Shown here: positions 1-64,000 of the stretch, one piece after another
Position numbering within the stretch: the first letter of the stretch is position 1
Layout of the letters: every line of letters starts with the position of its first letter
Assembly (NCBI RefSeq): GCF_003014735.1
Contig: NZ_PYAX01000013.1
Span: forward strand, 1 to 64,000
Source: Saccharothrix carnea
Lineage (GTDB): Bacteria > Actinomycetota > Actinomycetes > Mycobacteriales > Pseudonocardiaceae
Direction of reading: 5' to 3'
Length of the DNA stretch: 64,000 nucleotides
Made by a program: the position numbers and the translations under genes
Notes under the pieces: generated by a model
Told to the model about the DNA's origin: nothing
Seen by the model: the letters and a program-made list of their open reading frames with translations, nothing else
The model's database searches: none

Positions 1-94
1 AACACCCGGTCCCATTCCGAACCCGGTAGTTAAGCCTTCCAGCGCCGATGGTACTGCACTCGTGAGGGTGTGGGAGAGTAGGACGCCGCCGAAC
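1..94 (+). rRNA. rrf: 5S ribosomal RNA, 3' part
   Basis: The window begins inside a 5S rRNA gene. The stretch around 10-30 with CCGAACCCGG, the conserved GCGCCGATGGTACTGCA at about 41-57, and the closing GGGAGAGTAGGACGCCGCC followed by GAAC are the typical actinobacterial 5S 3' half. Roughly the first 25 bases are missing because the window starts there. A strong terminator follows, so this is the end of an rRNA operon. Confidence 0.95.
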
Positions 95-102
95 ATAACT
101 TC

Positions 103-146
103 ACCCTCAGGGGCACTCGTTCATTCGAGTGCCCCTGAGGGTTTTT
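103..146 (+). terminator. rRNA operon intrinsic terminator
   Basis: A perfect 17-bp inverted repeat (103-119 with 126-142) encloses a 6-base loop and is followed by a T tract at 142-146. It lies 8 bases after the 5S gene and is a classic rho-independent terminator. Confidence 0.95.
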
Positions 147-279
147 GCGTTTGATGCAGGTTTCCACGTGACCGCGAACCGTCACTCCCCGGCTGCCTCC
201 ACCGCTGTTCGGGCGACGCTCTTGGCGCGACCGGGTGACGCACCGTTGACCACCGTTGATCGTCCATACCGTAGCCGGC

Positions 280-462
280 ATGAGCAGCGGTGGGTGGACG
301 AGGGAGGCGCCGGTGCCGTGGCGCGAGCGCAGGGAAACGGGACGAAGAGGCAGGCACGCGCGTGCCCGCCCGTCGTCGGCTGACACACCGATGTGGGCCG
401 CGGCCGTCCTCGGCCTGGTGGTCCTGGTCGCTTTGATCTTGCTTTTATTGACCTACGTGTAG
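280..462 (+). CDS. small single-pass membrane protein
   Basis: A 60-residue frame starts at ATG 280; an in-frame TTG at 256 would add eight residues. The first half is Arg-rich and hydrophilic. The last 23 residues (PMWAAAVLGLVVLVALILLL onward) form one strong transmembrane helix ending right at the C terminus, giving a tail-anchored look. No family is recognised. There is no strong ribosome site, but the sharp change from basic to hydrophobic composition is unlikely by chance in GC-rich DNA. It is convergent with the MazG-like gene, with 5 bases between them. Confidence 0.5.
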   Translation: MSSGGWTREAPVPWRERRETGRRGRHARARPSSADTPMWAAAVLGLVVLVALILLLLTYV

Positions 463-467
463 CGGCA

Positions 468-842
468 TCACTCGACCGGTTTCAGGTCGCCGGTCGGGAA
501 TCGCCGTTCGTTGCGCTCGATCTTGGCGAACGCCGCCTCGATGAGGTCGACGTCGAGCTTGTCGGCCAGCCGCACCAGGTAGTGCATGACGTCAGCCAGC
601 TCGTCACGCACGTTCCACGCCAGCTCCGGGTCGTCCATCGCGTGCGCGGCCTGCTCGGGCGTGAGCCACTGGAACAGGTCGGTCAGCTCGCCGACCTCCC
701 CGGACAACGCCATCACGAGGTTCTTCGGGGTGTGGTACTCGTCCCAGTCCCGTGCGGCGGCGAACCGGCGCAACGCGTCGCGCAGGTCTTCGAGGGTCGC
801 GGCGCGCAAACCCGGAGAGTCGTTGTTGCCCGCATAGTTCAT
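468..842 (-). CDS. MazG-like nucleotide pyrophosphohydrolase
   Basis: This 124-residue protein belongs to the MazG/RS21-C6 (dCTP pyrophosphatase-like) family, which hydrolyses non-canonical or excess dNTPs to the monophosphate and pyrophosphate. The signature is visible: LSGEVGELTDLFQWL (EExxE-type metal site, residues about 47-60) and VRDELADVMHYLVRLAD (ExxD site, about 78-94). The single-domain length is normal. The ATG at 842 overlaps the stop of the upstream AraC-type regulator by 4 nt, so the two are translationally coupled. House-cleaning of the nucleotide pool is family knowledge; the substrate cannot be read from the sequence. Confidence 0.9.
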   Translation of the reverse strand: MNYAGNNDSPGLRAATLEDLRDALRRFAAARDWDEYHTPKNLVMALSGEVGELTDLFQWLTPEQAAHAMDDPELAWNVRDELADVMHYLVRLADKLDVDLIEAAFAKIERNERRFPTGDLKPVE

Positions 843-1750
843 GCCCGCAGAGCTACCACACGGTGGTCGCTGGGGCGCACCCCGCGTACCCGTTTGAACG
901 CCGTGCTGAACGCGAAGCCGTCCGCGTACCCGACCGCACGTGCCACCGACCCCAACGTGGCGTCCGGCTCGCGCAGCAGGTCCTCGGCGACGTCCATGCG
1001 CCACTTGGTCAGGTAGGTGAGCGGCGGCACGCCGACCAGTGCGGTGAACCGTCGTGCCATCGCTGCCCGCGACACCCCAGCGCGCGCCGCGAGTTCCGCG
1101 ACGGTCCACGCGCGCTCCGGCTCGTCGTGCATCGCACGCAAGGCAGGCCCCACGACCTCGTCGCCCAGTGCCCGGTACCACGCGGGCGTTTCCGCCTCCG
1201 GCCGGTCGAACCACTCCCGCAACGCGTACACCAGCAGCAGCTCCAGCAGCCGTTCGAGCACGATGTCCTGCCCGGCCTGGTCCTTCGCCACCTCCGCGGC
1301 CAGCACGTCCAGCGTGGGGCAGTGCTCGTCGTCGCACGGCACGATGATCGCCGCAGGCAGGGCGTTGAGCAGCCGCCTCGCGCCGCCACCATCGGCCGAG
1401 TACCCCGCGGTGATCACCAGCGTGTCGCCGTCCGGGTCGAGGCCGTACGTGCGGGTGCCCACGCGCCACTGCTCGCAGTCCGGTTCGCCCACCTCGATCT
1501 GCGGCGGTGTCGACGGGTCGTCGGCCAGCACGTACCGCAGCCCTCCGCGGATCAGCCCGAGCGAACCGGGTCGCAGGAGCACGCGGGTGCCGTCCTCGAC
1601 CAGCAGCCACGTGTCACCGCGCACGGCCGTCACGAGCGTGAACGGCGCCGTCACCGTGAACGCCAGCGCCCACGGCGGTGAGGCGAACGAGCGGCAGATG
1701 TCGGCACGTTGCGCGCGCACGCCGCGCAGGAGATCGGTGAGAGCGTCCAC
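839..1750 (-). CDS. AraC-family regulator with cupin sensor domain
   Basis: A 303-residue regulator. The N-terminal half (about 1-165) resembles the AraC Cupin_6 sensor domain. The C terminus (about 200-300) carries the two helix-turn-helix units: WTVAELAARAGVSRAAMARR, then the second with VARAVGYADGFAFSTAFKR. I place the start at GTG 1750 (VDALTDLLRGVRAQ), because that is how this subfamily begins and because it leaves the 8-bp dyad at 1761-1791 in the intergenic space; an upstream frame to 1801 exists. It is divergent from the NmrA-like gene, the usual pairing of regulator and target, and coupled to the MazG-like gene downstream. Confidence 0.85.
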   Translation of the reverse strand: MDALTDLLRGVRAQRADICRSFASPPWALAFTVTAPFTLVTAVRGDTWLLVEDGTRVLLRPGSLGLIRGGLRYVLADDPSTPPQIEVGEPDCEQWRVGTRTYGLDPDGDTLVITAGYSADGGGARRLLNALPAAIIVPCDDEHCPTLDVLAAEVAKDQAGQDIVLERLLELLLVYALREWFDRPEAETPAWYRALGDEVVGPALRAMHDEPERAWTVAELAARAGVSRAAMARRFTALVGVPPLTYLTKWRMDVAEDLLREPDATLGSVARAVGYADGFAFSTAFKRVRGVRPSDHRVVALRA

Positions 1751-1760
1751 GTAGACGATT

Positions 1761-1791
1761 GAACATGGATCCGGGACGGTGAGCCATGTTC
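1761..1791. promoter_or_regulatory. candidate operator between araC-like and nmrA-like genes
   Basis: Perfect 8-bp inverted repeat GAACATGG (1761-1768) and CCATGTTC (1784-1791), with arms 15 bases apart, in the 71-base gap between the two divergent genes. Position and symmetry suit a binding site for the adjacent AraC-type regulator; this is inference. Confidence 0.45.
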
Positions 1792-1821
1792 CGTCCGGCA
1801 CGATCTTGATTGTCTAGTGGC

Positions 1822-2622
1822 ATGACAATCCTGGTTCTCGGAGCGACCGGCAAGACCGGTCGTCGCGTCACTTCCGCCCTCGACTCCCTCGGCGTCGCCC
1901 ACCGCGCGGTGTCCCGCCGCACGGACATCCGGTTCGACTGGTCCGACCAGTCCACTTGGGCCCCCGCCCTGGACGGCGCCTCCGCCGTGTACCTCGTGCC
2001 CATGGCGGCGAACCTGGACGACACCGAGGTGGCGGCGTTCGTGCCGCAGGCGGTGGAGGCCGGTGTGCGGCGGCTCGTGCTGCTGTCCGCGCGCGGCATC
2101 TCCCCGGACGACGGCCGCGAGCGCGCCGTGCGCGAGTCCGGTGTGGACTGGACGATCCTGCGGCCGACGTGGTTCTCGCAGAACTTCAGCGAGGACTACT
2201 TCCTGCCGCAGATCCTGTCGGGCGAGGTCGCGCTGCCCGCCGGCGGTGACGGCGGGCACCCGTTCATCGACGCGCGGGACATCGCCGACGTGGCGGTGGC
2301 GGCGTTGACGCAGGAAGGGCACGCGGGCGTCGCGTACGAGCTGTCCGGACCGGAGGCGTTGAGCTACGGCGAGGCGTTGGCGCGGATCGCGGAGGTGTCG
2401 GGTCGTTCGATCCGGGTCACGGACGTGCCCGCGACCGACTACACCCGGATGTTGGCGGAGGCCGGTTTCGGGGAGGCGTACGCGGAGGTGCTCACGATGT
2501 CGTTGACCGCCGCCCGCGACGGGTACGACGCCGAGCTGTCCGATGGTGTGCCGTCCGTGCTGGGGCACGACGGACGGCTGTTCGGCGACTACGTGAAGGA
2601 GGCGGCCGGGGTGTGGGCCTGA
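1822..2622 (+). CDS. NmrA-family NAD(P)-binding oxidoreductase
   Basis: A 266-residue atypical short-chain dehydrogenase of the NmrA/QorB type. The N terminus MTILVLGATGKTGRRV has the GxxGxxG dinucleotide-binding loop. LRPTWFSQNFSEDYFLPQI and the HPFIDARDIADVAV segment are characteristic of the family, which holds NAD(P)H-quinone reductases and redox-sensing regulators. The start is ATG 1822, since an upstream TTG at 1810 adds only four residues. No clear ribosome site is seen, so the message may be leaderless. The AraC gene next door is the likely regulator. The substrate is unknown. Confidence 0.88.
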   Translation: MTILVLGATGKTGRRVTSALDSLGVAHRAVSRRTDIRFDWSDQSTWAPALDGASAVYLVPMAANLDDTEVAAFVPQAVEAGVRRLVLLSARGISPDDGRERAVRESGVDWTILRPTWFSQNFSEDYFLPQILSGEVALPAGGDGGHPFIDARDIADVAVAALTQEGHAGVAYELSGPEALSYGEALARIAEVSGRSIRVTDVPATDYTRMLAEAGFGEAYAEVLTMSLTAARDGYDAELSDGVPSVLGHDGRLFGDYVKEAAGVWA

Positions 2623-2933
2623 CCACGCCCGGGATACGACCGGGCCTGGGCGAGCACGAACAGGTGCTCTTCGTCGGGCCGGCCTTCCCGGTCGGGGAGA
2701 AGGTGGTGCTGCGGGTGTCCCGTCCCAGCTCGCGTCCTCGGACTCCTGCTCGCGGATGTCGGCCTGCCCGTGCCGCTGCCGATGTCGAGGACCGTCGCGT
2801 GCGGCGGCAGCGGCACGGGCAGCAGCCGCACCGCCTCGTCCACCGAGGGGGTGCGCCCGAACACCTCCTCGTAGTCGTGGCCAACGGCGTCGAACAGCTC
2901 GGCGGCGGTGAGAGGCCGGCCCACGGGTTCCAC
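2589..2933 (-). pseudogene. SAM-dependent methyltransferase relic, internally deleted
   Basis: The first 60 codons are a clean methyltransferase start, ending in the SAM-binding motif I (VLDIGSGTG at about residues 48-56). The frame then jumps to sequence that looks like the extreme C terminus of such an enzyme (PDEEHLFVLAQAR). A normal member is about 200-270 residues, so the middle is missing, and the frame now runs into the end of the nmrA-like gene. It begins 2 bases after the HTH/ImmA-like gene and was probably the last gene of that operon. A functional 114-residue product is unlikely because most of the Rossmann fold is absent. Confidence 0.7.
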
Positions 2934-2935
2934 GG

Positions 2936-3955
2936 TTACCTCCGGACGACGGTGAGCTTCGGTCGGGTGGTACCGCTGGCGTCACCCCGGCCCGGCAGGG
3001 CGGTGAGCACCAGGCCGAACACCAGCCCGTTCAACTCCTCCACGTCCAGCAGGAGCTCACGGGCGACGGCGTGCGGCGTGGTGCCCTGGGCGCGCAGGGC
3101 GCGGAAGACCTTGGTGAGCAGCTGGGACGTCTCGCGGTGGCCGGTGCCGGCGGCCCGGCGGGCCAGCTGGGCGCACACGGTCGCGTGCTGCGTGCGGCTG
3201 AGCAGGCCCAGGTCGCGCAGGCGGTGCGCCAGGACCAGCGGGGCGACGTGCCAGGTGGCGCTGTGCGCGACGACGTGCTCGGTGAGCGGACCGCGGTCGA
3301 CGGAGGCCAGCACACCGGCGCGGGGCAGCAGGAACGCGGTGGCGAACGTTTGCGGGTCGGCCGCGCCGGTCAGCCGCCCCAGCTCACGGGCGGCGTCGAA
3401 GCGAGCTTCGTCGGGGGACGCGGTCGGGTCCAGGAACACGTACGGCGTGCCCGCGTGGCGGCACGAGAACGGGCCCGCGCCCGCGCAGTCCGGCGGCAGC
3501 GAGAAGACCCGGACGCCGTGCGCCTCCAGCAGGTGCACCAGGTTGGGCGCGGGCCGGTGCGGGATGCCCCAGCGGGCACGCACCACGTCCGCCGCGGTCT
3601 CCGAGTCCGGGTGCTCCCACGTCGGCACGTCCGGCTCGGGGAACGTGAACGCCCGCGTCAGCCAACCGTCGAAGCCGATGGCCAGGCGGGCGGCGCCGAT
3701 CGCGGCGTCCCGTTGCCGCTTGGCCGCCGATCTGCTGAACGCCACCTCGACCTCGGGCACGTCGTCGGCTTCCAGGAAGCCCGGCGGGAAGCCGAGGGCC
3801 TCGGTGAGCCGGGCGGTGGTGGCCGGCCGCGGTTGGCGGCGGCCGTGCTCGTAGTCGCCGATGCTCGCCGGGCTCGTGCCCGCCTTGCGCGCCAGCTCCA
3901 CCGCGGTGAGGCCGCGACGGGTCCGGGCGAGCACGAGGCGGGAGGGCGTGAGCAT
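2936..3955 (-). CDS. HTH (XRE) plus ImmA/IrrE-like protein with degenerate protease site
   Basis: A 339-residue protein. Residues 3-58 are a Cro/C1-type helix-turn-helix (LARTRRGLTAVELARKAGTS, then IGDYEHGRRQP). Residues about 85-215 follow the DUF955 ImmA/IrrE layout seen in COG2856 regulators. Where active members have HExxH, this one reads AARELGRLTG (189-196), so both zinc-ligand histidines are arginine while the glutamate is kept. It is therefore probably not a metalloprotease. It lies 23 bases downstream of an unknown gene on the same strand, a pairing typical of regulator or toxin-antitoxin-like modules. The start ATG 3955 opens directly on the HTH. Confidence 0.8.
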   Translation of the reverse strand: MLTPSRLVLARTRRGLTAVELARKAGTSPASIGDYEHGRRQPRPATTARLTEALGFPPGFLEADDVPEVEVAFSRSAAKRQRDAAIGAARLAIGFDGWLTRAFTFPEPDVPTWEHPDSETAADVVRARWGIPHRPAPNLVHLLEAHGVRVFSLPPDCAGAGPFSCRHAGTPYVFLDPTASPDEARFDAARELGRLTGAADPQTFATAFLLPRAGVLASVDRGPLTEHVVAHSATWHVAPLVLAHRLRDLGLLSRTQHATVCAQLARRAAGTGHRETSQLLTKVFRALRAQGTTPHAVARELLLDVEELNGLVFGLVLTALPGRGDASGTTRPKLTVVRR

Positions 3956-3978
3956 GATCGCGCCATTCTCGCACCCGC

Positions 3979-4614
3979 CTACCGGCGTGGCGTGACGGTG
4001 ACGTCGACCTCGTCCGGGCCGTGGGGATCGCGTGGCGCGGGCAGCGGACCGAACACCAGGGGCGGCAACGTGATCCGGCGCGCCCACCGGTCCACGACCT
4101 GGCCCTGCGGCGTCGGCTCCGGCTGCGCCACCTCGCGCAGCACGACCAGCCGTTCCCCTTCCTGCTGGGGGTAGGTGACCAGGAACCACAGCTTCCACTC
4201 GTGCGTGTGCAGCGAGTCGAAGAGGGTGAACTGGTCGCGGTCGTTGCCGCGCATCATGGCGGCGATGGCCGGGCCCTTGGCGTAGTCGCTGCGCAGCGGA
4301 GCGCCGGGCGTGCCGGTGTGGCGGTTGCCCTGCAGCGTGCCCAGCACGACCGGTTTGGTGGGGTGCTGGACGAGGCCCGCGTTCCACTTGTCGACCCGCG
4401 TCCAGCCCTCGGCGACGAGGACCTCGCGAAGTCTGCCGACCCGGTGGATCCAGTCCAGCAGGCCGGCGCCGTTGGTCGGCCCGAGCGGCGGCGCGGACGC
4501 CCGTGCGTCGACCCCGGCCCAGATCGCCTCGTCCAGGTGGTCGGTGCGCAGGCCGAGCTCGGCCAGCTGGGCGTGGTGCTCGGCGGTCAGCTCGGTGGCG
4601 TTCGACATCCTCAT
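3979..4614 (-). CDS. conserved-looking hypothetical protein paired with HTH/ImmA-like gene
   Basis: A soluble protein of about 211 residues that I do not recognise. It has an acidic helical N terminus (AEHHAQLAELGLRTDHLDEA), a middle with RVGRLREVLVAEGWTRVDKW and FDSLHTHEWKLWFLVTYPQQ, and a Pro-rich end. There are no membrane segments or signal peptide. Two nearby ATGs (4614 and 4608) are possible starts. It is 23 bases upstream of the HTH/ImmA-like gene, so the two are probably co-transcribed. Such unknown-plus-DUF955 pairs can be toxin-antitoxin or stress modules, but nothing in this sequence proves that. Confidence 0.7.
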   Translation of the reverse strand: MRMSNATELTAEHHAQLAELGLRTDHLDEAIWAGVDARASAPPLGPTNGAGLLDWIHRVGRLREVLVAEGWTRVDKWNAGLVQHPTKPVVLGTLQGNRHTGTPGAPLRSDYAKGPAIAAMMRGNDRDQFTLFDSLHTHEWKLWFLVTYPQQEGERLVVLREVAQPEPTPQGQVVDRWARRITLPPLVFGPLPAPRDPHGPDEVDVTVTPRR

Positions 4615-4681
4615 ACCCGCCACGGTAACGACGACCACCGACAATCCGACCGCACCGACAACCCGACCACCAGCCGGCCGC

Positions 4682-5278
4682 TCACCCCGCCAGGTTCAAC
4701 ATGGCCGCCTCGGCCAGCCGCCGCGCCCCGTCGCACGGTGTCGCGAGATCCGGTGAATCGCGCTTCGCCGTGAACGACGCGACCAGGTACTGCCCGGCCG
4801 CCGTGTCCACCATGACGTCGCAGGAGGCAGTATCCGACGGGATGGTGACGGTGACCGCCGGGAAGCCGCGGACCGGGTCGGTGACCTCCGACTGGGCGGC
4901 GCGCTCGTCGTCGGTCCAGGCCTCGATGCCCTCCGTGGTCACAGGGACCAGGGTGTAGCTCGCGTGGGGCGACGCCCAGTTGCAGCCCGTCGTCTCGTAG
5001 GTCTTGATGGGCAGGGGCCTGCCCTCGCCCTCGACGACGAGTTCGGCGCGTTGCGCGCCGGTCAGGAGCAGGCACGGCTGCTCGGTCTCCAGCCGGACCT
5101 CCCGAGGCCGCGTCGCCTGTGACGTGGGAGAAGGGCTGGACTGCGATGATGGGCTGGACTGCGATGATGGGGTGGACCCTGACGAGCTGGGCTCCCCTGG
5201 CGTCGAGGGACTGCACGCCGTCGTGAGTGCAAGTGCGAACGGGAGTGCCACCAGAACACCGGCGAGGGATCGACGCAT
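4682..5278 (-). CDS. DUF3558-family lipoprotein
   Basis: A 198-residue secreted lipoprotein. A basic start and hydrophobic segment end in the lipobox LTTAC (Cys22). A Ser/Pro/Gln linker (about 25-58, with a short internal repeat of SSPSSQ type) follows, then a globular domain with Cys residues in CLLLTGAQ, GCNW, SCDV and PCDGA. This is the DUF3558 pattern, abundant in Pseudonocardiaceae and of unknown function. The product should be anchored on the outer face of the membrane. A second DUF3558-like lipoprotein is at 51241. It is divergent from the rsbQ-like gene, sharing a 113-base intergenic region. Confidence 0.85.
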   Translation of the reverse strand: MRRSLAGVLVALPFALALTTACSPSTPGEPSSSGSTPSSQSSPSSQSSPSPTSQATRPREVRLETEQPCLLLTGAQRAELVVEGEGRPLPIKTYETTGCNWASPHASYTLVPVTTEGIEAWTDDERAAQSEVTDPVRGFPAVTVTIPSDTASCDVMVDTAAGQYLVASFTAKRDSPDLATPCDGARRLAEAAMLNLAG

Positions 5279-5391
5279 GGCTCGGACTTCCCCTGTTCCG
5301 CTTCTTTCGGCTGCTCGCCGCCGACGATCGACATCCGGTATGACGCCGTCGCCCGGAACGCGGTTCCGCGTCGCGGAAGTGGAGGGATGAC

Positions 5392-6198
5392 GTGGTGGAC
5401 GCGCGGCGCAGGAACAACGTCGTCGTGACCGGCGACGCCGACGGCCCCGTCGTGGTGCTCGCGCACGGCTTCGGGTGCGACCAGACCATGTGGCGGCTGG
5501 TCGTGCCGATGCTCGCCGAGACGTGCCGGGTCGTGCTGTTCGACCACGTCGGCACGGGCCGGTCCGACCTGGCGGCGTGGGACGAGCGGCGTTATTCGAC
5601 GCTGGACGGGTACACGCGGGACGTGCTGGAGATCTGCCAGGAGCTGGACCTGCGGGACGTGGTGTTCGTCGGGCACTCCGTGTCTGCGATGGTCGGAGTG
5701 CTGGCCTCGGTCGCGGAACCGGCGAGGTTCGCCAAGCTCGTGCTGGTCACGCCGTCGCCGCGGTACGTCGACGACGGCGACTACCGGGGCGGGTTCAGCG
5801 CCGCCGACATCGACGAGCTGCTCGACTCGCTGGACAGCAACTACCTGGGCTGGTCGGCGGTGATGGCGCCGGTGATCATGGGCAACCCGGACCGGCCGGA
5901 GCTGGGCGCCGAGCTGACCAACAGCTTCTGCCGCACGGACCCCGAGGTGGCCCGGGTGTTCGCCCGTGCGACGTTCCTGTCCGACAACCGGGCGGACCTG
6001 GAGAGGGTGACCGTGCCGACGCTGGTGCTGGAGTGCCGGCACGACGTGATCGCGCCGCCCGAGGTCGGTGCGTACGTGCACGCGGCGATCCCCGGCAGCA
6101 CGCTCGTCACCCTCGACGCCACGGGCCACTGCCCGCAGCTCAGCGCCCCGGAGGCCACCGCCGCCGCGATAGCCCGGTTCGTGGCGGCCCCGGCGTGA
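5392..6198 (+). CDS. rsbQ: RsbQ-like alpha/beta hydrolase
   Basis: A 268-residue alpha/beta hydrolase closely resembling Bacillus subtilis RsbQ, the partner needed by the RsbP phosphatase in the energy-stress branch of the SigB pathway. HGFGCDQTMW at 25-34 is the RsbQ hallmark. The catalytic triad falls at Ser96 (GHSVS), Asp218 (CRHDVI) and His246 (GHC), almost the same numbering as in B. subtilis. It starts at GTG 5392 (GTG 5395 also possible) with GGAGGG five bases upstream. Its stop overlaps the rsbP-like start (TGATG), so the pair is coupled. It is known to supply a small hydrophobic ligand to the PAS domain of RsbP; that role here is inferred. Confidence 0.92.
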   Translation: MVDARRRNNVVVTGDADGPVVVLAHGFGCDQTMWRLVVPMLAETCRVVLFDHVGTGRSDLAAWDERRYSTLDGYTRDVLEICQELDLRDVVFVGHSVSAMVGVLASVAEPARFAKLVLVTPSPRYVDDGDYRGGFSAADIDELLDSLDSNYLGWSAVMAPVIMGNPDRPELGAELTNSFCRTDPEVARVFARATFLSDNRADLERVTVPTLVLECRHDVIAPPEVGAYVHAAIPGSTLVTLDATGHCPQLSAPEATAAAIARFVAAPA

Positions 6199-7409
6199 TG
6201 CGCGACCGCGAGGCGTTCTCGGCGTTGTTGGAGGACAGCGCGGAGGACCTGTACGAGAACGCGCCGTGCGGCTACCTGTCCACGCTGCCGGACGGGCACA
6301 TCGCGAAGGTGAACGGGACGCTGCTGCGCTGGCTGGGGTACGAGCGCGAGCAGCTGGTTGGCCGGCGGCGGTTCGCGGACCTGCTTAGCGTCGGCGGCAA
6401 GCTGTACCACGAGACGCACTTCGCGCCGTTGCTGCGGATGCAGGGCGAGGTCGGCGGGGTGGCGCTGGAGATGGTCGCGGCAGATGGCACGCGGCTGCCG
6501 GTGCTGGTGAACTCGACCGTGCGGATGAGCGGTGACGGCGAGCCGTTGCTGATCCGGACCACGGTGTTCGACGCGAGCGACCGCCGTGCGTACGAGCGCG
6601 AGCTGCTGCGTGCCCGGCAGGAAGCCGAGCGCGAGCGCGACCAGATCCAGCGGCTGGCCACGACCCTGCAGCGGACCCTGCTGCCGCCGGTGCTGCCCGC
6701 GGTGCCGGGTGTGGAGACCGCGACCCACTACCACCACGCCTCGCCGTTCGAGGTGGGCGGCGACTTCTACGACCTGTTCCCGCTGGCGGACGGCCGGTGG
6801 GGGTTGTTCCTCGGTGACGTGTGCGGCAAGGGCGCGAACGCGGCGGCGGTGACTTCGCTGACCCGCTACACGCTGCGTTCGGCGGCCGTGTACGACCCGG
6901 ACCCGGTCGCGGTGCTGACCAACCTGAACGCGGTGCTCAACCAGGAGGCGGCGACGGGGTTCTGCACGGTGGCGTTCGGCGTCCTGACCGTCGAACCGGA
7001 CCGCTGCACGCTCACCCTGGCCGCCGGCGGCCACCCGCCCGGCCTGCTGCTGCGCGCGGACGGCACGGTCGAGTACGTCGAGCTGCCCGGTGGCCAGCTG
7101 ATCGGGATCCTGCCGGACGCCCACATCGCCACCACGACCCTCCACCTGACCCCCGGTGACACGTTCGTGCTGTACACGGACGGGCTGGTCGAGGCGAGGA
7201 CCGGCTCGGACACCCGGTACAGCGAAGAGGAGCTGCTGGACTTCGCCGCCACCCTGCCCCCGGTCTCCGCCGCGGGTGCCGTCGACGCGCTCGTGGGCCT
7301 GCTGGACCGGTTCGGTAGCGGTGTCGAGGACGACGCCGCCGTGCTGGCGATCGGCGTTCCGGCGGGCCTCAGCGGAGCTGGGGTGACCCGAGCAGCCGCC
7401 GGCCCGTGA
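6198..7409 (+). CDS. rsbP: RsbP-like PAS-PP2C serine phosphatase
   Basis: A 403-residue cytoplasmic protein, the same size as B. subtilis RsbP. Order: PAS domain (about 15-125, YENAPCGYLSTLPDGHIAKV), a charged coiled coil (about 128-160, RRAYERELLRARQEAERERD), and a SpoIIE/PP2C phosphatase domain (about 170-395) with the metal-binding aspartates in EVGGDFYDLF, GDVCGKG and VEDDAAVLAIGV. It would dephosphorylate an anti-anti-sigma factor, releasing a stress sigma factor. The start codon ATG 6198 shares bases with the rsbQ stop. No sigma, anti-sigma or STAS gene lies nearby, so the target is encoded elsewhere. The 3' end overlaps a convergent membrane gene by 41 nt. Confidence 0.9.
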   Translation: MRDREAFSALLEDSAEDLYENAPCGYLSTLPDGHIAKVNGTLLRWLGYEREQLVGRRRFADLLSVGGKLYHETHFAPLLRMQGEVGGVALEMVAADGTRLPVLVNSTVRMSGDGEPLLIRTTVFDASDRRAYERELLRARQEAERERDQIQRLATTLQRTLLPPVLPAVPGVETATHYHHASPFEVGGDFYDLFPLADGRWGLFLGDVCGKGANAAAVTSLTRYTLRSAAVYDPDPVAVLTNLNAVLNQEAATGFCTVAFGVLTVEPDRCTLTLAAGGHPPGLLLRADGTVEYVELPGGQLIGILPDAHIATTTLHLTPGDTFVLYTDGLVEARTGSDTRYSEEELLDFAATLPPVSAAGAVDALVGLLDRFGSGVEDDAAVLAIGVPAGLSGAGVTRAAAGP

Positions 7410-7893
7410 CCAGGGCGATGCTCGTGAGCACCAGGGGCATGGTCAGCAGGAGCATGAGCGTCCACACGCCGGGCCAGGAGATGTCCCGGGGTTCGCTGAT
7501 CGGTGCCATCGACACCCCGAGCGACAGGCCGCTGAAGGCCGACATGGTCATGAAGAGCGACAACGCCCAGGCCACGACGATCCCGGAGCGGAGTTCACCG
7601 ACCTTCCGGAGGTCGAGGTGCTCCGCCGACACGTGGCGGCGGGCGGTGAGGAGGAAGACGCCCGCCAGGACCACCATGACGACGCTGGTGCCGGTGAGCG
7701 TCCAGCTGAAGAAGCCGAGCGCCGGGTACACGGGAGGCAGCTGACCGCCCAGCAGGGCGAGGAGCGGGACCAGCACCAGGCAGGCGGTGATCAGCAGCAG
7801 CGCGACCCTTCGGCACGTCGTGCGGATCCGGTGCGCGTGCGGTGCCGGGATCCACAGGTACCTCGGCGGTAGGGGCGGCGGCGGGTAGCTCAC
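7369..7893 (-). CDS. four-helix membrane protein, paralogue of 12164-12667
   Basis: A 174-residue membrane protein of unknown function. A Pro-rich start leads into PPRYLWIPAPHAHRIRTTCR, then four hydrophobic helices (about 33-52, 60-82, 105-127 and 140-162). The same opening (PPRYxxxP followed by a basic stretch and helix 1) occurs in the protein at 12164-12667, so the two are paralogues. The start is taken as GTG 7893; an upstream ATG at 7944 would add 17 residues but would fall inside the hairpin at 7929-7955. It overlaps the 3' end of the rsbP-like gene convergently. Confidence 0.75.
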   Translation of the reverse strand: MSYPPPPLPPRYLWIPAPHAHRIRTTCRRVALLLITACLVLVPLLALLGGQLPPVYPALGFFSWTLTGTSVVMVVLAGVFLLTARRHVSAEHLDLRKVGELRSGIVVAWALSLFMTMSAFSGLSLGVSMAPISEPRDISWPGVWTLMLLLTMPLVLTSIALVTGRRLLGSPQLR

Positions 7894-7928
7894 GGTTCTG
7901 CCAATCCGGTCGGAACAGCCTGATGTCG

Positions 7929-7955
7929 GTGGGAACCGGGCCAACCGGTTCCCAC
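7929..7955 (-). terminator. hairpin terminator downstream of I36-family gene
   Basis: A perfect 11-bp inverted repeat (7929-7939 with 7945-7955) with a 5-base loop lies 22 bases past the stop of the leftward gene at 7978. There is no U tract, as is usual for actinobacterial hairpin terminators. Confidence 0.65.
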
Positions 7956-7977
7956 GCCTGTTCGTTGCGCGTCTACG

Positions 7978-8343
7978 TCACGGTTCCCAGACCTGGATGG
8001 CTCTGACCACAAAAGGAGCGTCGGGAACGTACGTGCCCTTGCCGGGGTAGGTGGTGAACTCGGCCTCGGTCGAACACGTTTCCCGCTGGTAGACCGAGGT
8101 GTCCCTGGTCAGGTTGTTCACGAAGGACCGCGCCACGAAGCCGCCCGGCAGGGGGATGCACTCGCGCGGGTTCGCGGACTCCAGGTCCAGGCGGTGGGAG
8201 TCGCCGGTGTACTTGGTGCCCGACCACACGCAGAACTCGCCTCTGTCGCACGAGGGGTCGGGTTGCTGCGCCACCGCCGTGCCGCTCGACGCCAGGGCAC
8301 CGGTGGTGAGGGCCAGCGCGGTCACGAGGCTGCGGGTCGTCAT
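7978..8343 (-). CDS. secreted peptidase-inhibitor-family I36 protein
   Basis: A 121-residue secreted protein. The signal peptide MTTRSLVTALALTTGALASS ends near SGTAVAQ (about residue 27). The mature part has four cysteines (SCDRGEFC, ECIPLPGG, ETCSTEAE), with the FCVWSGTKYTGDSHRL core typical of the peptidase-inhibitor I36/beta-gamma-crystallin-like family of Streptomyces metalloprotease inhibitors. The start is ATG 8343, preceded by GGAGG eight bases upstream; another in-frame start at 8358 is less likely. Inhibition of a secreted protease is family knowledge and is not shown here. Confidence 0.85.
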   Translation of the reverse strand: MTTRSLVTALALTTGALASSGTAVAQQPDPSCDRGEFCVWSGTKYTGDSHRLDLESANPRECIPLPGGFVARSFVNNLTRDTSVYQRETCSTEAEFTTYPGKGTYVPDAPFVVRAIQVWEP

Positions 8344-8409
8344 ACGGGTCACCTCCACCGGTCCAGGGTGCTGTGATCGGCGGTGGTGTGGGGGCGAGGT
8401 GGCCGCCGT

Positions 8410-9258
8410 TCACCTGATCGTGTGGACGGTTGGGGGTTTCGGCAGCGCGAGGTGCCGGGCGAGGCGGAGGGCGTCGTGCGGGGCGGCGGCGTCCGTGTCG
8501 TTGTCGAAGTAGACGTAGACGTCGTGGTCCGCGGCCCAAGTGCGGATCTTGGCCGACCAGTCGTCCAGTTCGTCGTCGGTGTAGCTGCCGACGTACAGGG
8601 ACTGGTTGCCGTGCAGCCGCACGTAGGCGAAGTCCGCCGTGACGTCTTCGAGGTAGGGGAACCGGCCGGCGGAGTGGGAGACGACCAGCGCGATGCCGTG
8701 CGCGCGGAGCAGGTCGTGGAACTCCGGGACCAGGAACGTCGGGTGCCGGACCTCCAACGCGTGCCGCAGGGGGCGATCGGCGTCGGTGGTGGTCCAGGCG
8801 CGGTCCTCGGCGAGCCGGTCGTCGTGCCGCTCGGCGAGTTCGGCGGCGGCGGTCGTGGTGCGGGGGAGCAGGTCGAAGAACGTCGTCAGGCGTGCGGGGT
8901 CGTAGGCCATCGTCGGGGGCAGCTGCCACAGCACCGGCCCGAGCTTCGGCCCGAGTGCGAGCACACCGGAGGCGAAGAAGTTGGCCAACGGGATCTCCAC
9001 GTCGCGCAACTGCTTGAGGTGCGTGATGAACCGGCCGCCCTTGACCGCGAACAGGAAGTCCTCCGGCGTCTGCCGCGCCCACGCCTGGTAGCTGGACGGG
9101 CGTTGCAGGGAGTAGAAGGAGCCGTTCAACTCGACCGAGGTGAGCAACCCGGAAATGTGCTCCAACTCCCGCCGCTGCACCAACCCCACCGGGTAGAACG
9201 CGCCACGCCACGTCGGGTACACCCAGCCCGACGTCCCGATCCGAACCTCACCCGTCAC
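8410..9258 (-). CDS. DUF72-family protein (first of two)
   Basis: A 282-residue TIM-barrel protein of the DUF72 family (YecE-like). It shows RIGTSGWVYPTWRGAFYPVG at the N terminus, VELNGSFYSLQ, FAVKGGRFITHLKQLRD, LGPVLWQLPPTM, AYVRLHGNQ and VYVYFDNDTD near the C terminus. The biochemical function of the family is not established. The start is GTG 9258, just before the conserved barrel opening. A shorter paralogue lies at 10064-10810, so an arylamine N-acetyltransferase gene is sandwiched between two DUF72 genes. An insertion of about 25 residues in the middle (TTTAAAELAERHDDRLAEDR) distinguishes this copy. Confidence 0.9.
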   Translation of the reverse strand: MTGEVRIGTSGWVYPTWRGAFYPVGLVQRRELEHISGLLTSVELNGSFYSLQRPSSYQAWARQTPEDFLFAVKGGRFITHLKQLRDVEIPLANFFASGVLALGPKLGPVLWQLPPTMAYDPARLTTFFDLLPRTTTAAAELAERHDDRLAEDRAWTTTDADRPLRHALEVRHPTFLVPEFHDLLRAHGIALVVSHSAGRFPYLEDVTADFAYVRLHGNQSLYVGSYTDDELDDWSAKIRTWAADHDVYVYFDNDTDAAAPHDALRLARHLALPKPPTVHTIR

Positions 9259-9295
9259 CTGCCCGGGATACCCGGATGATCTCCGGCATACCGGC

Positions 9296-9326
9296 TTGAC
9301 CTCCAGCGCGCTCGATGGTGCAAGTT
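9296..9326 (+). promoter_or_regulatory. possible promoter with imperfect MerR-like dyad, upstream of nat
   Basis: TTGACC at 9296-9301 overlaps an imperfect dyad (ACCTCCAG at 9299-9306 facing CTCGATGGT at 9311-9319) and ends about 10 bases before the nat start. The arrangement recalls long-spacer MerR-controlled promoters, but the symmetry is poor and no MerR gene is adjacent. Confidence 0.25.
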
Positions 9327-9333
9327 GGTGCGC

Positions 9334-10071
9334 ATGGACGACCGGACGCGTGACGCCTACCTGGCCAGGATCGGTGCGACGCGCACCAGCACCCTGGTCG
9401 AGCTGCACGAACTGCACCTCGCCTCGGTGCCCTTCGAGAACCTGAGCATCCACCTCGGCGAGGAGATCGTGCTCGACGAGGACCTGCTGGTGGACAAGAT
9501 CGTCAACCGGGGCCGTGGCGGGTTCTGCTACGAGCTGAACGGGGCGTTCGCGGCGTTGCTGCGGGCGTCGGGGCACGACGTGCGGATGATGTCGGCCAAG
9601 GTGTTCAACGACGGCGCGTACGGGCCGCCGTTCGACCACCTGGCGTTGCGCGTGGGGGACCTGCTGGTCGACGTCGGTTTCGGGCGGTTCAGCTTGCGGC
9701 CGTTGGATCTCGTCAGCCGGGAGGAGCAGCACGATCCGGCAGGTGTGTTCCGGCTGGTCGACACGCCCGAGGGTGACGTGGACGTGCTGTTCGACGGCGA
9801 GCCCCAGTACCGCCTCGAACTGCGGCCGCGTGCGCTGGCGGAGTTCCGCGCCACGTGCTGGTACCAGCAGACGTGGCCGGGATCGCCGTTCCGGCGTGGT
9901 GCGAGGTGCTCGTTGCCCACGCCGACCGGCCGGATCACCATCGCCGAGCACAAGCTGATCACCACGACCGGGGACGAGAAGGTGGTCGAGGAGCTGGACG
10001 ACGCCGCCCTGCTGGACGCCTACGCCAAGCACTTCGGCATCGTGCTGGACCGCGTGCCCCGGCTCAGCTGA
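9334..10071 (+). CDS. nat: arylamine N-acetyltransferase
   Basis: A 245-residue cytoplasmic enzyme that transfers acetyl from acetyl-CoA to arylamines and hydrazines. The Cys-His-Asp triad is intact: Cys65 in RGGFCYELN, His102 in PFDHLAL and Asp113 in LVDVGFG. FENLSIH near residue 34 is also typical. Length is slightly below the usual 260-280. The start is ATG 9334; TTG and GTG codons just upstream add only three residues. It is convergent with the second DUF72 gene, overlapping it by 8 nt. In some actinomycetes such enzymes act in ansamycin ring closure, but no polyketide genes are nearby, so a xenobiotic role is more likely. Confidence 0.93.
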   Translation: MDDRTRDAYLARIGATRTSTLVELHELHLASVPFENLSIHLGEEIVLDEDLLVDKIVNRGRGGFCYELNGAFAALLRASGHDVRMMSAKVFNDGAYGPPFDHLALRVGDLLVDVGFGRFSLRPLDLVSREEQHDPAGVFRLVDTPEGDVDVLFDGEPQYRLELRPRALAEFRATCWYQQTWPGSPFRRGARCSLPTPTGRITIAEHKLITTTGDEKVVEELDDAALLDAYAKHFGIVLDRVPRLS

Positions 10072-10810
10072 GCCGTTCGGCGAGGGCGAGGGCGTCGAAC
10101 GGCGCGGCGCCGCGCATGGTGTTGTCGAAGTAGACGTACACGTCGCGCTCGGCCGACCACCGCCGGAACCGGGAGGCCCAGCGTTCCAGGGCGAGGTCCG
10201 AGTACGCGCTCACGTACAGCTCCTGGTCGCCGTGCAGCCGGGCGTAGACGAAGTCGGCGGTCGGTTCACGCGGTTCGGGGAAGCGCCCGGCGGACTCGGC
10301 GACGACGAGCGCGACGTCGTGCGGTGCCAGCAGTTCCGCCAGTTCGGGCCGGTCCCAGCTCGGGTGCCTGATCTCCAGCGCGTGCCGGACGGGCGGGTCC
10401 GGTAGCAGTTCCAGGAACGCGGCCAGCCGCTCGGGCCGCCACGGCAGCGTCGGTGGCAGCTGCCACAGGATAGGCCCGAGCTTCGACCCGAGGTCGAGGA
10501 CTCCGGAGCCGAAGAACTCCTCCACGTCCTTGCCGACGTCGCGTAATCGCTTGGTGTGGGTGATCTCGCGATGTCCCTTGACAGCGAACACGAAGTCCTC
10601 AGGGGTGCGCTCGAACCACGACTTGTAGTCCGCCGGCTTGCGCAGCCCGTAGAACGAGCCGTTGATCTCGACGGTGTCGAGTCGCCGTGACAGGAACTGC
10701 AATTCCAACCGCTGCTGCAACCCTCGCGGGTAGAAGTCGCCACGCCACTCGGCATAACGCCAGCCGGAGGTACCGATTCGGATTTCACCCACGGTGACGA
10801 TGTTGCCCAT
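10064..10810 (-). CDS. DUF72-family protein (second of two)
   Basis: A 248-residue paralogue of the protein at 8410, with the same landmarks: RIGTSGWRYAEWRGDFYPRG, VEINGSFYGLRKPADYKSWF, FAVKGHREITHTKRLRD, LGPILWQLPPTLPW, RLHGDQELYVSAYS and VYVYFDNT. It lacks the central insertion of the first copy. The start may be ATG 10810 or GTG 10792. Family function is unknown; the TIM-barrel fold suggests an enzyme. It overlaps the end of nat by 8 nt on the opposite strand. Confidence 0.9.
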   Translation of the reverse strand: MGNIVTVGEIRIGTSGWRYAEWRGDFYPRGLQQRLELQFLSRRLDTVEINGSFYGLRKPADYKSWFERTPEDFVFAVKGHREITHTKRLRDVGKDVEEFFGSGVLDLGSKLGPILWQLPPTLPWRPERLAAFLELLPDPPVRHALEIRHPSWDRPELAELLAPHDVALVVAESAGRFPEPREPTADFVYARLHGDQELYVSAYSDLALERWASRFRRWSAERDVYVYFDNTMRGAAPFDALALAERLS

Positions 10811-10836
10811 GTGAGTGACCGCCCAAACGTGGAGAC

Positions 10837-11289
10837 CTAGAAGCCCGCGCCATCCAACGCCCCGCTCACCACGCGATCGACCCTGGCCTGCTGCGGATCA
10901 CGGGCCAACGCCTCCGTGCACGGGCACCCGGCCAGGTCGCTGCCGCACAGGTACACGCCGAGGACCCGCAAACTGCGCGCCGTCTGCCGCAACCGCGCCG
11001 CACCCCGCAACCGGACCTGCCCGTACACCGCCTTGGCCAACTGGTACGGCACACCGGGCCCGAGGTCGACGCACGACTGGCTGTCCAACTCCTCCGCCAC
11101 GTGCGCGATGGGCCGACACCCGTACGTCCGCACCGACCGCACGAGCCTCTGGTCCAGCCGCGCCACCAACCGCCTGGCCACCTCGTCCCGCCACGCCTTG
11201 TCGGCGCGGAGGTAGGCCACCAACTCCTCCACGCGGACGGGATCGGGCCGTGGACGGCGGGCGCGCGCTCTTCGTCTCTGCGAGGTCAT
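10837..11289 (-). CDS. hypothetical Arg-rich protein with Cys pairs
   Basis: A 150-residue basic protein that I do not recognise. It opens with SQRRRARARRPRPDPVRVEE, is helical in the middle (VRRLVARLDQ region), and has Cys residues in RTYGCRPIAHV, SQSCVDLGPG and YLCGSDLAGCPC. The clustering of four cysteines near the end could bind metal. The ATG at 11289 has GGAGG one base upstream, and the TTG at 11298 is an alternative. It lies just downstream of the DUF262-like relic on the same strand; whether they were once one operon is unclear. Confidence 0.6.
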   Translation of the reverse strand: MTSQRRRARARRPRPDPVRVEELVAYLRADKAWRDEVARRLVARLDQRLVRSVRTYGCRPIAHVAEELDSQSCVDLGPGVPYQLAKAVYGQVRLRGAARLRQTARSLRVLGVYLCGSDLAGCPCTEALARDPQQARVDRVVSGALDGAGF

Positions 11290-11349
11290 GCCTCCCAAGA
11301 TCGGGTGTCACAAACCATCGTGAGCACCCCTCACCCGCCTGCGCGGTCA

Positions 11350-12088
11350 GAGCACTCGTGCGCACTAGTACCTCGGATACCGAGAGATACTGCCTGCCGT
11401 CAGTGCGCCATTTCTCCAGGTACTCCTCCTGAGTCTCCGGATCGGACTCGGTTCTCCGGCTTCGCTTCCGCGGACGTCGCCAGTCGCCGATCTCGACGTC
11501 GGGCACGAGGACCTTCGTCCCGTTCGGCACTGATCGGATCGCTCCACTTCCAGCGCGGTCCGCGTCCCGCAGGTCCTCGTCCACGGGGATGAGGTGGGCG
11601 GTCAGCTCCTGGTCGCCCAGCGTCGGGAAGTAGTCCCGGGGCGACCTGTGGCTGATCTTCCGGTTGGCCTTGCCGGAGATGAAGGCGAGGTTGGCCAGGT
11701 CATTGATCTCGCCCTTGCTGTACTTCTCGGGGTGGCTCTTCAGCGTGGCCTGCGGGTGGATGTGGTGGTACTCCAGCGCCTGGCTGCCCTCGGCCGCCGC
11801 CGAGATGCCGATGCTGCCCCACCAGTCCTTGGCGCCCGCTTCCTTGGCGACCAGGAAGCTCAGGAAGAAGTACGGGCTGCCGACGGTCCGGCCCGCGAGG
11901 TCGTCCGGTCCGATCGACACGCCGCCGGTGACGCCCAGGTTGTCCAGCAGTCGGCGCACCGGGTCCTCCGTGCGGGCCGCCGGGATGTCCTGCCCGAGCC
12001 GGGTGTCGGTCGACCCGCTACACCGGTTGCGGATCGTGGCCACCAGGAACCAGAAGAGGATGGCGTCGGCCGTGCAGGCGGCTCCCGA
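11350..12088 (-). pseudogene. 3' relic of a DUF262 (GmrSD-type) gene
   Basis: Sequence from about 12088 down to 11560 reads as the C-terminal part of a DUF262 protein: ADAILFWFLVATIRNRCSGS, VGSPYFFLSFLVAKEAGAKD, then the HNH-like EYHHIHPQATL, NDLANLAFISGKANRKISHR and a LIPVDEDL ending. The N-terminal DUF262 domain with its DGQQR-type motif is absent, and no start exists before the homology. After the last recognisable block the frame runs on without family likeness to about 11350. GmrSD-type proteins are restriction enzymes against modified phage DNA; this is a decayed remnant, not a working system. Confidence 0.75.
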
Positions 12089-12163
12089 CGTGCGTCTCCG
12101 ACGATGAGAACGTCATCGCCGAACGGTATTGCACCGTTATCCGGTTGATCACGCCGTCCACGA

Positions 12164-12667
12164 TCATCGAGGTGCCGGCAACACGGCACGCCCGGCGACG
12201 AAGAGGATGCCCGCGACCGCCGCCGGCGCGGCCAGCAGCAGCAGGTAGGCCCACACCTCACCGGTGAGCCCGACCGGCCTCGCGCCGTTCCGCGCCGTCA
12301 TCACCAGCAGGAACCAGGACACGGGGACGAACAGCGCCGAACCCACCCAGCCGCCCGTCAACGCGCGCCTGGCCTGCCACGCCCGGAAGACGTCGAACTG
12401 CTCGCCCCACGCGGAGGACCGGGCCATCCCGATGCTGATCGAGGACAGGAACGGCCCCATCACGGAGGCGCTTCCCGTGATCCAGACCAAGGCGTTGATC
12501 GGGTGGTAGGCCGTGGGCAGGGCTCGTCCGAAGCCCACGATCGCCGCCGCGAGCACCACGCAGGCCACCAGACCCGCCGCCGCGAGGACGGCGCACCTGC
12601 TGCGGATCTCGCGAACACGGGCGGTAGGTACCCGGACGTACCGCGGCGGCGGTCCTGGCCGCGTCAC
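12164..12667 (-). CDS. four-helix membrane protein ending the ESX-like cassette
   Basis: A 167-residue membrane protein starting at GTG 12667, whose GTGA overlaps the stop of the gene upstream by 4 nt. It opens PPPRYVRVPTARVREIRSRC and has four hydrophobic helices (about 24-46, 55-75, 98-118 and 135-160). Its start and helix layout match the protein at 7369-7893, so they are paralogues. Function is unknown. Tight coupling to the WxG-containing gene suggests it serves the same assembly in the membrane. Confidence 0.75.
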   Translation of the reverse strand: MTRPGPPPRYVRVPTARVREIRSRCAVLAAAGLVACVVLAAAIVGFGRALPTAYHPINALVWITGSASVMGPFLSSISIGMARSSAWGEQFDVFRAWQARRALTGGWVGSALFVPVSWFLLVMTARNGARPVGLTGEVWAYLLLLAAPAAVAGILFVAGRAVLPAPR

Positions 12668-13428
12668 GAGCCGGGTCGCCAGTCCGAGCCGTCTCCGTCG
12701 GTGACGCTCGCGTCCGCCATGTCCGCGGTGTTCGGCATGGCCCACGTCGAGCCGAGGTCGTGGATCTTCTGCCGGAGTGCGGACTGCTCGGTCTCGATCG
12801 TGTTGACGTGCGACTCCAACGCCATGACCGTCGCGGCGATGACACCGATCGTCGCGGCCACCCCACCGACGATGAACGTGATCGCCGCGGGGATGCCCAC
12901 GAGCGTGCACGCGGCGACGACCGCGCCGACGATGGTGATGACCAAGCCCGCCAGCGCGAACCCCATCGCCATCCAGAACATGTCGATCGAGTTCGCCAGG
13001 CTGTTCAGTGACGAGCGCAGCTGTCCGGCGACGTCCTTCACCGAGTTCAGCCCGGCCGCCTGCGGCGGCACCGTCGCCTGGTAAGCGCGGGCGGCGCGTC
13101 CTTCCCACTCGATCGTGGTGCGGAGCTTGTCCAGCCCGATCGTCTCCGCGATGTCGCCGAGCGTGTTGCCGACCTGCGACACCCACTGCTCGCCGACCTG
13201 CTTGAGGCGGTCCGAGTCACCGGGCTGCTCCCACAGCAGCTTGATCCGGTCCCAAAGTTCCTGCATCTTCTCGTTGAGCAGTTGCATGCCGCGGATGACG
13301 GGGTCGACGAGGTACTCCAGCGGCGAGGGGACCCAGCTCAACACGCTGTTGACCTGATCGAAGAACTTCTTGACGTTCTCCTCGATCTCCTGCGACTTCT
13401 TGTTCGCCTCCAGCACGAGCGGGTTCAT
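12664..13428 (-). CDS. WXG100-like protein with C-terminal membrane hairpin
   Basis: A 254-residue protein. The N-terminal 150 residues are helical and carry WEGRAARAYQATVPPQ (about 117-132), the WxGxAAxAY signature seen in ESX/type VII-linked helical-hairpin proteins. Two adjacent transmembrane helices follow (about 163-210, MGFALAGLVITIVGAVVAAC then a second Gly/Ile-rich one). A coiled-coil-like tail (MALESHVNTIETEQSALRQK) and a polar end close the protein. It overlaps genes on both sides by 4 nt. The topology suggests a substrate or pore-like partner of type VII secretion, but no EccC-type ATPase gene is nearby. Function is not established. Confidence 0.75.
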   Translation of the reverse strand: MNPLVLEANKKSQEIEENVKKFFDQVNSVLSWVPSPLEYLVDPVIRGMQLLNEKMQELWDRIKLLWEQPGDSDRLKQVGEQWVSQVGNTLGDIAETIGLDKLRTTIEWEGRAARAYQATVPPQAAGLNSVKDVAGQLRSSLNSLANSIDMFWMAMGFALAGLVITIVGAVVAACTLVGIPAAITFIVGGVAATIGVIAATVMALESHVNTIETEQSALRQKIHDLGSTWAMPNTADMADASVTDGDGSDWRPGS

Positions 13429-13751
13429 CGGCCGCCGCCCTCGGTGTGGATGCTGTTCATGGCGTGCATGTTCGCTTCCTCTTCGGCTTCGTAGGTGTTC
13501 GCCGCCGCGTAAAGGCTCTCGCTGAGGCTGCGGAACGCCTGCGTCGCTTGGGTGAGCATGTCCTCCAAGGCCAGACGAGCGTCGTTGTAGGTGCGGTCCA
13601 AGCCGCGGTCGACCGCCCACAGCGACACGTCGGCGCCGGTCAGGACCAGACCGCCGATCGTGGCGCACGGGCCATCGAGGTTGTCGGCTGCGGTCGCCCA
13701 CGCGGTGGCGTCGGACCGCATTGCTTCGAGGGCTACGCGAACATCGGTCAT
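13425..13751 (-). CDS. small ESX secretion-associated-type protein
   Basis: A 108-residue all-helical soluble protein (MTDVRVALEAMRSDATAWAT, later ARLALEDMLTQATQAFRSLS and YAAANTYEAEEEANMHAM). Size, helix-turn-helix-hairpin character and the YxxxE-like element in NTYEAEEE fit small ESX-associated (EspC/WXG100-like) proteins. It overlaps the next gene by 4 nt (13425-13428) and the preceding one by 4 nt (13748-13751). It is likely a partner or export target in the cassette; assignment is by size, motif and context only. Confidence 0.7.
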   Translation of the reverse strand: MTDVRVALEAMRSDATAWATAADNLDGPCATIGGLVLTGADVSLWAVDRGLDRTYNDARLALEDMLTQATQAFRSLSESLYAAANTYEAEEEANMHAMNSIHTEGGGR

Positions 13752-14428
13752 GGCAGCAACCCCACTCGGCGCAGCAGCGTGTTCGGATCACTCACCAGGG
13801 CGGTGAGCTCGGTGATGGCGGGGCTCTGCGGGCCCTGCGCCAGGTCGGCGGGAACGCTTCGGGCGCGCAGGTTCCGCAGCACTTCCAGGAACTCCTGCTG
13901 CATCTCCGTCACCCGAGCCGAATGCGTCCAGGCGGGATCGACCTCCAGGTTGAGCACGTGTCCCCGGTGGATCGTGCCGCGGACGTGGCCGCCCCGGCTC
14001 TCCAGCGTCAGCGGACGGTCCACGACCTCGGTCATCCGCTGGGTGAACCGGGCCAGGTCGGCGCTGACGGCGTCCATCAACCGCAACGCCTGCTCGGGCG
14101 TGATCCGTTCGAGCGAAGGAGTCGGTGGCGGCTGTGCGCGCTTGGGCTCCGCCGGTCGCTCGACCTGCTTCGCCAGGGCTTGCACGGTGGCCGCGTTCGC
14201 CGCCTGGGTCACCGCCGAGCCGAGGGCGCGCGGGTCGACCGACTGGCGCCACCGCCCGGCGATGGTGACCGACTGGACCTCCGCCAGGTCGTTCACCGCC
14301 ACGGTGACCACACCGTCCGGATCGCGTCCGATCAGGACGTCTTGCTGTGGTTCCGGCTCGGGTGAGGGGCGAGCGCGCTGGTCCTCCTCGCCGCCCTCTT
14401 CGAAGCCGAATCTGAATTCGCCGCCCAC
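13748..14428 (-). CDS. YbaB/EbfC-like protein heading the ESX-like cassette
   Basis: A 226-residue soluble protein. The segment VTVAVNDLAEVQSVTIAGRW followed by VDPRALGSAVTQAANAATVQ resembles YbaB/EbfC nucleoid-associated proteins, which often accompany ESX-type gene sets in actinomycetes. A second, more degenerate unit (about 130-210) contains a similar strand-helix pattern. It starts at GTG 14428 with GGGGGAG just upstream. It is the first of four genes overlapping by 4 nt each, so the whole set is probably one translation-coupled message. Confidence 0.7.
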   Translation of the reverse strand: MGGEFRFGFEEGGEEDQRARPSPEPEPQQDVLIGRDPDGVVTVAVNDLAEVQSVTIAGRWRQSVDPRALGSAVTQAANAATVQALAKQVERPAEPKRAQPPPTPSLERITPEQALRLMDAVSADLARFTQRMTEVVDRPLTLESRGGHVRGTIHRGHVLNLEVDPAWTHSARVTEMQQEFLEVLRNLRARSVPADLAQGPQSPAITELTALVSDPNTLLRRVGLLP

Positions 14429-14575
14429 GTCTCCCCCTGCGGTCGGTAACCACCTGAATTCGAACCGTAGCCGATGGCGGAAGCCGCTCGCAGGCGATTG
14501 ACGTCCTCGGGGCGTCGGCTCAGGCGGACCAGTGGCCTCGGCCGGGGATTCACCCTTCAGCGCGGGCGGTGGAGT

Positions 14576-14835
14576 CGGGAGCAGGTGGCGACGGGCGCGG
14601 TACCGGCCGCCTCTGGCGCGGATCGCTTCGGCGAGGGAGTCGAGGACGCGGGGGGCGCGATCGGATTGTCGGCCTTGCGCTCGCACCTGGCTGGCCGGTC
14701 GGCGGGGGACGAGTGGCCGCGTTCGCGACTGCAGCGGCGGAAGGCGGCGCCCGCGCCTTTCGACTCGGTGGTCCATCGTGTCCGATCGCGCGCGACGCGG
14801 GTGCGCTACCCGCCGGACCGGCACGGCGGAACGCC
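14576..14835 (-). pseudogene. decayed copy of the HNH endonuclease at 16340
   Basis: The DNA aligns along its length with the intact HNH gene at 16340-16747. The longest match is GTGGCCGCGTTCGCG at 14711-14725 followed by GCAGCGGCGG, equal to 16546-16575. Flanking blocks also match, but the zinc/HNH segment is partly deleted and the frame is broken, so pieces of the protein (RRxLPPLQSRTRP versus CRRCNRERGH in the intact frame) appear shifted. It sits immediately downstream of the pRiA4b-like gene, whose other flank carries the intact copy. Confidence 0.7.
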
Positions 14836-14837
14836 CG

Positions 14838-16244
14838 TCACGGTTTGACGGGCACCTTCGCCTGGCGCGCGAGGTAGTCGTTCACCTCGTCGGTGTCGAA
14901 GGCGGCCGGGTCGAAGGCGGCGGCGGAGTCCAGTTCGAGCCACTCCAGCCGTTCGGCGTGCTCAGGGTGCTCGGGGTCGGCCAGCACGTCGCAGAGGTGC
15001 GCGTAGCCCCAGATGCCGCCGCTGTCCTCCGGCGGTGCGGCACGGCGGCCGGTGAGGCAGCGGGGGTAGGCGACACCCGGTTCGGCTTGGACGACGGCCT
15101 CCACCAGGATGTCGTGGTCCCAGGCGTCGCCGAAGTCGTACAGGTAGCCGATGCGGTCCTTGTGGTCGCGCGCCACGTCGGCCAAGGTCACGGTGGCGGC
15201 GTCGCCGTGGCCGAGTTCCAGGTCGGGCATCCCGTACTTGCCCTGCGGCGTGTCGAAGACCCAGAGGTGGTAGTCCTCCCAGGCGAACAAGTCCTGGATG
15301 ACCTGGTGCAGACGCACCAGCGGCGTGGACGACAGCACTTCCACCCGGCGCCAGATCGGCGGCTTGGACCCGCGCAGGGTGACCTTCAGCCGGTGCACGC
15401 TGGTGTCGAGGGCGGTCGGCGCGGCCTCCGGGAGCAGTTCCAGCCGCTGTTCGAGCAGCGCCAGGGTCGTCGTCACGTCCTCCACCTGGTCCGGCTCGAC
15501 CGGGCACGGCTCGCGTTCGAGCGCGTCCGCCACGATCCCGCGCGCCTGTTCGGGCGTGTACTCCCGGAACGGGAAGCCCAGCTCCGCGGCCGCGTGGACG
15601 TACCCGGCCCGGATCTCCTTCGGCTGGTCGCTGACGAAGCAGTCTTTGAGGCCGCCGAGGTCGTGGTCGATCAACAGGACGAGGACGTGCGACTTGCGTC
15701 CGTACGAGAAGGTCAGCGCCAACCCCTCTTGAGCGCCGCGCGGGTCCGCGTAGCCGAAGCAAGCGCCGACGGTCGGCTTGCCCGCCGTCCCCGCCCACTC
15801 CGGGTCGCGCAGCCCGCGCGCGACGAGGCGGTCGGCGGCCTGGGCCGCGATCGGCCGCACCTCCGGCGGCGCGAGCACCGCGAACGTCCTGGCCAGCGCG
15901 AGGGCTTCCGGCCTGCCCGTGGCCTCCGCGTCGGAGATCATGGCGGCCACCACGTCCGGGAAGTCCTGCGGATCGACGCTGCCGCCGATCGCGCCCAGGA
16001 ACTCCGAAGCGTTCAGTTCGGCGTCCAGTGGTCCGCAACCCGGCTCCAGCAGCGGTGAGAAGCCGTCGAGGAACTCCATCACCGACTCGGCCACCGGCTG
16101 GACGAAGCCCGCCGCGGTCAGGCGGTCCACCGCGTCGGGCACGTCCCGGGCGGCGTCGACCAGCCGCAACGCCTCCTCGGGGGCTCCTTGATCAGCCAGC
16201 ATCGCGCGGAGGTCGGTCAGAGTGGGCTGGGCTTCGTTCGACAC
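14838..16244 (-). CDS. plasmid pRiA4b ORF-3-like protein
   Basis: A 468-residue cytoplasmic protein. The C-terminal half (about 292-460) is the pRiA4b ORF-3 family domain: VHRLKVTLRGSKPPIWRRVE, VIQDLFAWEDYHLWVF, and the YLYDFGDAWDHDILVEAV block, then YPRCLTGRRAAPPEDSGG. The family occurs on plasmids and in mobile regions and its role is unknown. The N-terminal half is helical, with no domain I can name (MSNEAQPTLTDLRAMLADQG, later GLALTFSYGRKSHVLVLLID). The start is GTG 16244. It lies between a decayed and an intact copy of an HNH nuclease gene, which suggests insertion or duplication. Confidence 0.85.
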   Translation of the reverse strand: MSNEAQPTLTDLRAMLADQGAPEEALRLVDAARDVPDAVDRLTAAGFVQPVAESVMEFLDGFSPLLEPGCGPLDAELNASEFLGAIGGSVDPQDFPDVVAAMISDAEATGRPEALALARTFAVLAPPEVRPIAAQAADRLVARGLRDPEWAGTAGKPTVGACFGYADPRGAQEGLALTFSYGRKSHVLVLLIDHDLGGLKDCFVSDQPKEIRAGYVHAAAELGFPFREYTPEQARGIVADALEREPCPVEPDQVEDVTTTLALLEQRLELLPEAAPTALDTSVHRLKVTLRGSKPPIWRRVEVLSSTPLVRLHQVIQDLFAWEDYHLWVFDTPQGKYGMPDLELGHGDAATVTLADVARDHKDRIGYLYDFGDAWDHDILVEAVVQAEPGVAYPRCLTGRRAAPPEDSGGIWGYAHLCDVLADPEHPEHAERLEWLELDSAAAFDPAAFDTDEVNDYLARQAKVPVKP

Positions 16245-16295
16245 CCGCTCAATCGTGCCACCCGCGTCAGTGGCGTCGCCCGGGGCTCCCGGACC

Positions 16296-16335
16296 TGAAC
16301 GTCCCTCACACGAACGAGACGTGAACGCCCCTGAG
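16296..16335. repeat. dispersed TGAACGT-type intergenic repeat
   Basis: Two related units, TGAACGTCCCTCAC (16296-16309) and TGAACGCCCCTGAG (16322-16335), with a GAACGAGA core between them, in the gap before the HNH gene stop. Units of the same type (CTGAACGTAGGAC) occur at 22336-22392. Confidence 0.5.
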
Positions 16336-16339
16336 TGGT

Positions 16340-16747
16340 TCAGCCGGACTCGGAGAGACCGCCCGCACGTCCGCCGGTCGTGTCCGTCAAGCGGCGGAGC
16401 TGAGCGGCCAGGTAGGGGCGGGCACGGCGCTGGCCTCCCCGGTCCGCGATGGCCCGGGACAGGGATTCCAGGGTCCTGGTCACGCGGGCCCGGTCGGGGT
16501 GCCGGCCACGACGTTCGCACTCGGCGAGCCAGTCGACGGGGGAGAGGTGGCCGCGTTCGCGGTTGCAGCGGCGGCAGGCGGCGACCTCGTTCTCCAGCCA
16601 CGACGGGCCACCCTTGACCTTCGGCACCAGGTGGTCCGTGGTCGGCGTGACGTGACGGGCGAACCGGCGGCGGCACCACGTGCAGTCGTCGCCGTCGCGG
16701 AGGACGGCCTCGACGAGGCGGGTCGCGCGGTCGCGGGCGTCAGGCAT
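16340..16747 (-). CDS. HNH endonuclease
   Basis: A 135-residue HNH nuclease. CTWCRRRF and CRRCNRERGH provide the two CxxC zinc pairs, and TTDHLVPKVKGGPSWLENEV holds the DH...N catalytic block. I start it at ATG 16747 (MPDARDRATRL), because an alternative ATG at 16783 would lie inside the hairpin terminator of the fadAB operon. Such small HNH proteins occur widely in actinomycetes, and their biological target is usually unknown. A decayed second copy is at 14576-14835. Confidence 0.85.
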   Translation of the reverse strand: MPDARDRATRLVEAVLRDGDDCTWCRRRFARHVTPTTDHLVPKVKGGPSWLENEVAACRRCNRERGHLSPVDWLAECERRGRHPDRARVTRTLESLSRAIADRGGQRRARPYLAAQLRRLTDTTGGRAGGLSESG

Positions 16748-16763
16748 CGGCACCAGGAAAGCA

Positions 16764-16799
16764 CTGCGCCCCGACCGTCGCACGACAGCCGGGGCGCAG
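16764..16799 (-). terminator. terminator of fadA-fadB operon
   Basis: A perfect 10-bp GC-rich inverted repeat (16764-16773 with 16790-16799) and a 16-base loop lie 13 bases past the fadB stop, before the HNH gene. Confidence 0.7.
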
Positions 16800-16811
16800 G
16801 GGTCTGGCGGG

Positions 16812-18923
16812 TCAGGCAGGTACGGAAGCGACGCCGGGCGCCAGGAAGCGCTTGCCCGTCACCTTCTCCGAGATGCCCGAACGGTCCAGGTAGGGGGTGA
16901 TGCCGCCCAGCCAGAACGGCCAGCCGGCGCCCAGGATCATGCACAGGTCGATGTCCTGCGCCTCCGCCACCACGCCCTCGTCGAGCATGATCCGGATCTC
17001 CTCGGCCAACGCCTCGAGCGCACGCGCGAAGACCTCGTCACCGGTCAGCGGCTTGTCGCCGAACGACCACAGCGCCTGGACCTCGGGGTCGACGGTCTGC
17101 CGACCGGCCGAGTCCCACTGGTATACGGCGGTCTTGCCGGCCTTCACGAACGCCTTCATGTTCTCCGACACGCCGAACCGGTCGGGGAAGGCCGCGTGCA
17201 TCGTCTCGGCCACGTGCAGCGCCACGGCGGGACCGACGAGCTGCAGCAGGATCAGCGGCGACATCGGCAGGCCCAGCGGCTCGGTGGCCTTGTCCGCCAC
17301 CTCGAACGGCGTGCCCTCGTCGATCGACTTCACGACCTCGCCCATGAACCGCGTCAGCAGCCGGTTCACCACGAACGCGGGCGCGTCCTTCACCAGCACG
17401 GACGACTTCTTCAGCTGCTTGCCCACCGCGAACGCGGTCGCCAGCGTCGCGTCGTCGGTCTGCCCGGCGCGCACGATCTCCAGCAGCGGCATGATCGCGA
17501 CCGGGTTGAAGAAGTGGAAGCCCACGACCCGCTCGGGGTGCTTCAGGCCCGACGCCATCTCGGTGATCGACAGCGACGACGTGTTGGTCGCCAGCACGGC
17601 CTCCGGCGAGACGAACTCCTCGACCTCGGCGAACACCTTCTGCTTCACGCCCAGGTCCTCGAACACGGCCTCGATCACGAAGTCCGCGTCCGAGAACGCC
17701 GCCTTGTCCAGCGAGCCGCTCACCAACGCCTTGAGCCGGTTCGCCTTGTCCGCCGACACCCGCCCCTTGCCGAGCAGCTTGTCGACCTCGGCGTGCACGT
17801 ACCCGACGCCCTTGTCCACCCGCGCCTGGTCGATGTCGGTGAGCACCACCGGCACCTCCAGCCGCCGCGCGAACAGCAGCGCCATCTGCGACGCCATCAG
17901 GCCCGCGCCGACGATGCCGACCTTGGTGACCTTGCGCGCCAACGACTTGTCCGGCGCGCCCGCCGGCCGCTTGGCCCGCTTCTGCACCAGGTTGAACGAG
18001 TACAGCCCGGCCCGCAGTTCGTCGCTCATCACGACGTCCGCCAGCGCCTCGGTCTCCGCCGCGTACCCGGCGTCCAAGTCGTTGGCACGAGCCAGCTCCA
18101 GCAGCTCCAGAGCCTTCAACGCACCCGGCGCCGCGCCCTTGGTCTTGCCCTCGACGATCGCGCGGGCCCGCGCCACGGCGGCGTCCCAGCCCTCACCGCG
18201 GTCGATCTCACGGCGAGCAGGCACGACGTCGCCGCGCACCACGGAAGCCAGCCACAGCAGCGACTGCTCCAGGTAGTCCGCCGAGTCGAACAGCACGTCC
18301 GCGATGCCCAGGTCCAGCGCCTGCTTCGGGTTGAGCATCTTGTTCTGGTTCAACGCGTTCTCGAAGATCACGGTGACCGCGTCGTTCGGGCCGATCAGGT
18401 TCGGCAGCAGCTGCGTGCCGCCCCAGCCCGGGAACAGGCCGAGGAACACCTCGGGCAGCGCGATGGCCGCCGCGTTGGACGCCAGCGTCCGGTAGTGGCA
18501 CGACAGCGCCAGCTCCAGGCCGCCGCCCATCACCGCGCCGTTGACGAACGCGAAGGTCGGCACCGACGACTCGGTGAACTTGCGGAACACGTCGTGCCCG
18601 AGCTGACCGATCGTCACGGCCTGCGAGCGCTCGGAAGCACCCTCCACGGCCGTCAAATCCGCGCCCACCGCGAACACGAACGGCTTGCCGGTGACCGCGA
18701 TCGCCACCGGGGACGCCGCCGCGGCCTCGTCGAACGCGGCGCTCAGGCTCACCAGCGACTGCGGGCCGAACGTGGACGGCCGGGTGTGGTCGTGGCCGTT
18801 GTCGATGGTGATCAGGGCGACCTGGCCGTCCAGCCCGGGCACCGTGATCAGCTTGGTGCGGGCGTGCGTGACGACCTCGTCGGGGAACAGGGCCTTGGCC
18901 TCGTCAGCGGTCAACGCGGTCAC
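16812..18923 (-). CDS. fadB: FadB-type multifunctional fatty-acid oxidation protein
   Basis: A 703-residue trifunctional enzyme of beta-oxidation: N-terminal enoyl-CoA hydratase/isomerase domain (about 25-210, with VNGAVMGGGLELALSCHYR and LPEVFLGLFPGWGGTQLLP), then a 3-hydroxyacyl-CoA dehydrogenase NAD-binding domain (about 335-515, VGIVGAGLMASQMAL, TNTSSLSITEMA, VGFHFFNPVAIMPLLEIV) and C-terminal dehydrogenase domains. It would convert trans-2-enoyl-CoA to 3-ketoacyl-CoA for the thiolase encoded upstream. GTG 18923 overlaps the thiolase stop by 4 nt. Layout and length match mycobacterial FadB. Confidence 0.95.
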   Translation of the reverse strand: MTALTADEAKALFPDEVVTHARTKLITVPGLDGQVALITIDNGHDHTRPSTFGPQSLVSLSAAFDEAAAASPVAIAVTGKPFVFAVGADLTAVEGASERSQAVTIGQLGHDVFRKFTESSVPTFAFVNGAVMGGGLELALSCHYRTLASNAAAIALPEVFLGLFPGWGGTQLLPNLIGPNDAVTVIFENALNQNKMLNPKQALDLGIADVLFDSADYLEQSLLWLASVVRGDVVPARREIDRGEGWDAAVARARAIVEGKTKGAAPGALKALELLELARANDLDAGYAAETEALADVVMSDELRAGLYSFNLVQKRAKRPAGAPDKSLARKVTKVGIVGAGLMASQMALLFARRLEVPVVLTDIDQARVDKGVGYVHAEVDKLLGKGRVSADKANRLKALVSGSLDKAAFSDADFVIEAVFEDLGVKQKVFAEVEEFVSPEAVLATNTSSLSITEMASGLKHPERVVGFHFFNPVAIMPLLEIVRAGQTDDATLATAFAVGKQLKKSSVLVKDAPAFVVNRLLTRFMGEVVKSIDEGTPFEVADKATEPLGLPMSPLILLQLVGPAVALHVAETMHAAFPDRFGVSENMKAFVKAGKTAVYQWDSAGRQTVDPEVQALWSFGDKPLTGDEVFARALEALAEEIRIMLDEGVVAEAQDIDLCMILGAGWPFWLGGITPYLDRSGISEKVTGKRFLAPGVASVPA

Positions 18924-20140
18924 TTCGACTCTCCGTTCCAGTGGGGGTTCTCCCAGATGACCGTGCCGCCCATGCCGATGCCGATGCACATGGTGGTGAT
19001 GCCGTAGCGCACGTCGGGGCGCTCGGCGAACTGCCGCGACAGCTGGGTCATCAGGCGCACGCCCGAGGACGCCAGCGGGTGGCCGGTGGCGATCGCGCCG
19101 CCCCACTGGTTGACCCGCGGGTCGTCGTCGGCGATGCCGAAGTGGTCGAGGAAGGCGAGCACCTGCACGGCGAACGCCTCGTTGATCTCGAACAGGCCGA
19201 TGTCGTCGATGGTCAGGCCGGCGCGCTTCAAGGCCTTCTCGGTGGCCGGCACCGGGCCGACGCCCATGACCTCGGGCTCGACGCCCATGAACGAGTAGCC
19301 GACCAGGCGCATGCCGACCGGCAGGCCCAGCTCGCGCGCGGTCTCCTCCTCGGCCAGGATGCAGCCGGTCGCGCCGTCGTTCAGGCCGGCCGCGTTGCCC
19401 GCGGTGACCCGGCCGTGCGGGCGGAACGGCGTCTTCAGCTTGGCCAGGTCCTCGACCGTGGTGCCGGGGCGCGGCGGCTCGTCGGCGGTGGCCAGGCCCC
19501 AGCCGTTCTCGGCGGACCGGGTCGCGACCGGCACGAGCTCCGGGCCGATCTTGCCGTTCTTCACCGCGTCGGCGTACTTGGCCTGCGACGCGGCCGCGAA
19601 CGCGTCCGTGCGGTCCTTGGTGATGTGCGGGAACCGGTCGTGCAGGTTCTCCGCCGTCGAGCCCATGACGAGCGCGGACGGGTCCACGATCTTGTCCGAC
19701 AGGAACCGCGGGTTCGGGTCGACGCCCTCGCCCATCGGGTGGCGGCCCATGTGCTCGACACCGCCCGCGATCACCACGTCGTACGCGCCGAACGCGATAC
19801 CGCTGGCCGACGTCGTCACGGCCGTCATCGCGCCCGCGCACATGCGGTCGATGGCGTAGCCGGGCACCGACTTGGGCAGGCCCGCGAGCAGCGCCGCGGT
19901 GCGGCCGATGGTCAGGCCCTGGTCGCCGATCTGCGTGGTGGCGGCGATGGCCACCTCGTCGACCCGCTCCGGCGGCAGTTCGGGGTGGCGGCGCAGCAGC
20001 TCGCGGATCACCTTGACGACCAGGTCGTCGGCACGGGTCTCCGCGAAGATTCCCTTGGGGCCGGCCTTGCCGAACGGCGTGCGCACGCCGTCCACGAAGA
20101 CCACGTTTCGAACGCGTGCCGGCGCTACTGGTGCGGCCAC
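18920..20140 (-). CDS. fadA: acetyl-CoA C-acyltransferase (thiolase)
   Basis: A 406-residue thiolase that cleaves 3-ketoacyl-CoA to acetyl-CoA and a shortened acyl-CoA, the last step of beta-oxidation. Active-site residues are present: nucleophile Cys101 (IDRMCAGAM), His in GGAIATGHPLASSGVR, and the second Cys in TTMCIGIGMGG near the end. Start: GTG 20140 with GGAGGAG six bases upstream; codons further upstream carry no family likeness. It is coupled to fadB by a 4-nt overlap. The upstream gap contains two palindromes suited to a TetR-type fatty-acid regulator. Confidence 0.95.
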   Translation of the reverse strand: MAAPVAPARVRNVVFVDGVRTPFGKAGPKGIFAETRADDLVVKVIRELLRRHPELPPERVDEVAIAATTQIGDQGLTIGRTAALLAGLPKSVPGYAIDRMCAGAMTAVTTSASGIAFGAYDVVIAGGVEHMGRHPMGEGVDPNPRFLSDKIVDPSALVMGSTAENLHDRFPHITKDRTDAFAAASQAKYADAVKNGKIGPELVPVATRSAENGWGLATADEPPRPGTTVEDLAKLKTPFRPHGRVTAGNAAGLNDGATGCILAEEETARELGLPVGMRLVGYSFMGVEPEVMGVGPVPATEKALKRAGLTIDDIGLFEINEAFAVQVLAFLDHFGIADDDPRVNQWGGAIATGHPLASSGVRLMTQLSRQFAERPDVRYGITTMCIGIGMGGTVIWENPHWNGESK

Positions 20141-20193
20141 GGCGTCTCCTCCGCTTGTGGTGACGATTCGCCCGAGCGGTCGGGCGCGACTCC

Positions 20194-20237
20194 TACCGAT
20201 CGGTAACACAACTCTAGCCCCTGTTACTGGCCGGTAA
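20194..20237. promoter_or_regulatory. paired palindromes upstream of fadA
   Basis: TACCGATCGGTA (20194-20205) is a perfect 12-bp palindrome. TTACTGGCCGGTAA (20224-20237) is a 14-bp palindrome with one mismatched pair. They lie 30 bases apart, 54-97 bases upstream of the thiolase start, and share the TTACCG...GTAA form of TetR-family operators. The binding protein is not in the window; regulation by acyl-CoA is inferred. Confidence 0.5.
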
Positions 20238-20673
20238 CCACCGAGGTCGCCCTGTCTGATCGGTCACAGAACGCCCGGATGGCCAGGAACAGCCCGAACC
20301 CGAACGGGGACAGGACGATCGTGAGCACCAGCAGCGGGCCCATGAGCAGCGGGTGCAGCCCCAAGCGGCGGCTCTCCCGGTACATCCACGCGCCGATCAG
20401 CAGGTCCCAGGCGATCACCTGCGCCCAGACCGCCGAGGCGCCCCAGGCGGTGGCCAGGAACTCCCTGAGCGTGTCCAGGTCCGGACTGCTCATCGTGACC
20501 CACAACTGCGGCAGGTGCGCGGCGACCAGGAGCGTGTAGACGACCAGCGGCGGCACCGCGATCAGCGGGGACGACATGATCCGGGCCGTCAGCGGGAGCT
20601 TGGGGGCGAAGATCATCAGGCTCCAGAACGGGATGGTGAGCCAGAACGTGATCTCGAACAGGAACCCGGTCAT
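20224..20673 (-). CDS. ABA4-like (DUF4281) membrane protein
   Basis: A 149-residue integral membrane protein with four hydrophobic helices (about 4-22, 33-53, 80-100 and 112-133). FWLTIPFWSLMIFAPKLPLT and the late WDLLIGAWMYRESRRLGLHP block match the ABA4/DUF4281 family, known in plants for a role in neoxanthin formation and of unknown function in bacteria. Its ATG overlaps the stop of the larger membrane gene upstream by 4 nt. No carotenoid genes are nearby, so a pigment role is not supported here. Confidence 0.75.
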   Translation of the reverse strand: MTGFLFEITFWLTIPFWSLMIFAPKLPLTARIMSSPLIAVPPLVVYTLLVAAHLPQLWVTMSSPDLDTLREFLATAWGASAVWAQVIAWDLLIGAWMYRESRRLGLHPLLMGPLLVLTIVLSPFGFGLFLAIRAFCDRSDRATSVVTGQ

Positions 20674-21566
20674 GCGTGCACGACCTCCTTCGGCGTGGTG
20701 GTGGTGCGCAGGGTCCTCGCGACCACCGCGGCGGTCCAGGTGACGACGGCCAGCGCGCCCAGCGCGGTGAGCAGGTCGGGGCGCAGCAGTGGCTGGCCGC
20801 GCAGCGCCTGCCACGTGACCAGGGCCATCAGGCCCGCGTAGCCGATCGCCAGGCCCCAGGCCAGCTTCGGGGTGGCGCGCCGGCCGAACAGCAGCACGGC
20901 GAGCGGGATGACCTGCAGGGCGTGGATGCCGACGAAGTGCGGCACGCGCAGGTCGCCGCCCGTGGTGCTCCAGCCGGTCAACGCCAACTCCGGACCGCCG
21001 TCCCGCACGCCGACGCTGTGCGCGCCCACGATGCCCGCCGCCACGTCCGCCTCGTTCCTGTTGTTGGTCATGAGGAGGCCCAGGCCGAGGCCGACGAGCG
21101 AGAGGGCCAGGCCGAGCCGGATCGAGAGACCCGTCGCGCGGTTGCCGAACCGGGTGAACAGCAAGGCCACCGCGATCACCGCGTGCATGGCCCACAGCGC
21201 CATGACGCTGTAGGTCATGACGTCCCACATCAGCCGGTCGAACGGCGTGGCCACGTTGAAGTGGCTGCGGGACCCGCGGAGCACCTGGGCGATGATGACC
21301 GCCATCTCGGCGGTCGAGGCCACGGCGAGGACCGTGCCCGCCCACCACGCGATCCGGCGGAACCTGGTCAGGAAGGTGAACATCCACGCCAGGGTGACGC
21401 CGTAGAGCACGAACGACACGGCGAACTTGAACGGCTTGAACCAGATCGGGGACCCGACCAGAATTCGGTCGTCGAAGATCAGCCCGCCGATGGACACCAC
21501 CGTCATGGCGGTCATGAGCAGGGAGAACAGCATCAACGGCGGATGCCAACGCAGGATGCGGGTCAT
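20670..21566 (-). CDS. polytopic membrane protein
   Basis: A 298-residue membrane protein with about seven hydrophobic helices. It begins MTRILRWHPPLMLFSLLMTA, and later shows FKPFKFAVSFVLYGVTLAWM and FDRLMWDVMTYSVMALWAMH. Histidines near helix ends (HFVGIHALQ, MHAVIAVAL) may matter. I do not recognise a family. The start ATG 21566 follows GAGAGG. It is coupled by a 4-nt overlap to the ABA4-like gene and divergent from a MerR-type regulator, the natural candidate for its control through the dyad at 21606-21622. Confidence 0.75.
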   Translation of the reverse strand: MTRILRWHPPLMLFSLLMTAMTVVSIGGLIFDDRILVGSPIWFKPFKFAVSFVLYGVTLAWMFTFLTRFRRIAWWAGTVLAVASTAEMAVIIAQVLRGSRSHFNVATPFDRLMWDVMTYSVMALWAMHAVIAVALLFTRFGNRATGLSIRLGLALSLVGLGLGLLMTNNRNEADVAAGIVGAHSVGVRDGGPELALTGWSTTGGDLRVPHFVGIHALQVIPLAVLLFGRRATPKLAWGLAIGYAGLMALVTWQALRGQPLLRPDLLTALGALAVVTWTAAVVARTLRTTTTPKEVVHA

Positions 21567-21605
21567 GGACGGCCTCTCACATGGATAGCAGCACTTTCTA
21601 CTATC

Positions 21606-21622
21606 GGATAGCTACAGTATCC
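21606..21622. promoter_or_regulatory. candidate MerR operator between divergent genes
   Basis: GGATA (21606-21610) and TATCC (21618-21622), separated by 7 bases, form a dyad in an AT-rich 85-base gap between the leftward membrane operon and the rightward MerR gene. Half-site and spacing suit a MerR-family protein. Confidence 0.45.
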
Positions 21623-21651
21623 ATACTGAGGGTCGTCTCAGGAAGGGGTCC

Positions 21652-22332
21652 GTGCCCGTGCGCATCGCCGAGTTGAGCCGTCGTAGCGGCGTGCCGGTGC
21701 CGACGATCAAGTACTACCTGCGGGAAGGCCTGCTGCCCGCCGGTGAGCTGACCAGCCCCAACCAGGCCAGGTACTCCGACGTCCACGTGCACCGGCTGCG
21801 GCTCGTGCGGGCCATGGTCGAGCTGGGCGGGCTGTCGATCGCGGCCGTGCGGGAGGTGCTCGGCGCGTTGGACGACCCGGAGAAGTCCCTGCACAAGGCG
21901 ATGGGCACGGTGTCGGCCGCGGTGGCGCCGCCGGACTCGGGCAGCGAGGACGAGGTGGCGCACGAGCAGGCGCGTGCGTTCGTGGAGCGGCAGGGGTGGG
22001 TGTACCGGCCCCGGTCGTACGCGCACACGGCGCTGGTGGGCGTGCTGACGACGGCGCGCGAGGTGGGGCACGAGCGGTTCGTGGAGACGCTGGACGTGCT
22101 GGCGGACGCCGCCCGGCCGTTGGCCGAGGTCGACCTGGCCTACGTGCTGAGCGCGGGGTCCAAGGACGAGGCGCTCGAGGGCGTCGTCGTCGGGACGGTG
22201 CTCGGTGACGCGGCCATGGCGGCGGTGCGCGCGATGGTGCGACGTGAGCTGTCCGGGCAGCTCGACGACGCGGAGGAGTCCCGCTCGGGGTCGGACGGGA
22301 ACGACACCGACCCCGAGCGCGGGGAGTCCTGA
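21652..22332 (+). CDS. MerR-family transcriptional regulator
   Basis: A 226-residue regulator. The N-terminal winged helix is clear: RIAELSRRSGVPVPTIKYYL, REGLLPAGELTSPNQARYSD and HRLRLVRAMVELGGLSIAAV. After the dimerisation helix the C-terminal 130 residues form a helical effector region without cysteines, so an organic ligand is likelier than a metal. It starts at GTG 21652 with GGAAGGGG upstream. It is divergent from two membrane protein genes and probably controls them and itself. The acidic Ser/Asp tail (about 205-226) is disordered. Confidence 0.9.
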   Translation: MPVRIAELSRRSGVPVPTIKYYLREGLLPAGELTSPNQARYSDVHVHRLRLVRAMVELGGLSIAAVREVLGALDDPEKSLHKAMGTVSAAVAPPDSGSEDEVAHEQARAFVERQGWVYRPRSYAHTALVGVLTTAREVGHERFVETLDVLADAARPLAEVDLAYVLSAGSKDEALEGVVVGTVLGDAAMAAVRAMVRRELSGQLDDAEESRSGSDGNDTDPERGES

Positions 22333-22335
22333 GCG

Positions 22336-22392
22336 TTGAACTCAGGGGGTCTGAACGTAGGACTCTCGCGTTCTGAACGTAGGACACGCGGG
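22336..22392. repeat. tandem CTGAACGTAGGAC repeats
   Basis: The unit CTGAACGTAGGAC occurs at 22351-22363 and 22373-22385 with a 22-base period, preceded by a degenerate unit (TTGAACTCAGGG) at 22336. The block fills the gap between the MerR stop and the RNase D stop, and it resembles the repeat at 16296-16335. Confidence 0.6.
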
Positions 22393-23637
22393 TTAGGTGG
22401 GCTGTTGGGCCAGGGCGGTGGAGAGGACGTCGGCGGTCAGGGTGATCTGCCAGTTGCGGGCGCCGCCCTCGCGCAGTGCGGCGGCCACGCCCTCGGGCGA
22501 GATGTCGGTCGGCGGCTGCCAACACGTGCGCCGCACCAGGTCGGGCAGCAGCAGGTTCTCCACCGGCAGGGTGTTCGCCTCGGCGACGGCCGTCAGAGCG
22601 GTCCGTGCGGCCGCCAGGCGGGCCGCGGCGGCCGGGTCCTTGTCCGCCCACCGGTTGGCCGGCGGCGGGCCGTCGTGCTGCTGTGAGGGCTCCGGCAGCT
22701 CGGTGCGCGGCAGCGCGGCGGCACGTTGCAACGCGCCCAGCCACACGCCCACCATGCGCCGTTGCGCCCGCCCGCGGAACACCGGCAGCGCCGACAGCGC
22801 GGCCTCGTCGGCGGGGTTGCGCACGGCGGCCTCGACCAGCGCGGAGTCCGGCAGCACCCGACCCGGCGCGATGTCGCGTTCACGGGCCAGCGCGTCCCGC
22901 GCCTCCCACAGCGCCCGCACCGCGGCCAGCTGCCGCGGACTGCGGATGCGGTGGATGCCCGACGTCCGGCGCCACGGTTCGGCGCGCGGACGCGGCAGGG
23001 GAGCCGTGCGGGCCGCCTCGAACTCCTCGAGCGCCCACTCCAGCTTCCCCTGCCGCTTGAGCTCCTGTTCGAGCACGTCACGCAGCTCGACCAGCAGTTC
23101 GACGTCGAGGGCGGCGTAGTTCAGCCAGTCGGCGGGAAGGGGGCGGCGCGACCAGTCGGCCGCACCGTGCCCCTTCTCCAACCGGTAGCCCAACAACCGC
23201 TCGACGAGCGTGCCCAGCGCCACCCGCTCGAACCCGGCCAGCCTGCCCGCCAGCTCGGTGTCGAACAGCACGCTCGGACGCAGGCCGAGTTCGGCGAGGC
23301 ACGGCAGGTCTTGCGACGCCGCGTGCAACACCCACTCGGTCCCGTCCAGCGCCTCGACCAGCGGATCGAGCCGACCGCCGAGGGCGATCGGGTCGACCAG
23401 CACGGTCCCGGCGCCTTCCCGGCGCAGTTGCACCAGGTAAGCGCGTTGCGAGTAGCGGTATCCCGAGGCTCGCTCGGTGTCCACCGCAACCGGACCCGTC
23501 GCTCCGGCGAGCGCGTCAGCGGCACGCCGGAGCGACGGTGCGTCGGCGACGACAGGTGGAACACCGTCAGCGGGTTCCACCAGCGGCACCGGATCAGCAC
23601 CGGTTGGTTCGGTTGGCTCGTCGGAGGGTACGTCCAC
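22393..23637 (-). CDS. rnd: ribonuclease D
   Basis: A 414-residue 3'-5' exoribonuclease. The N-terminal DEDD domain has VAVDTERASGYRYSQRAYLV (motif I, about 49-68), HAASQDLPCLAELG with FDTELAGRL (motif II), and NYAALDVELLVEL (motif III, Y...D). HRDC-type helical domains follow (about 215-300 and 330-410). It processes tRNA and other stable RNA ends in the cytoplasm. The start is GTG 23637. A disordered acidic Pro-rich segment (about 1-30) precedes the catalytic domain. It is convergent with the MerR gene, with a repeat block between them. Confidence 0.92.
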   Translation of the reverse strand: MDVPSDEPTEPTGADPVPLVEPADGVPPVVADAPSLRRAADALAGATGPVAVDTERASGYRYSQRAYLVQLRREGAGTVLVDPIALGGRLDPLVEALDGTEWVLHAASQDLPCLAELGLRPSVLFDTELAGRLAGFERVALGTLVERLLGYRLEKGHGAADWSRRPLPADWLNYAALDVELLVELRDVLEQELKRQGKLEWALEEFEAARTAPLPRPRAEPWRRTSGIHRIRSPRQLAAVRALWEARDALARERDIAPGRVLPDSALVEAAVRNPADEAALSALPVFRGRAQRRMVGVWLGALQRAAALPRTELPEPSQQHDGPPPANRWADKDPAAAARLAAARTALTAVAEANTLPVENLLLPDLVRRTCWQPPTDISPEGVAAALREGGARNWQITLTADVLSTALAQQPT

Positions 23638-23704
23638 GGCGGAAGACCCTACGACGAACGCACCACTCGCGGGTGTGTTCGGCCGGTTCAGTGTGCCGAC
23701 CTGG

Positions 23705-24421
23705 CTAGCGGATCACGCCGGCACGCATGGCCAGCGCGACCATCTGAGCCCGATCCCCGGTGCCCAGCTTGCGCCCGATCCGCGACAGGTGAGACTTCAC
23801 CGTCAGCGCGGAAAGGCTGAGCGCTTCGCCGATTTCCTTGTTGCTCTGGCCATCGGCGACCAGCTGGAGGACCTCGACCTCACGTGCGGAAAGCTCCCGC
23901 GGCGTGTTGTCGGTGCCCGGCACCCTCGTGCCCGCGGCAAGCACGGGCGCGACGCTCGGGTCGGCGTAGACGCCGCCGTCGAGGACCCTGCGCACCCCGT
24001 CGGTGACCACCATCGGCGAGGCGGACTTCAGCAGGTACGCCTGAGCGCCTGCCTGGAAGGCCGACCTGACCGCGTAGGGGTCGTCGGAGGACGCGAGGAC
24101 CACGATGCGGGGCCAGCCCTGGGCACGGAGTTCCGTGACCAGGTCGATGCCGGTGCCATCCGGCAGACCCAGATCGAGGATCGCGAGGTCGCACGGTCCG
24201 GTAGCGAGTGCCCGCGCCCGAGCCTCCGCGACCGAAGCCGCCTCATGCACTGTCCCGGCTCCCATCTGGGTGAGCCGAGCCGATATCGCCTCCCTCAGCA
24301 GTGGGTGGTCGTCGACCACCAGCACTGAAAAAAGCTCCTCCCGCGGGTGCGGGACCATGTTCGCCGGCAACGTGCCGGCTGGCGTGGTACGAACGGCCTG
24401 ACCTAAGCCGACGGCAGCCAC
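23705..24421 (-). CDS. LuxR/NarL-type response regulator
   Basis: A 238-residue two-component response regulator: receiver domain (about 32-150) with SVLVVDDHPLLREA, phospho-acceptor Asp83 in AILDLGLPDG and the conserved Lys in AYLLKSAS, and a C-terminal LuxR helix-turn-helix (about 172-235, LSAREVEVLQLVADGQSNKE, IGEALSLSALTVKSHL). Start: GTG 24421 with GGAGG seven bases upstream. This gives a 30-residue extension (AVRTTPAGTLPANMVPHPRE) before the receiver; ATG 24358 is an alternative. No histidine kinase gene is adjacent. Confidence 0.9.
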   Translation of the reverse strand: MAAVGLGQAVRTTPAGTLPANMVPHPREELFSVLVVDDHPLLREAISARLTQMGAGTVHEAASVAEARARALATGPCDLAILDLGLPDGTGIDLVTELRAQGWPRIVVLASSDDPYAVRSAFQAGAQAYLLKSASPMVVTDGVRRVLDGGVYADPSVAPVLAAGTRVPGTDNTPRELSAREVEVLQLVADGQSNKEIGEALSLSALTVKSHLSRIGRKLGTGDRAQMVALAMRAGVIR

Positions 24422-24675
24422 GTCACTACCTCCCTGGAGTCGGTCGTGCCCCCCGACCGGCACCGGGACTTTCGTCCAATCAGCCGCGCCACTGATCGAC
24501 CGAAAGTGGTGTCGTCTGGGGCAGCGTAGCCGCCCAAGCGGGTCTACGGGACGATCAATCGGGTATCTATCCCGAATGAGTTGTCACTGATGGCCCCTGT
24601 TGTCACACGATCGGCTGACAACTCGATCGGGCGCGTAACGCGAGCGGTTCTCACGACGACATCAAGGAGTTGCGG
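24422..24675. promoter_or_regulatory. intergenic region with inverted repeats before dipeptidase
   Basis: The 254-base gap between the divergent response-regulator and dipeptidase genes holds a TCGGG/CCCGA dyad around TATCTAT (24559-24575) and a TTGTCA/TGACAA dyad with 10-base spacing (24600-24621). A further TTGTCA is at 24590. No gene is seen. The dyads may be operators; ownership is unknown. Confidence 0.3.
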
Positions 24676-25839
24676 GTGGCGAGCACCACAGGTCGAGGCC
24701 GGGCCGAGGAACTGCTGGCCCGGGTGCCCCTCGTCGACGGGCACAACGACCTGCCGTGGGCGCTGCGCGACCTGGCCGCCACGGGTCAATTCGGTGAAAA
24801 GTCAACGGCCGGTGACCCGGTCTCGTCCGTCTCAACCGTCGACCTGACCGTGCGGCAGCCCGCCCTGCAGACCGATCTGGTCCGGGCGCGCGACGGCCGG
24901 TTGGGGATGCAGTTCTGGTCCGTCTGGGTCCCCTGCCGGCTGGCGGGCGACGCAGCCGTCACCGCCGTGCTGGAGCAGGTGGAGCTGGTGCACGACCTCG
25001 CCGCGCGCTACCCGGGGCACCTGCGCATCGCGACCACCGCCGACGAGGCTGAACGGGCCTTCCGGGACGGGCGGATAGCCTCCCTGATCGGCGCAGAGGG
25101 CGGACACAGCATCAACGGGTCGTTGGGCGTGTTGCGCGCGCTGCGGCGGCTCGGCGTGCGGTACATGACGCTCACTCACAACGAGAACACGCCGTGGGCC
25201 GATTCGGCGACGGACGAACCTCGGCACGGCGGCCTGACCGACTTCGGGCGTGACGTGGTCCGGGAGATGAACCGCGTCGGGATGCTGGTCGACCTGTCGC
25301 ACGTCGCGCCGACCACGATGCGTGACGCCCTGGAGGTCTCGACCCGTCCGGTCGTGTTCAGCCATTCGTCGTGCCGCGCGGTCGCCGACCACCCGCGCAA
25401 CGTGCCGGACGACGTGCTGGCGCGGCTGCGGGACAACGACGGCGTGTGCATGGTGACGTTCGTGCCGCACTTCCTGTCGCAGGCCTACGTCGAGTGGGAC
25501 GCCCACCTGAAGGCCGCGATGGAGGCGGCGGGGGAGAACCACAACGACCTCGACACCCGCCACCGGTTCCTGGACACCTGGCAGGACGGCGGCCCGACAC
25601 CTCGCGTGACCGTGGACGACGTCCTCGACCACTTGGAACACGCCCGCGAGGTGGCCGGGATCGACCACATCGGGCTCGGCGGCGACTACGACGGGACGCG
25701 CAGCCTGCCCGAGGGCCTGGAGGACGTCTCCCGCTACCCGGACCTGATCGGCGCCCTGCTGGACCGGGGGTGGAGCGAGGACGACTGCGCCAAGCTGGCG
25801 GGCCTCAACGCCCTGCGCGTGCTCCGCGCCAACGACTGA
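24676..25839 (+). CDS. membrane-dipeptidase-family (M19) zinc dipeptidase
   Basis: A 387-residue renal-dipeptidase-type amidohydrolase. Zinc ligands are visible: DGHNDLPW (HxD), [12 protein letters not shown] (Glu), [11 protein letters not shown] and [16 protein letters not shown] (two His), and the GLGGDYDG aspartate. Members hydrolyse dipeptides, including D-amino-acid-containing ones. There is no signal peptide, so it is probably cytoplasmic. I start at GTG 24676, six bases after AAGGAG; the TTG at 24670 is too close to that site. It stands alone, divergent from the response regulator. Confidence 0.9.
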
Positions 25840-26079
25840 CCCGCGTCGCTGCGCAGGGCCCTGCCAGGACCCCGTGTTGAACGCTGCCGAGGTGCGGCCC
25901 GCGCCGACGTCCGCCGCTCGGCGGCGTGCCCGGCTCGTGCTCGCGCAGGCGTCCCCGCCAGGGGACCCCTGTCTTGATTCTGCCGGTCGGGACCGACGAA
26001 AGCCGGAGTGGTGGGTGGTGGTTGTGGACAACCCGCGCGGTGATGGATAACGGGCGGTAGGGACAGCCGGCGGGGTGCG

Positions 26080-26616
26080 TCAGCGCAAGGTCGAGACGCC
26101 CACCGGGGGCAGGCCCACGGCGGTGGCCATGACGTCGAAGAACGCGGTGCCGTGGGTGGCCAGGTCGGCGTCACGGGCGGTCCAGGAGGCGCGTAGTTCC
26201 AGGTCGTCCGTGCGGGCCGGGCCGGCGATGTCGCCGAACCTCGCGGACGACGTCTGGGTGACGGTGCCGCCCAGGGCGAGGAAGGCCGCGCCGGACGTCT
26301 CCAGCGCCTCCACCAGCCACGACCAGCCCACCTCGGGCAGCAGCGGGTCGGCGGCCAGTTCCGCGTCCAGTTCCACCCGCACGTAGGCGACCAGCCGGAA
26401 CACGCCCGACCACGCCTCGACCCCGTCCGGGTCGTGCAGCAGCACGAGCCGTCCCGTGGACAGCTCGTCGGCGGGCCCGGTCACCTCCGCGGTCAACGCG
26501 AAGGACCAAGGCGCCAGCCGCTGGGGCGGGCGCACCTCGGTCAACTCCAGTTCGGGTCGGGTTCGCACCGACCGGAGAGTCGCCACCGCCCGCTGGAACA
26601 GTTCGGGCTCCGTCAC
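26080..26616 (-). CDS. DUF3000 family protein
   Basis: A 178-residue soluble protein of the actinobacterial DUF3000 family: PPQRLAPWSFALTAEVTGPA, VLLHDPDGVEAWSGVFRLVA, the GWSWLVEALE block, GTVTQTSSARFGDI, and ELRASWTARD near the end. Function is unknown. The gene is very often found divergent from hemE in actinobacteria, as here, which points to a link with heme synthesis or to conserved order only. The start is GTG 26616. The 240-base gap downstream of the dipeptidase shows no gene. Confidence 0.88.
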   Translation of the reverse strand: MTEPELFQRAVATLRSVRTRPELELTEVRPPQRLAPWSFALTAEVTGPADELSTGRLVLLHDPDGVEAWSGVFRLVAYVRVELDAELAADPLLPEVGWSWLVEALETSGAAFLALGGTVTQTSSARFGDIAGPARTDDLELRASWTARDADLATHGTAFFDVMATAVGLPPVGVSTLR

Positions 26617-26714
26617 ACCACGGACTGTAGGCCCCTAAACCTCGGAACGTGAGCGCGGCACGCCGGGCCCGCCACCGCACGCCCGAAGATGCCGTCCGCC
26701 CAACCCATGGGACG

Positions 26715-27767
26715 ATGGCGGACGAGATGAACGACATCACCGAAGCCCCGTTGCTCGTCGCCGCGCGCGGCGGCAGGCCGTCACGCACCCCGGTCTGGTT
26801 CATGCGCCAGGCGGGCCGTTCCCTGCCGGAGTACCGCAAGCTGCGCGAAGGCACCGCGATGCTGGACGCCTGCATGGACCCGGAGATGGTCTGCGAGATC
26901 ACCTTGCAACCGGTGCGCCGCCACGACGTGGACGGCGCGATCCTGTTCTCCGACATCGTCGTGCCGCTCAAGGCCGCGGGCGTCGACCTGGACATCGTGC
27001 CGGGCACCGGGCCGGTGGTGGCCAAGCCGATCGCGACGGAGTCCGACGTCAAGGCCATCCCCGAGCTGCACGAGGAGCAGGTCCGGCCGGTGGTCGACGC
27101 GATCGGGCTGCTCAACGCCGAGCTCGGGAACGTGCCGCTGATCGGCTTCGCCGGCGCGCCGTTCACCCTCGCCTCCTACCTGGTCGAGGGTGGCCCGAGC
27201 AAGCACCACGAGCGCACCAAGGCACTCATGCACGGCGACCCGGACCTGTGGCACGCGCTGCTGGACCGGCTGGCCGGCATCACCGCCGAGTTCCTGCGGG
27301 TGCAGGTGCGCGCGGGCGTGAAGGCGGTCCAGCTGTTCGACTCGTGGGCGGGCGCGCTGTCCGAGCGCGACTACCGCGAGTTCGTGCTGCCGCACTCGAC
27401 CAGGGTCCTGCGGAGCGTCAGCGGCGTGCCGCGCATCCACTTCGGCGTCGGCACGGGCGAGCTGCTGCCCGCGATGCGGGAAGCGGGCGCGGACGTGGTG
27501 GGCGTCGACTGGCGCACGCCGCTGGACGTGGCCGTGAAGCGCCTCGAAGACGCCGCCCCGCACCTGCCCAAGCCGGTGGTCCAGGGCAACCTCGACCCGG
27601 CGCTGCTGTTCGCGGGCCTGCCCGCGCTGGGACGCGAGATCGACCGGATCAAGCGCGAGGGCCGCGCCGCCGCCGGGCACATCTTCAACCTCGGCCACGG
27701 CGTGCTGCCGGACACCGACCCGGACGTGATCACCCGGGCCGTCGAGCTGGTGCACCGGGCCGCATGA
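26715..27767 (+). CDS. hemE: uroporphyrinogen decarboxylase
   Basis: A 350-residue enzyme that decarboxylates uroporphyrinogen III to coproporphyrinogen [23 protein letters not shown] near the N terminus is the family signature, followed by [30 protein letters not shown] and the closing [14 protein letters not shown]. Starts at ATG 26715 or 26727 are both possible; the longer is given. It overlaps hemY by 4 nt. First gene of hemE-hemY-hemQ, the coproporphyrin-dependent heme route of actinobacteria and firmicutes. Confidence 0.96.
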
Positions 27768-29176
27768 GAGCGCCGCGGGTGGCGGTGGTCGGCGGCGGGA
27801 TCTCCGGCCTCGCCGCCGCGCACCGGCTGCGCGGGCTGCTCGGCCCGCGCGCCGAGATCACCGTGGTCGAGCAGTCGCACCGGCCGGGCGGCAAGCTGCG
27901 CACGGTCGAGGTCGCCGGCCGCTCGTACGACGTGGGCGCGGAGGCGTTCCTGCACCGCCGCCCCGAGGCCACCGAGCTGATCGCCGAACTCGGCCTGGCC
28001 GACCAGGTGGTGCACCCGACGAAAGCGGCGGCGAGCATCCACGCCGCCGGTGACACCCGGCCCATCCCCGGGCACACCCTGATGGGCGTCCCCGCGTCGG
28101 TGGACGCCGTGCGCGAGGTGTTGTCGCGCGAAGGGCTGCGCCGGGTCGCCGCCGAACCCGACCTGCCGCCGGTCCGACTGGACGGCGCGGACGTGTCCGT
28201 GGGCGCGCTGCTGCGCGAGCGGTTCGGCCCCGAGGTGGGCGATCGCCTGGTCGGGCCGCTGCTCGGCGGTGTCTACGCGGGCCGCACCGACGTGCTCGGG
28301 TTGCGCGCGACCATGCCGCAACTGGCCGCCGCGCTGGACGCCGGTGCCGGCTCGCTGCTGACCGCCGCCGCGACCACCCTGCTCGCGCCGCCCCGACCGG
28401 GGGTCACCCGCCCGCCGGTGTTCGGCACGTTGCGCGACGGCCTGTCGACGTTGGTGGCACGGCTGGCGCAGTCGGCCGAGATCAGGCTGGGCCTGCCGGT
28501 GCGCGCCCTGGTCCGCCACGGCAACGACTGGCGGCTGGAGATCGGCTCGGCCGCCGCACCGCAACACCTGGACGTGGACGGCGTGGTGCTCGCCGTGCCG
28601 GCGCCCGCCGCGCGCAAGCTCCTCGCCGACGTCGTGCCCGCCGCGTCCCGCCGGTACGCCGAGGTCGAGCTGGCGTCGATGGCGGTGGTGGCGCTGGCCC
28701 TCCCGCCGGGCACCGAGCTGCCCGAGCGGTCCGGCGTGCTGCTGGCCGAGGGCGAGCGGGCCGCGGACGGCGTGCCGTTCACCGCGAAAGCCTTCACCTT
28801 CTCCAGCCGCAAGTGGGCGCACCTGGCCGGTGAGCCGGTGCTGGTGCGCGGCAGCGTCGGCAGGCACGGCGAGGCGCACCTCCTGCAGCGCGACGACGAC
28901 GAGCTGGTCGCCGCCGTCCGCCACGACCTGCGCGAGCTGACCGGCGTCACGGCCGAGCCGATCGACACCCTGGTCACCCGCTGGGGCGGCGGCCTGCCCC
29001 AGTACGGCGTGGGCCACCTGGACCTCGTGCGAGGCATCGAGGACGCGGTCTGCGCCGTGCCCGGCCTGGCCGTGGCGGGCGCCACGCTGCACGGCGTCGG
29101 CATCCCCGCGTGCATCGCGACGGCCGACGCCGCGGCGGCCCGTGTCGCCGCTCACGTGCTGGGCCGCGCCCACTGA
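27764..29176 (+). CDS. hemY: coproporphyrinogen III oxidase (HemY/CgoX type)
   Basis: A 470-residue FAD flavoprotein. [19 protein letters not shown] is the dinucleotide-binding N terminus, [20 protein letters not shown] follows, and the C terminus has [20 protein letters not shown]. In organisms with HemQ the HemY-type enzyme oxidises coproporphyrinogen III to coproporphyrin III, so the CgoX role is more likely than protoporphyrinogen oxidase. It starts at ATG 27764 inside the hemE stop. A ferrochelatase gene is not in the window. Confidence 0.94.
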
Positions 29177-29192
29177 GTGAGAGGATTGGGCC

Positions 29193-29885
29193 ATGGCCCG
29201 CCTGAACTACAACGAACTCAACGACACCATCCGCTACACCATGTGGTCGGTCTTCCGGGTGGAGCCCGGTCGCCTGCCAGACGACCGCGGTCCGGCCGCG
29301 GCCGAGGCGCAGGAGTACCTGGACGGCCTGGAGGCCAAGGGCGTCGTGGTGCGCGGCGTGTACGACGTGGCGGGCCTGCGCGCGGATGCCGACTACATGA
29401 TCTGGTGGCACGCCGAGGAGATCGAGCAGGTCCAGCAGGCCTACACCGGGTTCCGCCGCACCGCCGTGGGCCGCGCGTCGACCCCGGTGTGGAGCCAGGT
29501 CGCGCTGCACCGGCCCGCCGAGTTCAACCGCAGCCACATCCCGGCGTTCCTGGCGGGTGAGGAAGCGCGCAAGTACGTGTGCGTGTACCCGTTCGTGCGG
29601 TCCTACGAGTGGTACCTGCTGCCGGAGGAGGACCGCCGCCGCATGCTCGCCGACCACGGCAAGGAGGCGCGGGACTACCCGGACGTGCGGGCGAACACCG
29701 TCGCGTCGTTCGCGCTGGGCGACTACGAGTGGATGCTGGCGTTCGAGGCCGACGAGCTGCACCGCATCGTGGACCTGATGCGGCACCTGCGCGGCACCGA
29801 GGCGCGTCGCCACGTGCGCGAGGAGATCCCGTTCTACACCGGCACCCGCGTGCCGGCCGCCGAGCTGGTCACGAACCTGCCGTAG
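29193..29885 (+). CDS. hemQ: coproheme decarboxylase (HemQ/ChdC)
   Basis: A 230-residue chlorite-dismutase-family protein of the actinobacterial HemQ type, converting coproheme III to heme b with peroxide. Visible landmarks: [60 protein letters not shown], and [20 protein letters not shown]. It starts at ATG 29193, 16 bases after hemY, and is the last gene of the heme set. It converges on the first S8 peptidase, with a shared hairpin terminator between. Confidence 0.95.
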
Positions 29886-29898
29886 AACCACGTCAGGA

Positions 29899-29928
29899 GG
29901 AGGGGCGCTCGGACTCGAACGCCCCTCC
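29899..29928. terminator. bidirectional terminator between hemQ and S8 peptidase 1
   Basis: A 9-bp inverted repeat GGAGGGGCG (29899-29907) with CGCCCCTCC (29920-29928), 12-base loop, between the convergent hemQ and S8 genes. It can serve both. Confidence 0.75.
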
Positions 29929-29937
29929 CACCGGCTG

Positions 29938-32900
29938 TCAGCGGGTGAGCCGGTACGCGCGGATCACCGAGTGCTCGAACGTGTTGCCGTTGCTGTCGGA
30001 CCCCTTGGCACGCAGTGACGCGTAGCCGCCGGGCGAACCGGCGTTGCGCACGAACGCCGCACCGCCGGTGACGGGGACCTCCGTCCAGGTCTTGCCGTCG
30101 TCGAACGAGACGTCGACGTCGACCTGGCGGACGCGCCCGTTGTCCGCTCCCGGCTGCTGGTCGACGGTGAGCGGGATGCGCAGCACGCGGCCCGCCGGTG
30201 TGCCGCCGTCCGCGTCGAGCCGGGGCGTGAACCGCACCACCGAGATCGGCAGCCGGTGGATCGCGTCGTCGGGCGTGGTGTCCGAGCGGAACGTCCACGC
30301 GCCGGTGACGCGGGTCGTCAGGTCCGAGATGCCCGGCGCCCGGACGAAGTCGACCTCCGCCCGGTAGCCCGCCGCACCCGCGGGCACGGTGAACGCCGCA
30401 CCCGGCTCGGCGACCTCGCCGATCTTCGTCCCGTCGCGGTGGAGCGTGGTTCGCGCGCTCTGGAAGGCGGAGCCGCCCAGGTGGTTCTCGGCGTCGTTGA
30501 GCAGCGGCACCTGCACGATGAGCTGGTCGCCGAGCCGGCCGAGGTAGTCGAACCGGGACCCGGGCAGGCCCGGTCCGAACACCGGGAAGTGGAACCGCTC
30601 GGCACCGCGCCCGCCGGGGCGGTAGGAGCGGTCGGGCGCGGTGTAGCCGGCGACGATGTCGAACTCGCCCCGTGACTGGGTCAGCCGCCAGGTCCACGTG
30701 ACGTCGGCGGTGGTGACGTAGTCGACGGCCGCGCCGCCCGGCCGCACCGGGAACATCACCGACCAGCCGCCGGAGCCGGAGGGTCCGACGGGGTTGCCGC
30801 CGTGCGCGAAGTGGTCGGTGGCGGGACCGGGCCCGAACCGGCTCCGCACCTCGGCCAGCTCGCGCCGGGCGGGCGCGCGGACGAAACCGGTGGGCACCCG
30901 GCCCCGCTCGGCCCACGCGAACCGGTAGGCGACGGGCGTGCCGTCGACCGGCGTGCCCTCGTACTGGCTCGCGACCAGGACTTCGAGCTGGTCGGCGGGC
31001 AGCGCCGGACCGACCTGGCCGAGCGCGAGGTTCTCCGGGAGCCCTTCGGGGAACGCCACGCTGAACCCGACCTGACCGTCCGCGTGCGTGCGGTCGAGGC
31101 TGATGTCGCCGATGATCGACACCGCGTCCGGGTCGGGCGGGGTGATCTTGACGGGCTTGGCGGTGCGGGCGTCGAACGTGAGCGAGGCGTTCGCCTCGAC
31201 CGACAGCGAGGGCTGCGGCAGCACGGCAACGCGGCGGTCCGCCGGGTCACCGCTGAGGACGTTGGCGTACACCATGTACTCGCCCCTGGGCAGGCGGGTG
31301 GTCACGGTGTTGTCGTTGTCGCGCAGGAACGTGAACGTGTCGTTGTCCACGCCCATCACGACACCCGTGTAGCGGGTGGGCACCCCGCCTTCGGCGTCGA
31401 GGAACGTCGCGGTGATCTCGTAGCTCTCGCTCTCGCGGTCGACGCTCACCGGTGTGCGCAGCACGTCGCCCGCGACCACGGCGCCGGAGAACACGCCGTC
31501 CGCGGTGCCGACCCTGGTGTCGGCGGTGACGCTCACCTTCGCCTCACCACCGGCCGGAACGGTCACGGTCGTCGGGCTGGCGGTGACCATGCCGGCGGCC
31601 GCGGGCTCGCCGTCCGGTCCGGTGGCCTCGACCGTCACGGGGAACGTGACCGGTTCGGTCCCGTTGTTGCGGTAGGTCAGCTCCTTGGTGACGGGGACGT
31701 CGTCGTCGTGCGGCCACGACTGGCGGCCCATGGCCAGGCTGACCGGGTCGGCGGTGACCGTGGCGGTGAGGGCCTTGGTCAGGTCGACGCGACCGGTGCC
31801 CTGGTCGAACGCCGTCAGCGTCGGGTTGTGCTTGGCGGAGGCCATGAGGGCGGCCTTGAGCTGCGCGCCCGTCCAGTCGGGGTGCTGCTGGGCGATCAGC
31901 GCGGCGGCGCCCGCGACGTGCGGGGTGGCCATGGACGTGCCGGAGAGTGCCACGTGGTGGTCGCCCACGGGGGTGCCGATGGTGCCGGTGGCGGCCTTCG
32001 CGGCGACGATGTCCACTCCCGGCGCGGTGATGTCCGGCTTGACCGCGCTGTCGCCGACGCGCGGGCCGCGGCTGGAGAAGTGCGCGATGCTGTCGTCCCG
32101 GTCCACCGCGCCCACGGTCAACGCGGCGTCCGCGCTGCCGGGCGAGCCGACCGTGCCCGGACGTCCCGAGTTGCCCGCGGCGATCACGAACAGCGTGCCG
32201 CTGCGCGCGGACAGCGTGTTCACGGCGTCTTCCAGCGGGTCGACGTCCGGCGTGTCCGTGCCGCCCAGGCTCAGGTTGACCACGTCGGCGCCCTGGTCGA
32301 CGGCCCAGTGCATGCCGTCGAGGATCCAGGACTCGGCACAGCCGTAGAGGACGCACACCTTGCCGTCCAGGATCCGCGCGTCCGGCGCGACGCCCTTGTA
32401 CGTGGCCCCGTCGCTCGCGACGGTCGCGGCGACGTGCGTGCCGTGGCCGTCGACGTCGGTGGCGTCGGGGTCGTCGGTGAAGTTCCGCTCGGCGACCTCC
32501 TTGCCCACCAGGTCGGGGTGCGCGCCGTCCACGCCGCCGTCGAGGACCGCGACCTTGACGCCCTTGCCGGTGTACCCGGCTTCCCACGCGGTGGGTGCGC
32601 CGATCTGGGCGGTGGAGCGGTCGAGGCTCGGTCGGCGCAGGCCGTCCAGCCAGACCTTCCGCACGCCGGGGTCGTTCACCAGGGCCTGGAACGCCGTGGT
32701 GGCCTCGGATTTCGGGGTTCGCGCGGCGACCGCGCCGATGGTGGGCAGTGCTCGGGTGACCTGGACGCCGCCCGTGCGCGGTAGGTCGCCGGTGATGATC
32801 AGCGGCACGGTGTCGCGGCGCGCGTCGTCGTAGCCGGACTCGACCAGCCCGGTCACGTCGAACAGGCGCGGGTCGAACCTGCCCTCGGCGACCGCGGTGA

Positions 32901-33150
32901 GCGCGTCGTCCGGCACCACGTGCAGGTGGCCGTCCCGGCGGAACGTGTGGAACGTGATCCGCTCCCGGCCGGGACCGGCCTGGAACGAACCGGTCGCGGG
33001 GCCGTTGAGCAGGACCTTGTCGCCCGTGATGCGGGTGACGGTGGCGCCGGCCCGGTCCGGTGTCGCGGCGGCCACCCCCGTGGCCGTGGTGGCGACGAGC
33101 CCGGCGACCAACGCGGCCGAGGCGACTCGTCGTGATCTGGTGGTCGACAC
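29938..33150 (-). CDS. secreted S8 (subtilisin-like) peptidase 1
   Basis: A 1070-residue secreted serine protease. Order: signal peptide (about 1-29), pro-region (about 30-170, ITGDKVLLNG, RLFDVTGLVESGYDDARRDT), S8 catalytic domain (about 175-440) with Asp204 (VAVLDGGVD), His236 (GHGTHVAATV), Asn327 and Ser406 (LSGTSMATPHVAGAAAL), then about 600 residues of beta-sandwich-like repeats ending in SFDDGKTW and NTFEHSVIRAYRLTR. All catalytic residues are intact. It starts at GTG 33150, GGAGG five bases upstream. It is the most downstream of three tandem paralogues and probably acts on extracellular protein for nutrition. Confidence 0.93.
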   Translation of the reverse strand: MSTTRSRRVASAALVAGLVATTATGVAAATPDRAGATVTRITGDKVLLNGPATGSFQAGPGRERITFHTFRRDGHLHVVPDDALTAVAEGRFDPRLFDVTGLVESGYDDARRDTVPLIITGDLPRTGGVQVTRALPTIGAVAARTPKSEATTAFQALVNDPGVRKVWLDGLRRPSLDRSTAQIGAPTAWEAGYTGKGVKVAVLDGGVDGAHPDLVGKEVAERNFTDDPDATDVDGHGTHVAATVASDGATYKGVAPDARILDGKVCVLYGCAESWILDGMHWAVDQGADVVNLSLGGTDTPDVDPLEDAVNTLSARSGTLFVIAAGNSGRPGTVGSPGSADAALTVGAVDRDDSIAHFSSRGPRVGDSAVKPDITAPGVDIVAAKAATGTIGTPVGDHHVALSGTSMATPHVAGAAALIAQQHPDWTGAQLKAALMASAKHNPTLTAFDQGTGRVDLTKALTATVTADPVSLAMGRQSWPHDDDVPVTKELTYRNNGTEPVTFPVTVEATGPDGEPAAAGMVTASPTTVTVPAGGEAKVSVTADTRVGTADGVFSGAVVAGDVLRTPVSVDRESESYEITATFLDAEGGVPTRYTGVVMGVDNDTFTFLRDNDNTVTTRLPRGEYMVYANVLSGDPADRRVAVLPQPSLSVEANASLTFDARTAKPVKITPPDPDAVSIIGDISLDRTHADGQVGFSVAFPEGLPENLALGQVGPALPADQLEVLVASQYEGTPVDGTPVAYRFAWAERGRVPTGFVRAPARRELAEVRSRFGPGPATDHFAHGGNPVGPSGSGGWSVMFPVRPGGAAVDYVTTADVTWTWRLTQSRGEFDIVAGYTAPDRSYRPGGRGAERFHFPVFGPGLPGSRFDYLGRLGDQLIVQVPLLNDAENHLGGSAFQSARTTLHRDGTKIGEVAEPGAAFTVPAGAAGYRAEVDFVRAPGISDLTTRVTGAWTFRSDTTPDDAIHRLPISVVRFTPRLDADGGTPAGRVLRIPLTVDQQPGADNGRVRQVDVDVSFDDGKTWTEVPVTGGAAFVRNAGSPGGYASLRAKGSDSNGNTFEHSVIRAYRLTR

Positions 33151-33199
33151 GGATACCTCCGAACCTGATGGTGCGCGGCGGAAAGCGCGAGTCGAACGC

Positions 33200-33234
33200 G
33201 GGAGGGGCACCCGCTGGACGCGAATGCCCCTCCC
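33200..33234 (-). terminator. terminator of S8 peptidase 2
   Basis: A perfect 10-bp repeat GGGAGGGGCA (33200-33209) with TGCCCCTCCC (33225-33234), 18 bases after the stop of the leftward S8 gene. Its sequence is nearly the same as that of the terminator after peptidase 1. Confidence 0.75.
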
Positions 33235-33251
33235 GGTGGAGCGGGTCCCGC

Positions 33252-36200
33252 TCAGCCGACCCGGTAGGCCCGGATCACCGTGTGCTCGAACGTGTTGCCG
33301 AGGCTGTCGGAGCCCTTGACGCGCAGCGAGGCGTGCCCGGCGGTGTCGGGGTTGCGGACGAGCGCGGTGCGCCCGACCACCGGCGTCTTCGACCACGTCC
33401 TGCCGTCGTCGAACGACACCTCGACCACGACCTCGCGCACCCGGCCGTTGGCCGCGCCCTGCTGTTGCGCGATCACCAGCGGCACGCGCAGCACCCGGCC
33501 CGCGGGCGCACCGCCGTTCGCGTCCAGCGCCGGGGTGAACCGCGCCACCGTCAACGGCAGCGGCGTGAACCGGTCACCCGGCGCGGTGTCCGAGCGGAAC
33601 GTCCACGCGCCGCTGACCGCAGTGGTGAACTCCGAGACGCCCGGCGCCCGCACGGCTTCCGTTTCGACGCGGAAGCCCGCCGCACCCGGCGGCACGGTGA
33701 ACCGGCCGCTGCCCGCCTCCGGCACCTCGCCGACGACCGTCCCGTCGCGCAGCAACCTGGTCCGCGCCGAAGACGTCGCCGAGACGCCGGCGTTGCCGTC
33801 CCGGTCGCCGAACAGCGGCACCGCGAACTCGATCACGTCGCCGCTCCTGGCCAGGTTCGGGTGCAGGCCGGTGGGCAGGACCGGCCCGAACACCGGGTTG
33901 TGGAGCCGCTGCCGGTAGGTGCGCCCCGGCTGGTGCGTGCGCGCCAGCGCGGCGACCTCGGCCTCGAGCTCGTCGCCTTGGAGCTGCACGAACGACCACG
34001 TCCACTGGATCCCCGGTGTGGTGGTGGCGTAGTCGATCGACGTGCCCGGCGAGGTCACCGGGGCGTCCACGCCGATACCGCCCAGGCCACCGGTCACCCT
34101 CGGGAAGCCGGCGAAGCCGTACCGCTTGCCCGCCTGGCCGGGGCCGAACTCCGACCTCACCTCGGCCAGGTCGCGCTTGGCGGGCGCGCGGACGAACCCG
34201 GTGGGCACCTTCCCGTGCTCGGCCCACGAGAACCGGTACGTCACCGGGGTCGTGCCGACGGGTGTGCCGGTGGCCTGCGTGCCCAGCTGCACGGTCAGGT
34301 CGGCGGCGGGCACCTCGGGGCCGAGGTGCCCGATCGCGATCCGGTCGCCGAAGCCGCCACCGAACACGACGCCGAGGGCGGACACCAGCTCGCCGTTCTT
34401 CTTGCGCTCGATCAGCACGTCGCCGACCAGCGCCTCGGCCTTCGGGTCGGGGAACGTGACGGAGATCGGTTTCGCCTTGCGGGCGTCCACGGCGACCGCG
34501 GTGGTGTCGCGGCCGACGCGCAGGCTCGGCATCGGCAGGATGGCGCTGACCGCGCGGTCGGTCACCACCTCGGCCACGACCAGGTACTCGCCGGCGGGCA
34601 GCCGGGCGGTCGCCTTGCCGTCCGTGCCGCTCACCACGGCGAACTTGTCGGAGTCCAGGCCGATGACGAACGCGAAGTAGTCGACCGCGGGACGGCCGTG
34701 CGCGTCCACGAAGTCGAACGTGACGTCGTAGCTCTCGACCTCGCGGTTCACGCCCACTGGCACGCGCAGCTCGACGCCGCCGCCGGACGCGACGACCGTG
34801 CCGCTGTACGGGCCGTCCACGGTCGCCGCCCGGGTGTCGGCGGTGACGGTGGCCTTCGCCTCACCGCCCGCGGGCACGGTGACCGTGCCGGGGCTGACGG
34901 TGAACACCCCGGCGGGCACGGGCGTGCCGCCTGGGCCCTTGGCGTCGATCGCGAGGTTCAGCGTGACCGGCTGCGTGCCGGTGTTGCGGAGGGCGAACTC
35001 CTTGGTGGTCGGGATGTCGTCGTCGTGCGGCCACGCCTGCACGCCGAGCGCGAGCGACGGCGGGTCGGCGGTGACCGCGGTGGTGAGGGCCTTGGTCAGG
35101 TCGACGCGGCCGGTGCCCTGGTCGAACGCGGTGAGTGCGGGGTTGTGCTTGGCGGAGGCCATGAGGGCGGCCTTGAGCTGCGCGCCCGTCCAGTCGGGGT
35201 GTTGCTGGGCGATCAGCGCGGCTGCGCCCGCGACGTGCGGGGTGGCCATGGACGTCCCGGACACCGCGACGTGCCGGTCGCCGACCGGGGTCCCGATGCG
35301 GCCGGTGCTGGACTTCGCCGCGACGATGTCCACGCCGGGCGCGGTGATGTCCGGCCTCGGTGCGCCGTCGCCGACGCGCGGGCCTCGGCTGGAGAAGCCC
35401 GCGATGCTGTCGTCCCGGTTCACCGCGCCGACCGCGAGCGCCGCGTCCGCGCTGGCCGGCGAGCTCAGCGTCTCCGACCCGCCGGAGTTGCCCGCCGCGA
35501 CCACGAACAGCGTGCCGGTCTCGGCGGACAGCGTCTCGATCGCCTGCTCCAGCGGGTCGACGTCCGGCGTGTCCGTGCCGCCGAGGCTCATGTTGATCAC
35601 GTCGGCGCCCTGCTCGGCGGCCCACCGCATGCCGTCGACGATCCAGGACTCGGCGCACCCGAGCGAGCACACCTTGCCGTCGAGGATCTGCGCGTCCGGC
35701 GCGACACCCTTGTACCGCCCACCGGCGCTGGCGACCGTGGCGGCGACGTGCGTGCCGTGGCCGACCAGGTCACTGGTGTCGGGGTCGTCGGTGAAGTTCC
35801 GCTCGATGACCTCCCGCCCGACCAGGTCGGGGTGCGTCTGGTCGACGCCGCTGTCCAGCACGGCGACCTTGACGCCCTTGCCGGTGTACCCGGCTTCCCA
35901 CGCGGTGGGTGCGCCGATCTGGGCGGTGGAGCGGTCGAGGCTCGGTCGGCGCAGGCCGTCCAGCCAGACCTTCCGCACGCCCGGGTCGTTCACCAGGGCT
36001 TGGAAGGTGCTCGCCGTCTCGGCTTTCGCGGTCTGCGCGGCCACCGAGTCGATGGTGGGCAGCGCGCGGGTGATCCGGACACTGCCCGTGCGCGGCTGGT
36101 CGCCGGTGATGATCAGCGGCACGGTGTCGCGGCGCGCGTCGTCGTAGCCCGCCTCGACCAGGCCGGTGACGTCGAACAGGCGCAGGTCCAGCCTGCCGTC

Positions 36201-36500
36201 GGCGAGCGGGCGGGCCGCGTCGCGCGGCACGACGTGCAACCGGCCGTCGCGCAGGAACCGGTGGAACGTGACGCCGTCGCGGTCGGGACCCGGCGTGACG
36301 GAGAGCAGGGTGCGCCCGGCGACGACGACCCGGTCGCCGGTGATCAGGGTGACGGTGTGCCGCTCGCCGCCGGCAACGCCCCCTGGTGCCTGGTCGGTCG
36401 ACAGCGGTGACGCGGTCGCCGTCACGGTGCCGGCGGCCAGCCCGACCGCCAACAACGCGGCCCCCCAAGCGCCCCGGCGCCTTCGTGATCTCGGATTCAA
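33252..36500 (-). CDS. secreted S8 (subtilisin-like) peptidase 2
   Basis: A 1082-residue paralogue of its neighbours. Signal peptide with a twin-Arg-rich start (MNPRSRRRRGAWGAALLAVG), pro-region to about 180, catalytic domain with Asp216 (VAVLDSGVD), His248 (GHGTHVAATV), Asn338 and Ser417 (VSGTSMATPHVAGAAAL), then a long beta-rich C terminus ending FDDGRTWSKTPV and NTFEHTVIRAYRVG. The start is TTG 36500, chosen because GGGAGG lies 8 bases upstream and no ATG or GTG fits. The leader ATTCGGGAGGTATC is almost that of peptidase 1, so these two are the most recent duplicates. Confidence 0.92.
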   Translation of the reverse strand: MNPRSRRRRGAWGAALLAVGLAAGTVTATASPLSTDQAPGGVAGGERHTVTLITGDRVVVAGRTLLSVTPGPDRDGVTFHRFLRDGRLHVVPRDAARPLADGRLDLRLFDVTGLVEAGYDDARRDTVPLIITGDQPRTGSVRITRALPTIDSVAAQTAKAETASTFQALVNDPGVRKVWLDGLRRPSLDRSTAQIGAPTAWEAGYTGKGVKVAVLDSGVDQTHPDLVGREVIERNFTDDPDTSDLVGHGTHVAATVASAGGRYKGVAPDAQILDGKVCSLGCAESWIVDGMRWAAEQGADVINMSLGGTDTPDVDPLEQAIETLSAETGTLFVVAAGNSGGSETLSSPASADAALAVGAVNRDDSIAGFSSRGPRVGDGAPRPDITAPGVDIVAAKSSTGRIGTPVGDRHVAVSGTSMATPHVAGAAALIAQQHPDWTGAQLKAALMASAKHNPALTAFDQGTGRVDLTKALTTAVTADPPSLALGVQAWPHDDDIPTTKEFALRNTGTQPVTLNLAIDAKGPGGTPVPAGVFTVSPGTVTVPAGGEAKATVTADTRAATVDGPYSGTVVASGGGVELRVPVGVNREVESYDVTFDFVDAHGRPAVDYFAFVIGLDSDKFAVVSGTDGKATARLPAGEYLVVAEVVTDRAVSAILPMPSLRVGRDTTAVAVDARKAKPISVTFPDPKAEALVGDVLIERKKNGELVSALGVVFGGGFGDRIAIGHLGPEVPAADLTVQLGTQATGTPVGTTPVTYRFSWAEHGKVPTGFVRAPAKRDLAEVRSEFGPGQAGKRYGFAGFPRVTGGLGGIGVDAPVTSPGTSIDYATTTPGIQWTWSFVQLQGDELEAEVAALARTHQPGRTYRQRLHNPVFGPVLPTGLHPNLARSGDVIEFAVPLFGDRDGNAGVSATSSARTRLLRDGTVVGEVPEAGSGRFTVPPGAAGFRVETEAVRAPGVSEFTTAVSGAWTFRSDTAPGDRFTPLPLTVARFTPALDANGGAPAGRVLRVPLVIAQQQGAANGRVREVVVEVSFDDGRTWSKTPVVGRTALVRNPDTAGHASLRVKGSDSLGNTFEHTVIRAYRVG

Positions 36501-36687
36501 CGCAGATACCTCCCGAATCTGGTTGAGCGCGCTGTGGAACGCGCTGCGGGAGGCGCACGCGCAATGCGGTAGCACCGAAAAGTCGCCCCCCGACACCTCG
36601 ACGCTAGCCAGTCCGGGTGGCCGATTCAGCGGCCCAACGTGGTGCGTGCGGGCGGCCGTGCGGCTCAACGGGCGTTGCTCGCCGAAA

Positions 36688-36711
36688 GGGCGCCCGCGGT
36701 CGCGGACGCCC
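36688..36711 (-). terminator. terminator of S8 peptidase 3
   Basis: GGGCGCCCGC (36688-36697) pairs with GCGGACGCCC (36702-36711), ten bases with one mismatch and a 4-base loop, 14 bases after the stop of the leftward S8 gene. Confidence 0.65.
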
Positions 36712-36725
36712 CTCCCGGCCGGTGA

Positions 36726-39700
36726 TCAGGCGATCTTGTAAGCCCGGATCACGGTGTGCTCCAAGGCGTTGCCGTTGCTGTCGGTCGCCTTCACCCTCAG
36801 CGACCCGTACCCGGCCGCGGCGGGGTTGGTGATCGTGGCGACACCCGCGGCCACCGGCACCGCCGTCCACGTCCTGCCGTCGTCGAACGACACCTCGACG
36901 TCGATCCGGTCGACCCGGCCGTTCGCCGCGCCCTCCTGCTGCTGCACGGTCAGCGGCACCCGCAGCGCCTGCCCCTTCGGTGCCGCGCCGCTCGCGTCCA
37001 GCCCGGGCGTGAACCGCACCACCGACAACGGCAGCGGCACGTACGCGTCACCGGTCGCCGTGTCCGAGCGGAACGTCCACGCGGCGCTCACCTTCGTGGC
37101 GAACTCCGACGTGCCGCTCGCCCGCACCGCGTCGGTCTCCACCCGGTAGGCCGCCGCACCCGCGGGCACCTCGAAGAGCCCGTTCGCCGCGTACGCCGTC
37201 TCACCGACCTTCGCGCCGTCGCGCAGCAACGTGGTCCGGGCCGACGACACCGCCGCGTTGCCGCCGTTGCCCGCGCGGTCGGTGAACAACGGCACCGCGA
37301 AGCTGATCTCGTCGCCGCTGCGCGCCAGGTACGGCGACCGCGACTCGGGCAGCGCGGGGGAGAACACCGGGTCGTTGAACCGCTCCTCGTGCGTCCCGCC
37401 CCGCTGGTAGGTGCGCTCCGGCGAGGTCAACGTCGCCTCCACCGCGCCGTCCGCGCCGAACTGCAGGAAACCCCACGACCACGCCAGGTCCGCGTTGACC
37501 CGGTTGACCGCCTCACCCGGCGACGTCACGTCCGGCAGCCACGCCCAGCCGCCCACACCGCCCGCGGTGATCGGGTTGCCGCCAAGCCCGAACTCGCGAC
37601 CCGCCGGTCCCGGCCCGAACTTCGTGCGCACCTCGGCCAGGTCCGCGGCGGCCACGTTCCGCACGAAACCGACCGGCATCTTGCCCTGCTGAGTCCACGC
37701 GAACCGGTACGTCACCGGCTTGGCACCGTCCGGCGTGCCGCGGAACTGCGCGCCCACCAACGCCGTCAGGTCACCGGCCGCCAGCTCCGGGCCGACGTGC
37801 GCGATGGACACGTTCGGACCGAACCCGCCGAGGAACGCCGTGCTCACGCTGGCCTGCCGGTCACCGAGGGTGCGCACCATCGTGACGTCACCCAACGCCT
37901 CCGCCGCGCCCGCGTCCGGCGCGGTGATCGTCAACGGCCTGGCCGCGCGGGCGTCGAGCGTCACCGTCGTGTCGGCGGTGACGCTCAGCCCCGGCCGGGG
38001 CAGCAGCGCCAACCGCGTGTCGTCCGTCTGCACGTCCGAGCTGGTGAAGTAGTCGCCCTTCGGCAACCGCAGCGTGAACGAGCCGTCGACGTCGTAGGGG
38101 AAGGCGAACGTGCCGTTGCTCAGCCCGATGATCGACGTGTAGTAGTCGGCCGCCGGCGCCCCCGAGCCGTCCACGAAGTCGAACCGGACGTCGTAGCTCT
38201 CCACCTCCCGGTTCACGCTGAGCGCCGTGCGCAGCGGCGTCGGACCACCCGTCGCCACCACCGAACCCACGAACAACCCGTCCACCGCGCCCAGCCGGGT
38301 GTCGGCGGTGACCGTGGCCGTCGCCTCACCGCCCGCCGGGACGGTCACCTTCGTCGGCGACACCCCGATCAACCCCGCCGGCGCGGCACCACCGTCCGGC
38401 CCCTTCGCCTCGGTGGCCAGCGACAACGTCATCGGCGCGGTACCGCCGTTGCGGTAGGTGACCGTCTTGGCGATCGGGGTGTCGTCGCCGTGCGGCCACT
38501 TCTGCAAGCCCATCGCCAGGCTCGCCGGCTCCGCGGTGACCGTGGTCGTGCCCACCTTCGCCACGTCCACCCGCCCCGAACCCTGGTCGAACGCCGTCAG
38601 CGCCGGGTTGTTCTTCGCCGACGCCACCAGCGCCGCCTTGATCTGCTCACCCGACCAGTCCGGGTGCTGCTGCGCGACCAACGCCGCCGCGCCCGCCACG
38701 TGCGGCGTCGCCATCGACGTGCCCGACATCGACACGTACCCGTCGCCTGCCGGCGTGCCGACCGTGCCGCTGCTCGACCTCGCGGCCACGATGTCCACGC
38801 CCGGCGCGGTGATGTCCGGTTTGACCGCGCCGTCACCCACGCGCGGACCCCGGCTGGAGAACGGCGCGATGCCGTCCTGCCGGTCCACCGCGCCCACCGT
38901 CAACGCCGCGTCCGCGCTGCCCGGCGAGCTGATCGTCTCCGGGCGCGAGTTGTTGCCCGCCGCGACCACGAACAGCACACCCGTCCGCGCGGACAGCGTG
39001 TTCACCGCCTCCTCCAGCGGGTCCAGCTCGGCCGTGTCACCGCCGCCCAGGCTGACGTTCACGATGTCCGCGCCCTGCTCCGCGGCCCACTGCATGCCCG
39101 CCACGATCGCCGACTCCTGGCAGCCCGCGGCCACGCACACCTTGCCGTCCAACAGATCCGCGTCCGGCGCCACGCCCTTGAACTTCGCACCCGAACTCGC
39201 GATGGTCGCCGCGACGTGCGTGCCGTGGCCGACGCCATCGGTGTTGTCCGGGTCGTCGGTGAAGTTGCGCTCCGCCACCTCGTGACCGGCCAGGTCCGGG
39301 TGGTCCTGGTCGATCCCGGTGTCCAGCACGGCCACCTTCACGCCCTTGCCGGTGTGCCCGGTCTGCCACGCGGTCGGCGCGCCGACCTGCGCGGTGGAGC
39401 GGTCCAGGCTCGGTTGGCGCAACCCGTCCAACCACACCTTGCGCACGCTCGCCCTCGACACGAGCGTGTGCCAGGTGTCCGACGCCTCGGACTTGACCAC
39501 CTGCGCGGCGTACGAGCCGACCGCGGGCAGCGGGTGGCCGACGCGCAGACCGGCGGTCGCCGGCTCCTGCTCACCGGTCACGATCAGGGGCACGGTGTCC
39601 CGGCCGCGGTCGTCGTAGCCGGCTTCGATCAGACCCGTGACGTCGAACAGCCGCGGGTCCAGCTTGCCCTGCGAGACGGCCTTCGCCGCGTCACGCGGCA

Positions 39701-39950
39701 CCACGTGCAGGTGGCCGTCACGCCGGTAGCTGTGGAACACCGTGCGTTCCCGCCCGGGTGCGGCGACCAGGGCGCTCACCTCGTCCCCGAGGAGCACGAC
39801 CTTGTCGCCGGTGATCAGGGTGACCTCGTGGTGCTCGCCGGTCACGGGCGGGACGTCCTGCGCGCCCGACACCCCCGGACTGCTCGCCGTGACGCCGGCC
39901 GCGACGAGCACGGCCCCCCATGCCAGGCCACGCCAACGTTTGCTCTTCAC
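36726..39950 (-). CDS. secreted S8 (subtilisin-like) peptidase 3
   Basis: A 1074-residue secreted protease, the most diverged and most upstream of the three tandem paralogues. Signal peptide MKSKRWRGLAWGAVLVAAGV, pro-region to about 175, catalytic domain with Asp210 (VAVLDTGID), His242 (GHGTHVAATI), Asn333 and Ser412 (MSGTSMATPHVAGAAAL), and a long C-terminal beta-rich region ending FDDGRTWTAVPV and NALEHTVIRAYKIA. The start is GTG 39950 with GGGAGG eight bases upstream. Each gene has its own ribosome site and terminator, so the three are separate transcription units. Confidence 0.92.
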   Translation of the reverse strand: MKSKRWRGLAWGAVLVAAGVTASSPGVSGAQDVPPVTGEHHEVTLITGDKVVLLGDEVSALVAAPGRERTVFHSYRRDGHLHVVPRDAAKAVSQGKLDPRLFDVTGLIEAGYDDRGRDTVPLIVTGEQEPATAGLRVGHPLPAVGSYAAQVVKSEASDTWHTLVSRASVRKVWLDGLRQPSLDRSTAQVGAPTAWQTGHTGKGVKVAVLDTGIDQDHPDLAGHEVAERNFTDDPDNTDGVGHGTHVAATIASSGAKFKGVAPDADLLDGKVCVAAGCQESAIVAGMQWAAEQGADIVNVSLGGGDTAELDPLEEAVNTLSARTGVLFVVAAGNNSRPETISSPGSADAALTVGAVDRQDGIAPFSSRGPRVGDGAVKPDITAPGVDIVAARSSSGTVGTPAGDGYVSMSGTSMATPHVAGAAALVAQQHPDWSGEQIKAALVASAKNNPALTAFDQGSGRVDVAKVGTTTVTAEPASLAMGLQKWPHGDDTPIAKTVTYRNGGTAPMTLSLATEAKGPDGGAAPAGLIGVSPTKVTVPAGGEATATVTADTRLGAVDGLFVGSVVATGGPTPLRTALSVNREVESYDVRFDFVDGSGAPAADYYTSIIGLSNGTFAFPYDVDGSFTLRLPKGDYFTSSDVQTDDTRLALLPRPGLSVTADTTVTLDARAARPLTITAPDAGAAEALGDVTMVRTLGDRQASVSTAFLGGFGPNVSIAHVGPELAAGDLTALVGAQFRGTPDGAKPVTYRFAWTQQGKMPVGFVRNVAAADLAEVRTKFGPGPAGREFGLGGNPITAGGVGGWAWLPDVTSPGEAVNRVNADLAWSWGFLQFGADGAVEATLTSPERTYQRGGTHEERFNDPVFSPALPESRSPYLARSGDEISFAVPLFTDRAGNGGNAAVSSARTTLLRDGAKVGETAYAANGLFEVPAGAAAYRVETDAVRASGTSEFATKVSAAWTFRSDTATGDAYVPLPLSVVRFTPGLDASGAAPKGQALRVPLTVQQQEGAANGRVDRIDVEVSFDDGRTWTAVPVAAGVATITNPAAAGYGSLRVKATDSNGNALEHTVIRAYKIA

Positions 39951-40141
39951 TCTCTCGACCTCCCGGTGGGCTGCCGCGCGTGGCGGAACGCGGCCGGAAG
40001 GGCTTGCTACCCGCGGTGGCGGCGGATGTACCGAGAGCGACGTTGCCCTTGAACTCCACTGACGCTAGAGGGTGCGGACAGGGCGGACAGCCGCTGATTG
40101 GTCGGCATGTTCTTGACCAATTCAGCCGAGTAAGCGGTTAC

Positions 40142-40633
40142 CTACCGTTCAGTAATAGAGCCGTCGGCACCAACTGAGATACCTGCCTGTGGCCCACCCG
40201 CTGGGCAGTCCGGACCGTTGGGGTAGACCATTTCGGGGGTCAGCGCGATATTCCGGTCCACGAGGGAAGAACCGGATTGGTCCAGCAGCCGCAGGGTCAC
40301 GTCGACCGGTTTCGCGGGCAGGCCGGGCAGGTCGGCGAACCCGTGCTTCCCTTCAGTCGGCTCGGAGCGCGCGCTGCACGAGTCGTCCGGTGAGGTGCCG
40401 GTGCAGGTCGTCTCGGCGACCCGGCTCGACGGGTACAGCTCCAGCGCGGGGGTTGCACAGGAACCGTCCCAGCAAACCTCGATCGTCCCGGAAACCACCT
40501 CGGGGTGCTCCACGTCCACGCTCACGCCGACGCGCGTGCCGATCGCCGTGCACTCGACACCGTTGCCCGCGTTGACCGTGCCGCAAGCCGTGGCCAGCAA
40601 CAACACGCCCAACGGCCAGGTCCGTCTCCACAT
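40142..40633 (-). CDS. Cys-rich lipoprotein downstream of the DUF692 pair
   Basis: A 163-residue exported lipoprotein that I cannot place in a family. Signal MWRRTWPLGVLLLATACG gives lipobox LATAC (Cys17). The mature part has several more cysteines (GVECTA, VCWDGSCATP, TTCTGTSPDDSCS, GPDCPAGG), probably disulfide-linked outside the cell. It starts at ATG 40633 after GAGAGG, 26 bases downstream of the small partner gene of the DUF692 enzyme, so it is likely co-transcribed. A metal- or redox-related envelope role is inference from context only. Confidence 0.75.
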   Translation of the reverse strand: MWRRTWPLGVLLLATACGTVNAGNGVECTAIGTRVGVSVDVEHPEVVSGTIEVCWDGSCATPALELYPSSRVAETTCTGTSPDDSCSARSEPTEGKHGFADLPGLPAKPVDVTLRLLDQSGSSLVDRNIALTPEMVYPNGPDCPAGGPQAGISVGADGSITER

Positions 40634-40659
40634 GCCTCTCGGACGGAACACGGGGGTGG

Positions 40660-41004
40660 TCAGGTTGCGCGCCGCCACCAACGCTTTTTCTTGGGTGGCT
40701 GCAGCTCGCCCCTGGCCGCTGCCCACTCGGCGAACCGCGCGGCGTCCTCGCGGAAGCGCGTGCCGACCTCTTTGGGGTGGGCCCGGGCGTAGTCGTCGAA
40801 CAGGGGCCGGAACCGCTCGCCTAGTTCTGCGGCCACTTCGGGTCGGAGCATCGCCACGATCCCGCGGCGCTTGTTGAGCAGCGCGCGTTTCTCGATGCGC
40901 ACGCGTTCCCGGTCGAAACCCTTGGGCACCTCGCCGTCCGCCAGCAGCGCCCGCAGCAACTCGGCTTGTGCGGCGGCCAGCCGTTCGCGCTGGGGCTGGG
41001 TCAC
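40660..41004 (-). CDS. probable partner protein of the DUF692 enzyme
   Basis: A 114-residue basic helical protein. Blocks such as [40 protein letters not shown] and [15 protein letters not shown] resemble the small helical domain (DUF2063-like) in partner proteins that accompany DUF692/MNIO enzymes, like MbnC, and help bind the peptide substrate. It ends in a Lys/Arg/Trp tail ([10 protein letters not shown]). Its ATG overlaps the DUF692 stop by 4 nt, strong evidence for joint function. The family call is by pattern and context, not certainty. Confidence 0.7.
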
Positions 41005-41807
41005 CCGAGCACCGCCCGGATCGCGGCCAGTTCGCCGGCGAGCTCGGCGTCGGCCGGGTAGTCGTCGTCGCGTTCCAGGAGGACGCCGGGCGGGTCGACG
41101 CGGGAGCGGAGCTGGGCGAGGACGTCGAGCACTTCCGGGCGGACCGCGTGGGCGTGCGTGTCGTGGTAGACGCCTTGGTGCTCCTCGCCGCCGGCGACGT
41201 GGACGTAGGCGAGGCGTTCCAGCGGGATCTCGTCGAGGAAGCGGGCGACGTCGGTGCCGAGGTTGCGGGCGTTGGCGTAGAGGTTGGCGACGTCGACCAG
41301 CAGGTGGCAGTCGGTGCGGTCGACCAGTTCGGCGAGGAACTGGCCCTCGGTGAGCTCGCCGTCCGGCCAGTCGAGCAGGGCCGCCACGTTCTCCAGGGCG
41401 AGGGGGACGGGCAGGTCCTGCTGGGCGGCTTTGACGTTCGCGACGAGGACGTCGAGCGCGTCGCGGGTGCGGGGGAGGGGCATGAGGTGCCCGGAATCCA
41501 AGCCGCCCGCGCGGACGAAGCAGACGTGATCGCTGACCAGTGGGGCGTCGAGGGCTTCAGCCAGTGCGCCAAGGTGCGCGACCCGCTGGGCGTCCACCGG
41601 TTCGGCGCCGCCGAGGGAAAGCGAGACGGCGTGCGGCAGCACTGGAACGCCTCGTTCACGGAGGAGGAGCAGCGACTCCGGCAAGTGCCCGACGTGCAGG
41701 TTCTCCGCCACCACCTCGACGAAATCGACCCCGGGCAACCTCTCCACCGTCAAATCGATCTCCGGCCGCCACCCGATCCCGACACCCAACTTCTCCACGA
41801 CCGACAC
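41001..41807 (-). CDS. DUF692 multinuclear non-heme iron oxidase (MNIO) family enzyme
   Basis: A 268-residue TIM-barrel protein of the DUF692 family (MbnB, TglH, ChrH and BufB are studied members), which use a di- or tri-iron centre to oxidise cysteines in ribosomal peptides. Metal-ligand candidates are conserved: His in [26 protein letters not shown], Glu in ALENVAALL, Asp in [14 protein letters not shown], and the HVAGGEEH...YHDTHAHAV block. It starts at GTG 41807, closely preceded by GGGGAAGG. It is coupled to the small partner gene. Three TIGR04222 proteins with Cys-containing tails lie upstream on the same strand and are plausible substrates. Confidence 0.9.
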
Positions 41808-41849
41808 CCACCTTCCCCGCTAGTATGGAGATCGTCGCCGACCTGACCC

Positions 41850-42640
41850 TCGACACACCATCGAGTGATCATCGAAATCGACACTCAGGAAACGCTGTTA
41901 TCTTCGCCTTCGAACGTCGGTTGGAACAACGAGGAAGCCGGCACAACCCCCGGACCCCTCCGCCTCACCCCCACCCGAGCACCGCCCAGGGGCAATCGAC
42001 ACCGAGTGCGCCACCCGCCCCGGGCCCTGGACACCCCGGCTCGGACGCGATCCACCCCCGGTGCCGGCCCGGCCCAAGCCCTCCGGACGCCCGCCCCCGG
42101 ACACTGCCCCGGCCTGCGGATGCCGCCACCGGCTTGCGGACACCAGCACCGCCCTGCGGACCGCCCGCCCCGCCGACCGCCCGCCCGCCCCGCCGACCGC
42201 CCGCGCCCGGTGCAGCGCGCCCCTGTTCCCCTCCCCAGCCCACGGACACGCTGGCCGCCGCGACCCCGCTCGGCGCGACGCGCCCACGGCCACCCGCGCT
42301 CGCGTCTGGCGCGACCCGCGCCCGGCGTAGCGTCGGCTCGCCGGACGCCCGCGCCCGACGCGATCCGCGCCCGACGCGATCCGCGCCCGGTGCGGCCCGG
42401 CCCCGCAGAAAGCCCGCGCCTGGCGCGACCCCGTCCGCCGGCACCCGCGCCCGGCGGTGATTCGCGCCCGGTGCGACCCTGCTCCGCCGGCCCACCGCAG
42501 AAGCCGCGCCTGGGCGTGATCCGTGCGCGGCGCGACCCCCGCTTGGCCCGTGGGTGCCGTAGGCGGAGCGGCTCGTCGGACGCGGCGGCTTCGGAGCGCG
42601 GAGTGGCTGCGGCTGGGGCTGGGGCGGTGTGGGTGCTGTC
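41850..42640. repeat. GC-rich degenerate repeat region, no gene supported
   Basis: About 800 bases between the TIGR04222 genes and the DUF692 gene. The part at about 42270-42560 is made of short imperfect units built on GCGCCCGACGCGATCC and CGCGCCCGGTGCGACC. Open frames run through it on both strands, but all give Arg/Pro/Ala/Gly low-complexity text without any family likeness, as expected of repetitive GC-rich DNA. The AT-richer edge at about 41820-41920 probably holds the promoter of the DUF692 gene. Confidence 0.6.
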
Positions 42641-42646
42641 CGGTGG

Positions 42647-43471
42647 TCAGTCGCCGCCACCGCCACCCCCACAGCCTCCACCGCCGCCGCACGACGAGCC
42701 GCCGCTGTCCGAACTGCTGCTGCTCCCGCTCCCGCAGCTGCTGCTGGCACAACTGCCGCACCCGCCGCCGCACGAGGCGCCGCCGTCAGAGCCGCTGCCG
42801 CGCGACCGCCGCCGCAACGTAGCCGCCGCGGCCGGTGAGATGCCGAGCACCTCCCACACGTGGTGGCGTTCGACCTTGCCCAGGAGTCCGTAGTACGCGA
42901 CCATGCCGATCCGGTTCGGCGAGATCGCGACCGCCCGCAGCCGCCGCACCGTGAGCCGGCCAGCGCGGGTCAGCGGGCGGGTGGACGGGGCGAGGATCAG
43001 CGAGGCCAGCAGCGCGACCGCGACGGCGATGGCGGCGACCTCGAACGGCAGGTCGAGGGCGAGTTTCGCGAACACCACGACCATCGCCCCGATCACCGTC
43101 AGCCGGCGCACGAGCCGAGCCGCCTTGCGCCTTCCCGCCGACACCACCAGACCCCGGTCGACCAGGTGCCGGCGCAGCGATTGCGCCTCCGGGCCGCGCG
43201 CCGTCGAGGCGATCACGTCGCCCAGCGAGCGCGGCAGCGAGCGCAGCACGCGCGTCTGCAACGGGGTCCGGCCAATACCGTGACCCGCACCGCCGACCGC
43301 GCTGACCAAGCCGTCCCGCGAGATCCGCACGGCACCGGCCTCGACCAGCGACACCACCGCCACCTCGGCCGCCCGGCCCGGACCACCGGCCAGGAATCCC
43401 TGCTCCTCGGGCTCAGCCGTCGAACCCCCCGAACCCGCTGAAGTCGGCGTCCACTGAGTCGCCACCGTCAT
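42647..43471 (-). CDS. TIGR04222-type membrane protein with Cys/Gly/Ser tail (C)
   Basis: A 274-residue protein. The TIGR04222 hallmark is EQGFLAGGPGRAAEVAVVSL near the start (about 22-41). Two adjacent membrane helices lie at about 120-165 (LTVIGAMVVVFAKLALDLPF and the next). The last 50 residues (42647-42799) are only Gly, Ser, Cys, Ala and Asp with six cysteines, e.g. SCGGGCGSCASSSCGSG. Unlike its two upstream relatives it has no N-terminal membrane helix. ATG 43471 follows GGAGGG; the first 59 nt overlap the end of gene B. Two of the three relatives have such a tail; it may be the modified or metal-binding part. Confidence 0.85.
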   Translation of the reverse strand: MTVATQWTPTSAGSGGSTAEPEEQGFLAGGPGRAAEVAVVSLVEAGAVRISRDGLVSAVGGAGHGIGRTPLQTRVLRSLPRSLGDVIASTARGPEAQSLRRHLVDRGLVVSAGRRKAARLVRRLTVIGAMVVVFAKLALDLPFEVAAIAVAVALLASLILAPSTRPLTRAGRLTVRRLRAVAISPNRIGMVAYYGLLGKVERHHVWEVLGISPAAAATLRRRSRGSGSDGGASCGGGCGSCASSSCGSGSSSSSDSGGSSCGGGGGCGGGGGGD

Positions 43472-44345
43472 CGCCCTCCAACCACTGCGCAGCCAGCCAT
43501 CCACCCGCGAACCACCCACCGGCCACCAGCCACCCGTTGCGCCGCTGCCAGCGTTGCGGTTCGACCACCACGGCACGCCTGCGCCGCGGGAGCGGTGCCT
43601 GGGACGTTTCCCCAGGTGCGATCGGTTCCGCCCGTTCGCCGTCGAACACCGCCGTCTCCGACCGTGCCGACCCCTCACGCGGCACGGGCGGTGGGACGGC
43701 GGTGCGCGACGAACCGGAACGGACCAGGCCGTAGCGGGCGGTCACCTCGGCCGGATCGACCGGGGCGAGGCCCGCCGTGGCCTCCTCGTACGCCCGCGCG
43801 CCACGCCTCGTCAGGACGGGCGGCGGACCCAACAGCAGCAGGACGCCGAGCGCGCCGGTGACCGACAGCGCGGTGACCGTCACCCACCCACCCGGACCTG
43901 CGAACACAGCGACCACCGCGAGCGCCGCCACCGGCACGACCGCCAGCACCGCCCGCGCCAACCGCCGCCGCGGCGACACCAGCAGCCCGCCCGCGACCAG
44001 GCGTTGCCCGATCTGCCGAGCCGGTCCGCTGGTGGCCGCGCCGACCACGAGCTCGTCCAGGTCACGCGGCTGCGTGAGCCGGGCGAGCACGACCGCCTGC
44101 AACGCGGTGGCCGGCTGTTCCTCACCGGGCACCGCCGCGACCACCGAACCGGACACCCGTGCCCGGTTCTCGGCCACCAATCCCGCCAACGCCACCTCGA
44201 CCGCCCGCACCGGGCCACCGCCGAGGTAGCCGATCTCCTCGAACGACAACGGCCGGTCGGGCACGGCGCCGGCGACCCGCTTCAACCGCAGGCCCACCAC
44301 CACCGCGGCGACGAGCGCCGGGCCGTACCACCACAGGAACGTCAT
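43413..44345 (-). CDS. TIGR04222-type membrane protein with Gly/Asp/Phe tail (B)
   Basis: A 310-residue membrane protein. N-terminal helix MTFLWWYGPALVAAVVVGLR, then the family hallmark EEIGYLGGGPVRAVEVALAG (about 35-54), two further helices (about 130-175, VLAVVPVAALAVVAVFAG and a second), then a cytosolic-type linker and a Trp/Gly-rich segment (NGWLVAGGWFAGGWLAAQWL). It ends in DDGGDSVDADFSGFGGFDG. The tail has no cysteines, so this member is not an obvious substrate and may be structural. It is 85 bases after gene A and overlaps gene C by 59 nt. Confidence 0.85.
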   Translation of the reverse strand: MTFLWWYGPALVAAVVVGLRLKRVAGAVPDRPLSFEEIGYLGGGPVRAVEVALAGLVAENRARVSGSVVAAVPGEEQPATALQAVVLARLTQPRDLDELVVGAATSGPARQIGQRLVAGGLLVSPRRRLARAVLAVVPVAALAVVAVFAGPGGWVTVTALSVTGALGVLLLLGPPPVLTRRGARAYEEATAGLAPVDPAEVTARYGLVRSGSSRTAVPPPVPREGSARSETAVFDGERAEPIAPGETSQAPLPRRRRAVVVEPQRWQRRNGWLVAGGWFAGGWLAAQWLEGDDGGDSVDADFSGFGGFDG

Positions 44346-44430
44346 GGCCGCCACCCTAGGAGCCGTCCGGTCGAACCCGGCCGCGATCACGGAACCGTAA
44401 GAACCTCGTCAACCGGGGTCGGCCCCGGGA

Positions 44431-45339
44431 TCAGCCACCGCCGCCACCGCCGCCGCAGCCACCCCCGCCACCACCACAGCTGCTGCCGCTGGAGCAACTG
44501 CTCCCGCCACCGCAGCCGCCGCCTGTCGTCGCGCCGAACGACCCCGCCGCGGAACCCCCGCTCGACGCCACGCGAGGACGCGGACGTGGACGCGCCGCCG
44601 CACGCAAAGTGATGTCCGGGTGCCCGCCGAAACCGTTGAGAGCGACCAGCTCGGCGGCTTTCGTCGAGCCGGTCCCTCCCCACCCCCCGGTGACCTCGCC
44701 TGCGCGAGCCTTGGCCACCGCGTCACGTCCGTTCGCGGTGAGCGTCCTCGAAGCCGGCTGCAGCAGTCCCCAGATCAGCAAGCCGGTCAGCACGAGCAGC
44801 AACGTCAACGGCCACACCGGCGCGTTGACCACCTGCTGGGTCACCCAGCGCGCCACGCCGACGACGAACAGCAACGCCATCGGCGCGACACCGGTCCGCA
44901 ACCGCCGTCGCACCACGTCCGGCGCGACCAGGCAGTCCAGTTCGGACAGTCGGCGGCCGATCGCGTGCGGCGCGTCGTGCTCCGACACCGAGGTGATGAG
45001 CAGCGTCAACGTCCGGTATTGGTAACGCTTGGCGTCGGCGAGCACGGCCTGGTCGACCGGGTGGTCGGCCACGGGAGTGCCGACGAGCCGCACGGCGCCG
45101 TTGCGGGCGGGCACCAGGGCGCCCGAGTCGATGAGTCCGGCCACGGACGCCTCGACCACCCGTCGAGGCCCGCCGGTCAGGTAAGCGATGTCCAGCACGC
45201 CGAGCACACCCGCGGGGGAGGCTCCCCGCGTCCCCCGCAGGCGCACTCGGACGTAGAGCGCGAAGGCCAGCGACACGGCCAGCGCGATCCAGTACAGCTC
45301 AAGGAATTCAGGGCCTGAAAGCCCCCACGGTCGCTCCAC
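44431..45339 (-). CDS. TIGR04222-type membrane protein with Cys/Gly/Ser tail (A)
   Basis: A 302-residue membrane protein. N-terminal helix LELYWIALAVSLAFALYVRV, then the family hallmark DIAYLTGGPRRVVEASVAGL (about 50-69), and two helices at about 153-193 (APMALLFVVGVARWV and PLTLLLVLTGLLIWGLL). The last 43 residues (44431-44562) are Gly/Ser/Ala/Thr with four cysteines, e.g. GGGCGGGSSCSSGSSCGG. The start is GTG 45339. First of three related genes transcribed toward the DUF692 enzyme. Proteins of this family typically end in such low-complexity tails; their function is unknown. Confidence 0.87.
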   Translation of the reverse strand: MERPWGLSGPEFLELYWIALAVSLAFALYVRVRLRGTRGASPAGVLGVLDIAYLTGGPRRVVEASVAGLIDSGALVPARNGAVRLVGTPVADHPVDQAVLADAKRYQYRTLTLLITSVSEHDAPHAIGRRLSELDCLVAPDVVRRRLRTGVAPMALLFVVGVARWVTQQVVNAPVWPLTLLLVLTGLLIWGLLQPASRTLTANGRDAVAKARAGEVTGGWGGTGSTKAAELVALNGFGGHPDITLRAAARPRPRPRVASSGGSAAGSFGATTGGGCGGGSSCSSGSSCGGGGGGCGGGGGGG

Positions 45340-45477
45340 GGTCCACCCCCTGTGGGCCTCGGTGGAACCAGGTCCACCAGCTTGGGGGCAATCGTGTGCG
45401 CCAGGACACACCCCAGCAAGAGGGCTTTAGCAAGCCTTAGGGTTGGCGAACGGTTGACACCGCCCGCACGTGGTCCG

Positions 45478-45543
45478 TCAGGAGGACGACGCGCCGTCCA
45501 CGCCGCCGGAGCCCTCGCCGTCAGTGCCCTTGAAAACGCGCAT
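45478..45543 (-). CDS. 21-residue peptide with near-ideal ribosome site
   Basis: A short frame from ATG 45543 to TGA 45478. AGGAGG lies four bases before the ATG, one of the best ribosome sites in the window. The peptide starts MRVFKGTDGEG and ends DGASSS, so it is Gly/Ser/Asp-rich with no cysteine. It lies 45 bases after the msrB stop and 138 bases before TIGR04222 gene A, all on one strand. It may be a leader peptide, a small structural peptide or a precursor. Coding status rests on the ribosome site and clean stop alone. Confidence 0.5.
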   Translation of the reverse strand: MRVFKGTDGEGSGGVDGASSS

Positions 45544-45588
45544 GATTCCTCCTGGTGTCGGATCGGCCATCATTCGCCTGTTGCGCTC

Positions 45589-46026
45589 TCAGTCTGCTCG
45601 ACCGTCCGGGCTTTCGACCAGACGCAAGCTCACCGAGTTGATGCAGTAGCGCTGATCGGTGGGCGTGTCGTACCCCTCGCCCTCGAACACGTGCCCGAGG
45701 TGGCTGTGGCACGCCGCGCACAGCACCTCGGTCCGGACCATGCCGTGGGCGCGGTCCTCGCGGAGGATGACCGCGTCACCGGCCAGCGGCGAGAAGAACG
45801 ACGGCCAGCCGCAGTGCGACTCGAACTTCGTCTCGCTGCGGAACAACTCGGCCCCGCACGCGCGACACTCGTAGACGCCCTCGGTCTTCGTGTCGGTGTA
45901 CTCGCCGACCCACGCCGGTTCGGTGCCCGCGTCGCGCAGCACCGCGTACTCCTTCGGGGTCAGGATGTCCCGCCACTCAGACTCGGAGCGGACCACCTTC
46001 GGGGTGGCGCCGACGACAGGTTCCAT
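45589..46026 (-). CDS. msrB: peptide-methionine (R)-S-oxide reductase
   Basis: A 145-residue cytoplasmic repair enzyme reducing methionine R-sulfoxide. Zinc pairs CRACG and CAACH, HCGWPSFF with the substrate-binding tryptophan, GHVF, and the catalytic Cys in QRYCINSVSLRL (about residue 129) are all present. The start is ATG 46026. Length is normal for MsrB. Its position just upstream of the 21-codon frame and TIGR04222 gene A on the same strand may be incidental. Confidence 0.96.
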   Translation of the reverse strand: MEPVVGATPKVVRSESEWRDILTPKEYAVLRDAGTEPAWVGEYTDTKTEGVYECRACGAELFRSETKFESHCGWPSFFSPLAGDAVILREDRAHGMVRTEVLCAACHSHLGHVFEGEGYDTPTDQRYCINSVSLRLVESPDGRAD

Positions 46027-46083
46027 ACCTCCACGTTAGTCGACACCGCGGCGGCCGGGACGTCGGCGGAACCCGCCGGGTCG

Positions 46084-46398
46084 TCAGGAGAAGAACACCC
46101 AGACGAGGGTGCCCAGGTAGTACCAGACGCTGATCAGCACACCCAGCAGGATCAGGCCGACCACGACGACCGCGGTGAGCCGGCGCAGGCCGCCGGCGCG
46201 GTTCGCCGAGTCCGCGAACTGCCCGACGCCCGCTACGGTGCCCTCGATGGTGAAGCTGGGTGGCTGCTGCTTCATCCGGCCAAGGTGCTCGGCGAACGCC
46301 CTGGTCTCGGGGTCGTCGGGGTCGAGGCCGATCAGTTCGTCGTCGATGTCGCCCTGCGGGCGATCGTCGGGTGCGTCCGCGGCTCTGGCGCTGGCCAT
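46084..46398 (-). CDS. small membrane protein, function unknown
   Basis: A 104-residue protein. The first 70 residues are acidic and soluble (DDELIGLDPDDPETRAFAEH). A hydrophobic region at about 73-103 (LTAVVVVGLILLGVLISVWY onward) makes one long or two short membrane helices ending at the C terminus. I do not recognise a family, though similar small membrane proteins are common in actinomycetes. It starts at ATG 46398 and runs toward msrB, with 57 bases between the genes. Confidence 0.7.
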   Translation of the reverse strand: MASARAADAPDDRPQGDIDDELIGLDPDDPETRAFAEHLGRMKQQPPSFTIEGTVAGVGQFADSANRAGGLRRLTAVVVVGLILLGVLISVWYYLGTLVWVFFS

Positions 46399-46437
46399 GC
46401 GACCCAGCGTATCGGGCGTTTCAAGCCGCTGGGCGGC

Positions 46438-47382
46438 TCAACTCGCCAACGAGGCCGCGGGTCGGACCGCGCCGACCGGCCGGCCGTGGCCGAGCACCGG
46501 GAACGTGGCCAGTTCGTCCGGCGCGGCCACTCCCAGCTTGCGCAACGCGGCCACCACGACGACCGCTCTGGCCCGGCTGGAACCGTCCGCGATCTTGCAC
46601 GCCACGGCTTCGCCGGTCGGCAGGCCGAGCGCGTAGACGCCTTCCGCGCCGTCCTTCGCCACCGCGCCCGGGATCGCCCGCATCAGCTTCGTGACGTCGC
46701 GGTTCGTGCCGCCGACCCACTCCGGGTGGCGGTTCATCGCCTGCGCGATCCGCCGCTCCGGACCGCCCTCGGCGCGGGCCAGCGCGCTGAACGCCCTGGC
46801 CAGGCCCGTGAGGCTGATGCCGAGCAGCGGCGCGCCGCAGCCGTCGACGCCTTCCGCGCCGATGCGCTCGCCCGCCAGTTCCTCCAGGGTGTCGCGGATC
46901 GCCCGCTGGAGGGGGTGGGCCGGGTCGAGGTAGTCGTGGGTCGACCAGCCGTTGATGACGCAGGTCGCGAGCATGGCGGCGTGCTTGCCCGAGCAGTTCA
47001 TGTACTCCGGCGCCTTGGCCCGGCCCGCTCGCAGGTGCGCTTTGAGGGCGTCCTCGCCGATGGGCAGGTCGGGGGTGCACTGGAGGGCGGCCTCGGTCAG
47101 GCCGTGCGCGTGGAGGATGCGGTGGACGCCGTCGAGGTGGAAGTCCTCGCCCGAGTGGCTGGCGCAGGCCAGGGCCAGCAGTTCGTCCTGGAGGTCTAGG
47201 CCGTGGCGGAGCATGGCCAGCGCCTGGACCGGCTTGTTGGACGAACGCGGGTAGGTGGTGTCGTGCGGGCGGCCGAGGGCGAGCACTTCCCGGCCGGTGC
47301 GGTCGAGGGCGACCACGGAGCCGTGGTGCACCGACTCCAGGAACTCGCCACGCCAGACCTCGGCGACCAGTTCGTGTGCCAT
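46438..47382 (-). CDS. asparaginase (COG4448 type)
   Basis: A 314-residue protein of the Rhizobium-type L-asparaginase family, which hydrolyses asparagine to aspartate and ammonia. Landmarks: HELVAEVWRGEFLESVHHGS, YPRSSNKPVQAL (the conserved SSxKPxQ block), ACASHSGEDFH, EYMNCSGKHAAMLATC, and GVDGCGAPLLGISL. The start is ATG 47382 with GGAGGG four bases upstream; a GTG at 47394 is less likely. It is divergent from a GntR-type regulator across a perfect palindrome, so control by that regulator is probable. Confidence 0.9.
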   Translation of the reverse strand: MAHELVAEVWRGEFLESVHHGSVVALDRTGREVLALGRPHDTTYPRSSNKPVQALAMLRHGLDLQDELLALACASHSGEDFHLDGVHRILHAHGLTEAALQCTPDLPIGEDALKAHLRAGRAKAPEYMNCSGKHAAMLATCVINGWSTHDYLDPAHPLQRAIRDTLEELAGERIGAEGVDGCGAPLLGISLTGLARAFSALARAEGGPERRIAQAMNRHPEWVGGTNRDVTKLMRAIPGAVAKDGAEGVYALGLPTGEAVACKIADGSSRARAVVVVAALRKLGVAAPDELATFPVLGHGRPVGAVRPAASLAS

Positions 47383-47406
47383 GCGTCCCTCCACCGGTGT
47401 GCTGCC

Positions 47407-47420
47407 AACTGTCGACAGTT
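47407..47420. promoter_or_regulatory. GntR operator candidate, perfect palindrome
   Basis: AACTGTCGACAGTT is a perfect 14-bp palindrome in the 74-base gap between the divergent asparaginase and GntR genes. Its GT...AC core is typical of FCD-class GntR operators. It lies 25 bases from the asparaginase start and 37 from the gntR start. Confidence 0.65.
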
Positions 47421-47456
47421 AACATTGCCGGTGTCCTCGCGCGCTAGGAGACGTTC

Positions 47457-48101
47457 GTGACACCTCCCTTGCATCTGAGCTTGGCCGGTCAGGCGGTGGA
47501 CGTGCTCCGCGAACTGGTGCTGACCGGCGACATCCCGCCCGGGGCGCGGGTGAACGAGGTGGAGCTGGCCCAGCGGCTGGGCATCTCGCGCGGGCCGCTG
47601 CGCGAGGCGATCCGGCACCTGGCGTCCGAGGGTCTGCTGGTGCTGGCGCCGCACCGGGGCGCTTCGGTCCCGACCGCCGACGCCGCCGACGTGCAGGCGC
47701 TGTTCGAGTTGCGGACCGCGCTGGAGTGCGCGGCGGCCGAGCTGGCGGCGTCCCGGCGGACCGACGCGGACGTCGTGCGGCTGCGTGCCGTGTGCGAGGA
47801 GTCGCGGCGGGCGTACTCGGCGGGGGAACGGTTCCCGTACCGGCTGGACCTGGCGTTCCACCAGGCTCTGCTGGACGCGGCGCGCAGTCCCCGGATCGCC
47901 GAGCAGGTGCGGCTGGTGCAGCAGCGGGTGGTGCTGCTGCGCAGCGGCCTGCGCGACGACCCGCCGCACCAGCACGCGTCACTGGACGACCACGACGCCT
48001 TGGTCACGGCCGTGGCCGCCGGCGACCCGTTGCGCGCGTCCGACGTGATGCGCAAACACCTGGCCCGCGTCTGCGCCCAGATGCTCACCAGCCTCGCCTG
48101 A
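47457..48101 (+). CDS. GntR-family (FCD) regulator
   Basis: A 214-residue repressor: winged helix-turn-helix at about 8-70 (LTGDIPPGARVNEVELAQRL, ISRGPLREAIRHLASEGLL) and a helical FCD ligand domain (about 85-210; LFELRTALECAAAELA, DLAFHQALLDAA with its metal-ligand His, SLDDHDALVTAVAAGD). The FCD domain senses small acids. It starts at GTG 47457 after AGGAG. The adjacent asparaginase gene and the palindrome between them suggest that it controls asparagine use and itself. Confidence 0.92.
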   Translation: MTPPLHLSLAGQAVDVLRELVLTGDIPPGARVNEVELAQRLGISRGPLREAIRHLASEGLLVLAPHRGASVPTADAADVQALFELRTALECAAAELAASRRTDADVVRLRAVCEESRRAYSAGERFPYRLDLAFHQALLDAARSPRIAEQVRLVQQRVVLLRSGLRDDPPHQHASLDDHDALVTAVAAGDPLRASDVMRKHLARVCAQMLTSLA

Positions 48102-48137
48102 CCCGGAGCCCTGGTGGAGGTCGGCCTTACGTCCCGA

Positions 48138-48177
48138 CGGCCCGGTGGAACACGGTCCGTGACGCCCCACCGGGCCG
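48138..48177. terminator. bidirectional terminator between gntR and acyl-CoA dehydrogenase
   Basis: Perfect 11-bp inverted repeat CGGCCCGGTGG (48138-48148) with CCACCGGGCCG (48167-48177), between the convergent gntR and acyl-CoA dehydrogenase genes. Confidence 0.75.
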
Positions 48178-48192
48178 CCGGGTACGAGCGGG

Positions 48193-49362
48193 TCAGCCGA
48201 GCGTCCCGGTCACCTTCGCGTGGCCCTTGAGCAGGTTCCGGGCGATCGTGCGGCGCTGGATCTCGTCGGTGCCCTCGTAGATGCGCAGCAGCCGCAGCTC
48301 CCGGTACCAGCGCTCGATCGGCAGCTCGCGCGTGTAGCCCATGCCGCCGTGGATCTGCAGCACCCGGTCCACGATCTCGTTCGCCTTGATACCGCCGTAC
48401 AGCTTGGCCATCGACTGCGCCTGCCGCGAGTCCGCGCCCTGGTCGACCAGCCACGCGGCGTGCAGCACGAGCCAGCGCAGCGCCTCGATCTCCACCGCCG
48501 AGTCCGCGATCATCCACTGGATGGCCTGGTACTCGGCGATCGGCTGACCGAACGTGACCCGCGTCTTGGCCTGCTCGATCGCCATCTCCACCAGCCGCTC
48601 GCACGAGCCGAGCGCCCGCGCCGGCAGCAGGTAACGCCCCTGGCCGATCCACTGCATGGCCAGGTTGAAGCCGCGACCGACCTCGCCGAGCACGTTCTCC
48701 TCGGGCACGCGCACGTTGTCGAACACGAGTGCCGCCGGACCCCACTGGCCCATGGTCGGGATCGGCTCGGACTTCCAGCCCATGTCCCGGTCGACCAGGA
48801 AGCACGTGACGCCGCCGTCCGCGCCCTTCTCTCGGTCGGTCACCGCGAACACCATCACGAAGTCCGCTTCGTTGCCCTGGGTGATGAAGGTCTTCTCGCC
48901 GTTGATCACCCACTCGCCGCCCTCCTTGCGGGCGGACGTGCGGATGGCCTTGGCGTCGGAACCCGCGCCCGGCTCGGTGATCGCGAAGCACGACACGCGC
49001 TCACCGGAGATCGTCGGCAGCAGGTAGCGCTGCTTCTGCTCCTCGTTGCCGTGGAACAGGATGTTGTCCGCGTACCCGCCGAACCGGAACGGCACGAACG
49101 TGCGGCCCAGCTCGGCCTCCAGCAACGCCGTCATGAGCGCCCCGAGGCCCATGCCGCCGTACTCCTGCGGCGTGAGCACGCCGAAGAAGCCCGCTGCCTT
49201 GGCCTTGTCCTGGAGCTCCTTCAGCTCGTCCCGGGTCAGGCCGGGCTGCCCCAGGCGTTCGCGGCGCAGCACCTCCGGCTCCAGCGGCGCCACCTCCTTG
49301 CGCACGAAGGTCCGCACCCAGTCGCGGATCTCCTTCTGCTCCTCGTCAAGCGTGAAGTCCAT
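48193..49362 (-). CDS. acyl-CoA dehydrogenase 1
   Basis: A 389-residue FAD enzyme introducing the 2,3 double bond into acyl-CoA. Landmarks: CFAITEPGAGSDAKAIRT (FAD/substrate segment), VINGEKTFITQGNEAD, QIHGGMGYTRELPIERWYRE and the C-terminal YEGTDEIQRRTIARNLLKG with the catalytic-base region. The start is ATG 49362 with GGGAGG five bases before. It is 19 bases downstream of a second acyl-CoA dehydrogenase, so they form an operon, probably under the divergent TetR regulator. Chain-length preference cannot be read. Confidence 0.94.
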   Translation of the reverse strand: MDFTLDEEQKEIRDWVRTFVRKEVAPLEPEVLRRERLGQPGLTRDELKELQDKAKAAGFFGVLTPQEYGGMGLGALMTALLEAELGRTFVPFRFGGYADNILFHGNEEQKQRYLLPTISGERVSCFAITEPGAGSDAKAIRTSARKEGGEWVINGEKTFITQGNEADFVMVFAVTDREKGADGGVTCFLVDRDMGWKSEPIPTMGQWGPAALVFDNVRVPEENVLGEVGRGFNLAMQWIGQGRYLLPARALGSCERLVEMAIEQAKTRVTFGQPIAEYQAIQWMIADSAVEIEALRWLVLHAAWLVDQGADSRQAQSMAKLYGGIKANEIVDRVLQIHGGMGYTRELPIERWYRELRLLRIYEGTDEIQRRTIARNLLKGHAKVTGTLG

Positions 49363-49381
49363 GCCGTCCTCCCTCTACCCT

Positions 49382-50533
49382 CTACGCGAACGCGTTCACG
49401 CCGGTCAGCGCCCGGCCGATGAGCAACTTCTGGATCTGGCTGGTGCCCTCGTAGAGGGTCGTGACGCGGGTGTCCCGCAAGTACTTGCCGACGGGGTACT
49501 CGTCGATGTAGCCGTACCCGCCGAAGACCTGGATGGCGTTGTTCGCCACGCGCACCGCGGCCTCGCTGGCGTACAGCTTCGCCATGGACGCCTCCGTGCT
49601 GAACGGCTCGCCGCGGTCGGCGAGGTCCGCGCAGCGCCACGTGAGCAGCCGTGCCGCGTCGGTCTCCACCGCCATGTCGGCCAGGAGTTCCTGCACGAGC
49701 TGGAACCCGGCGATGGGCTTGCCGAACTGCTCGCGTTCCTTGGCGTACTCGACGCTGACCTCCAGCGCACCACGGGCGGCACCGACGCACCCGGCGGCGA
49801 CGGACATCCGGCCGCGGTCGAGCGCGGCCATGGCCAGCTTGAAGCCCGCGCCCTCGTCGCCGAGGCGGTTGGCGTCGGGCACGCGCACCTGGTCGAGGGT
49901 GAGTTCGGCGGTGGCCTGGCCGCGCATGCCGAGCTTGCCGTGGATCTCGGTGGCGGTGAACCCGGGCGAGTCGGTCGGCACGAGGAACGCGGTGATGCCC
50001 TTCGGGCCGGGCCCTCCGGTGCGGGCGAACACCAGCGCCACGTCGGCCCACGTCCCGTTCGTGATGAACACCTTGCGCCCGGTGATCAGCCAGTCGTCGC
50101 CGTCGCGGACGGCCTTCGTGGCCAGCGACGCGGCGTCGGAGCCGGTGCCCGGTTCGGTCAGGCCGAAGCAGCCCAGCTCACGGCCGGAGCACAGGCCGGG
50201 CAGCCACCGCCGCTTCTGCTCCTCGGTGCCGTGCTTGAAGACGGTCTTGCCGACCAGCCCGAGCGAGACGGAGATGATGCCGCGCACGGCCGAGTCACCG
50301 CGGGCGATCTCCTCCAGCACCAGGCAGTACGCCAAGTGGTCGCCGCCGGAGCCGCCGTACGCTTCGTCGATGCCGAGGCCGAGGAACCCCACGTCGCCCA
50401 GGGCGGGCACCAGGTCGCGGTCGATGGCCTCATCCCGGTCCCACCGCGTCGCGTGGGGGACGATCCGCTCCTCGGTGAACCGGTGTGCCAGGTCCTTGAG
50501 CTGCCGGTGCTCGTCGGAGATGCGCAGATCCAC
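49382..50533 (-). CDS. acyl-CoA dehydrogenase 2
   Basis: A 383-residue FAD enzyme of the same family as its neighbour but clearly diverged. Landmarks: GCFGLTEPGTGSDAASLATK, LITGRKVFITNGTWAD, QVFGGYGYIDEYPVGKYLRD and TTLYEGTSQIQKLLIGRALT with the Glu typical of short/medium-chain enzymes. The start is GTG 50533 with GGAGG upstream. First gene of the two-gene operon; its promoter region carries overlapping dyads that also face the divergent tetR. Confidence 0.94.
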   Translation of the reverse strand: MDLRISDEHRQLKDLAHRFTEERIVPHATRWDRDEAIDRDLVPALGDVGFLGLGIDEAYGGSGGDHLAYCLVLEEIARGDSAVRGIISVSLGLVGKTVFKHGTEEQKRRWLPGLCSGRELGCFGLTEPGTGSDAASLATKAVRDGDDWLITGRKVFITNGTWADVALVFARTGGPGPKGITAFLVPTDSPGFTATEIHGKLGMRGQATAELTLDQVRVPDANRLGDEGAGFKLAMAALDRGRMSVAAGCVGAARGALEVSVEYAKEREQFGKPIAGFQLVQELLADMAVETDAARLLTWRCADLADRGEPFSTEASMAKLYASEAAVRVANNAIQVFGGYGYIDEYPVGKYLRDTRVTTLYEGTSQIQKLLIGRALTGVNAFA

Positions 50534-50545
50534 CGGGGTGACCTC

Positions 50546-50576
50546 CTAACCGAACGGTGTTAGGTTATCTAACCTA
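50546..50576. promoter_or_regulatory. overlapping dyads between acyl-CoA dehydrogenase operon and tetR
   Basis: TAGGTTATCTAACCTA (50561-50576) is a near-perfect 16-bp palindrome, with arms of 7 perfectly paired bases. CTAAC (50546-50550) and GTTAG (50559-50563) form a second dyad with 8-base spacing. Both lie in the 77-base gap between the divergent genes and share the CTAAC/GTTAG half-site. They are probably operators for the adjacent TetR protein. Confidence 0.6.
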
Positions 50577-50610
50577 GGCGCGGAATCGACCACAGGCAAG
50601 GGGAGCGGAC

Positions 50611-51225
50611 ATGCCGAGGAGCCCGATCCTGAGTGCCTCGCGCATCCGGACCGCCGCACTGCACATCATCGACCGGGACGGGCTGGACGGCCTGTCGATG
50701 CGCAAACTGGCCTCTGAGCTGGGCGTTCAGGCCGCGTCGCTGTACGGGCACGTGAGCACGAAGGACGACCTGCTGCACGAGGTGGCCGCCGGGATCCTGG
50801 AGCAGGTCGACGTCTCCGGGTTCGAGGGCGGCGACTGGCGGCACGGCCTGCGCAGCTGTGCCCGTTCCTACCGGGCGGCGCTGGCCGCGCACCCCAACAT
50901 CGTGCCGTTCCTGGCGTACGGGCCGGCGCACCGCGAGGCGTCGCTGCGCCGGCTGGACGTGGTGCACGGCGGCCTGGTGGCGGCGGGCTGGTCACGGCGT
51001 GAGGCGACGATGATCGCGGCGTCGTTGATGTACCTGGTGTTCGGCGCGGCGCTGAGCTCGTTCTCCAGCGGGTTCTCCGAGGACCAGACGTTCTACGGGG
51101 ACCGCTACCCGAACCTGGACAAGGCCCACCTGCTGCCGTCCGTGGCCCGCGAACTGGACCACGACAGCTTCGAGCTGGCGCTGGAGGCGCTCGTCACCGG
51201 GCTGGGGGCGCGGGCGCACGACTGA
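50611..51225 (+). CDS. TetR-family regulator
   Basis: A 204-residue repressor. The helix-turn-helix is at about 8-52: SRIRTAALHIIDRDGLDGLS, MRKLASELGVQAASLYGHVS, KDDLLHEVAAGIL. The C-terminal 140 residues are a helical ligand domain. The start is ATG 50611 with GGGGAG upstream. It is divergent from two acyl-CoA dehydrogenases and probably represses them until an acyl-CoA or related ligand binds. Confidence 0.92.
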   Translation: MPRSPILSASRIRTAALHIIDRDGLDGLSMRKLASELGVQAASLYGHVSTKDDLLHEVAAGILEQVDVSGFEGGDWRHGLRSCARSYRAALAAHPNIVPFLAYGPAHREASLRRLDVVHGGLVAAGWSRREATMIAASLMYLVFGAALSSFSSGFSEDQTFYGDRYPNLDKAHLLPSVARELDHDSFELALEALVTGLGARAHD

Positions 51226-51240
51226 GCCGTGCGCCCGGCC

Positions 51241-51780
51241 TCACGGGAGCTTGGGCGCGATCAGCTCGGCGGCCTCGGTGGCCAGCGCGCAGGCTGCCGC
51301 GGTGTCGGTCGAGGTGGCTTCCCCGGTGGCGATGACCTGGACGCTGGACGACGCCGACGTCTCGATCACCACGTGGCAGGCGTGTGCGGCGTCCTGCGGT
51401 GCCTCGACCCTGGCGGCCTCGTACTTGCCGATCTTCGTCGGCTTGACCTGGTCGCTGCGGTAGCCCAGGCCGTCGAGGCCCTGGGAGGGGTGGATCCCGG
51501 CACTGGCCTGCCCGCTCGCGCCACCGCGCCAGCTGCACACGTCGGCGTCACCCGACCGGTCCTCCACGCCGGGGTACTCCAGCCCCAACCGCCCGACCTC
51601 GTCCGAGGTCAGCAGTTCGCAGGGCGGCAGGTCGGCGAGCGCCCGGTTCAAGTCGTCACCCGATGGCGCGGTGGCCACCGCGGTGGGCGCGGACTCGGGC
51701 GAGCTCGACGTGCAGGCCGTCGCCAGCAGTGCGAGGCCGGTGGCACAGCCGATCAGAAAGCGGGTGGTTGCGCGATTCAT
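51241..51780 (-). CDS. DUF3558-like lipoprotein
   Basis: A 179-residue secreted lipoprotein. Signal MNRATTRFLIGCATGLALLA with lipobox LATAC (Cys23), then a Ser/Pro linker and a globular domain beginning ALADLPPCELLTSDEVGRLG, the usual DUF3558 opening, with VCSWRG and ACHVVIETS later. Function is unknown. ATG 51780 is favoured because it starts the signal peptide; an upstream in-frame start at 51819 would add a charged extension. It ends 15 bases from the convergent tetR. Confidence 0.85.
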   Translation of the reverse strand: MNRATTRFLIGCATGLALLATACTSSSPESAPTAVATAPSGDDLNRALADLPPCELLTSDEVGRLGLEYPGVEDRSGDADVCSWRGGASGQASAGIHPSQGLDGLGYRSDQVKPTKIGKYEAARVEAPQDAAHACHVVIETSASSSVQVIATGEATSTDTAAACALATEAAELIAPKLP

Positions 51781-51944
51781 GACTGCCTGCGTCCTCGGAG
51801 GTCGTCGATCGAGCACCAATGGTAGGTGTGGATCACCGTGGCCACTTCGCCCGAACGGTGTACCTGGCGGCGTCGGTTCGGTAGTTCGGTTCGCCCGTTC
51901 GCGGTTCCGGGTGGGGTGGCGGTGGCGTTGTTACCCTCACCCGT

Positions 51945-52937
51945 ATGGCCCAGGCTGTGGAACTGACCGTCGGCGATCGCGTGGTGCGGGTGTCCAACCC
52001 GGGCAAGCTCTACTTCCCCGAACGCGGGATCACCAAGATCCAGGTGGTCGAGTACTACGTGGCCGTCGCCGAACCGCTGCTGCGGGTGCTGCGCGATCGG
52101 CCCACCACGTTGAAGCGGTACGTCGACGGGGTGACGGGGGAGGCGTTCTACCAGAAGCGGTTGCCCAAGGGCGCGCCCGAGTGGGTCGAGACGGCGCGCA
52201 TCAAGTTCCCGTCCGGCCGTCCCGCGGACGAGGTGTGCCCGACCGAGCCCGCCGTGCTGGCGTGGGCGGCGAACCTGGGCACGTTCGACTTCCACCCGTG
52301 GCCCGTGCGCCGGGCGGACACCGACCGGCCCGACGAGCTGCGCGTCGACCTCGACCCGCAGCCGGGCACCGACTTCCGGAACGCGGTCGAGGTCGCCATG
52401 GTGCTGCGCGAGGTGCTGGACGAGCTGGGGCTCACGGGGTACCCGAAGACGTCCGGCGGCCGCGGCATCCACGTGGCCGTGCGCATCCGGCCCGAGTGGG
52501 ACTTCGTGGACGTGCGGCACGCCGTGATCGCGTTGGCCCGCGAGGTGGAACGGCGCGTGCCGGACAAGGCGACCACGTCGTGGTGGAAGGAAGAACGCGG
52601 CGAACGGGTCTTCCTGGACTTCAACCAGGCCGCCCGGGACCGCACCATCGCCTCCGCCTGGTCGGTCCGCGGCACCCCGCGCGCCACCGTGTCGACCCCG
52701 GTGACGTGGGACTGCCTGTCCACTGTGGACCCGGACGACTTCGACGTGCTCACCGTGCCGGGGTACCTGGCGGACAACGGCGACCCGCACGCGTCCCTGG
52801 ACGACGAGGCGTTCGGCATCGAGCGCCTGCTGGAGTGGTACGAATCCGATGACAGGGGCGAGATGCCGTACCCACCGGACTACCCGAAAATGCCCGGCGA
52901 ACCACCGCGCGTCCAGCCGTCGCGGAAGCGGAACTAG
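51945..52937 (+). CDS. stand-alone LigD-type polymerase domain
   Basis: A 330-residue protein of the archaeo-eukaryotic primase superfamily, the polymerase (PolDom) module of bacterial non-homologous end-joining ligase D. Landmarks: VSNPGKLYFPERGITKIQVV, YQKRLPKGAPEWV, the catalytic DELRVDLDPQPG with two aspartates, TSGGRGIHVAVRI and FLDFNQAARDRTIASAWSVR. It lacks ligase and nuclease domains, and no Ku gene is adjacent. It would fill or extend ends with ribonucleotides during double-strand break repair. It begins at ATG 51945. Confidence 0.92.
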   Translation: MAQAVELTVGDRVVRVSNPGKLYFPERGITKIQVVEYYVAVAEPLLRVLRDRPTTLKRYVDGVTGEAFYQKRLPKGAPEWVETARIKFPSGRPADEVCPTEPAVLAWAANLGTFDFHPWPVRRADTDRPDELRVDLDPQPGTDFRNAVEVAMVLREVLDELGLTGYPKTSGGRGIHVAVRIRPEWDFVDVRHAVIALAREVERRVPDKATTSWWKEERGERVFLDFNQAARDRTIASAWSVRGTPRATVSTPVTWDCLSTVDPDDFDVLTVPGYLADNGDPHASLDDEAFGIERLLEWYESDDRGEMPYPPDYPKMPGEPPRVQPSRKRN

Positions 52938-53582
52938 GAGACGCGCGGACCGCGGACGACGGGGTGGGGCGGAACGACGAACGACGGCTCGCCGATGATG
53001 CCGACATGACCGGAGACCGCCCCGAGCCGTTACCCCGCTCCAGCCGACCCGCTCCCGCGAGCGGGAAGTCCCGGCCGCCGTTGCCGGCGGTGCGTCGTTC
53101 GCCGGGGGAAGCCGGTTCGAGGAAGCTGTGACCGGCCACCGAGCGTCGAGTTTCGCGTCGTGGCCCGCGGGGTGGTGGCCTGCCGACGAACACGGCCCCA
53201 TCGACGGCCGTGCGGGCACCTGGCACCGGATTGTCCACGTCAAGGTGGTCGTCTCGAACGGCCGACGAGAGGCGCCGATCAGCTCTGCCTGACGTCGGTG
53301 CCGGCCCGCTTCGACACCACGGCGCACGCGCCGGTGAAGCCGATCAGAGGCCGGGCGTCCGGGGTTCGTAGTCTGCTCCGGTGGGCGAGGTGGTCTGATC
53401 GGGTCATCCGTCCGAGTGGTGTTCGGTGGGCCAGAGGGGCGGGGTCGGGGGCGGTTGGCTCTGTGGCTGCGCAGGTCACGGCGTCAGGCTGGGTGGCGGC
53501 GGCGCCACAGGTGAGCACCGCTGGTCCTCGCGTCACGGACGGGGGATCGCGTGGTCCGGAGGGGCGGGAGGATGGTGGCCGC
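52938..53582. other. 645-base stretch without a supported gene
   Basis: Several open frames cross this stretch on both strands, but none has a good ribosome site together with plausible protein composition. A 41-codon frame at 53006-53131 (Pro/Arg/Ser-rich) is the nearest to a gene and is not convincing. No repeat or RNA gene is seen. Confidence 0.4.
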
Positions 53583-53738
53583 ATGAACGCTCGACGCATC
53601 GAGGTTGTCCTGCCCGCCGACGTGTCGGCTCGTGATTCCGCGGCCGTCGCCCATGCCATCGGGGCGGTGTTGGACGAGGCGGGGGTGGACGCGGAGGTCG
53701 AGCTCCAGGCCGAGGAGCCGGACGAAGACGGTCGATAA
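53583..53738 (+). CDS. small acidic hypothetical protein
   Basis: A 51-residue frame from ATG 53583. The N terminus RRIEVVLPADVSARDSAAVA looks like a beta strand and helix, and the end is very acidic (VELQAEEPDEDGR). GGGAGGATGG lies upstream at some distance. It is 40 bases before the kinase-like gene on the same strand. No family is recognised; the balanced amino-acid mix supports coding. Confidence 0.5.
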   Translation: MNARRIEVVLPADVSARDSAAVAHAIGAVLDEAGVDAEVELQAEEPDEDGR

Positions 53739-53778
53739 TAGGTCGCCCGCGCTGGGTGGACGATCTAGCCTGCCGGCC

Positions 53779-54666
53779 GTGAGCTTTCCGCCTGCGGTGA
53801 CCGAAGAGCAGTTCGAGGCGTTGGACGACGACGCGTTGCGGCCGGGGGTGGAGGCGTTGTTGGGGCACCTCGGGGTGTCCGGCCACGTGGAGCGGTTCGC
53901 GGACGGGTCGTTGCCCGTGTACGCGGTGGGGGACCGGCACGTGGTGAAGTTGTTCCCCGCGGTCCACCTGGACGAGGTCGCGACCGAGCGGGACGTGTTG
54001 GAGGCGGTGCAAGGGCGGTTGCCGGTGCCGACGCCCGAGCTGCACGCGGCGGGGGAGTTCGGTGGGTGGGGGTACGTCCTCATGGAACGGCTGCGTGGCG
54101 CCAGCCTGAAGGACGTGTGGCCGGGCCTTGACGCGGCGTCCCGGCGTGAGGTGTCACGGCAGGTGGGGGAAGCGTTGGCGGCCCTGCACGAGGTCACGCC
54201 GCCGCCGTTGGGGCCGGACGACTGGGCGGAGTTCGTGCGCACGCAGCGGAAGGGGTGCGTCGAACGGCAGCGCGGTCGTGAACTCGCCCCGCGCTGGCTG
54301 GAGCAGATCTCGGACTTCCTCGACTCCGTCGACCTCGGGCGACCCGAGTTGGTGCTGGCGCACACCGAGGTGATGAGCGCCCACCTCCTGGTCGAGGACG
54401 GCCGCCTCACCGGCCTGTTCGACTTCGAACCGGCCATGCGCGCCGCCCGCGAGTACGAGTTCGTCGCCACCGGCGTCTTCCTCACCCGCGGCGAACGCCA
54501 GGCCAACCGGGCGCTGCACGACGGCTACGGCCGCGCGGTCGACCCGCGGAAGGTGCTCGCCTACACGCTCCTGCACGTCTTCTCGAACCTCGCCTGGTAC
54601 CTGCGCGAGGTGCCGACGCGGGCCACCACGCTGGACGAGCTGGCCGACCACTGGTTCGGCGCCTGA
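53779..54666 (+). CDS. aminoglycoside phosphotransferase-family kinase
   Basis: A 295-residue kinase-like protein of the APH/choline-kinase fold. VYAVGDRHVVKLFP (ATP-lysine region, about 48-60), GYVLMERLRGASLKDVWP (hinge), LVLAHTEVMSAHLLVEDGRL and LFDFEPA. The catalytic loop has HTEVMSAH in place of the usual HGDxxxxN, and the magnesium site DFE in place of DFG/DFD, as in hygromycin-kinase-like members. It starts at GTG 53779. The substrate is unknown; resistance cannot be assumed, since most such chromosomal genes have other roles. Confidence 0.85.
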   Translation: MSFPPAVTEEQFEALDDDALRPGVEALLGHLGVSGHVERFADGSLPVYAVGDRHVVKLFPAVHLDEVATERDVLEAVQGRLPVPTPELHAAGEFGGWGYVLMERLRGASLKDVWPGLDAASRREVSRQVGEALAALHEVTPPPLGPDDWAEFVRTQRKGCVERQRGRELAPRWLEQISDFLDSVDLGRPELVLAHTEVMSAHLLVEDGRLTGLFDFEPAMRAAREYEFVATGVFLTRGERQANRALHDGYGRAVDPRKVLAYTLLHVFSNLAWYLREVPTRATTLDELADHWFGA

Positions 54667-54803
54667 GCCGCCTGAGCCGGGCCTGAGCCGCACCGAGCTG
54701 CCGGACCTTCGGCCAACCGGCTGTTTCCGACGACGCATCGGCCGCGATCCGACTGGTCCTCTCGTACCATGGACGCCAACGCCGAAGAGAGGGAGGCAAG
54801 CCG

Positions 54804-55001
54804 ATGACGCAGGCGTACGTGGTGCGGTTCGTCGGTGGCCCGCTCGACGGCCGGGTCGACTCGCACGCCAAGCCGCCCGAGGCCCCGAAGCAGACCGTGA
54901 CCCACGTCCACCTGCACGGCGGGCCGAAGATCGTGCACCACTACGACCTCCAGTACGCCGTCGAGTACGGCTGCGAGTACCGCCTCCGCGTCGAGGACTG
55001 A
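54804..55001 (+). CDS. small His-rich hypothetical protein
   Basis: A 65-residue frame from ATG 54804 with GAGGGAGG nine bases upstream. The text reads YVVRFVGGPLDGRVDSHAKP, then VTHVHLHGGPKIVHHYDLQY with five histidines in 15 residues, and a short YGCEYRLRVED end. The RFVGGPLDGR opening is seen in small actinobacterial proteins of unknown role. The His cluster could bind metal; that is a guess. Confidence 0.7.
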   Translation: MTQAYVVRFVGGPLDGRVDSHAKPPEAPKQTVTHVHLHGGPKIVHHYDLQYAVEYGCEYRLRVED

Positions 55002-55080
55002 CTCACCAGGGGCTCTTAACAGAGTCAGAAGCGGCCAACCGTAGACACACGCCTTACCTGCGGTTTACCGTTTGGCTTGC

Positions 55081-55096
55081 GTGAGAGCGCTCTCAC
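55081..55096. promoter_or_regulatory. LacI-type operator upstream of GH81 gene
   Basis: GTGAGAGCGCTCTCAC is a perfect 16-bp palindrome, 29 bases before the glucanase start. It has the AGCGCT core of LacI-family operators that control polysaccharide-degrading genes in actinomycetes (the CebR type is TGGGAGCGCTCCCA). No LacI gene is in the window, so the repressor acts in trans. Confidence 0.75.
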
Positions 55097-55125
55097 AGAG
55101 CTGTGAGTCCCTGCTGGAGGTCCCT

Positions 55126-57894
55126 GTGCGTTCAATCCGCCCCCACCTGGCGGCCCTGGTGGTCGCCGTGGCCGCGGCTGCCGCGATCCCGCTCGCCCTA
55201 CCCGGAACGGCCGATGCCGTCACGGTCGGCGCGGGCAGCTACGCCACCACCCGCCCCGCGGGCGCGGTCGGCCCGTCCGACTCCAACGGCGCACCCCTGA
55301 CGCCGAAGGTCACGTCCCGGATGGTCGGCCGCCCGGTCCCGACCAACGACTGGTGGTCGTCCCTGGCCTTCCAGCGCTACCCCGGGAACCCCTACTCCGA
55401 GAACATGTACGCCCACCCGCTGACGTTCCACGCGGCGGCGCAGGGCCTGGGCGTCGGCTACCCGACCAGTCCGAACATCACCCCGGACGGCCGGTTCTAC
55501 GAGTTCATGCACCGGGACGACCTGTTCGTCGGCGTGAGCGGCCTCAACGCGCCGCGCACGCAGGTCGACGGCTGGTCCGACTGGACGGTAAGTCCACTGT
55601 GGACAGATGGGGCGCGCACCCTGCGCACCACCATCGGCCACGGCTCCCCGTACGTGTACGCGGAGGCCAGCGGCGGCGCGGCGCGCGTCGGCTTCAACGG
55701 CGCCACCACGATCTGGAGCAACACCGGCACCACCCTCGGCGTCACGATCAACGGCCGCGACTACGCCCTGTTCTCGCCGAGCACCTGGAACGTCGTCGGC
55801 ACCGCGGAGGCCACCTCCAACGCGGCGTTCTTCTCGGTGGCCGTGCTGCCGAGCCGCGACGCGCTGGCGCTGTTCCAGCGCTACGCGTTCTCGTTCGTGA
55901 CCGACACCAAGGTCAACTGGACCTACAACTCGGCGAACGCCCAGCTCACGGCCACCTACACGGCCACGACCACGGCACGCCAGGGCACCCAGACCGGCAC
56001 CCTGCAGGCCCTCTACCGGCACCAGTGGCTCAACTCCACCGACGCCATGACCGCCTACCGCTACACCTCCCCGCGCGGTGAGATGCGGCTGCGCGAGGGC
56101 TCGTCGTTCACCACCCGCAGCACGTTCAACGGCGTCCTGCCCGCGCTCCCCCTGTCCCCGGCAGCCGACCAGAACCGCCTGCGCGCCGAGATCGACCAGG
56201 AGCTCAACGCCGCCGACCCGTGGAAGGGCGCGGGCGACACCTACTGGACCGGCAAGGCGTTGTGGCGCCTGGCGGCGCTGGCCCGGGTGGCCAACCAGAT
56301 CGGCTACACCGCCGGCCGCGACCGGCTGCTGGGCATGCTCCGCGACCGGCTCACCGACTGGCTCACCGCGACGCCCGGCGAAGCGGGCAACCACTTCGCC
56401 TACGACGCCACGTGGGGCACGCTGATCGGCTACAAGGCCTCCTACGGCACCGACGCCGAGCTGAACGACCACCACTTCCACTACGGCTACTACGTGCTGG
56501 CCGCGGCGATCCTCGCGCAGCACGACCCGGCGTGGGCGTCCGACTCCCGGTACGGCGGCATGGTCAAGCTGCTGGTCAAGGACGCCAACAACTACGACCG
56601 CGGCGAGACGCGCTTCCCGTTCCTGCGCAACTTCGACGCCTACGCGGGCCACGGCTGGGCGTCCGGCCACGCCGGTTTCGCGCACGGCAACAACGAGGAG
56701 TCGTCGTCCGAGGCGATGATGTTCGCCACCGCCGCGGTGCTGTTCGGCCAGGCGACCGGCGACACCGCGCTGCGCGACGCGGGCATCTACCTGCACACCA
56801 CGCAGGAGAGCACGATCGCCCAGTACTGGTTCGACAAGGACGACACGGTGTTCCCGGCGGCGTTCCAGCACGGCACGGTCGGCATGGTGTGGGGCGCGGG
56901 CGCCAGCTACAGCACGTGGTGGACGGCGAACCCGGAGGAGATCCACGGCATCAACATGCTGCCGATCACCGGCGGCTCGCTGTACCACGCCGACTACAAG
57001 GCCGACATCCTGCAGAACGTCAACGAGCTGCGCGCCAACAACGGCGGCACCGAGGTCGAGTGGAAGGACGTCATCACCCAGTTCCTGGCGATCGCCGACC
57101 CGGCGCAGGCACTGGCCAACTACGGCTCCGGCCTGCCGCCCGAGGACGGCGACTCGCGGGCGCACGCCTACCACTGGATCACGTCCCTGAACACCTACGG
57201 CACGCCCGACACGTCCGTCACCGCGAACGTGCCGACGCACGCCGTGCTGAGCAAGAACGGCGCCCGCACGTACGTCGCCTACAACCCCGGCACGACGACG
57301 GCGACGGTCACGTTCTCGGACGGGCAGACCCTCTCCGTGCCGGCGTCGTCCACCGCGTGGCGCGGTCCGGTGGGCAGCGGTACCGACTCCGGCACCGGCG
57401 GCGTGAACCCGACGACTACCACTACGACGACCACCACTACCACCACGACGACGACCACGACGACGACCGCTCCGCCGGTCAGCCGTGACGCCTTCGCCAC
57501 CATCCAGGCCGAGTCCTACGACCAGCACCAGGGCGTGTTCAAGGAGACGACCACCGACACCGGTGGCGGCCAGAACATCGCCGGCATCGCCAACGGCGAG
57601 TGGGCGCTGTTCCGGGGCGTCGACTTCGGCACCCGCACCGGGCGGCAGTTCATCGCCCGGGTCGCCAGCGGCGCGGCGGGTGGCGTGAGCGGCCTGGTCG
57701 AGGTCCGCGTCGGCAGCCCCACGGCGGCACCGCTGGGCAGCTTCGCCATCGCCAACACCGGCGGCTGGCAGAGCTGGCGCACCGTGCCCGCCAACATCAC
57801 CGGCCTGACCGGCAAGCACGACGTCTACCTCACCTTCACCAGCGGCCAGCCGGCCGACTTCGTCAACGTCAACTGGATCACGTTCGGCTCCTAG
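55126..57894 (+). CDS. secreted GH81 endo-1,3-beta-glucanase with CBM6
   Basis: A 922-residue secreted enzyme that cleaves beta-1,3-glucans of fungal walls or laminarin. Signal peptide (about 1-32), GH81 catalytic region (about 55-740) with PTNDWWSSLAFQRYPGNPYS and the catalytic HGNNEESSSEAMMF (Glu524/525/529), a run of about 19 threonines plus Pro as linker (about 762-785), and a C-terminal CBM6 (about 792-922, IQAESYDQHQGVF, NGEWALFRGVDF). GTG 55126 is chosen: GGAGG lies five bases before it, and the upstream in-frame TTG at 55072 would place the operator inside the gene. Confidence 0.93.
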   Translation: MRSIRPHLAALVVAVAAAAAIPLALPGTADAVTVGAGSYATTRPAGAVGPSDSNGAPLTPKVTSRMVGRPVPTNDWWSSLAFQRYPGNPYSENMYAHPLTFHAAAQGLGVGYPTSPNITPDGRFYEFMHRDDLFVGVSGLNAPRTQVDGWSDWTVSPLWTDGARTLRTTIGHGSPYVYAEASGGAARVGFNGATTIWSNTGTTLGVTINGRDYALFSPSTWNVVGTAEATSNAAFFSVAVLPSRDALALFQRYAFSFVTDTKVNWTYNSANAQLTATYTATTTARQGTQTGTLQALYRHQWLNSTDAMTAYRYTSPRGEMRLREGSSFTTRSTFNGVLPALPLSPAADQNRLRAEIDQELNAADPWKGAGDTYWTGKALWRLAALARVANQIGYTAGRDRLLGMLRDRLTDWLTATPGEAGNHFAYDATWGTLIGYKASYGTDAELNDHHFHYGYYVLAAAILAQHDPAWASDSRYGGMVKLLVKDANNYDRGETRFPFLRNFDAYAGHGWASGHAGFAHGNNEESSSEAMMFATAAVLFGQATGDTALRDAGIYLHTTQESTIAQYWFDKDDTVFPAAFQHGTVGMVWGAGASYSTWWTANPEEIHGINMLPITGGSLYHADYKADILQNVNELRANNGGTEVEWKDVITQFLAIADPAQALANYGSGLPPEDGDSRAHAYHWITSLNTYGTPDTSVTANVPTHAVLSKNGARTYVAYNPGTTTATVTFSDGQTLSVPASSTAWRGPVGSGTDSGTGGVNPTTTTTTTTTTTTTTTTTTTAPPVSRDAFATIQAESYDQHQGVFKETTTDTGGGQNIAGIANGEWALFRGVDFGTRTGRQFIARVASGAAGGVSGLVEVRVGSPTAAPLGSFAIANTGGWQSWRTVPANITGLTGKHDVYLTFTSGQPADFVNVNWITFGS

Positions 57895-57931
57895 ACCTGC
57901 CGCCGCATCCCGCTCCACCGGAGGAGATCGG

Positions 57932-58879
57932 ATGAACGCGAGATTGAGAGGTGTCATCGGCGCCGCGTCCGTCGCGCTGGCACTGGCCCTGATCGGGTCG
58001 GTGGTCGCATACCAGCCGGCGGGCGCGGGCCCCGCGCAGAACCACGCCGTGAACCACGACAACCACCCGGCCGCACCGGACGCGCACCAGGCCGCGGCCA
58101 TCGAGGGTCAAGCCGGCATCCAGGCCGCCTCGGAGTTCCGCGCCAACTGCCGCGCGAGCCACCGGTCCGGCAACGACCCGATCATCTACCCCAACCAGAC
58201 CGGCGTGTCGCACGTACACGAGTTCTTCGGCAACCGGTCGACCAACGCGTCGTCCACGTACACGTCGCTCAAGGCGGCGGGCACCACGTGCGACCCGGTG
58301 GTCGACCTGTCCGCCTACTGGGTGCCCACCCTCTACAAGAACGGGCAGCCGGTCGCGCCGGAGAGCGTCACCGTGTACTACCAGGGCATCCACGACATGC
58401 AACGCGCCGTCGCGCACCCGCCGAACATGAGGTACGTGGTCGGCAACGCCCGGGCGACCAGCCCGGACCAGAACCCGGCCGCGCGGTGGTCGTGCACCAC
58501 GCAGTCGCCGTCCAGCCGGGACTTCCTGAACTGCCCGGCGGGCACCAAGCTGGAGACCTACCTCGACTTCCCGACCTGCTGGAACGGCCGGGACCTCGAC
58601 AGCGCCAACCACAAGGACCACATCGTGTTCTGGGCGGGCTCGTGCCCGTCCACGCACCCCGTGGTCCTGCCCAGGATGGAGTTCCTGATCACCTACCCGG
58701 TCAACGGCGGCGGGCTGTCGCTGGGCGGGACGGTGAACGGGGTCAACGTCACCAACGCGCCGGGGTACACCTTCCACGGTGACTTCATCAACGCGTGGGA
58801 CCAGCCGGAACTCGAACGACGGGTGCGGAACTGCGTGAACGCGGGTCGCATCTGCGGCACCAACGGCAACCCGATCTAG
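57932..58879 (+). CDS. secreted DUF1996 protein
   Basis: A 315-residue secreted protein. Signal MNARLRGVIGAASVALALAL ending near residue 33, a His/Asn-rich linker, then the DUF1996 domain: EFRANCRASHRSGNDPIIYP, SHVHEFFGNRSTNASSTYTS, SAYWVPTLYKNGQPV, YYQGIHDMQ and the closing GDFINAWDQPELERRVRNCV. It has eight cysteines in the mature part. The family is shared with fungi and is often linked to polysaccharide-binding domains; its activity is unknown. It follows the GH81 gene by 37 bases with its own GGAGGA, so it is probably co-expressed. Confidence 0.9.
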   Translation: MNARLRGVIGAASVALALALIGSVVAYQPAGAGPAQNHAVNHDNHPAAPDAHQAAAIEGQAGIQAASEFRANCRASHRSGNDPIIYPNQTGVSHVHEFFGNRSTNASSTYTSLKAAGTTCDPVVDLSAYWVPTLYKNGQPVAPESVTVYYQGIHDMQRAVAHPPNMRYVVGNARATSPDQNPAARWSCTTQSPSSRDFLNCPAGTKLETYLDFPTCWNGRDLDSANHKDHIVFWAGSCPSTHPVVLPRMEFLITYPVNGGGLSLGGTVNGVNVTNAPGYTFHGDFINAWDQPELERRVRNCVNAGRICGTNGNPI

Positions 58880-58889
58880 GGCTGCGCGC

Positions 58890-58922
58890 GGGCGGCGGAG
58901 GCCTTCGGGCGCTCCGCCGCCC
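58890..58922 (+). terminator. terminator after the GH81-DUF1996 pair
   Basis: Perfect 10-bp repeat GGGCGGCGGA (58890-58899) with TCCGCCGCCC (58913-58922), followed by GTCCTTTG, ten bases after the DUF1996 stop. Confidence 0.8.
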
Positions 58923-58975
58923 GTCCTTTGTGGACTGTTGCACGCCGGTGCCCGCCGGGTGGCAGGATCTGCGGG

Positions 58976-59578
58976 ATGGAGCCCAAGGACCGCCTGCCCG
59001 TCACCCTCGCGGTACTCGTCGTGGTGGCGGTCGTGGTGTCCGCCATCCGGCCCAAGAGCTACCCCGCGTGGCTGCTGGAGGTCGCGCCGATCCTCATCGC
59101 GCTGCCCCTGCTGGCCTGGACCCGCCGCCGGTTCCCGCTGACCGCGCTCGCGTACTGGCTGATCTTCGGCCACGCCCTGGTGCTCGCGCTCGGCGCCCAC
59201 TACACGTACGCCGAGGTGCCGTTCGGCGACCTCTGGACCGACCGCAACCACTACGACCGGTTCGCCCACTTCGTGCAGGGTTTCGTGCCCGCGGTGCTGG
59301 TGCGGGAGATCTTGTTGCGGCGGACCCCGCTGCGGCCGGGGCGGTGGACGTTCTTCCTCGTGTCGGCCACGTGCCTGGCCGTGAGCGCGGGGTACGAGTT
59401 CGTGGAGTGGGCCGGTGCGGTGATCGGCGGCGAGGCGGCGACGGACTTCCTTGGCACGCAAGGGGATGTCTGGGACACGCACTGGGACATGCTCCTTGCG
59501 CTCGTGGGGTCGGTGGTCGCACAGTGGGCGCTCGGGCGTGCGCACGACCGGCAGCTCGCGGAATTGTCGGTGGCGTAG
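58976..59578 (+). CDS. DUF2238 (YjdF-like) membrane protein
   Basis: A 200-residue membrane protein with about five or six helices. The signature TYAEVPFGDLWTDRNHYDRF, then AHFVQGFVPAVLVREILLRR, YEFVEWAGAVIGGEAATDFL and GTQGDVWDTHWDMLLALVGS, is the DUF2238/YjdF family, whose function is unknown. Conserved acidic and His residues near helix ends suggest a membrane enzyme or transporter. It starts at ATG 58976 and is an independent unit after the terminator. Confidence 0.9.
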   Translation: MEPKDRLPVTLAVLVVVAVVVSAIRPKSYPAWLLEVAPILIALPLLAWTRRRFPLTALAYWLIFGHALVLALGAHYTYAEVPFGDLWTDRNHYDRFAHFVQGFVPAVLVREILLRRTPLRPGRWTFFLVSATCLAVSAGYEFVEWAGAVIGGEAATDFLGTQGDVWDTHWDMLLALVGSVVAQWALGRAHDRQLAELSVA

Positions 59579-59628
59579 GGCAAGCTGCACACGACGGATC
59601 TTGTGCAAGTCGTGGAGGTAGGTAGGCG

Positions 59629-60318
59629 ATGGCGAAGGCGAAGCAGAGCTCGTTGTCCCCGCAGGACATCGACCACCTGCGCGCGGAGTTGGCCGCGGGC
59701 CGTCCGCCCGCGGTCTGGTTCACCTCCGCCGCGGTGGGGGTGGAGGCCGGGCGTTCGGCGAAGGTGGTGGCGTTCAGCGAGCCCGCGGAGGGTGATTTCA
59801 TCCAGGTGCGGCCGACCGGGGAGAAGGACGACCTGTCGTTCTCACCGGCCGAGCTGACCGTGGAGAAACCGGCTCCGCGCAAACGCACCCCGGCTCCCGC
59901 TCCCGCCGCCGCTCCCGTGGCCCCCGCCCCGGTCGAGCACATCTACACGCCGGGGCCCGCACCGGCTCCTCCGAAGCCGAAGCCCGCACCCGCTCCTGCC
60001 ACTTCGGCTCCCGCTTCGGGTGAACGCAGGCCCGCCGCGCGCAAGCAGGCGAAGCCGGCCGAGGTGACGGTGACGTTGTCGTCGACCGCGGAGGGCGAGT
60101 GGACGGTCGACGTGCAGTGGGGTTCGAAGCGCACGCTGAGGGCCGCGCCGGTGGCCGCGTCGGCGGTGTCGCAGGCGGCGAAACTGCTGCCGGCGGAGGT
60201 CGACGAGGCGGTCGAGAGCGTGCTCAGCGCGGCCCGCGAGCGGCACTTGGCGCGGGTCGAGCAGTTGCGGGCGGAGCTGGAGGCGGCTCAGCGGGCGTTG
60301 GCCGAACTGACGGGCTGA
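59629..60318 (+). CDS. DUF6319 family protein
   Basis: A 229-residue soluble protein. The N-terminal domain (about 8-75, LSPQDIDHLRAELAAGRPPA, VWFTSAAVGVEAGRSAKVVA) is joined by a Pro/Ala/Lys-rich linker (about 80-140) to a second domain (about 145-228, VTVTLSSTAEGEWTVDVQWG) ending in a coiled coil (HLARVEQLRAELEAAQRALA). This is the actinobacterial DUF6319 pattern, and its function is unknown. It starts at ATG 59629 after GGAGG. Confidence 0.85.
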   Translation: MAKAKQSSLSPQDIDHLRAELAAGRPPAVWFTSAAVGVEAGRSAKVVAFSEPAEGDFIQVRPTGEKDDLSFSPAELTVEKPAPRKRTPAPAPAAAPVAPAPVEHIYTPGPAPAPPKPKPAPAPATSAPASGERRPAARKQAKPAEVTVTLSSTAEGEWTVDVQWGSKRTLRAAPVAASAVSQAAKLLPAEVDEAVESVLSAARERHLARVEQLRAELEAAQRALAELTG

Positions 60319-60464
60319 CCTGGCGCGAACACGTATTGCAACATCCTGATGATTGCCGTTCCGCGATCGGGTGAGGGTACTTCCCCTGGCCGGCGGTAGG
60401 GGCGGACGGTGGGGTCGAAATACCTTCGGTCGCACGAAGTCCCTCGACGCCGCGGAGGCACAAG

Positions 60465-60566
60465 ATGGTTGTTGAGAACACGACGGCTGAGCAAGCGCAG
60501 CTCGGCAGCTGCGGCTGCTGCACCGGATGCACCGGCCCGGGCTGCGGGTGTTGCTCCAGCTGCTGA
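60465..60566 (+). CDS. 33-residue peptide with eight cysteines
   Basis: A short frame from ATG 60465 to TGA 60564-60566, with GGAGG six bases before the ATG. Residues 1-14 are a polar, acidic leader-like part with no Cys (MVVENTTAEQ...). Residues 15-33 read SCGCCTGCTGPGCGCCSSC, with eight Cys and only Ser, Gly, Thr and Pro otherwise. This could be a ribosomal peptide precursor or a metallothionein-like metal-binding peptide. It is not a normal product of random GC-rich DNA. No modification enzyme is adjacent; the DUF692 enzyme lies 19 kb away. Confidence 0.65.
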   Translation: MVVENTTAEQAQLGSCGCCTGCTGPGCGCCSSC

Positions 60567-61578
60567 CCAACCGTTCCGCCCGACAACACACCAACCAACC
60601 CCCGGCCCCGGCCGCCCAACGAGCCGGGGCCCGGGACCACCCGCCCCCAACCGACCGCGCCAGGTTGGCGGCGGCTCACCGGCCCTCCAACCCCCAACCT
60701 CCAATCCACCAACCTTCACCTCATCAACACCCCACCGCCAAACCCGGGCAACCCCGCTCCCACCCACTTGCCTCGCCGCCAAACCACGCCGTGCAATCGG
60801 CTTCGCGGCTTCGCGGCTTCGCGGCTTCGCGCAAGGCGCTCGCCTTGCCTCGCGCCACCCGGTGACGCCCTGGCTTCGCACCGGCTTGAGGCGCCTCTGC
60901 CCTTCCTCCCGCCAACCGCCCTTCCGCCAACCACGCGGCGCAGTCGGCGCCGCAGGACCCGGCGGCGCTTGCCTTGCCCAGCGCCCAAAACCCGGCGCGC
61001 GGCCTCACAGCAACCCGGGGCGGCACCTGCCTTGCCACGCGCAACGACTGGTGCGCTGGGATTCCTCGCGGCTCGGGCACGACCCTGACTTCCCCCGAGC
61101 CACTGGCGACACGCCGATTTCCGCCTGCCCGGGCCCGATCCATCTGGCGCCGGGCATCAGCTCGACGGCGCACCGCTTCACGGGGCCCACGCCGCTGCCC
61201 TGTCTCGTCAAGCGCCGACGACGGTGTGCCGCGGTGCTCGCCGCTGACCGTTCCACGGCTCGTCTGCTGGCGGCGGTCCGGGCTCGCGTGGTCCGGGGTC
61301 GTGGGCGAGGGCTGGGGTCGTGGTGGGCGGGGGGCTGGGGGCGGAGGGCTGGAGGCTGGGGGCGATTTGAGCGGGGGTGGAGTCGGGCGGGTTGGGGTTG
61401 GGCGGAGGGGGTGGTTTCGGCGGGTCCGCTGGTTTTCAACCGAGGTGCGGTAACGGTGTTTCCGTACATTTTTGGGCGATGATCACCCGATTGTGTTTGG
61501 TCGGGTGGGGGCCTGGCGGGTTGGACGCGTCGGCACCGAGGGCAGGTTAGTGGGTCGGCGAGCGGTGTGCAGGGTGGG
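60567..61578. repeat. about 1 kb of GC-rich repetitive non-coding DNA
   Basis: No gene is supported. It contains a tandem 8-base unit CTTCGCGG (three full copies and a partial, 60801-60831), inverted GCGCAAGGCGCTCGCCTTGC-like stretches, and G-rich runs at about 61300-61430. Long frames exist on both strands, but all give low-complexity Arg/Pro/Ala/Gly text without family likeness or ribosome sites. Confidence 0.6.
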
Positions 61579-63123
61579 TCACGGTGGGCAGACGGTGCCG
61601 TTGGACGGGACCTTGGCGTCCACCAAGAACTCCTCCGCCGCCCTCGTCGCGCACGCCGACTGGCCGAGTGCGCCGTGACCGCCACCTTGCCAGCCGACCA
61701 CGACCCCGGCGGGCAGGGCTTGGGCGGCACGTTCACTACCGTCGCGGGGCGTTACCGGATCGGTGGACGTGGTCAGCACGAGCATCGGCGGGGCACCGAC
61801 CAGCCTCGGCACCTTGACCTGCTGCGGCACGGGGAAGGGGCCGCAGGCCAGGAGCTTGCGGGCGAAGTAGGTGCCGAACAGCGGGTGCTTGGTGCGCCAG
61901 TCCGCGGTCAGGCCGGCCACCCGCTCGGGCGGCACGCGGGTCGTCGTGTCGTTGCAGCCGGTGATGACGGCGGCGTCGATGCGGGGCGGGTCGTCCTCCT
62001 GCTCGACCAGCAGCGGCTCGATGAAGGCGCTCAGCTTGGCGCCGTCGCCACCTTCCGCGGCCACGATGGCGTCGGCCAGCGCCGTCCACCGCGAGCGGTC
62101 CGCGATGCCGGCCAGGACGGCTTCCGTGGCAGTACCCGGGGTCAGGTCGAAGTCACCACCGCGCAACGGCTTGTCCCGCAACGACTCCAGCAGCGCCTTG
62201 AACCGGTCCGTCGCACCGGCACCCAGCGGGCAGCCCCGGATCACGCAGTCCTTCTGGAACGCCGAGAACGTCTCCTCCGCCGCCACCGCCCGCGTCTGCG
62301 ACACCGCCGTCACGTCCAGCGTCGGGTCCGGCGCGCCGTCGAACACCATCCGCCCGATCCGGTCCGGGAACCGCGCCGCGTACAGGGTCAGCACCCGCGA
62401 ACCCTCACCGAACCCGACCGCGTTCAGGTGCGGCACGTGCAACGCCTCGCGCAACTGCTCCAGGTCGGCCGACGCGCGCCACGAGTCCACCGCGGGCAAC
62501 CGGTTCTCCATGTCGAGCACGCACTCGCGGCTGGCCAGCGTGTACGCGTCGACCAGGTCCTCGTTCGACTCCGCACCGGGATCGGCCTCCACGATGCCCA
62601 CCCGCGCCGCGTCCGGCATGCACTGCACGGGGTCCGACTCGCCGGTGCCCCGCCGGTCCACACCGATCAGCGTGTACGTGCTCAGCACCGTCGCGGGCAG
62701 GCTCGCGGCCAGCCGCGCGGCCTTCACCGTCCCCGGCTCACCACCCGCCTCGCCGACCACGACCAGCGGGCTGCCGCCCGTGCCGACGCGCAGCAGCGAC
62801 ATGCCGAGGCTGCCCCGCCCGGGACGGCTCGGCACGTCCAGCCGCACGGTGAGCTGCGTGCACTCGTACTCCCACGTGCCCGCCGGCGCCGAGTCACCCA
62901 TCCGCTCGCGCGTCGAGTCCGTGCACGACGACCACGCCATGCCGGGCGTCTCGAAGCTCGCCAGCGGCGGGACCTCGCGCGGACCGGACGGCACGGTGGC
63001 CGACGACGGCTGCTCGCCGTCACCGTGCACGGCGATCACCGGCCGGGTCGACGGACCCGCGCTGCACGCGGCCAGCGCGCTCAGAGCCACCAGCATCCAA
63101 GTGGCGTGACGCCGACGCGGCAC
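61579..63123 (-). CDS. alpha/beta-hydrolase-fold lipoprotein lacking the nucleophile Ser
   Basis: A 514-residue exported lipoprotein of the TAP-like proteolytic alpha/beta hydrolase type. Signal with lipobox LAAC (Cys20), then IGVDRRGTGESDPVQCM and the nucleophile-elbow region NAVGFGEGSRVLTLYAARFP. The expected GxSxG serine is Gly239. The acid and His regions look preserved (TSTDPVTPRDGS and QGGGHGALGQSAC). So it may be inactive or use another residue. The start is GTG 63123, six bases after GAGGGG; a GTG at 63147 lacks a ribosome site. Several Cys pairs suit an extracellular location. Confidence 0.85.
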   Translation of the reverse strand: MPRRRHATWMLVALSALAACSAGPSTRPVIAVHGDGEQPSSATVPSGPREVPPLASFETPGMAWSSCTDSTRERMGDSAPAGTWEYECTQLTVRLDVPSRPGRGSLGMSLLRVGTGGSPLVVVGEAGGEPGTVKAARLAASLPATVLSTYTLIGVDRRGTGESDPVQCMPDAARVGIVEADPGAESNEDLVDAYTLASRECVLDMENRLPAVDSWRASADLEQLREALHVPHLNAVGFGEGSRVLTLYAARFPDRIGRMVFDGAPDPTLDVTAVSQTRAVAAEETFSAFQKDCVIRGCPLGAGATDRFKALLESLRDKPLRGGDFDLTPGTATEAVLAGIADRSRWTALADAIVAAEGGDGAKLSAFIEPLLVEQEDDPPRIDAAVITGCNDTTTRVPPERVAGLTADWRTKHPLFGTYFARKLLACGPFPVPQQVKVPRLVGAPPMLVLTTSTDPVTPRDGSERAAQALPAGVVVGWQGGGHGALGQSACATRAAEEFLVDAKVPSNGTVCPP

Positions 63124-63231
63124 AGCGGTCCCCTCGCTCTCTCCCACGGCATTGGTCTCCCGAAGGTGTGGTGCAGAGCCTCACACAGTCCAGGTGAGAC
63201 TTCGGTGAGCGGGCTGGGGGAGGATGTCGGC

Positions 63232-64000
63232 GTGGTCACGGTGCACATCGAAGGCGTCCCCGAACGCAGGCTCGGCCGATCGGGTCCGGTCACGCTCGCC
63301 GCCAAGGCGTTCGGGGCGATCCCGCCGACCGCTCTGGTCCTGTTGGGCGTGGTCAGCGTGCAGGTCGGCGCGGCCGTGGCCAAGCAGCTGTTCACCCAGG
63401 CGGGTGCCGCGGGCACGGTCACGCTGCGGCTCCTGCTGGCCGCCGTCGTGCTGCTGCTGGTGTGGCGTCCGTCGCTGCGCCTGGACCGGCGGACGTACGC
63501 GGTCATCGCCGGGTACGGGCTGGTGCTCGGCGCCATGAACCTGACCTTCTACCAGGCGATCAAGCACATCCCGCTGGGCGCGGCGGTCACCATCGAGTTC
63601 CTCGGGCCGCTGGCGGTGGCCGTGCTCGGGTCGCGGCGCTGGCTGGACGGGCTGTGGGCGCTGCTCGCGGCGGCCGGCGTGCTGCTGCTGACCAGGGTGG
63701 ACGGCGGCCTGGCGCTGCCCGGGGTGCTGTTCGCGCTGGCCGCGGCGGTGTGCTGGGCCGGGTACATCCTGCTGGCGGCGGCGCTGGGCAGCCGCACGTC
63801 GGACGGCAAGGGCCTGGCGCTGGCGATGGTGTTCGGCGCGGCCCTGGCGCTGCCGTTCGGCGTGGCCGAGGCGGGCACGATGCTGCTCGACCCGGTGGTG
63901 CTGATCGCGGGCGCGGCGGTGGCGCTGCTGTCGTCGGTGATCCCGTACTCGCTGGAGCTGGAGGCGCTGCGCAAGATCCCGCCGCGCGTGTTCGGCATCC
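63232..64000 (+). CDS. EamA-family exporter, RhtA-like (truncated by window end)
   Basis: The first 256 residues of an inner-membrane transporter, running off the window. Multiple helices (PPTALVLLGVVSVQVGAAVA, VTLRLLLAAVVLLLVW, TYAVIAGYGLVLGAMNLTFY) with the EamA repeat and IPLGAAVTIEFLGPLAVAVL, as in RhtA-type threonine/homoserine exporters. VIPYSLELEALRKIPPRVFG near the break is also typical. The start is GTG 63232, eight bases after GGGGGAGG; an ATG at 63224 is in another frame. Substrate is unproven. Confidence 0.9.
   Translation, partial: MVTVHIEGVPERRLGRSGPVTLAAKAFGAIPPTALVLLGVVSVQVGAAVAKQLFTQAGAAGTVTLRLLLAAVVLLLVWRPSLRLDRRTYAVIAGYGLVLGAMNLTFYQAIKHIPLGAAVTIEFLGPLAVAVLGSRRWLDGLWALLAAAGVLLLTRVDGGLALPGVLFALAAAVCWAGYILLAAALGSRTSDGKGLALAMVFGAALALPFGVAEAGTMLLDPVVLIAGAAVALLSSVIPYSLELEALRKIPPRVFGI

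Follow-up and report, generated by a model that had tools for sequence, protein, structure and literature searches.

Introduction

The closest described relatives of the locus considered here are the gene clusters surveyed by Antoine et al. 2025 (PMC12452194), in which the tails of TIGR04222 membrane proteins were already proposed as MNIO substrates and were predicted from transmembrane (TM) topology to be periplasmic. There, partners were found in at least 10% of clusters (partner model A being a 115-residue Saccharothrix protein), and a third of the TIGR04222 genomes were without an MNIO. In the bufferin and captophorin systems (Buf1, Buf2, EGKCG; PMC13097082), a related MNIO has Cys-Gly targets, depends on a partner, and belongs to a small core gene set; the precursors are short and carry a Sec signal, and the partners are full DUF2063-RRE proteins. 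In the methanobactin system, MbnB-MbnC instead accompany an MbnA precursor, which is short and contains a Cys core. ChrH-subfamily MNIOs modify the C-termini of >30 kDa proteins and of lipoproteins (PMC12636315), providing a precedent for C-terminal protein tails and membrane-attached products. MNIO targets also include Asp, Asn, Phe, or Tyr, according to passages in PMC12452194 and PMC12257519.

The locus described herein shares its enzyme family, membrane-protein family, and partner type with the clusters of Antoine et al. We consider it likely to be a widespread, vertically inherited actinobacterial cassette of three genes, in which an MNIO and its partner would oxidise Cys residues of TIGR04222 tails at the cytoplasmic face of the membrane.

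Organisation of the locus

The window, i.e., the 64,000 nucleotides of Saccharothrix carnea DNA analysed, encodes TIGR04222 proteins A, B, and C, the MNIO, and the partner on the minus strand, with the following features:

40660-41004, minus strand: PME-type 2 partner of the MNIO, a DUF2063-like four-helix protein of 114 aa (subthreshold DUF2063 match, homologues, fold)
41001-41807, minus strand: MNIO (DUF692) enzyme, 268 aa (PF05114 and all candidate metal-ligand motifs present)
41808-42646, no strand: GC-rich intergenic stretch of ~0.84 kb between the MNIO and TIGR04222 genes (tandem repeats)
42647-43471, minus strand: TIGR04222 protein C, 274 aa, lacking TM1, with a TM2-TM3 hairpin (89.8 bits, profile positions 20-204)
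43413-44345, minus strand: TIGR04222 protein B, with a Cys-free GFGGFDG tail (83.1 bits)
44431-45339, minus strand: TIGR04222 protein A, 302 aa, with TM1 and a GOLPH3-like domain into which a TM hairpin is inserted (109.9 bits)
45478-45543, minus strand: 21-aa peptide gene MRVFKGTDGEGSGGVDGASSS, unannotated, with an AGGAGG ribosome site (conserved in three genera)
45589-46026, minus strand: msrB, upstream neighbour, listed for context and placed outside the proposed system (TIGR00357, 158.7 bits)

A preliminary description of this DNA had listed three TIGR04222 proteins, a DUF692 enzyme, and a partner-like gene overlapping the latter by 4 nt, all of which our analysis reproduced (the shared nucleotides being GTGA). 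The C and B genes overlap by 59 nt if C starts at ATG 43471; this is likely its true start, though the listed ORF extends to 43678, and C would therefore be without the first TM helix. The true start of B is likely ATG 44345. The intergenic tandem repeats, of 16-20 bp, occupy 42098-42207 and 42308-42479. A sigma-70 scan found no promoter and returned one terminator-like site, below shuffle expectation.

The 8.9 Mb S. carnea genome contains only three TIGR04222 genes above the cut-off, all of which are found here and adjoin one of its three MNIO genes; chance adjacency is therefore excluded.

The MNIO and its partner

The MNIO matches PF05114 (MbnB_TglH_ChrH) at 282.2 bits against a gathering cut-off of 25, and its motifs PHAVSLS, SDH, LEN, DVAN, HVAG, DTH, and ERD align with 3bww and with TglH (8hci), the key residues being invariant across 34 orthologues. 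The exact metal ligands among these His, Asp, Glu, and Asn motifs are presumed ones. MNIOs are iron-dependent, and related members carry out a four-electron oxidation that costs about 4 Da for each Cys modified. Compared with subfamily models, the enzyme scores 203 bits for BufB versus 59 bits for the methanobactin enzyme (MbnB) and 58 bits for ChrH. It is homologous to MbnB but much closer to BufB, and the locus has no short MbnA-like precursor containing a Cys core; relative to the ChrH-subfamily systems, both the enzyme subfamily and the C-terminal motif differ. Putative membrane-protein substrates and a short DUF2063-like partner set the locus apart from bufferins and captophorins, membership of which was rejected since A-C are membrane proteins without a Buf or EGKCG motif and the 21-aa peptide is Cys-free.

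The partner lies directly after the MNIO gene and matches DUF2063 at 17.3 bits (E=0.0059), below the gathering score of 27.2, an arrangement that defines PME-type 2; a subthreshold match was also found in 18 of 60 relatives. At 114 aa and with this score, a PME-type 1 DUF2063-RRE partner was ruled out. A homologue is encoded at all 109 loci of the TIGR04222-MNIO type (109/109), versus none of four other MNIO loci, and is fused to the MNIO in 16 of the 109. Such fusion offers indirect support for the partner binding the enzyme or precursor. A sequence profile of the partner detected no relatives in the PDB. In a blind search of 350,542 PDB chains with its AF2 model (pLDDT 89.5), the best match was MbnC (7dz9_C; Z 5.5, the next being 3.2), superposing over 92 aligned residues with an rmsd of 4.1, whereas Foldseek returned an E of only 2.8. 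We thus have moderate confidence that the modelled fold resembles that of known MNIO partners. In Streptomyces, SCO6045 is the presumed counterpart of the partner; a single transcriptome mention of this gene in the literature was set aside.

Cys tails and their association with the enzyme

Against the curated NCBIfam cut-off of 43, the TIGR04222 model scores A, B, and C at 109.9, 83.1, and 89.8 bits, respectively. The low-complexity Gly/Ser/Cys C-terminal tail of the TIGR04222 (near_uncomplex) definition is found in A (from 44431 or 44434 to 44562, four Cys) and C (from 42647 or 42650 to 42799, six Cys), as noted in the preliminary description. B has a Gly/Phe/Asp tail with zero Cys, and a Cys-free orthologue of it is present in most Saccharothrix loci. 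Among relatives, retrieved with TIGR04222 profiles built from the window proteins, (i) the final two Cys of A are at least 90% conserved (49 relatives), (ii) at least two Cys occur in 96/96 Gly/Ser tails, (iii) tail codons comprise 414 TGC/TGT versus 8 CGC/CGT, and (iv) Gly directly follows 83% of tail Cys versus a background of 54%. At the sequence level, the tail Cys are under selection.

Counted without regard to phylogeny, an MNIO is present in 84/89 TIGR04222-positive versus 2/61 negative genomes of the family (P=4e-33), and in 22/22 positive versus 4/226 negative genomes of a phylum-wide sample (P=9e-28), with the two genes adjacent. Co-occurrence, which the preliminary description had asked to see examined, thus clearly exceeds chance at both levels, contrary to the outcome named there as refuting the proposal. 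Outside Streptomycetaceae, 91 of 94 loci encode a Cys tail. The three without a normal one comprise a contig edge and two broken enzymes, i.e., a frameshifted MNIO accompanied by 1 tail Cys and a deletion joining a TIGR04222 N-terminus to a truncated MNIO; the three TIGR04222 proteins of enzyme-less genomes (G017, G099, and G149) have 0 tail Cys. As judged from sequence, tail Cys outside Streptomycetaceae thus tracks an intact enzyme, with enzyme and Cys lost in parallel.

These genes could in principle be coincidental neighbours that vertical inheritance has kept side by side in a conserved part of the chromosome, and the context is indeed stable (an msrB homologue lies upstream in 36/80 named loci). 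We regard this as highly improbable, given that the TIGR04222, MNIO, and partner core stays together even as its flanking genes differ from family to family, that linkage survives a reversed gene order in Streptomyces, and that enzyme and tail Cys disappear jointly.

Streptomycetaceae loci and a 21-residue peptide gene

The main counter-evidence to an enzyme acting on Cys tails comes from Streptomyces. In Streptomycetaceae, 11 of 15 loci encode an MNIO-partner fusion but no Cys tail (in 9 of these the TIGR04222 protein is Cys-free, and 2 encode no such protein), and the enzyme can therefore persist without a tail substrate. The MNIO of this family differs at two active-site motifs, with VEN and DSH in place of LEN and DTH. 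Cys tails are also present in genomes G090 and G097, in which an MNIO was not found; both assemblies are fragmented.

At the operon head, the 21-codon gene (45543-45478) encodes an Asp/Ser/Gly peptide with no Cys. It is present in 17 of 150 family genomes (Saccharothrix, Lentzea, and Umezawaea only), as a single copy each and always at the TIGR04222-MNIO locus. Its third codon position varies in 15 of 16 codons and its core residues are nearly invariant, as befits a gene under purifying selection. The earlier statement that no classic short precursor adjoins the enzyme overlooked this gene and is wrong for this clade.

Together, the Streptomyces loci, this peptide gene, and the non-Cys targets of known MNIOs lend some weight to a different reading, whereby the Cys tails, left unmodified, would coordinate metal or become disulfide-bonded while the MNIO acts on the 21-aa peptide, a non-Cys TIGR04222 residue, or another target. 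However, the peptide is confined to three genera whereas the link between enzyme and Cys tail is phylum-wide, and tail Cys are missing where the enzyme is missing; we thus view this reading as quite unlikely.

Membrane side of the tails

The preliminary description envisaged a membrane-tethered surface and, in line with the topology predicted in PMC12452194, periplasmic or surface-exposed tails would be modified before export to form an external copper-binding layer. In 60 of 131 relatives, the segment after TM3 has a mean hydropathy of at least 1.5, making it a potential fourth TM that would leave the tail outside. We nonetheless judge external tails to be unlikely, since the corresponding segment of A scores 0.63, and the positive-inside rule, the TM1-less paralogue, and the GOLPH3-like fold all point to a probable cytoplasmic location for tails A and C. 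The soluble domain is placed inside in 114/114 three-TM proteins. As neither a TM nor a signal is present at the N-terminus of C, its domain would be cytoplasmic and its tail likewise; a TM-less homologue also bears a tail, with one Cys. In the model of A (AF2 pLDDT 83), the structural match to GOLPH3 covers 43-252 and spans the TM hairpin, with helices after TM3 aligning into the fold jointly with the N-terminal part.

The top structural match of A was 9qpq_B (Z 8.4, rmsd 5.2, 145 aligned), with unrelated entries reaching Z 7. TIGR04222 aligns with GPP34/GOLPH3 at an hhalign probability of 75.6% (E 2.4e-5) in a pairwise comparison; the soluble domain gave no match to Pfam GPP34/GOLPH3, and the GPP34 search used Streptomyces genomes. 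The likeness, by fold and profile, is a tentative one, and GOLPH3 is without the TM hairpin.

Proposed mechanism

We favour a mechanism in which the MNIO, with its small partner, would oxidatively modify Cys, mostly those preceding Gly, in Gly/Ser/Cys tails. Its substrates here would be A and C, with B a Cys-free paralogue, and the tails would lie on the same side as the enzyme, joined to a TM-anchored cytosolic GOLPH3-like domain. Tight linkage, a universal partner, and partner-enzyme fusion are read from the genomes themselves, from which we infer the catalytic event, tail topology, and partner function. Comparative genomics, through co-occurrence and the tracking of enzyme by Cys, gives good support to the preliminary proposal that the enzyme modifies Cys tails, which is not novel given the prediction in PMC12452194. 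Compared with that prediction, our data point to a tighter link (the partner is universal and often fused, and TIGR04222 proteins above the cut-off nearly always accompany an MNIO), to tails of A and C that are predicted to lie inside the cell, and to an additional conserved small peptide gene.

Any copper or redox role of the tails is drawn by analogy; speculatively, the product, perhaps thiooxazole-like as in bufferins and captophorins, may bind copper at the inner membrane face. A class of inner-face metallophore or redox tails, unlike exported bufferins, together with a Saccharothrix-Lentzea-Umezawaea peptide serving perhaps as a second substrate or signal, is conceivable but doubtful. Were the favoured mechanism correct, a common actinobacterial gene set would use an oxidative RiPP-type enzyme on full-size membrane proteins in place, widening the range of MNIOs past small secreted peptides.

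Relationship to DUF2207 proteins

TIGR04222 weakly matches the DUF2207_C region of DUF2207 membrane proteins, which differ by an extra N-terminal domain; the sub-cut-off relatives encountered here carry Cys-free Gly tails. The results suggest that the looser association in the survey of Antoine et al. may stem from sub-cut-off DUF2207-like Cys-free proteins together with unrecognised partners.

Gene content of the cassette

The window contains a cassette of genes for three TIGR04222 membrane proteins (A, B and C), a DUF692 (MNIO) enzyme and a 114-aa protein, laid out as follows:

46084-46398 (-), small CrgA-like membrane protein, upstream of the cassette in Pseudonocardiaceae
45589-46026 (-), msrB, also upstream in Pseudonocardiaceae (36 of the 80 named loci encode a homologue)
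45478-45543 (-), unannotated 21-codon ORF between msrB and A
44431-45339 (-), TIGR04222 protein A, 109.9 bits (cut-off 43)
43413-44345 (-), TIGR04222 protein B, probable start ATG 44345, 83.1 bits (cut-off 43)
42647-43471 (-), TIGR04222 protein C, probable start ATG 43471, 89.8 bits (cut-off 43)
GC-rich, partly repetitive 0.84-kb gap between C and the MNIO gene
41001-41807 (-), DUF692/MNIO enzyme, 282 bits to PF05114
40660-41004 (-), 114-aa protein, overlapping the MNIO gene by GTGA

Re-reading of the window bore out the coordinates and cysteine counts assigned to this cassette in the preliminary description. Given its start at ATG 43471, C probably lacks the first transmembrane (TM) helix. 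In TIGR04222 N-termini, TM1 is preceded by a nearly invariant PWGLSGPxF motif (W5 and G6 invariant in 49; alignment of relatives A1). The gap holds GC-rich tandem repeats of 16-20 bp and 65 bp (41860-42640).

The nearest named relatives of the MNIO are from Saccharothrix species (identity up to 99%). The 8.9-Mb genome encodes three TIGR04222 proteins above cut-off, all in this cassette, and three MNIO enzymes, one of them here. As read from sequence, the second MNIO (G000:C2:311083-311859; L258 about 6260-9957) lies with a Cys-rich ORF bearing HVCMGLNACKG/HVCHGDNQCRG repeats, a DUF2063-like partner and a ferritin-like protein; the third (G000:C12:140500-141285; L257) neighbours DUF2063-like, ferritin-like and ECF-type sigma factor genes.

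Linkage of TIGR04222 and MNIO genes

The central idea, that TIGR04222 proteins are MNIO substrates, is already published: of the Cys-bearing proteins that lack a signal and are encoded ahead of MNIO genes, they make up 40%, and subsets were proposed as substrates, a role that is a prediction (Antoine et al. 2025, PMC12452194). The association was called loose, with MNIO absent from 490 of 1372 TIGR04222 genomes (PMC12452194). Among the papers searched, a single other one names TIGR04222, as part of a bacteriocin-like cluster of Pseudonocardia. The cassette is of a kind so far only predicted; new here are a much firmer link, a universal partner and a small gene.

The preliminary description had proposed co-occurrence beyond chance as a check on its idea, and this was found at both sampling depths. 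Among 150 family genomes, TIGR04222 occurs above cut-off in 89 and MNIO in 86, with both in 84, TIGR04222 alone in 5 and MNIO alone in 2 (Fisher P=4e-33, uncorrected for shared ancestry). Across 248 phylum genomes, MNIO is present in 22/22 TIGR04222 genomes versus 4/226 others (P=9e-28, likewise uncorrected), and the two genes are adjacent. In thirty other genomes of the phylum, all TIGR04222 matches fall below cut-off, and most of the frames listed for them are long (500-1000 aa); the one checked, from the window's own genome, is a DUF2207 protein. We infer that the counting of such proteins may partly explain the published looseness. Since the three-gene core sits within differing but stable flanks, the cassette resembles a housekeeping trait more than a mobile natural-product cluster.

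Tail cysteines and the enzyme

At the level of sequence, cysteines in the C-terminal Gly/Ser/Cys tail of TIGR04222 proteins track the enzyme. Outside Streptomycetaceae, 91 of 94 loci encode a TIGR04222 protein with at least two tail Cys. A Cys tail is likewise present in all 75 named loci having a TIGR04222 gene. The exceptions among the 94 are a locus starting at a contig edge, with TIGR04222 genes on another contig (L255); one with the MNIO split over three frames, possibly through sequencing error, and one tail Cys (L096, G047); and one in which, through a deletion, an MNIO without its first residues continues in frame from the N-terminus of TIGR04222, MSNPWGLSGPAFLWLYAGG (L260, G029; L306, Actinophytocola gossypii). 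In MNIO-less genomes (G017, G099 and G149), above-cut-off TIGR04222 proteins have no tail Cys, the G017 tail still being Gly/Ser rich; in two fragmented genomes (G090 and G097), Cys tails are present and MNIO was not found.

All 96 Gly/Ser tails carry at least two Cys among their last 40 residues, with 414 TGC/TGT codons versus 8 CGC/CGT, although a single base change separates either kind from those Gly codons. Conservation of the final pair of Cys is 90% or higher, and Gly follows tail Cys in 83% of cases versus a Gly background of 54%.

The best reading of the cassette is tail oxidation by MNIO plus partner: a cytoplasmic MNIO-partner complex would act on TIGR04222 proteins anchored in the membrane, oxidising Cys-Gly sites in their tails. 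There is precedent for MNIO enzymes that target large proteins at their C-terminal tails (PMC12636315); the product type and any copper role, drawn by analogy with bufferins/captophorins (PMC13097082), are speculative.

Streptomycetaceae provide counter-evidence, showing that an MNIO can persist without a Cys tail: the MNIO-partner fusion is present but a Cys tail is missing in 11/15 loci (nine with Cys-free TIGR04222, two with none). At two metal-site motifs these loci (L223-L231, L236 and L237) have VEN and DSH, where the four Cys-tailed loci keep LEN and DTH. This shared replacement, which may be one ancestral change, suggests a changed substrate, and the MNIO there perhaps acts on another one. 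Away from the MNIO locus, a TM-less TIGR04222-like Streptomyces protein (L264, 2706-3401 (-)) ends in GGGGGGGCGGD.

The probable partner protein

A profile made from the 114-aa protein found homologues in 109/109 loci of this MNIO type versus 0/4 other MNIO loci, with fusion to the MNIO in 16 loci, 15 of them Streptomycetaceae-type. All 80 named loci also encode it. Its position, universality and fusion to the enzyme make function as the MNIO partner likely. DUF2063 matched weakly, below gathering (E=0.0059; likewise in 18/60 relatives). Evidence from the fold is moderate: a blind search of the predicted structure (pLDDT 89.5) against 350,542 PDB chains ranked MbnC, the MNIO partner of methanobactin, first (Foldseek E 2.8; VIA Z 5.5, next 3.2). 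PME-type 2 partners were defined previously, with a 115-residue Saccharothrix one modelled, and partners were reported in at least 10% of TIGR04222/MNIO clusters (Antoine et al. 2025, PMC12452194).

Membrane sidedness of the tails

TIGR04222 weakly matches the C-terminal domain of DUF2207 proteins. In these, the domain N-terminal to the first TM is generally regarded as lying outside, a layout that fits a cytosolic position for the TIGR04222-homologous part. In 114/114 relatives with clear TM1-TM3, Lys/Arg counts assign an external position to the N-terminus and an internal one to the domain and post-TM3 region (means of 3.25, 3.1 and 3.7 for inside flanks; 0.39 and 0.77 outside). As C has neither TM1 nor a signal, its domain and tail should remain in the cytoplasm.

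As modelled by AF2 (pLDDT 83), A finds its best structural match in GOLPH3/Vps74 over residues 43-252, a span that flanks the TM hairpin on either side (Z 8.4, with an rmsd of 5.2 over 145 residues; unrelated rows reach about Z 7), and profile comparison with bacterial GPP34 gave a probability of 75.6%. The post-TM3 helices thus appear to belong to a cytosolic fold, from which the tail follows. The post-TM3 segment is hydrophobic enough for a fourth TM in 60/131 relatives and not in A (0.63); caution is due, the case for a cytoplasmic tail being made for A, with a fourth TM possible in other family members. Our analysis probably corrects the periplasmic placement of the tails by Antoine et al. 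2025 (PMC12452194).

A small conserved gene upstream of A

The ORF between msrB and A encodes a 21-aa peptide, MRVFKGTDGEGSGGVDGASSS, behind a strong AGGAGG ribosome site. A pattern of its conserved part matched 17/150 family genomes, confined to three genera (Saccharothrix/Lentzea/Umezawaea-type genomes), in one copy each and always at this locus, 146-207 nt upstream of the TIGR04222 match; the reversed control pattern had no matches. In G082, the sole genus member without the gene, the msrB-A interval is shortened. Across 24 distinct DNA sequences, 15/16 third positions vary while residues hardly change, and one Ser codon alternates TCC/AGC. The ORF is a real gene under purifying selection. 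Its product, Cys-free except in one species, may serve as a second substrate, a signal or a regulatory peptide.
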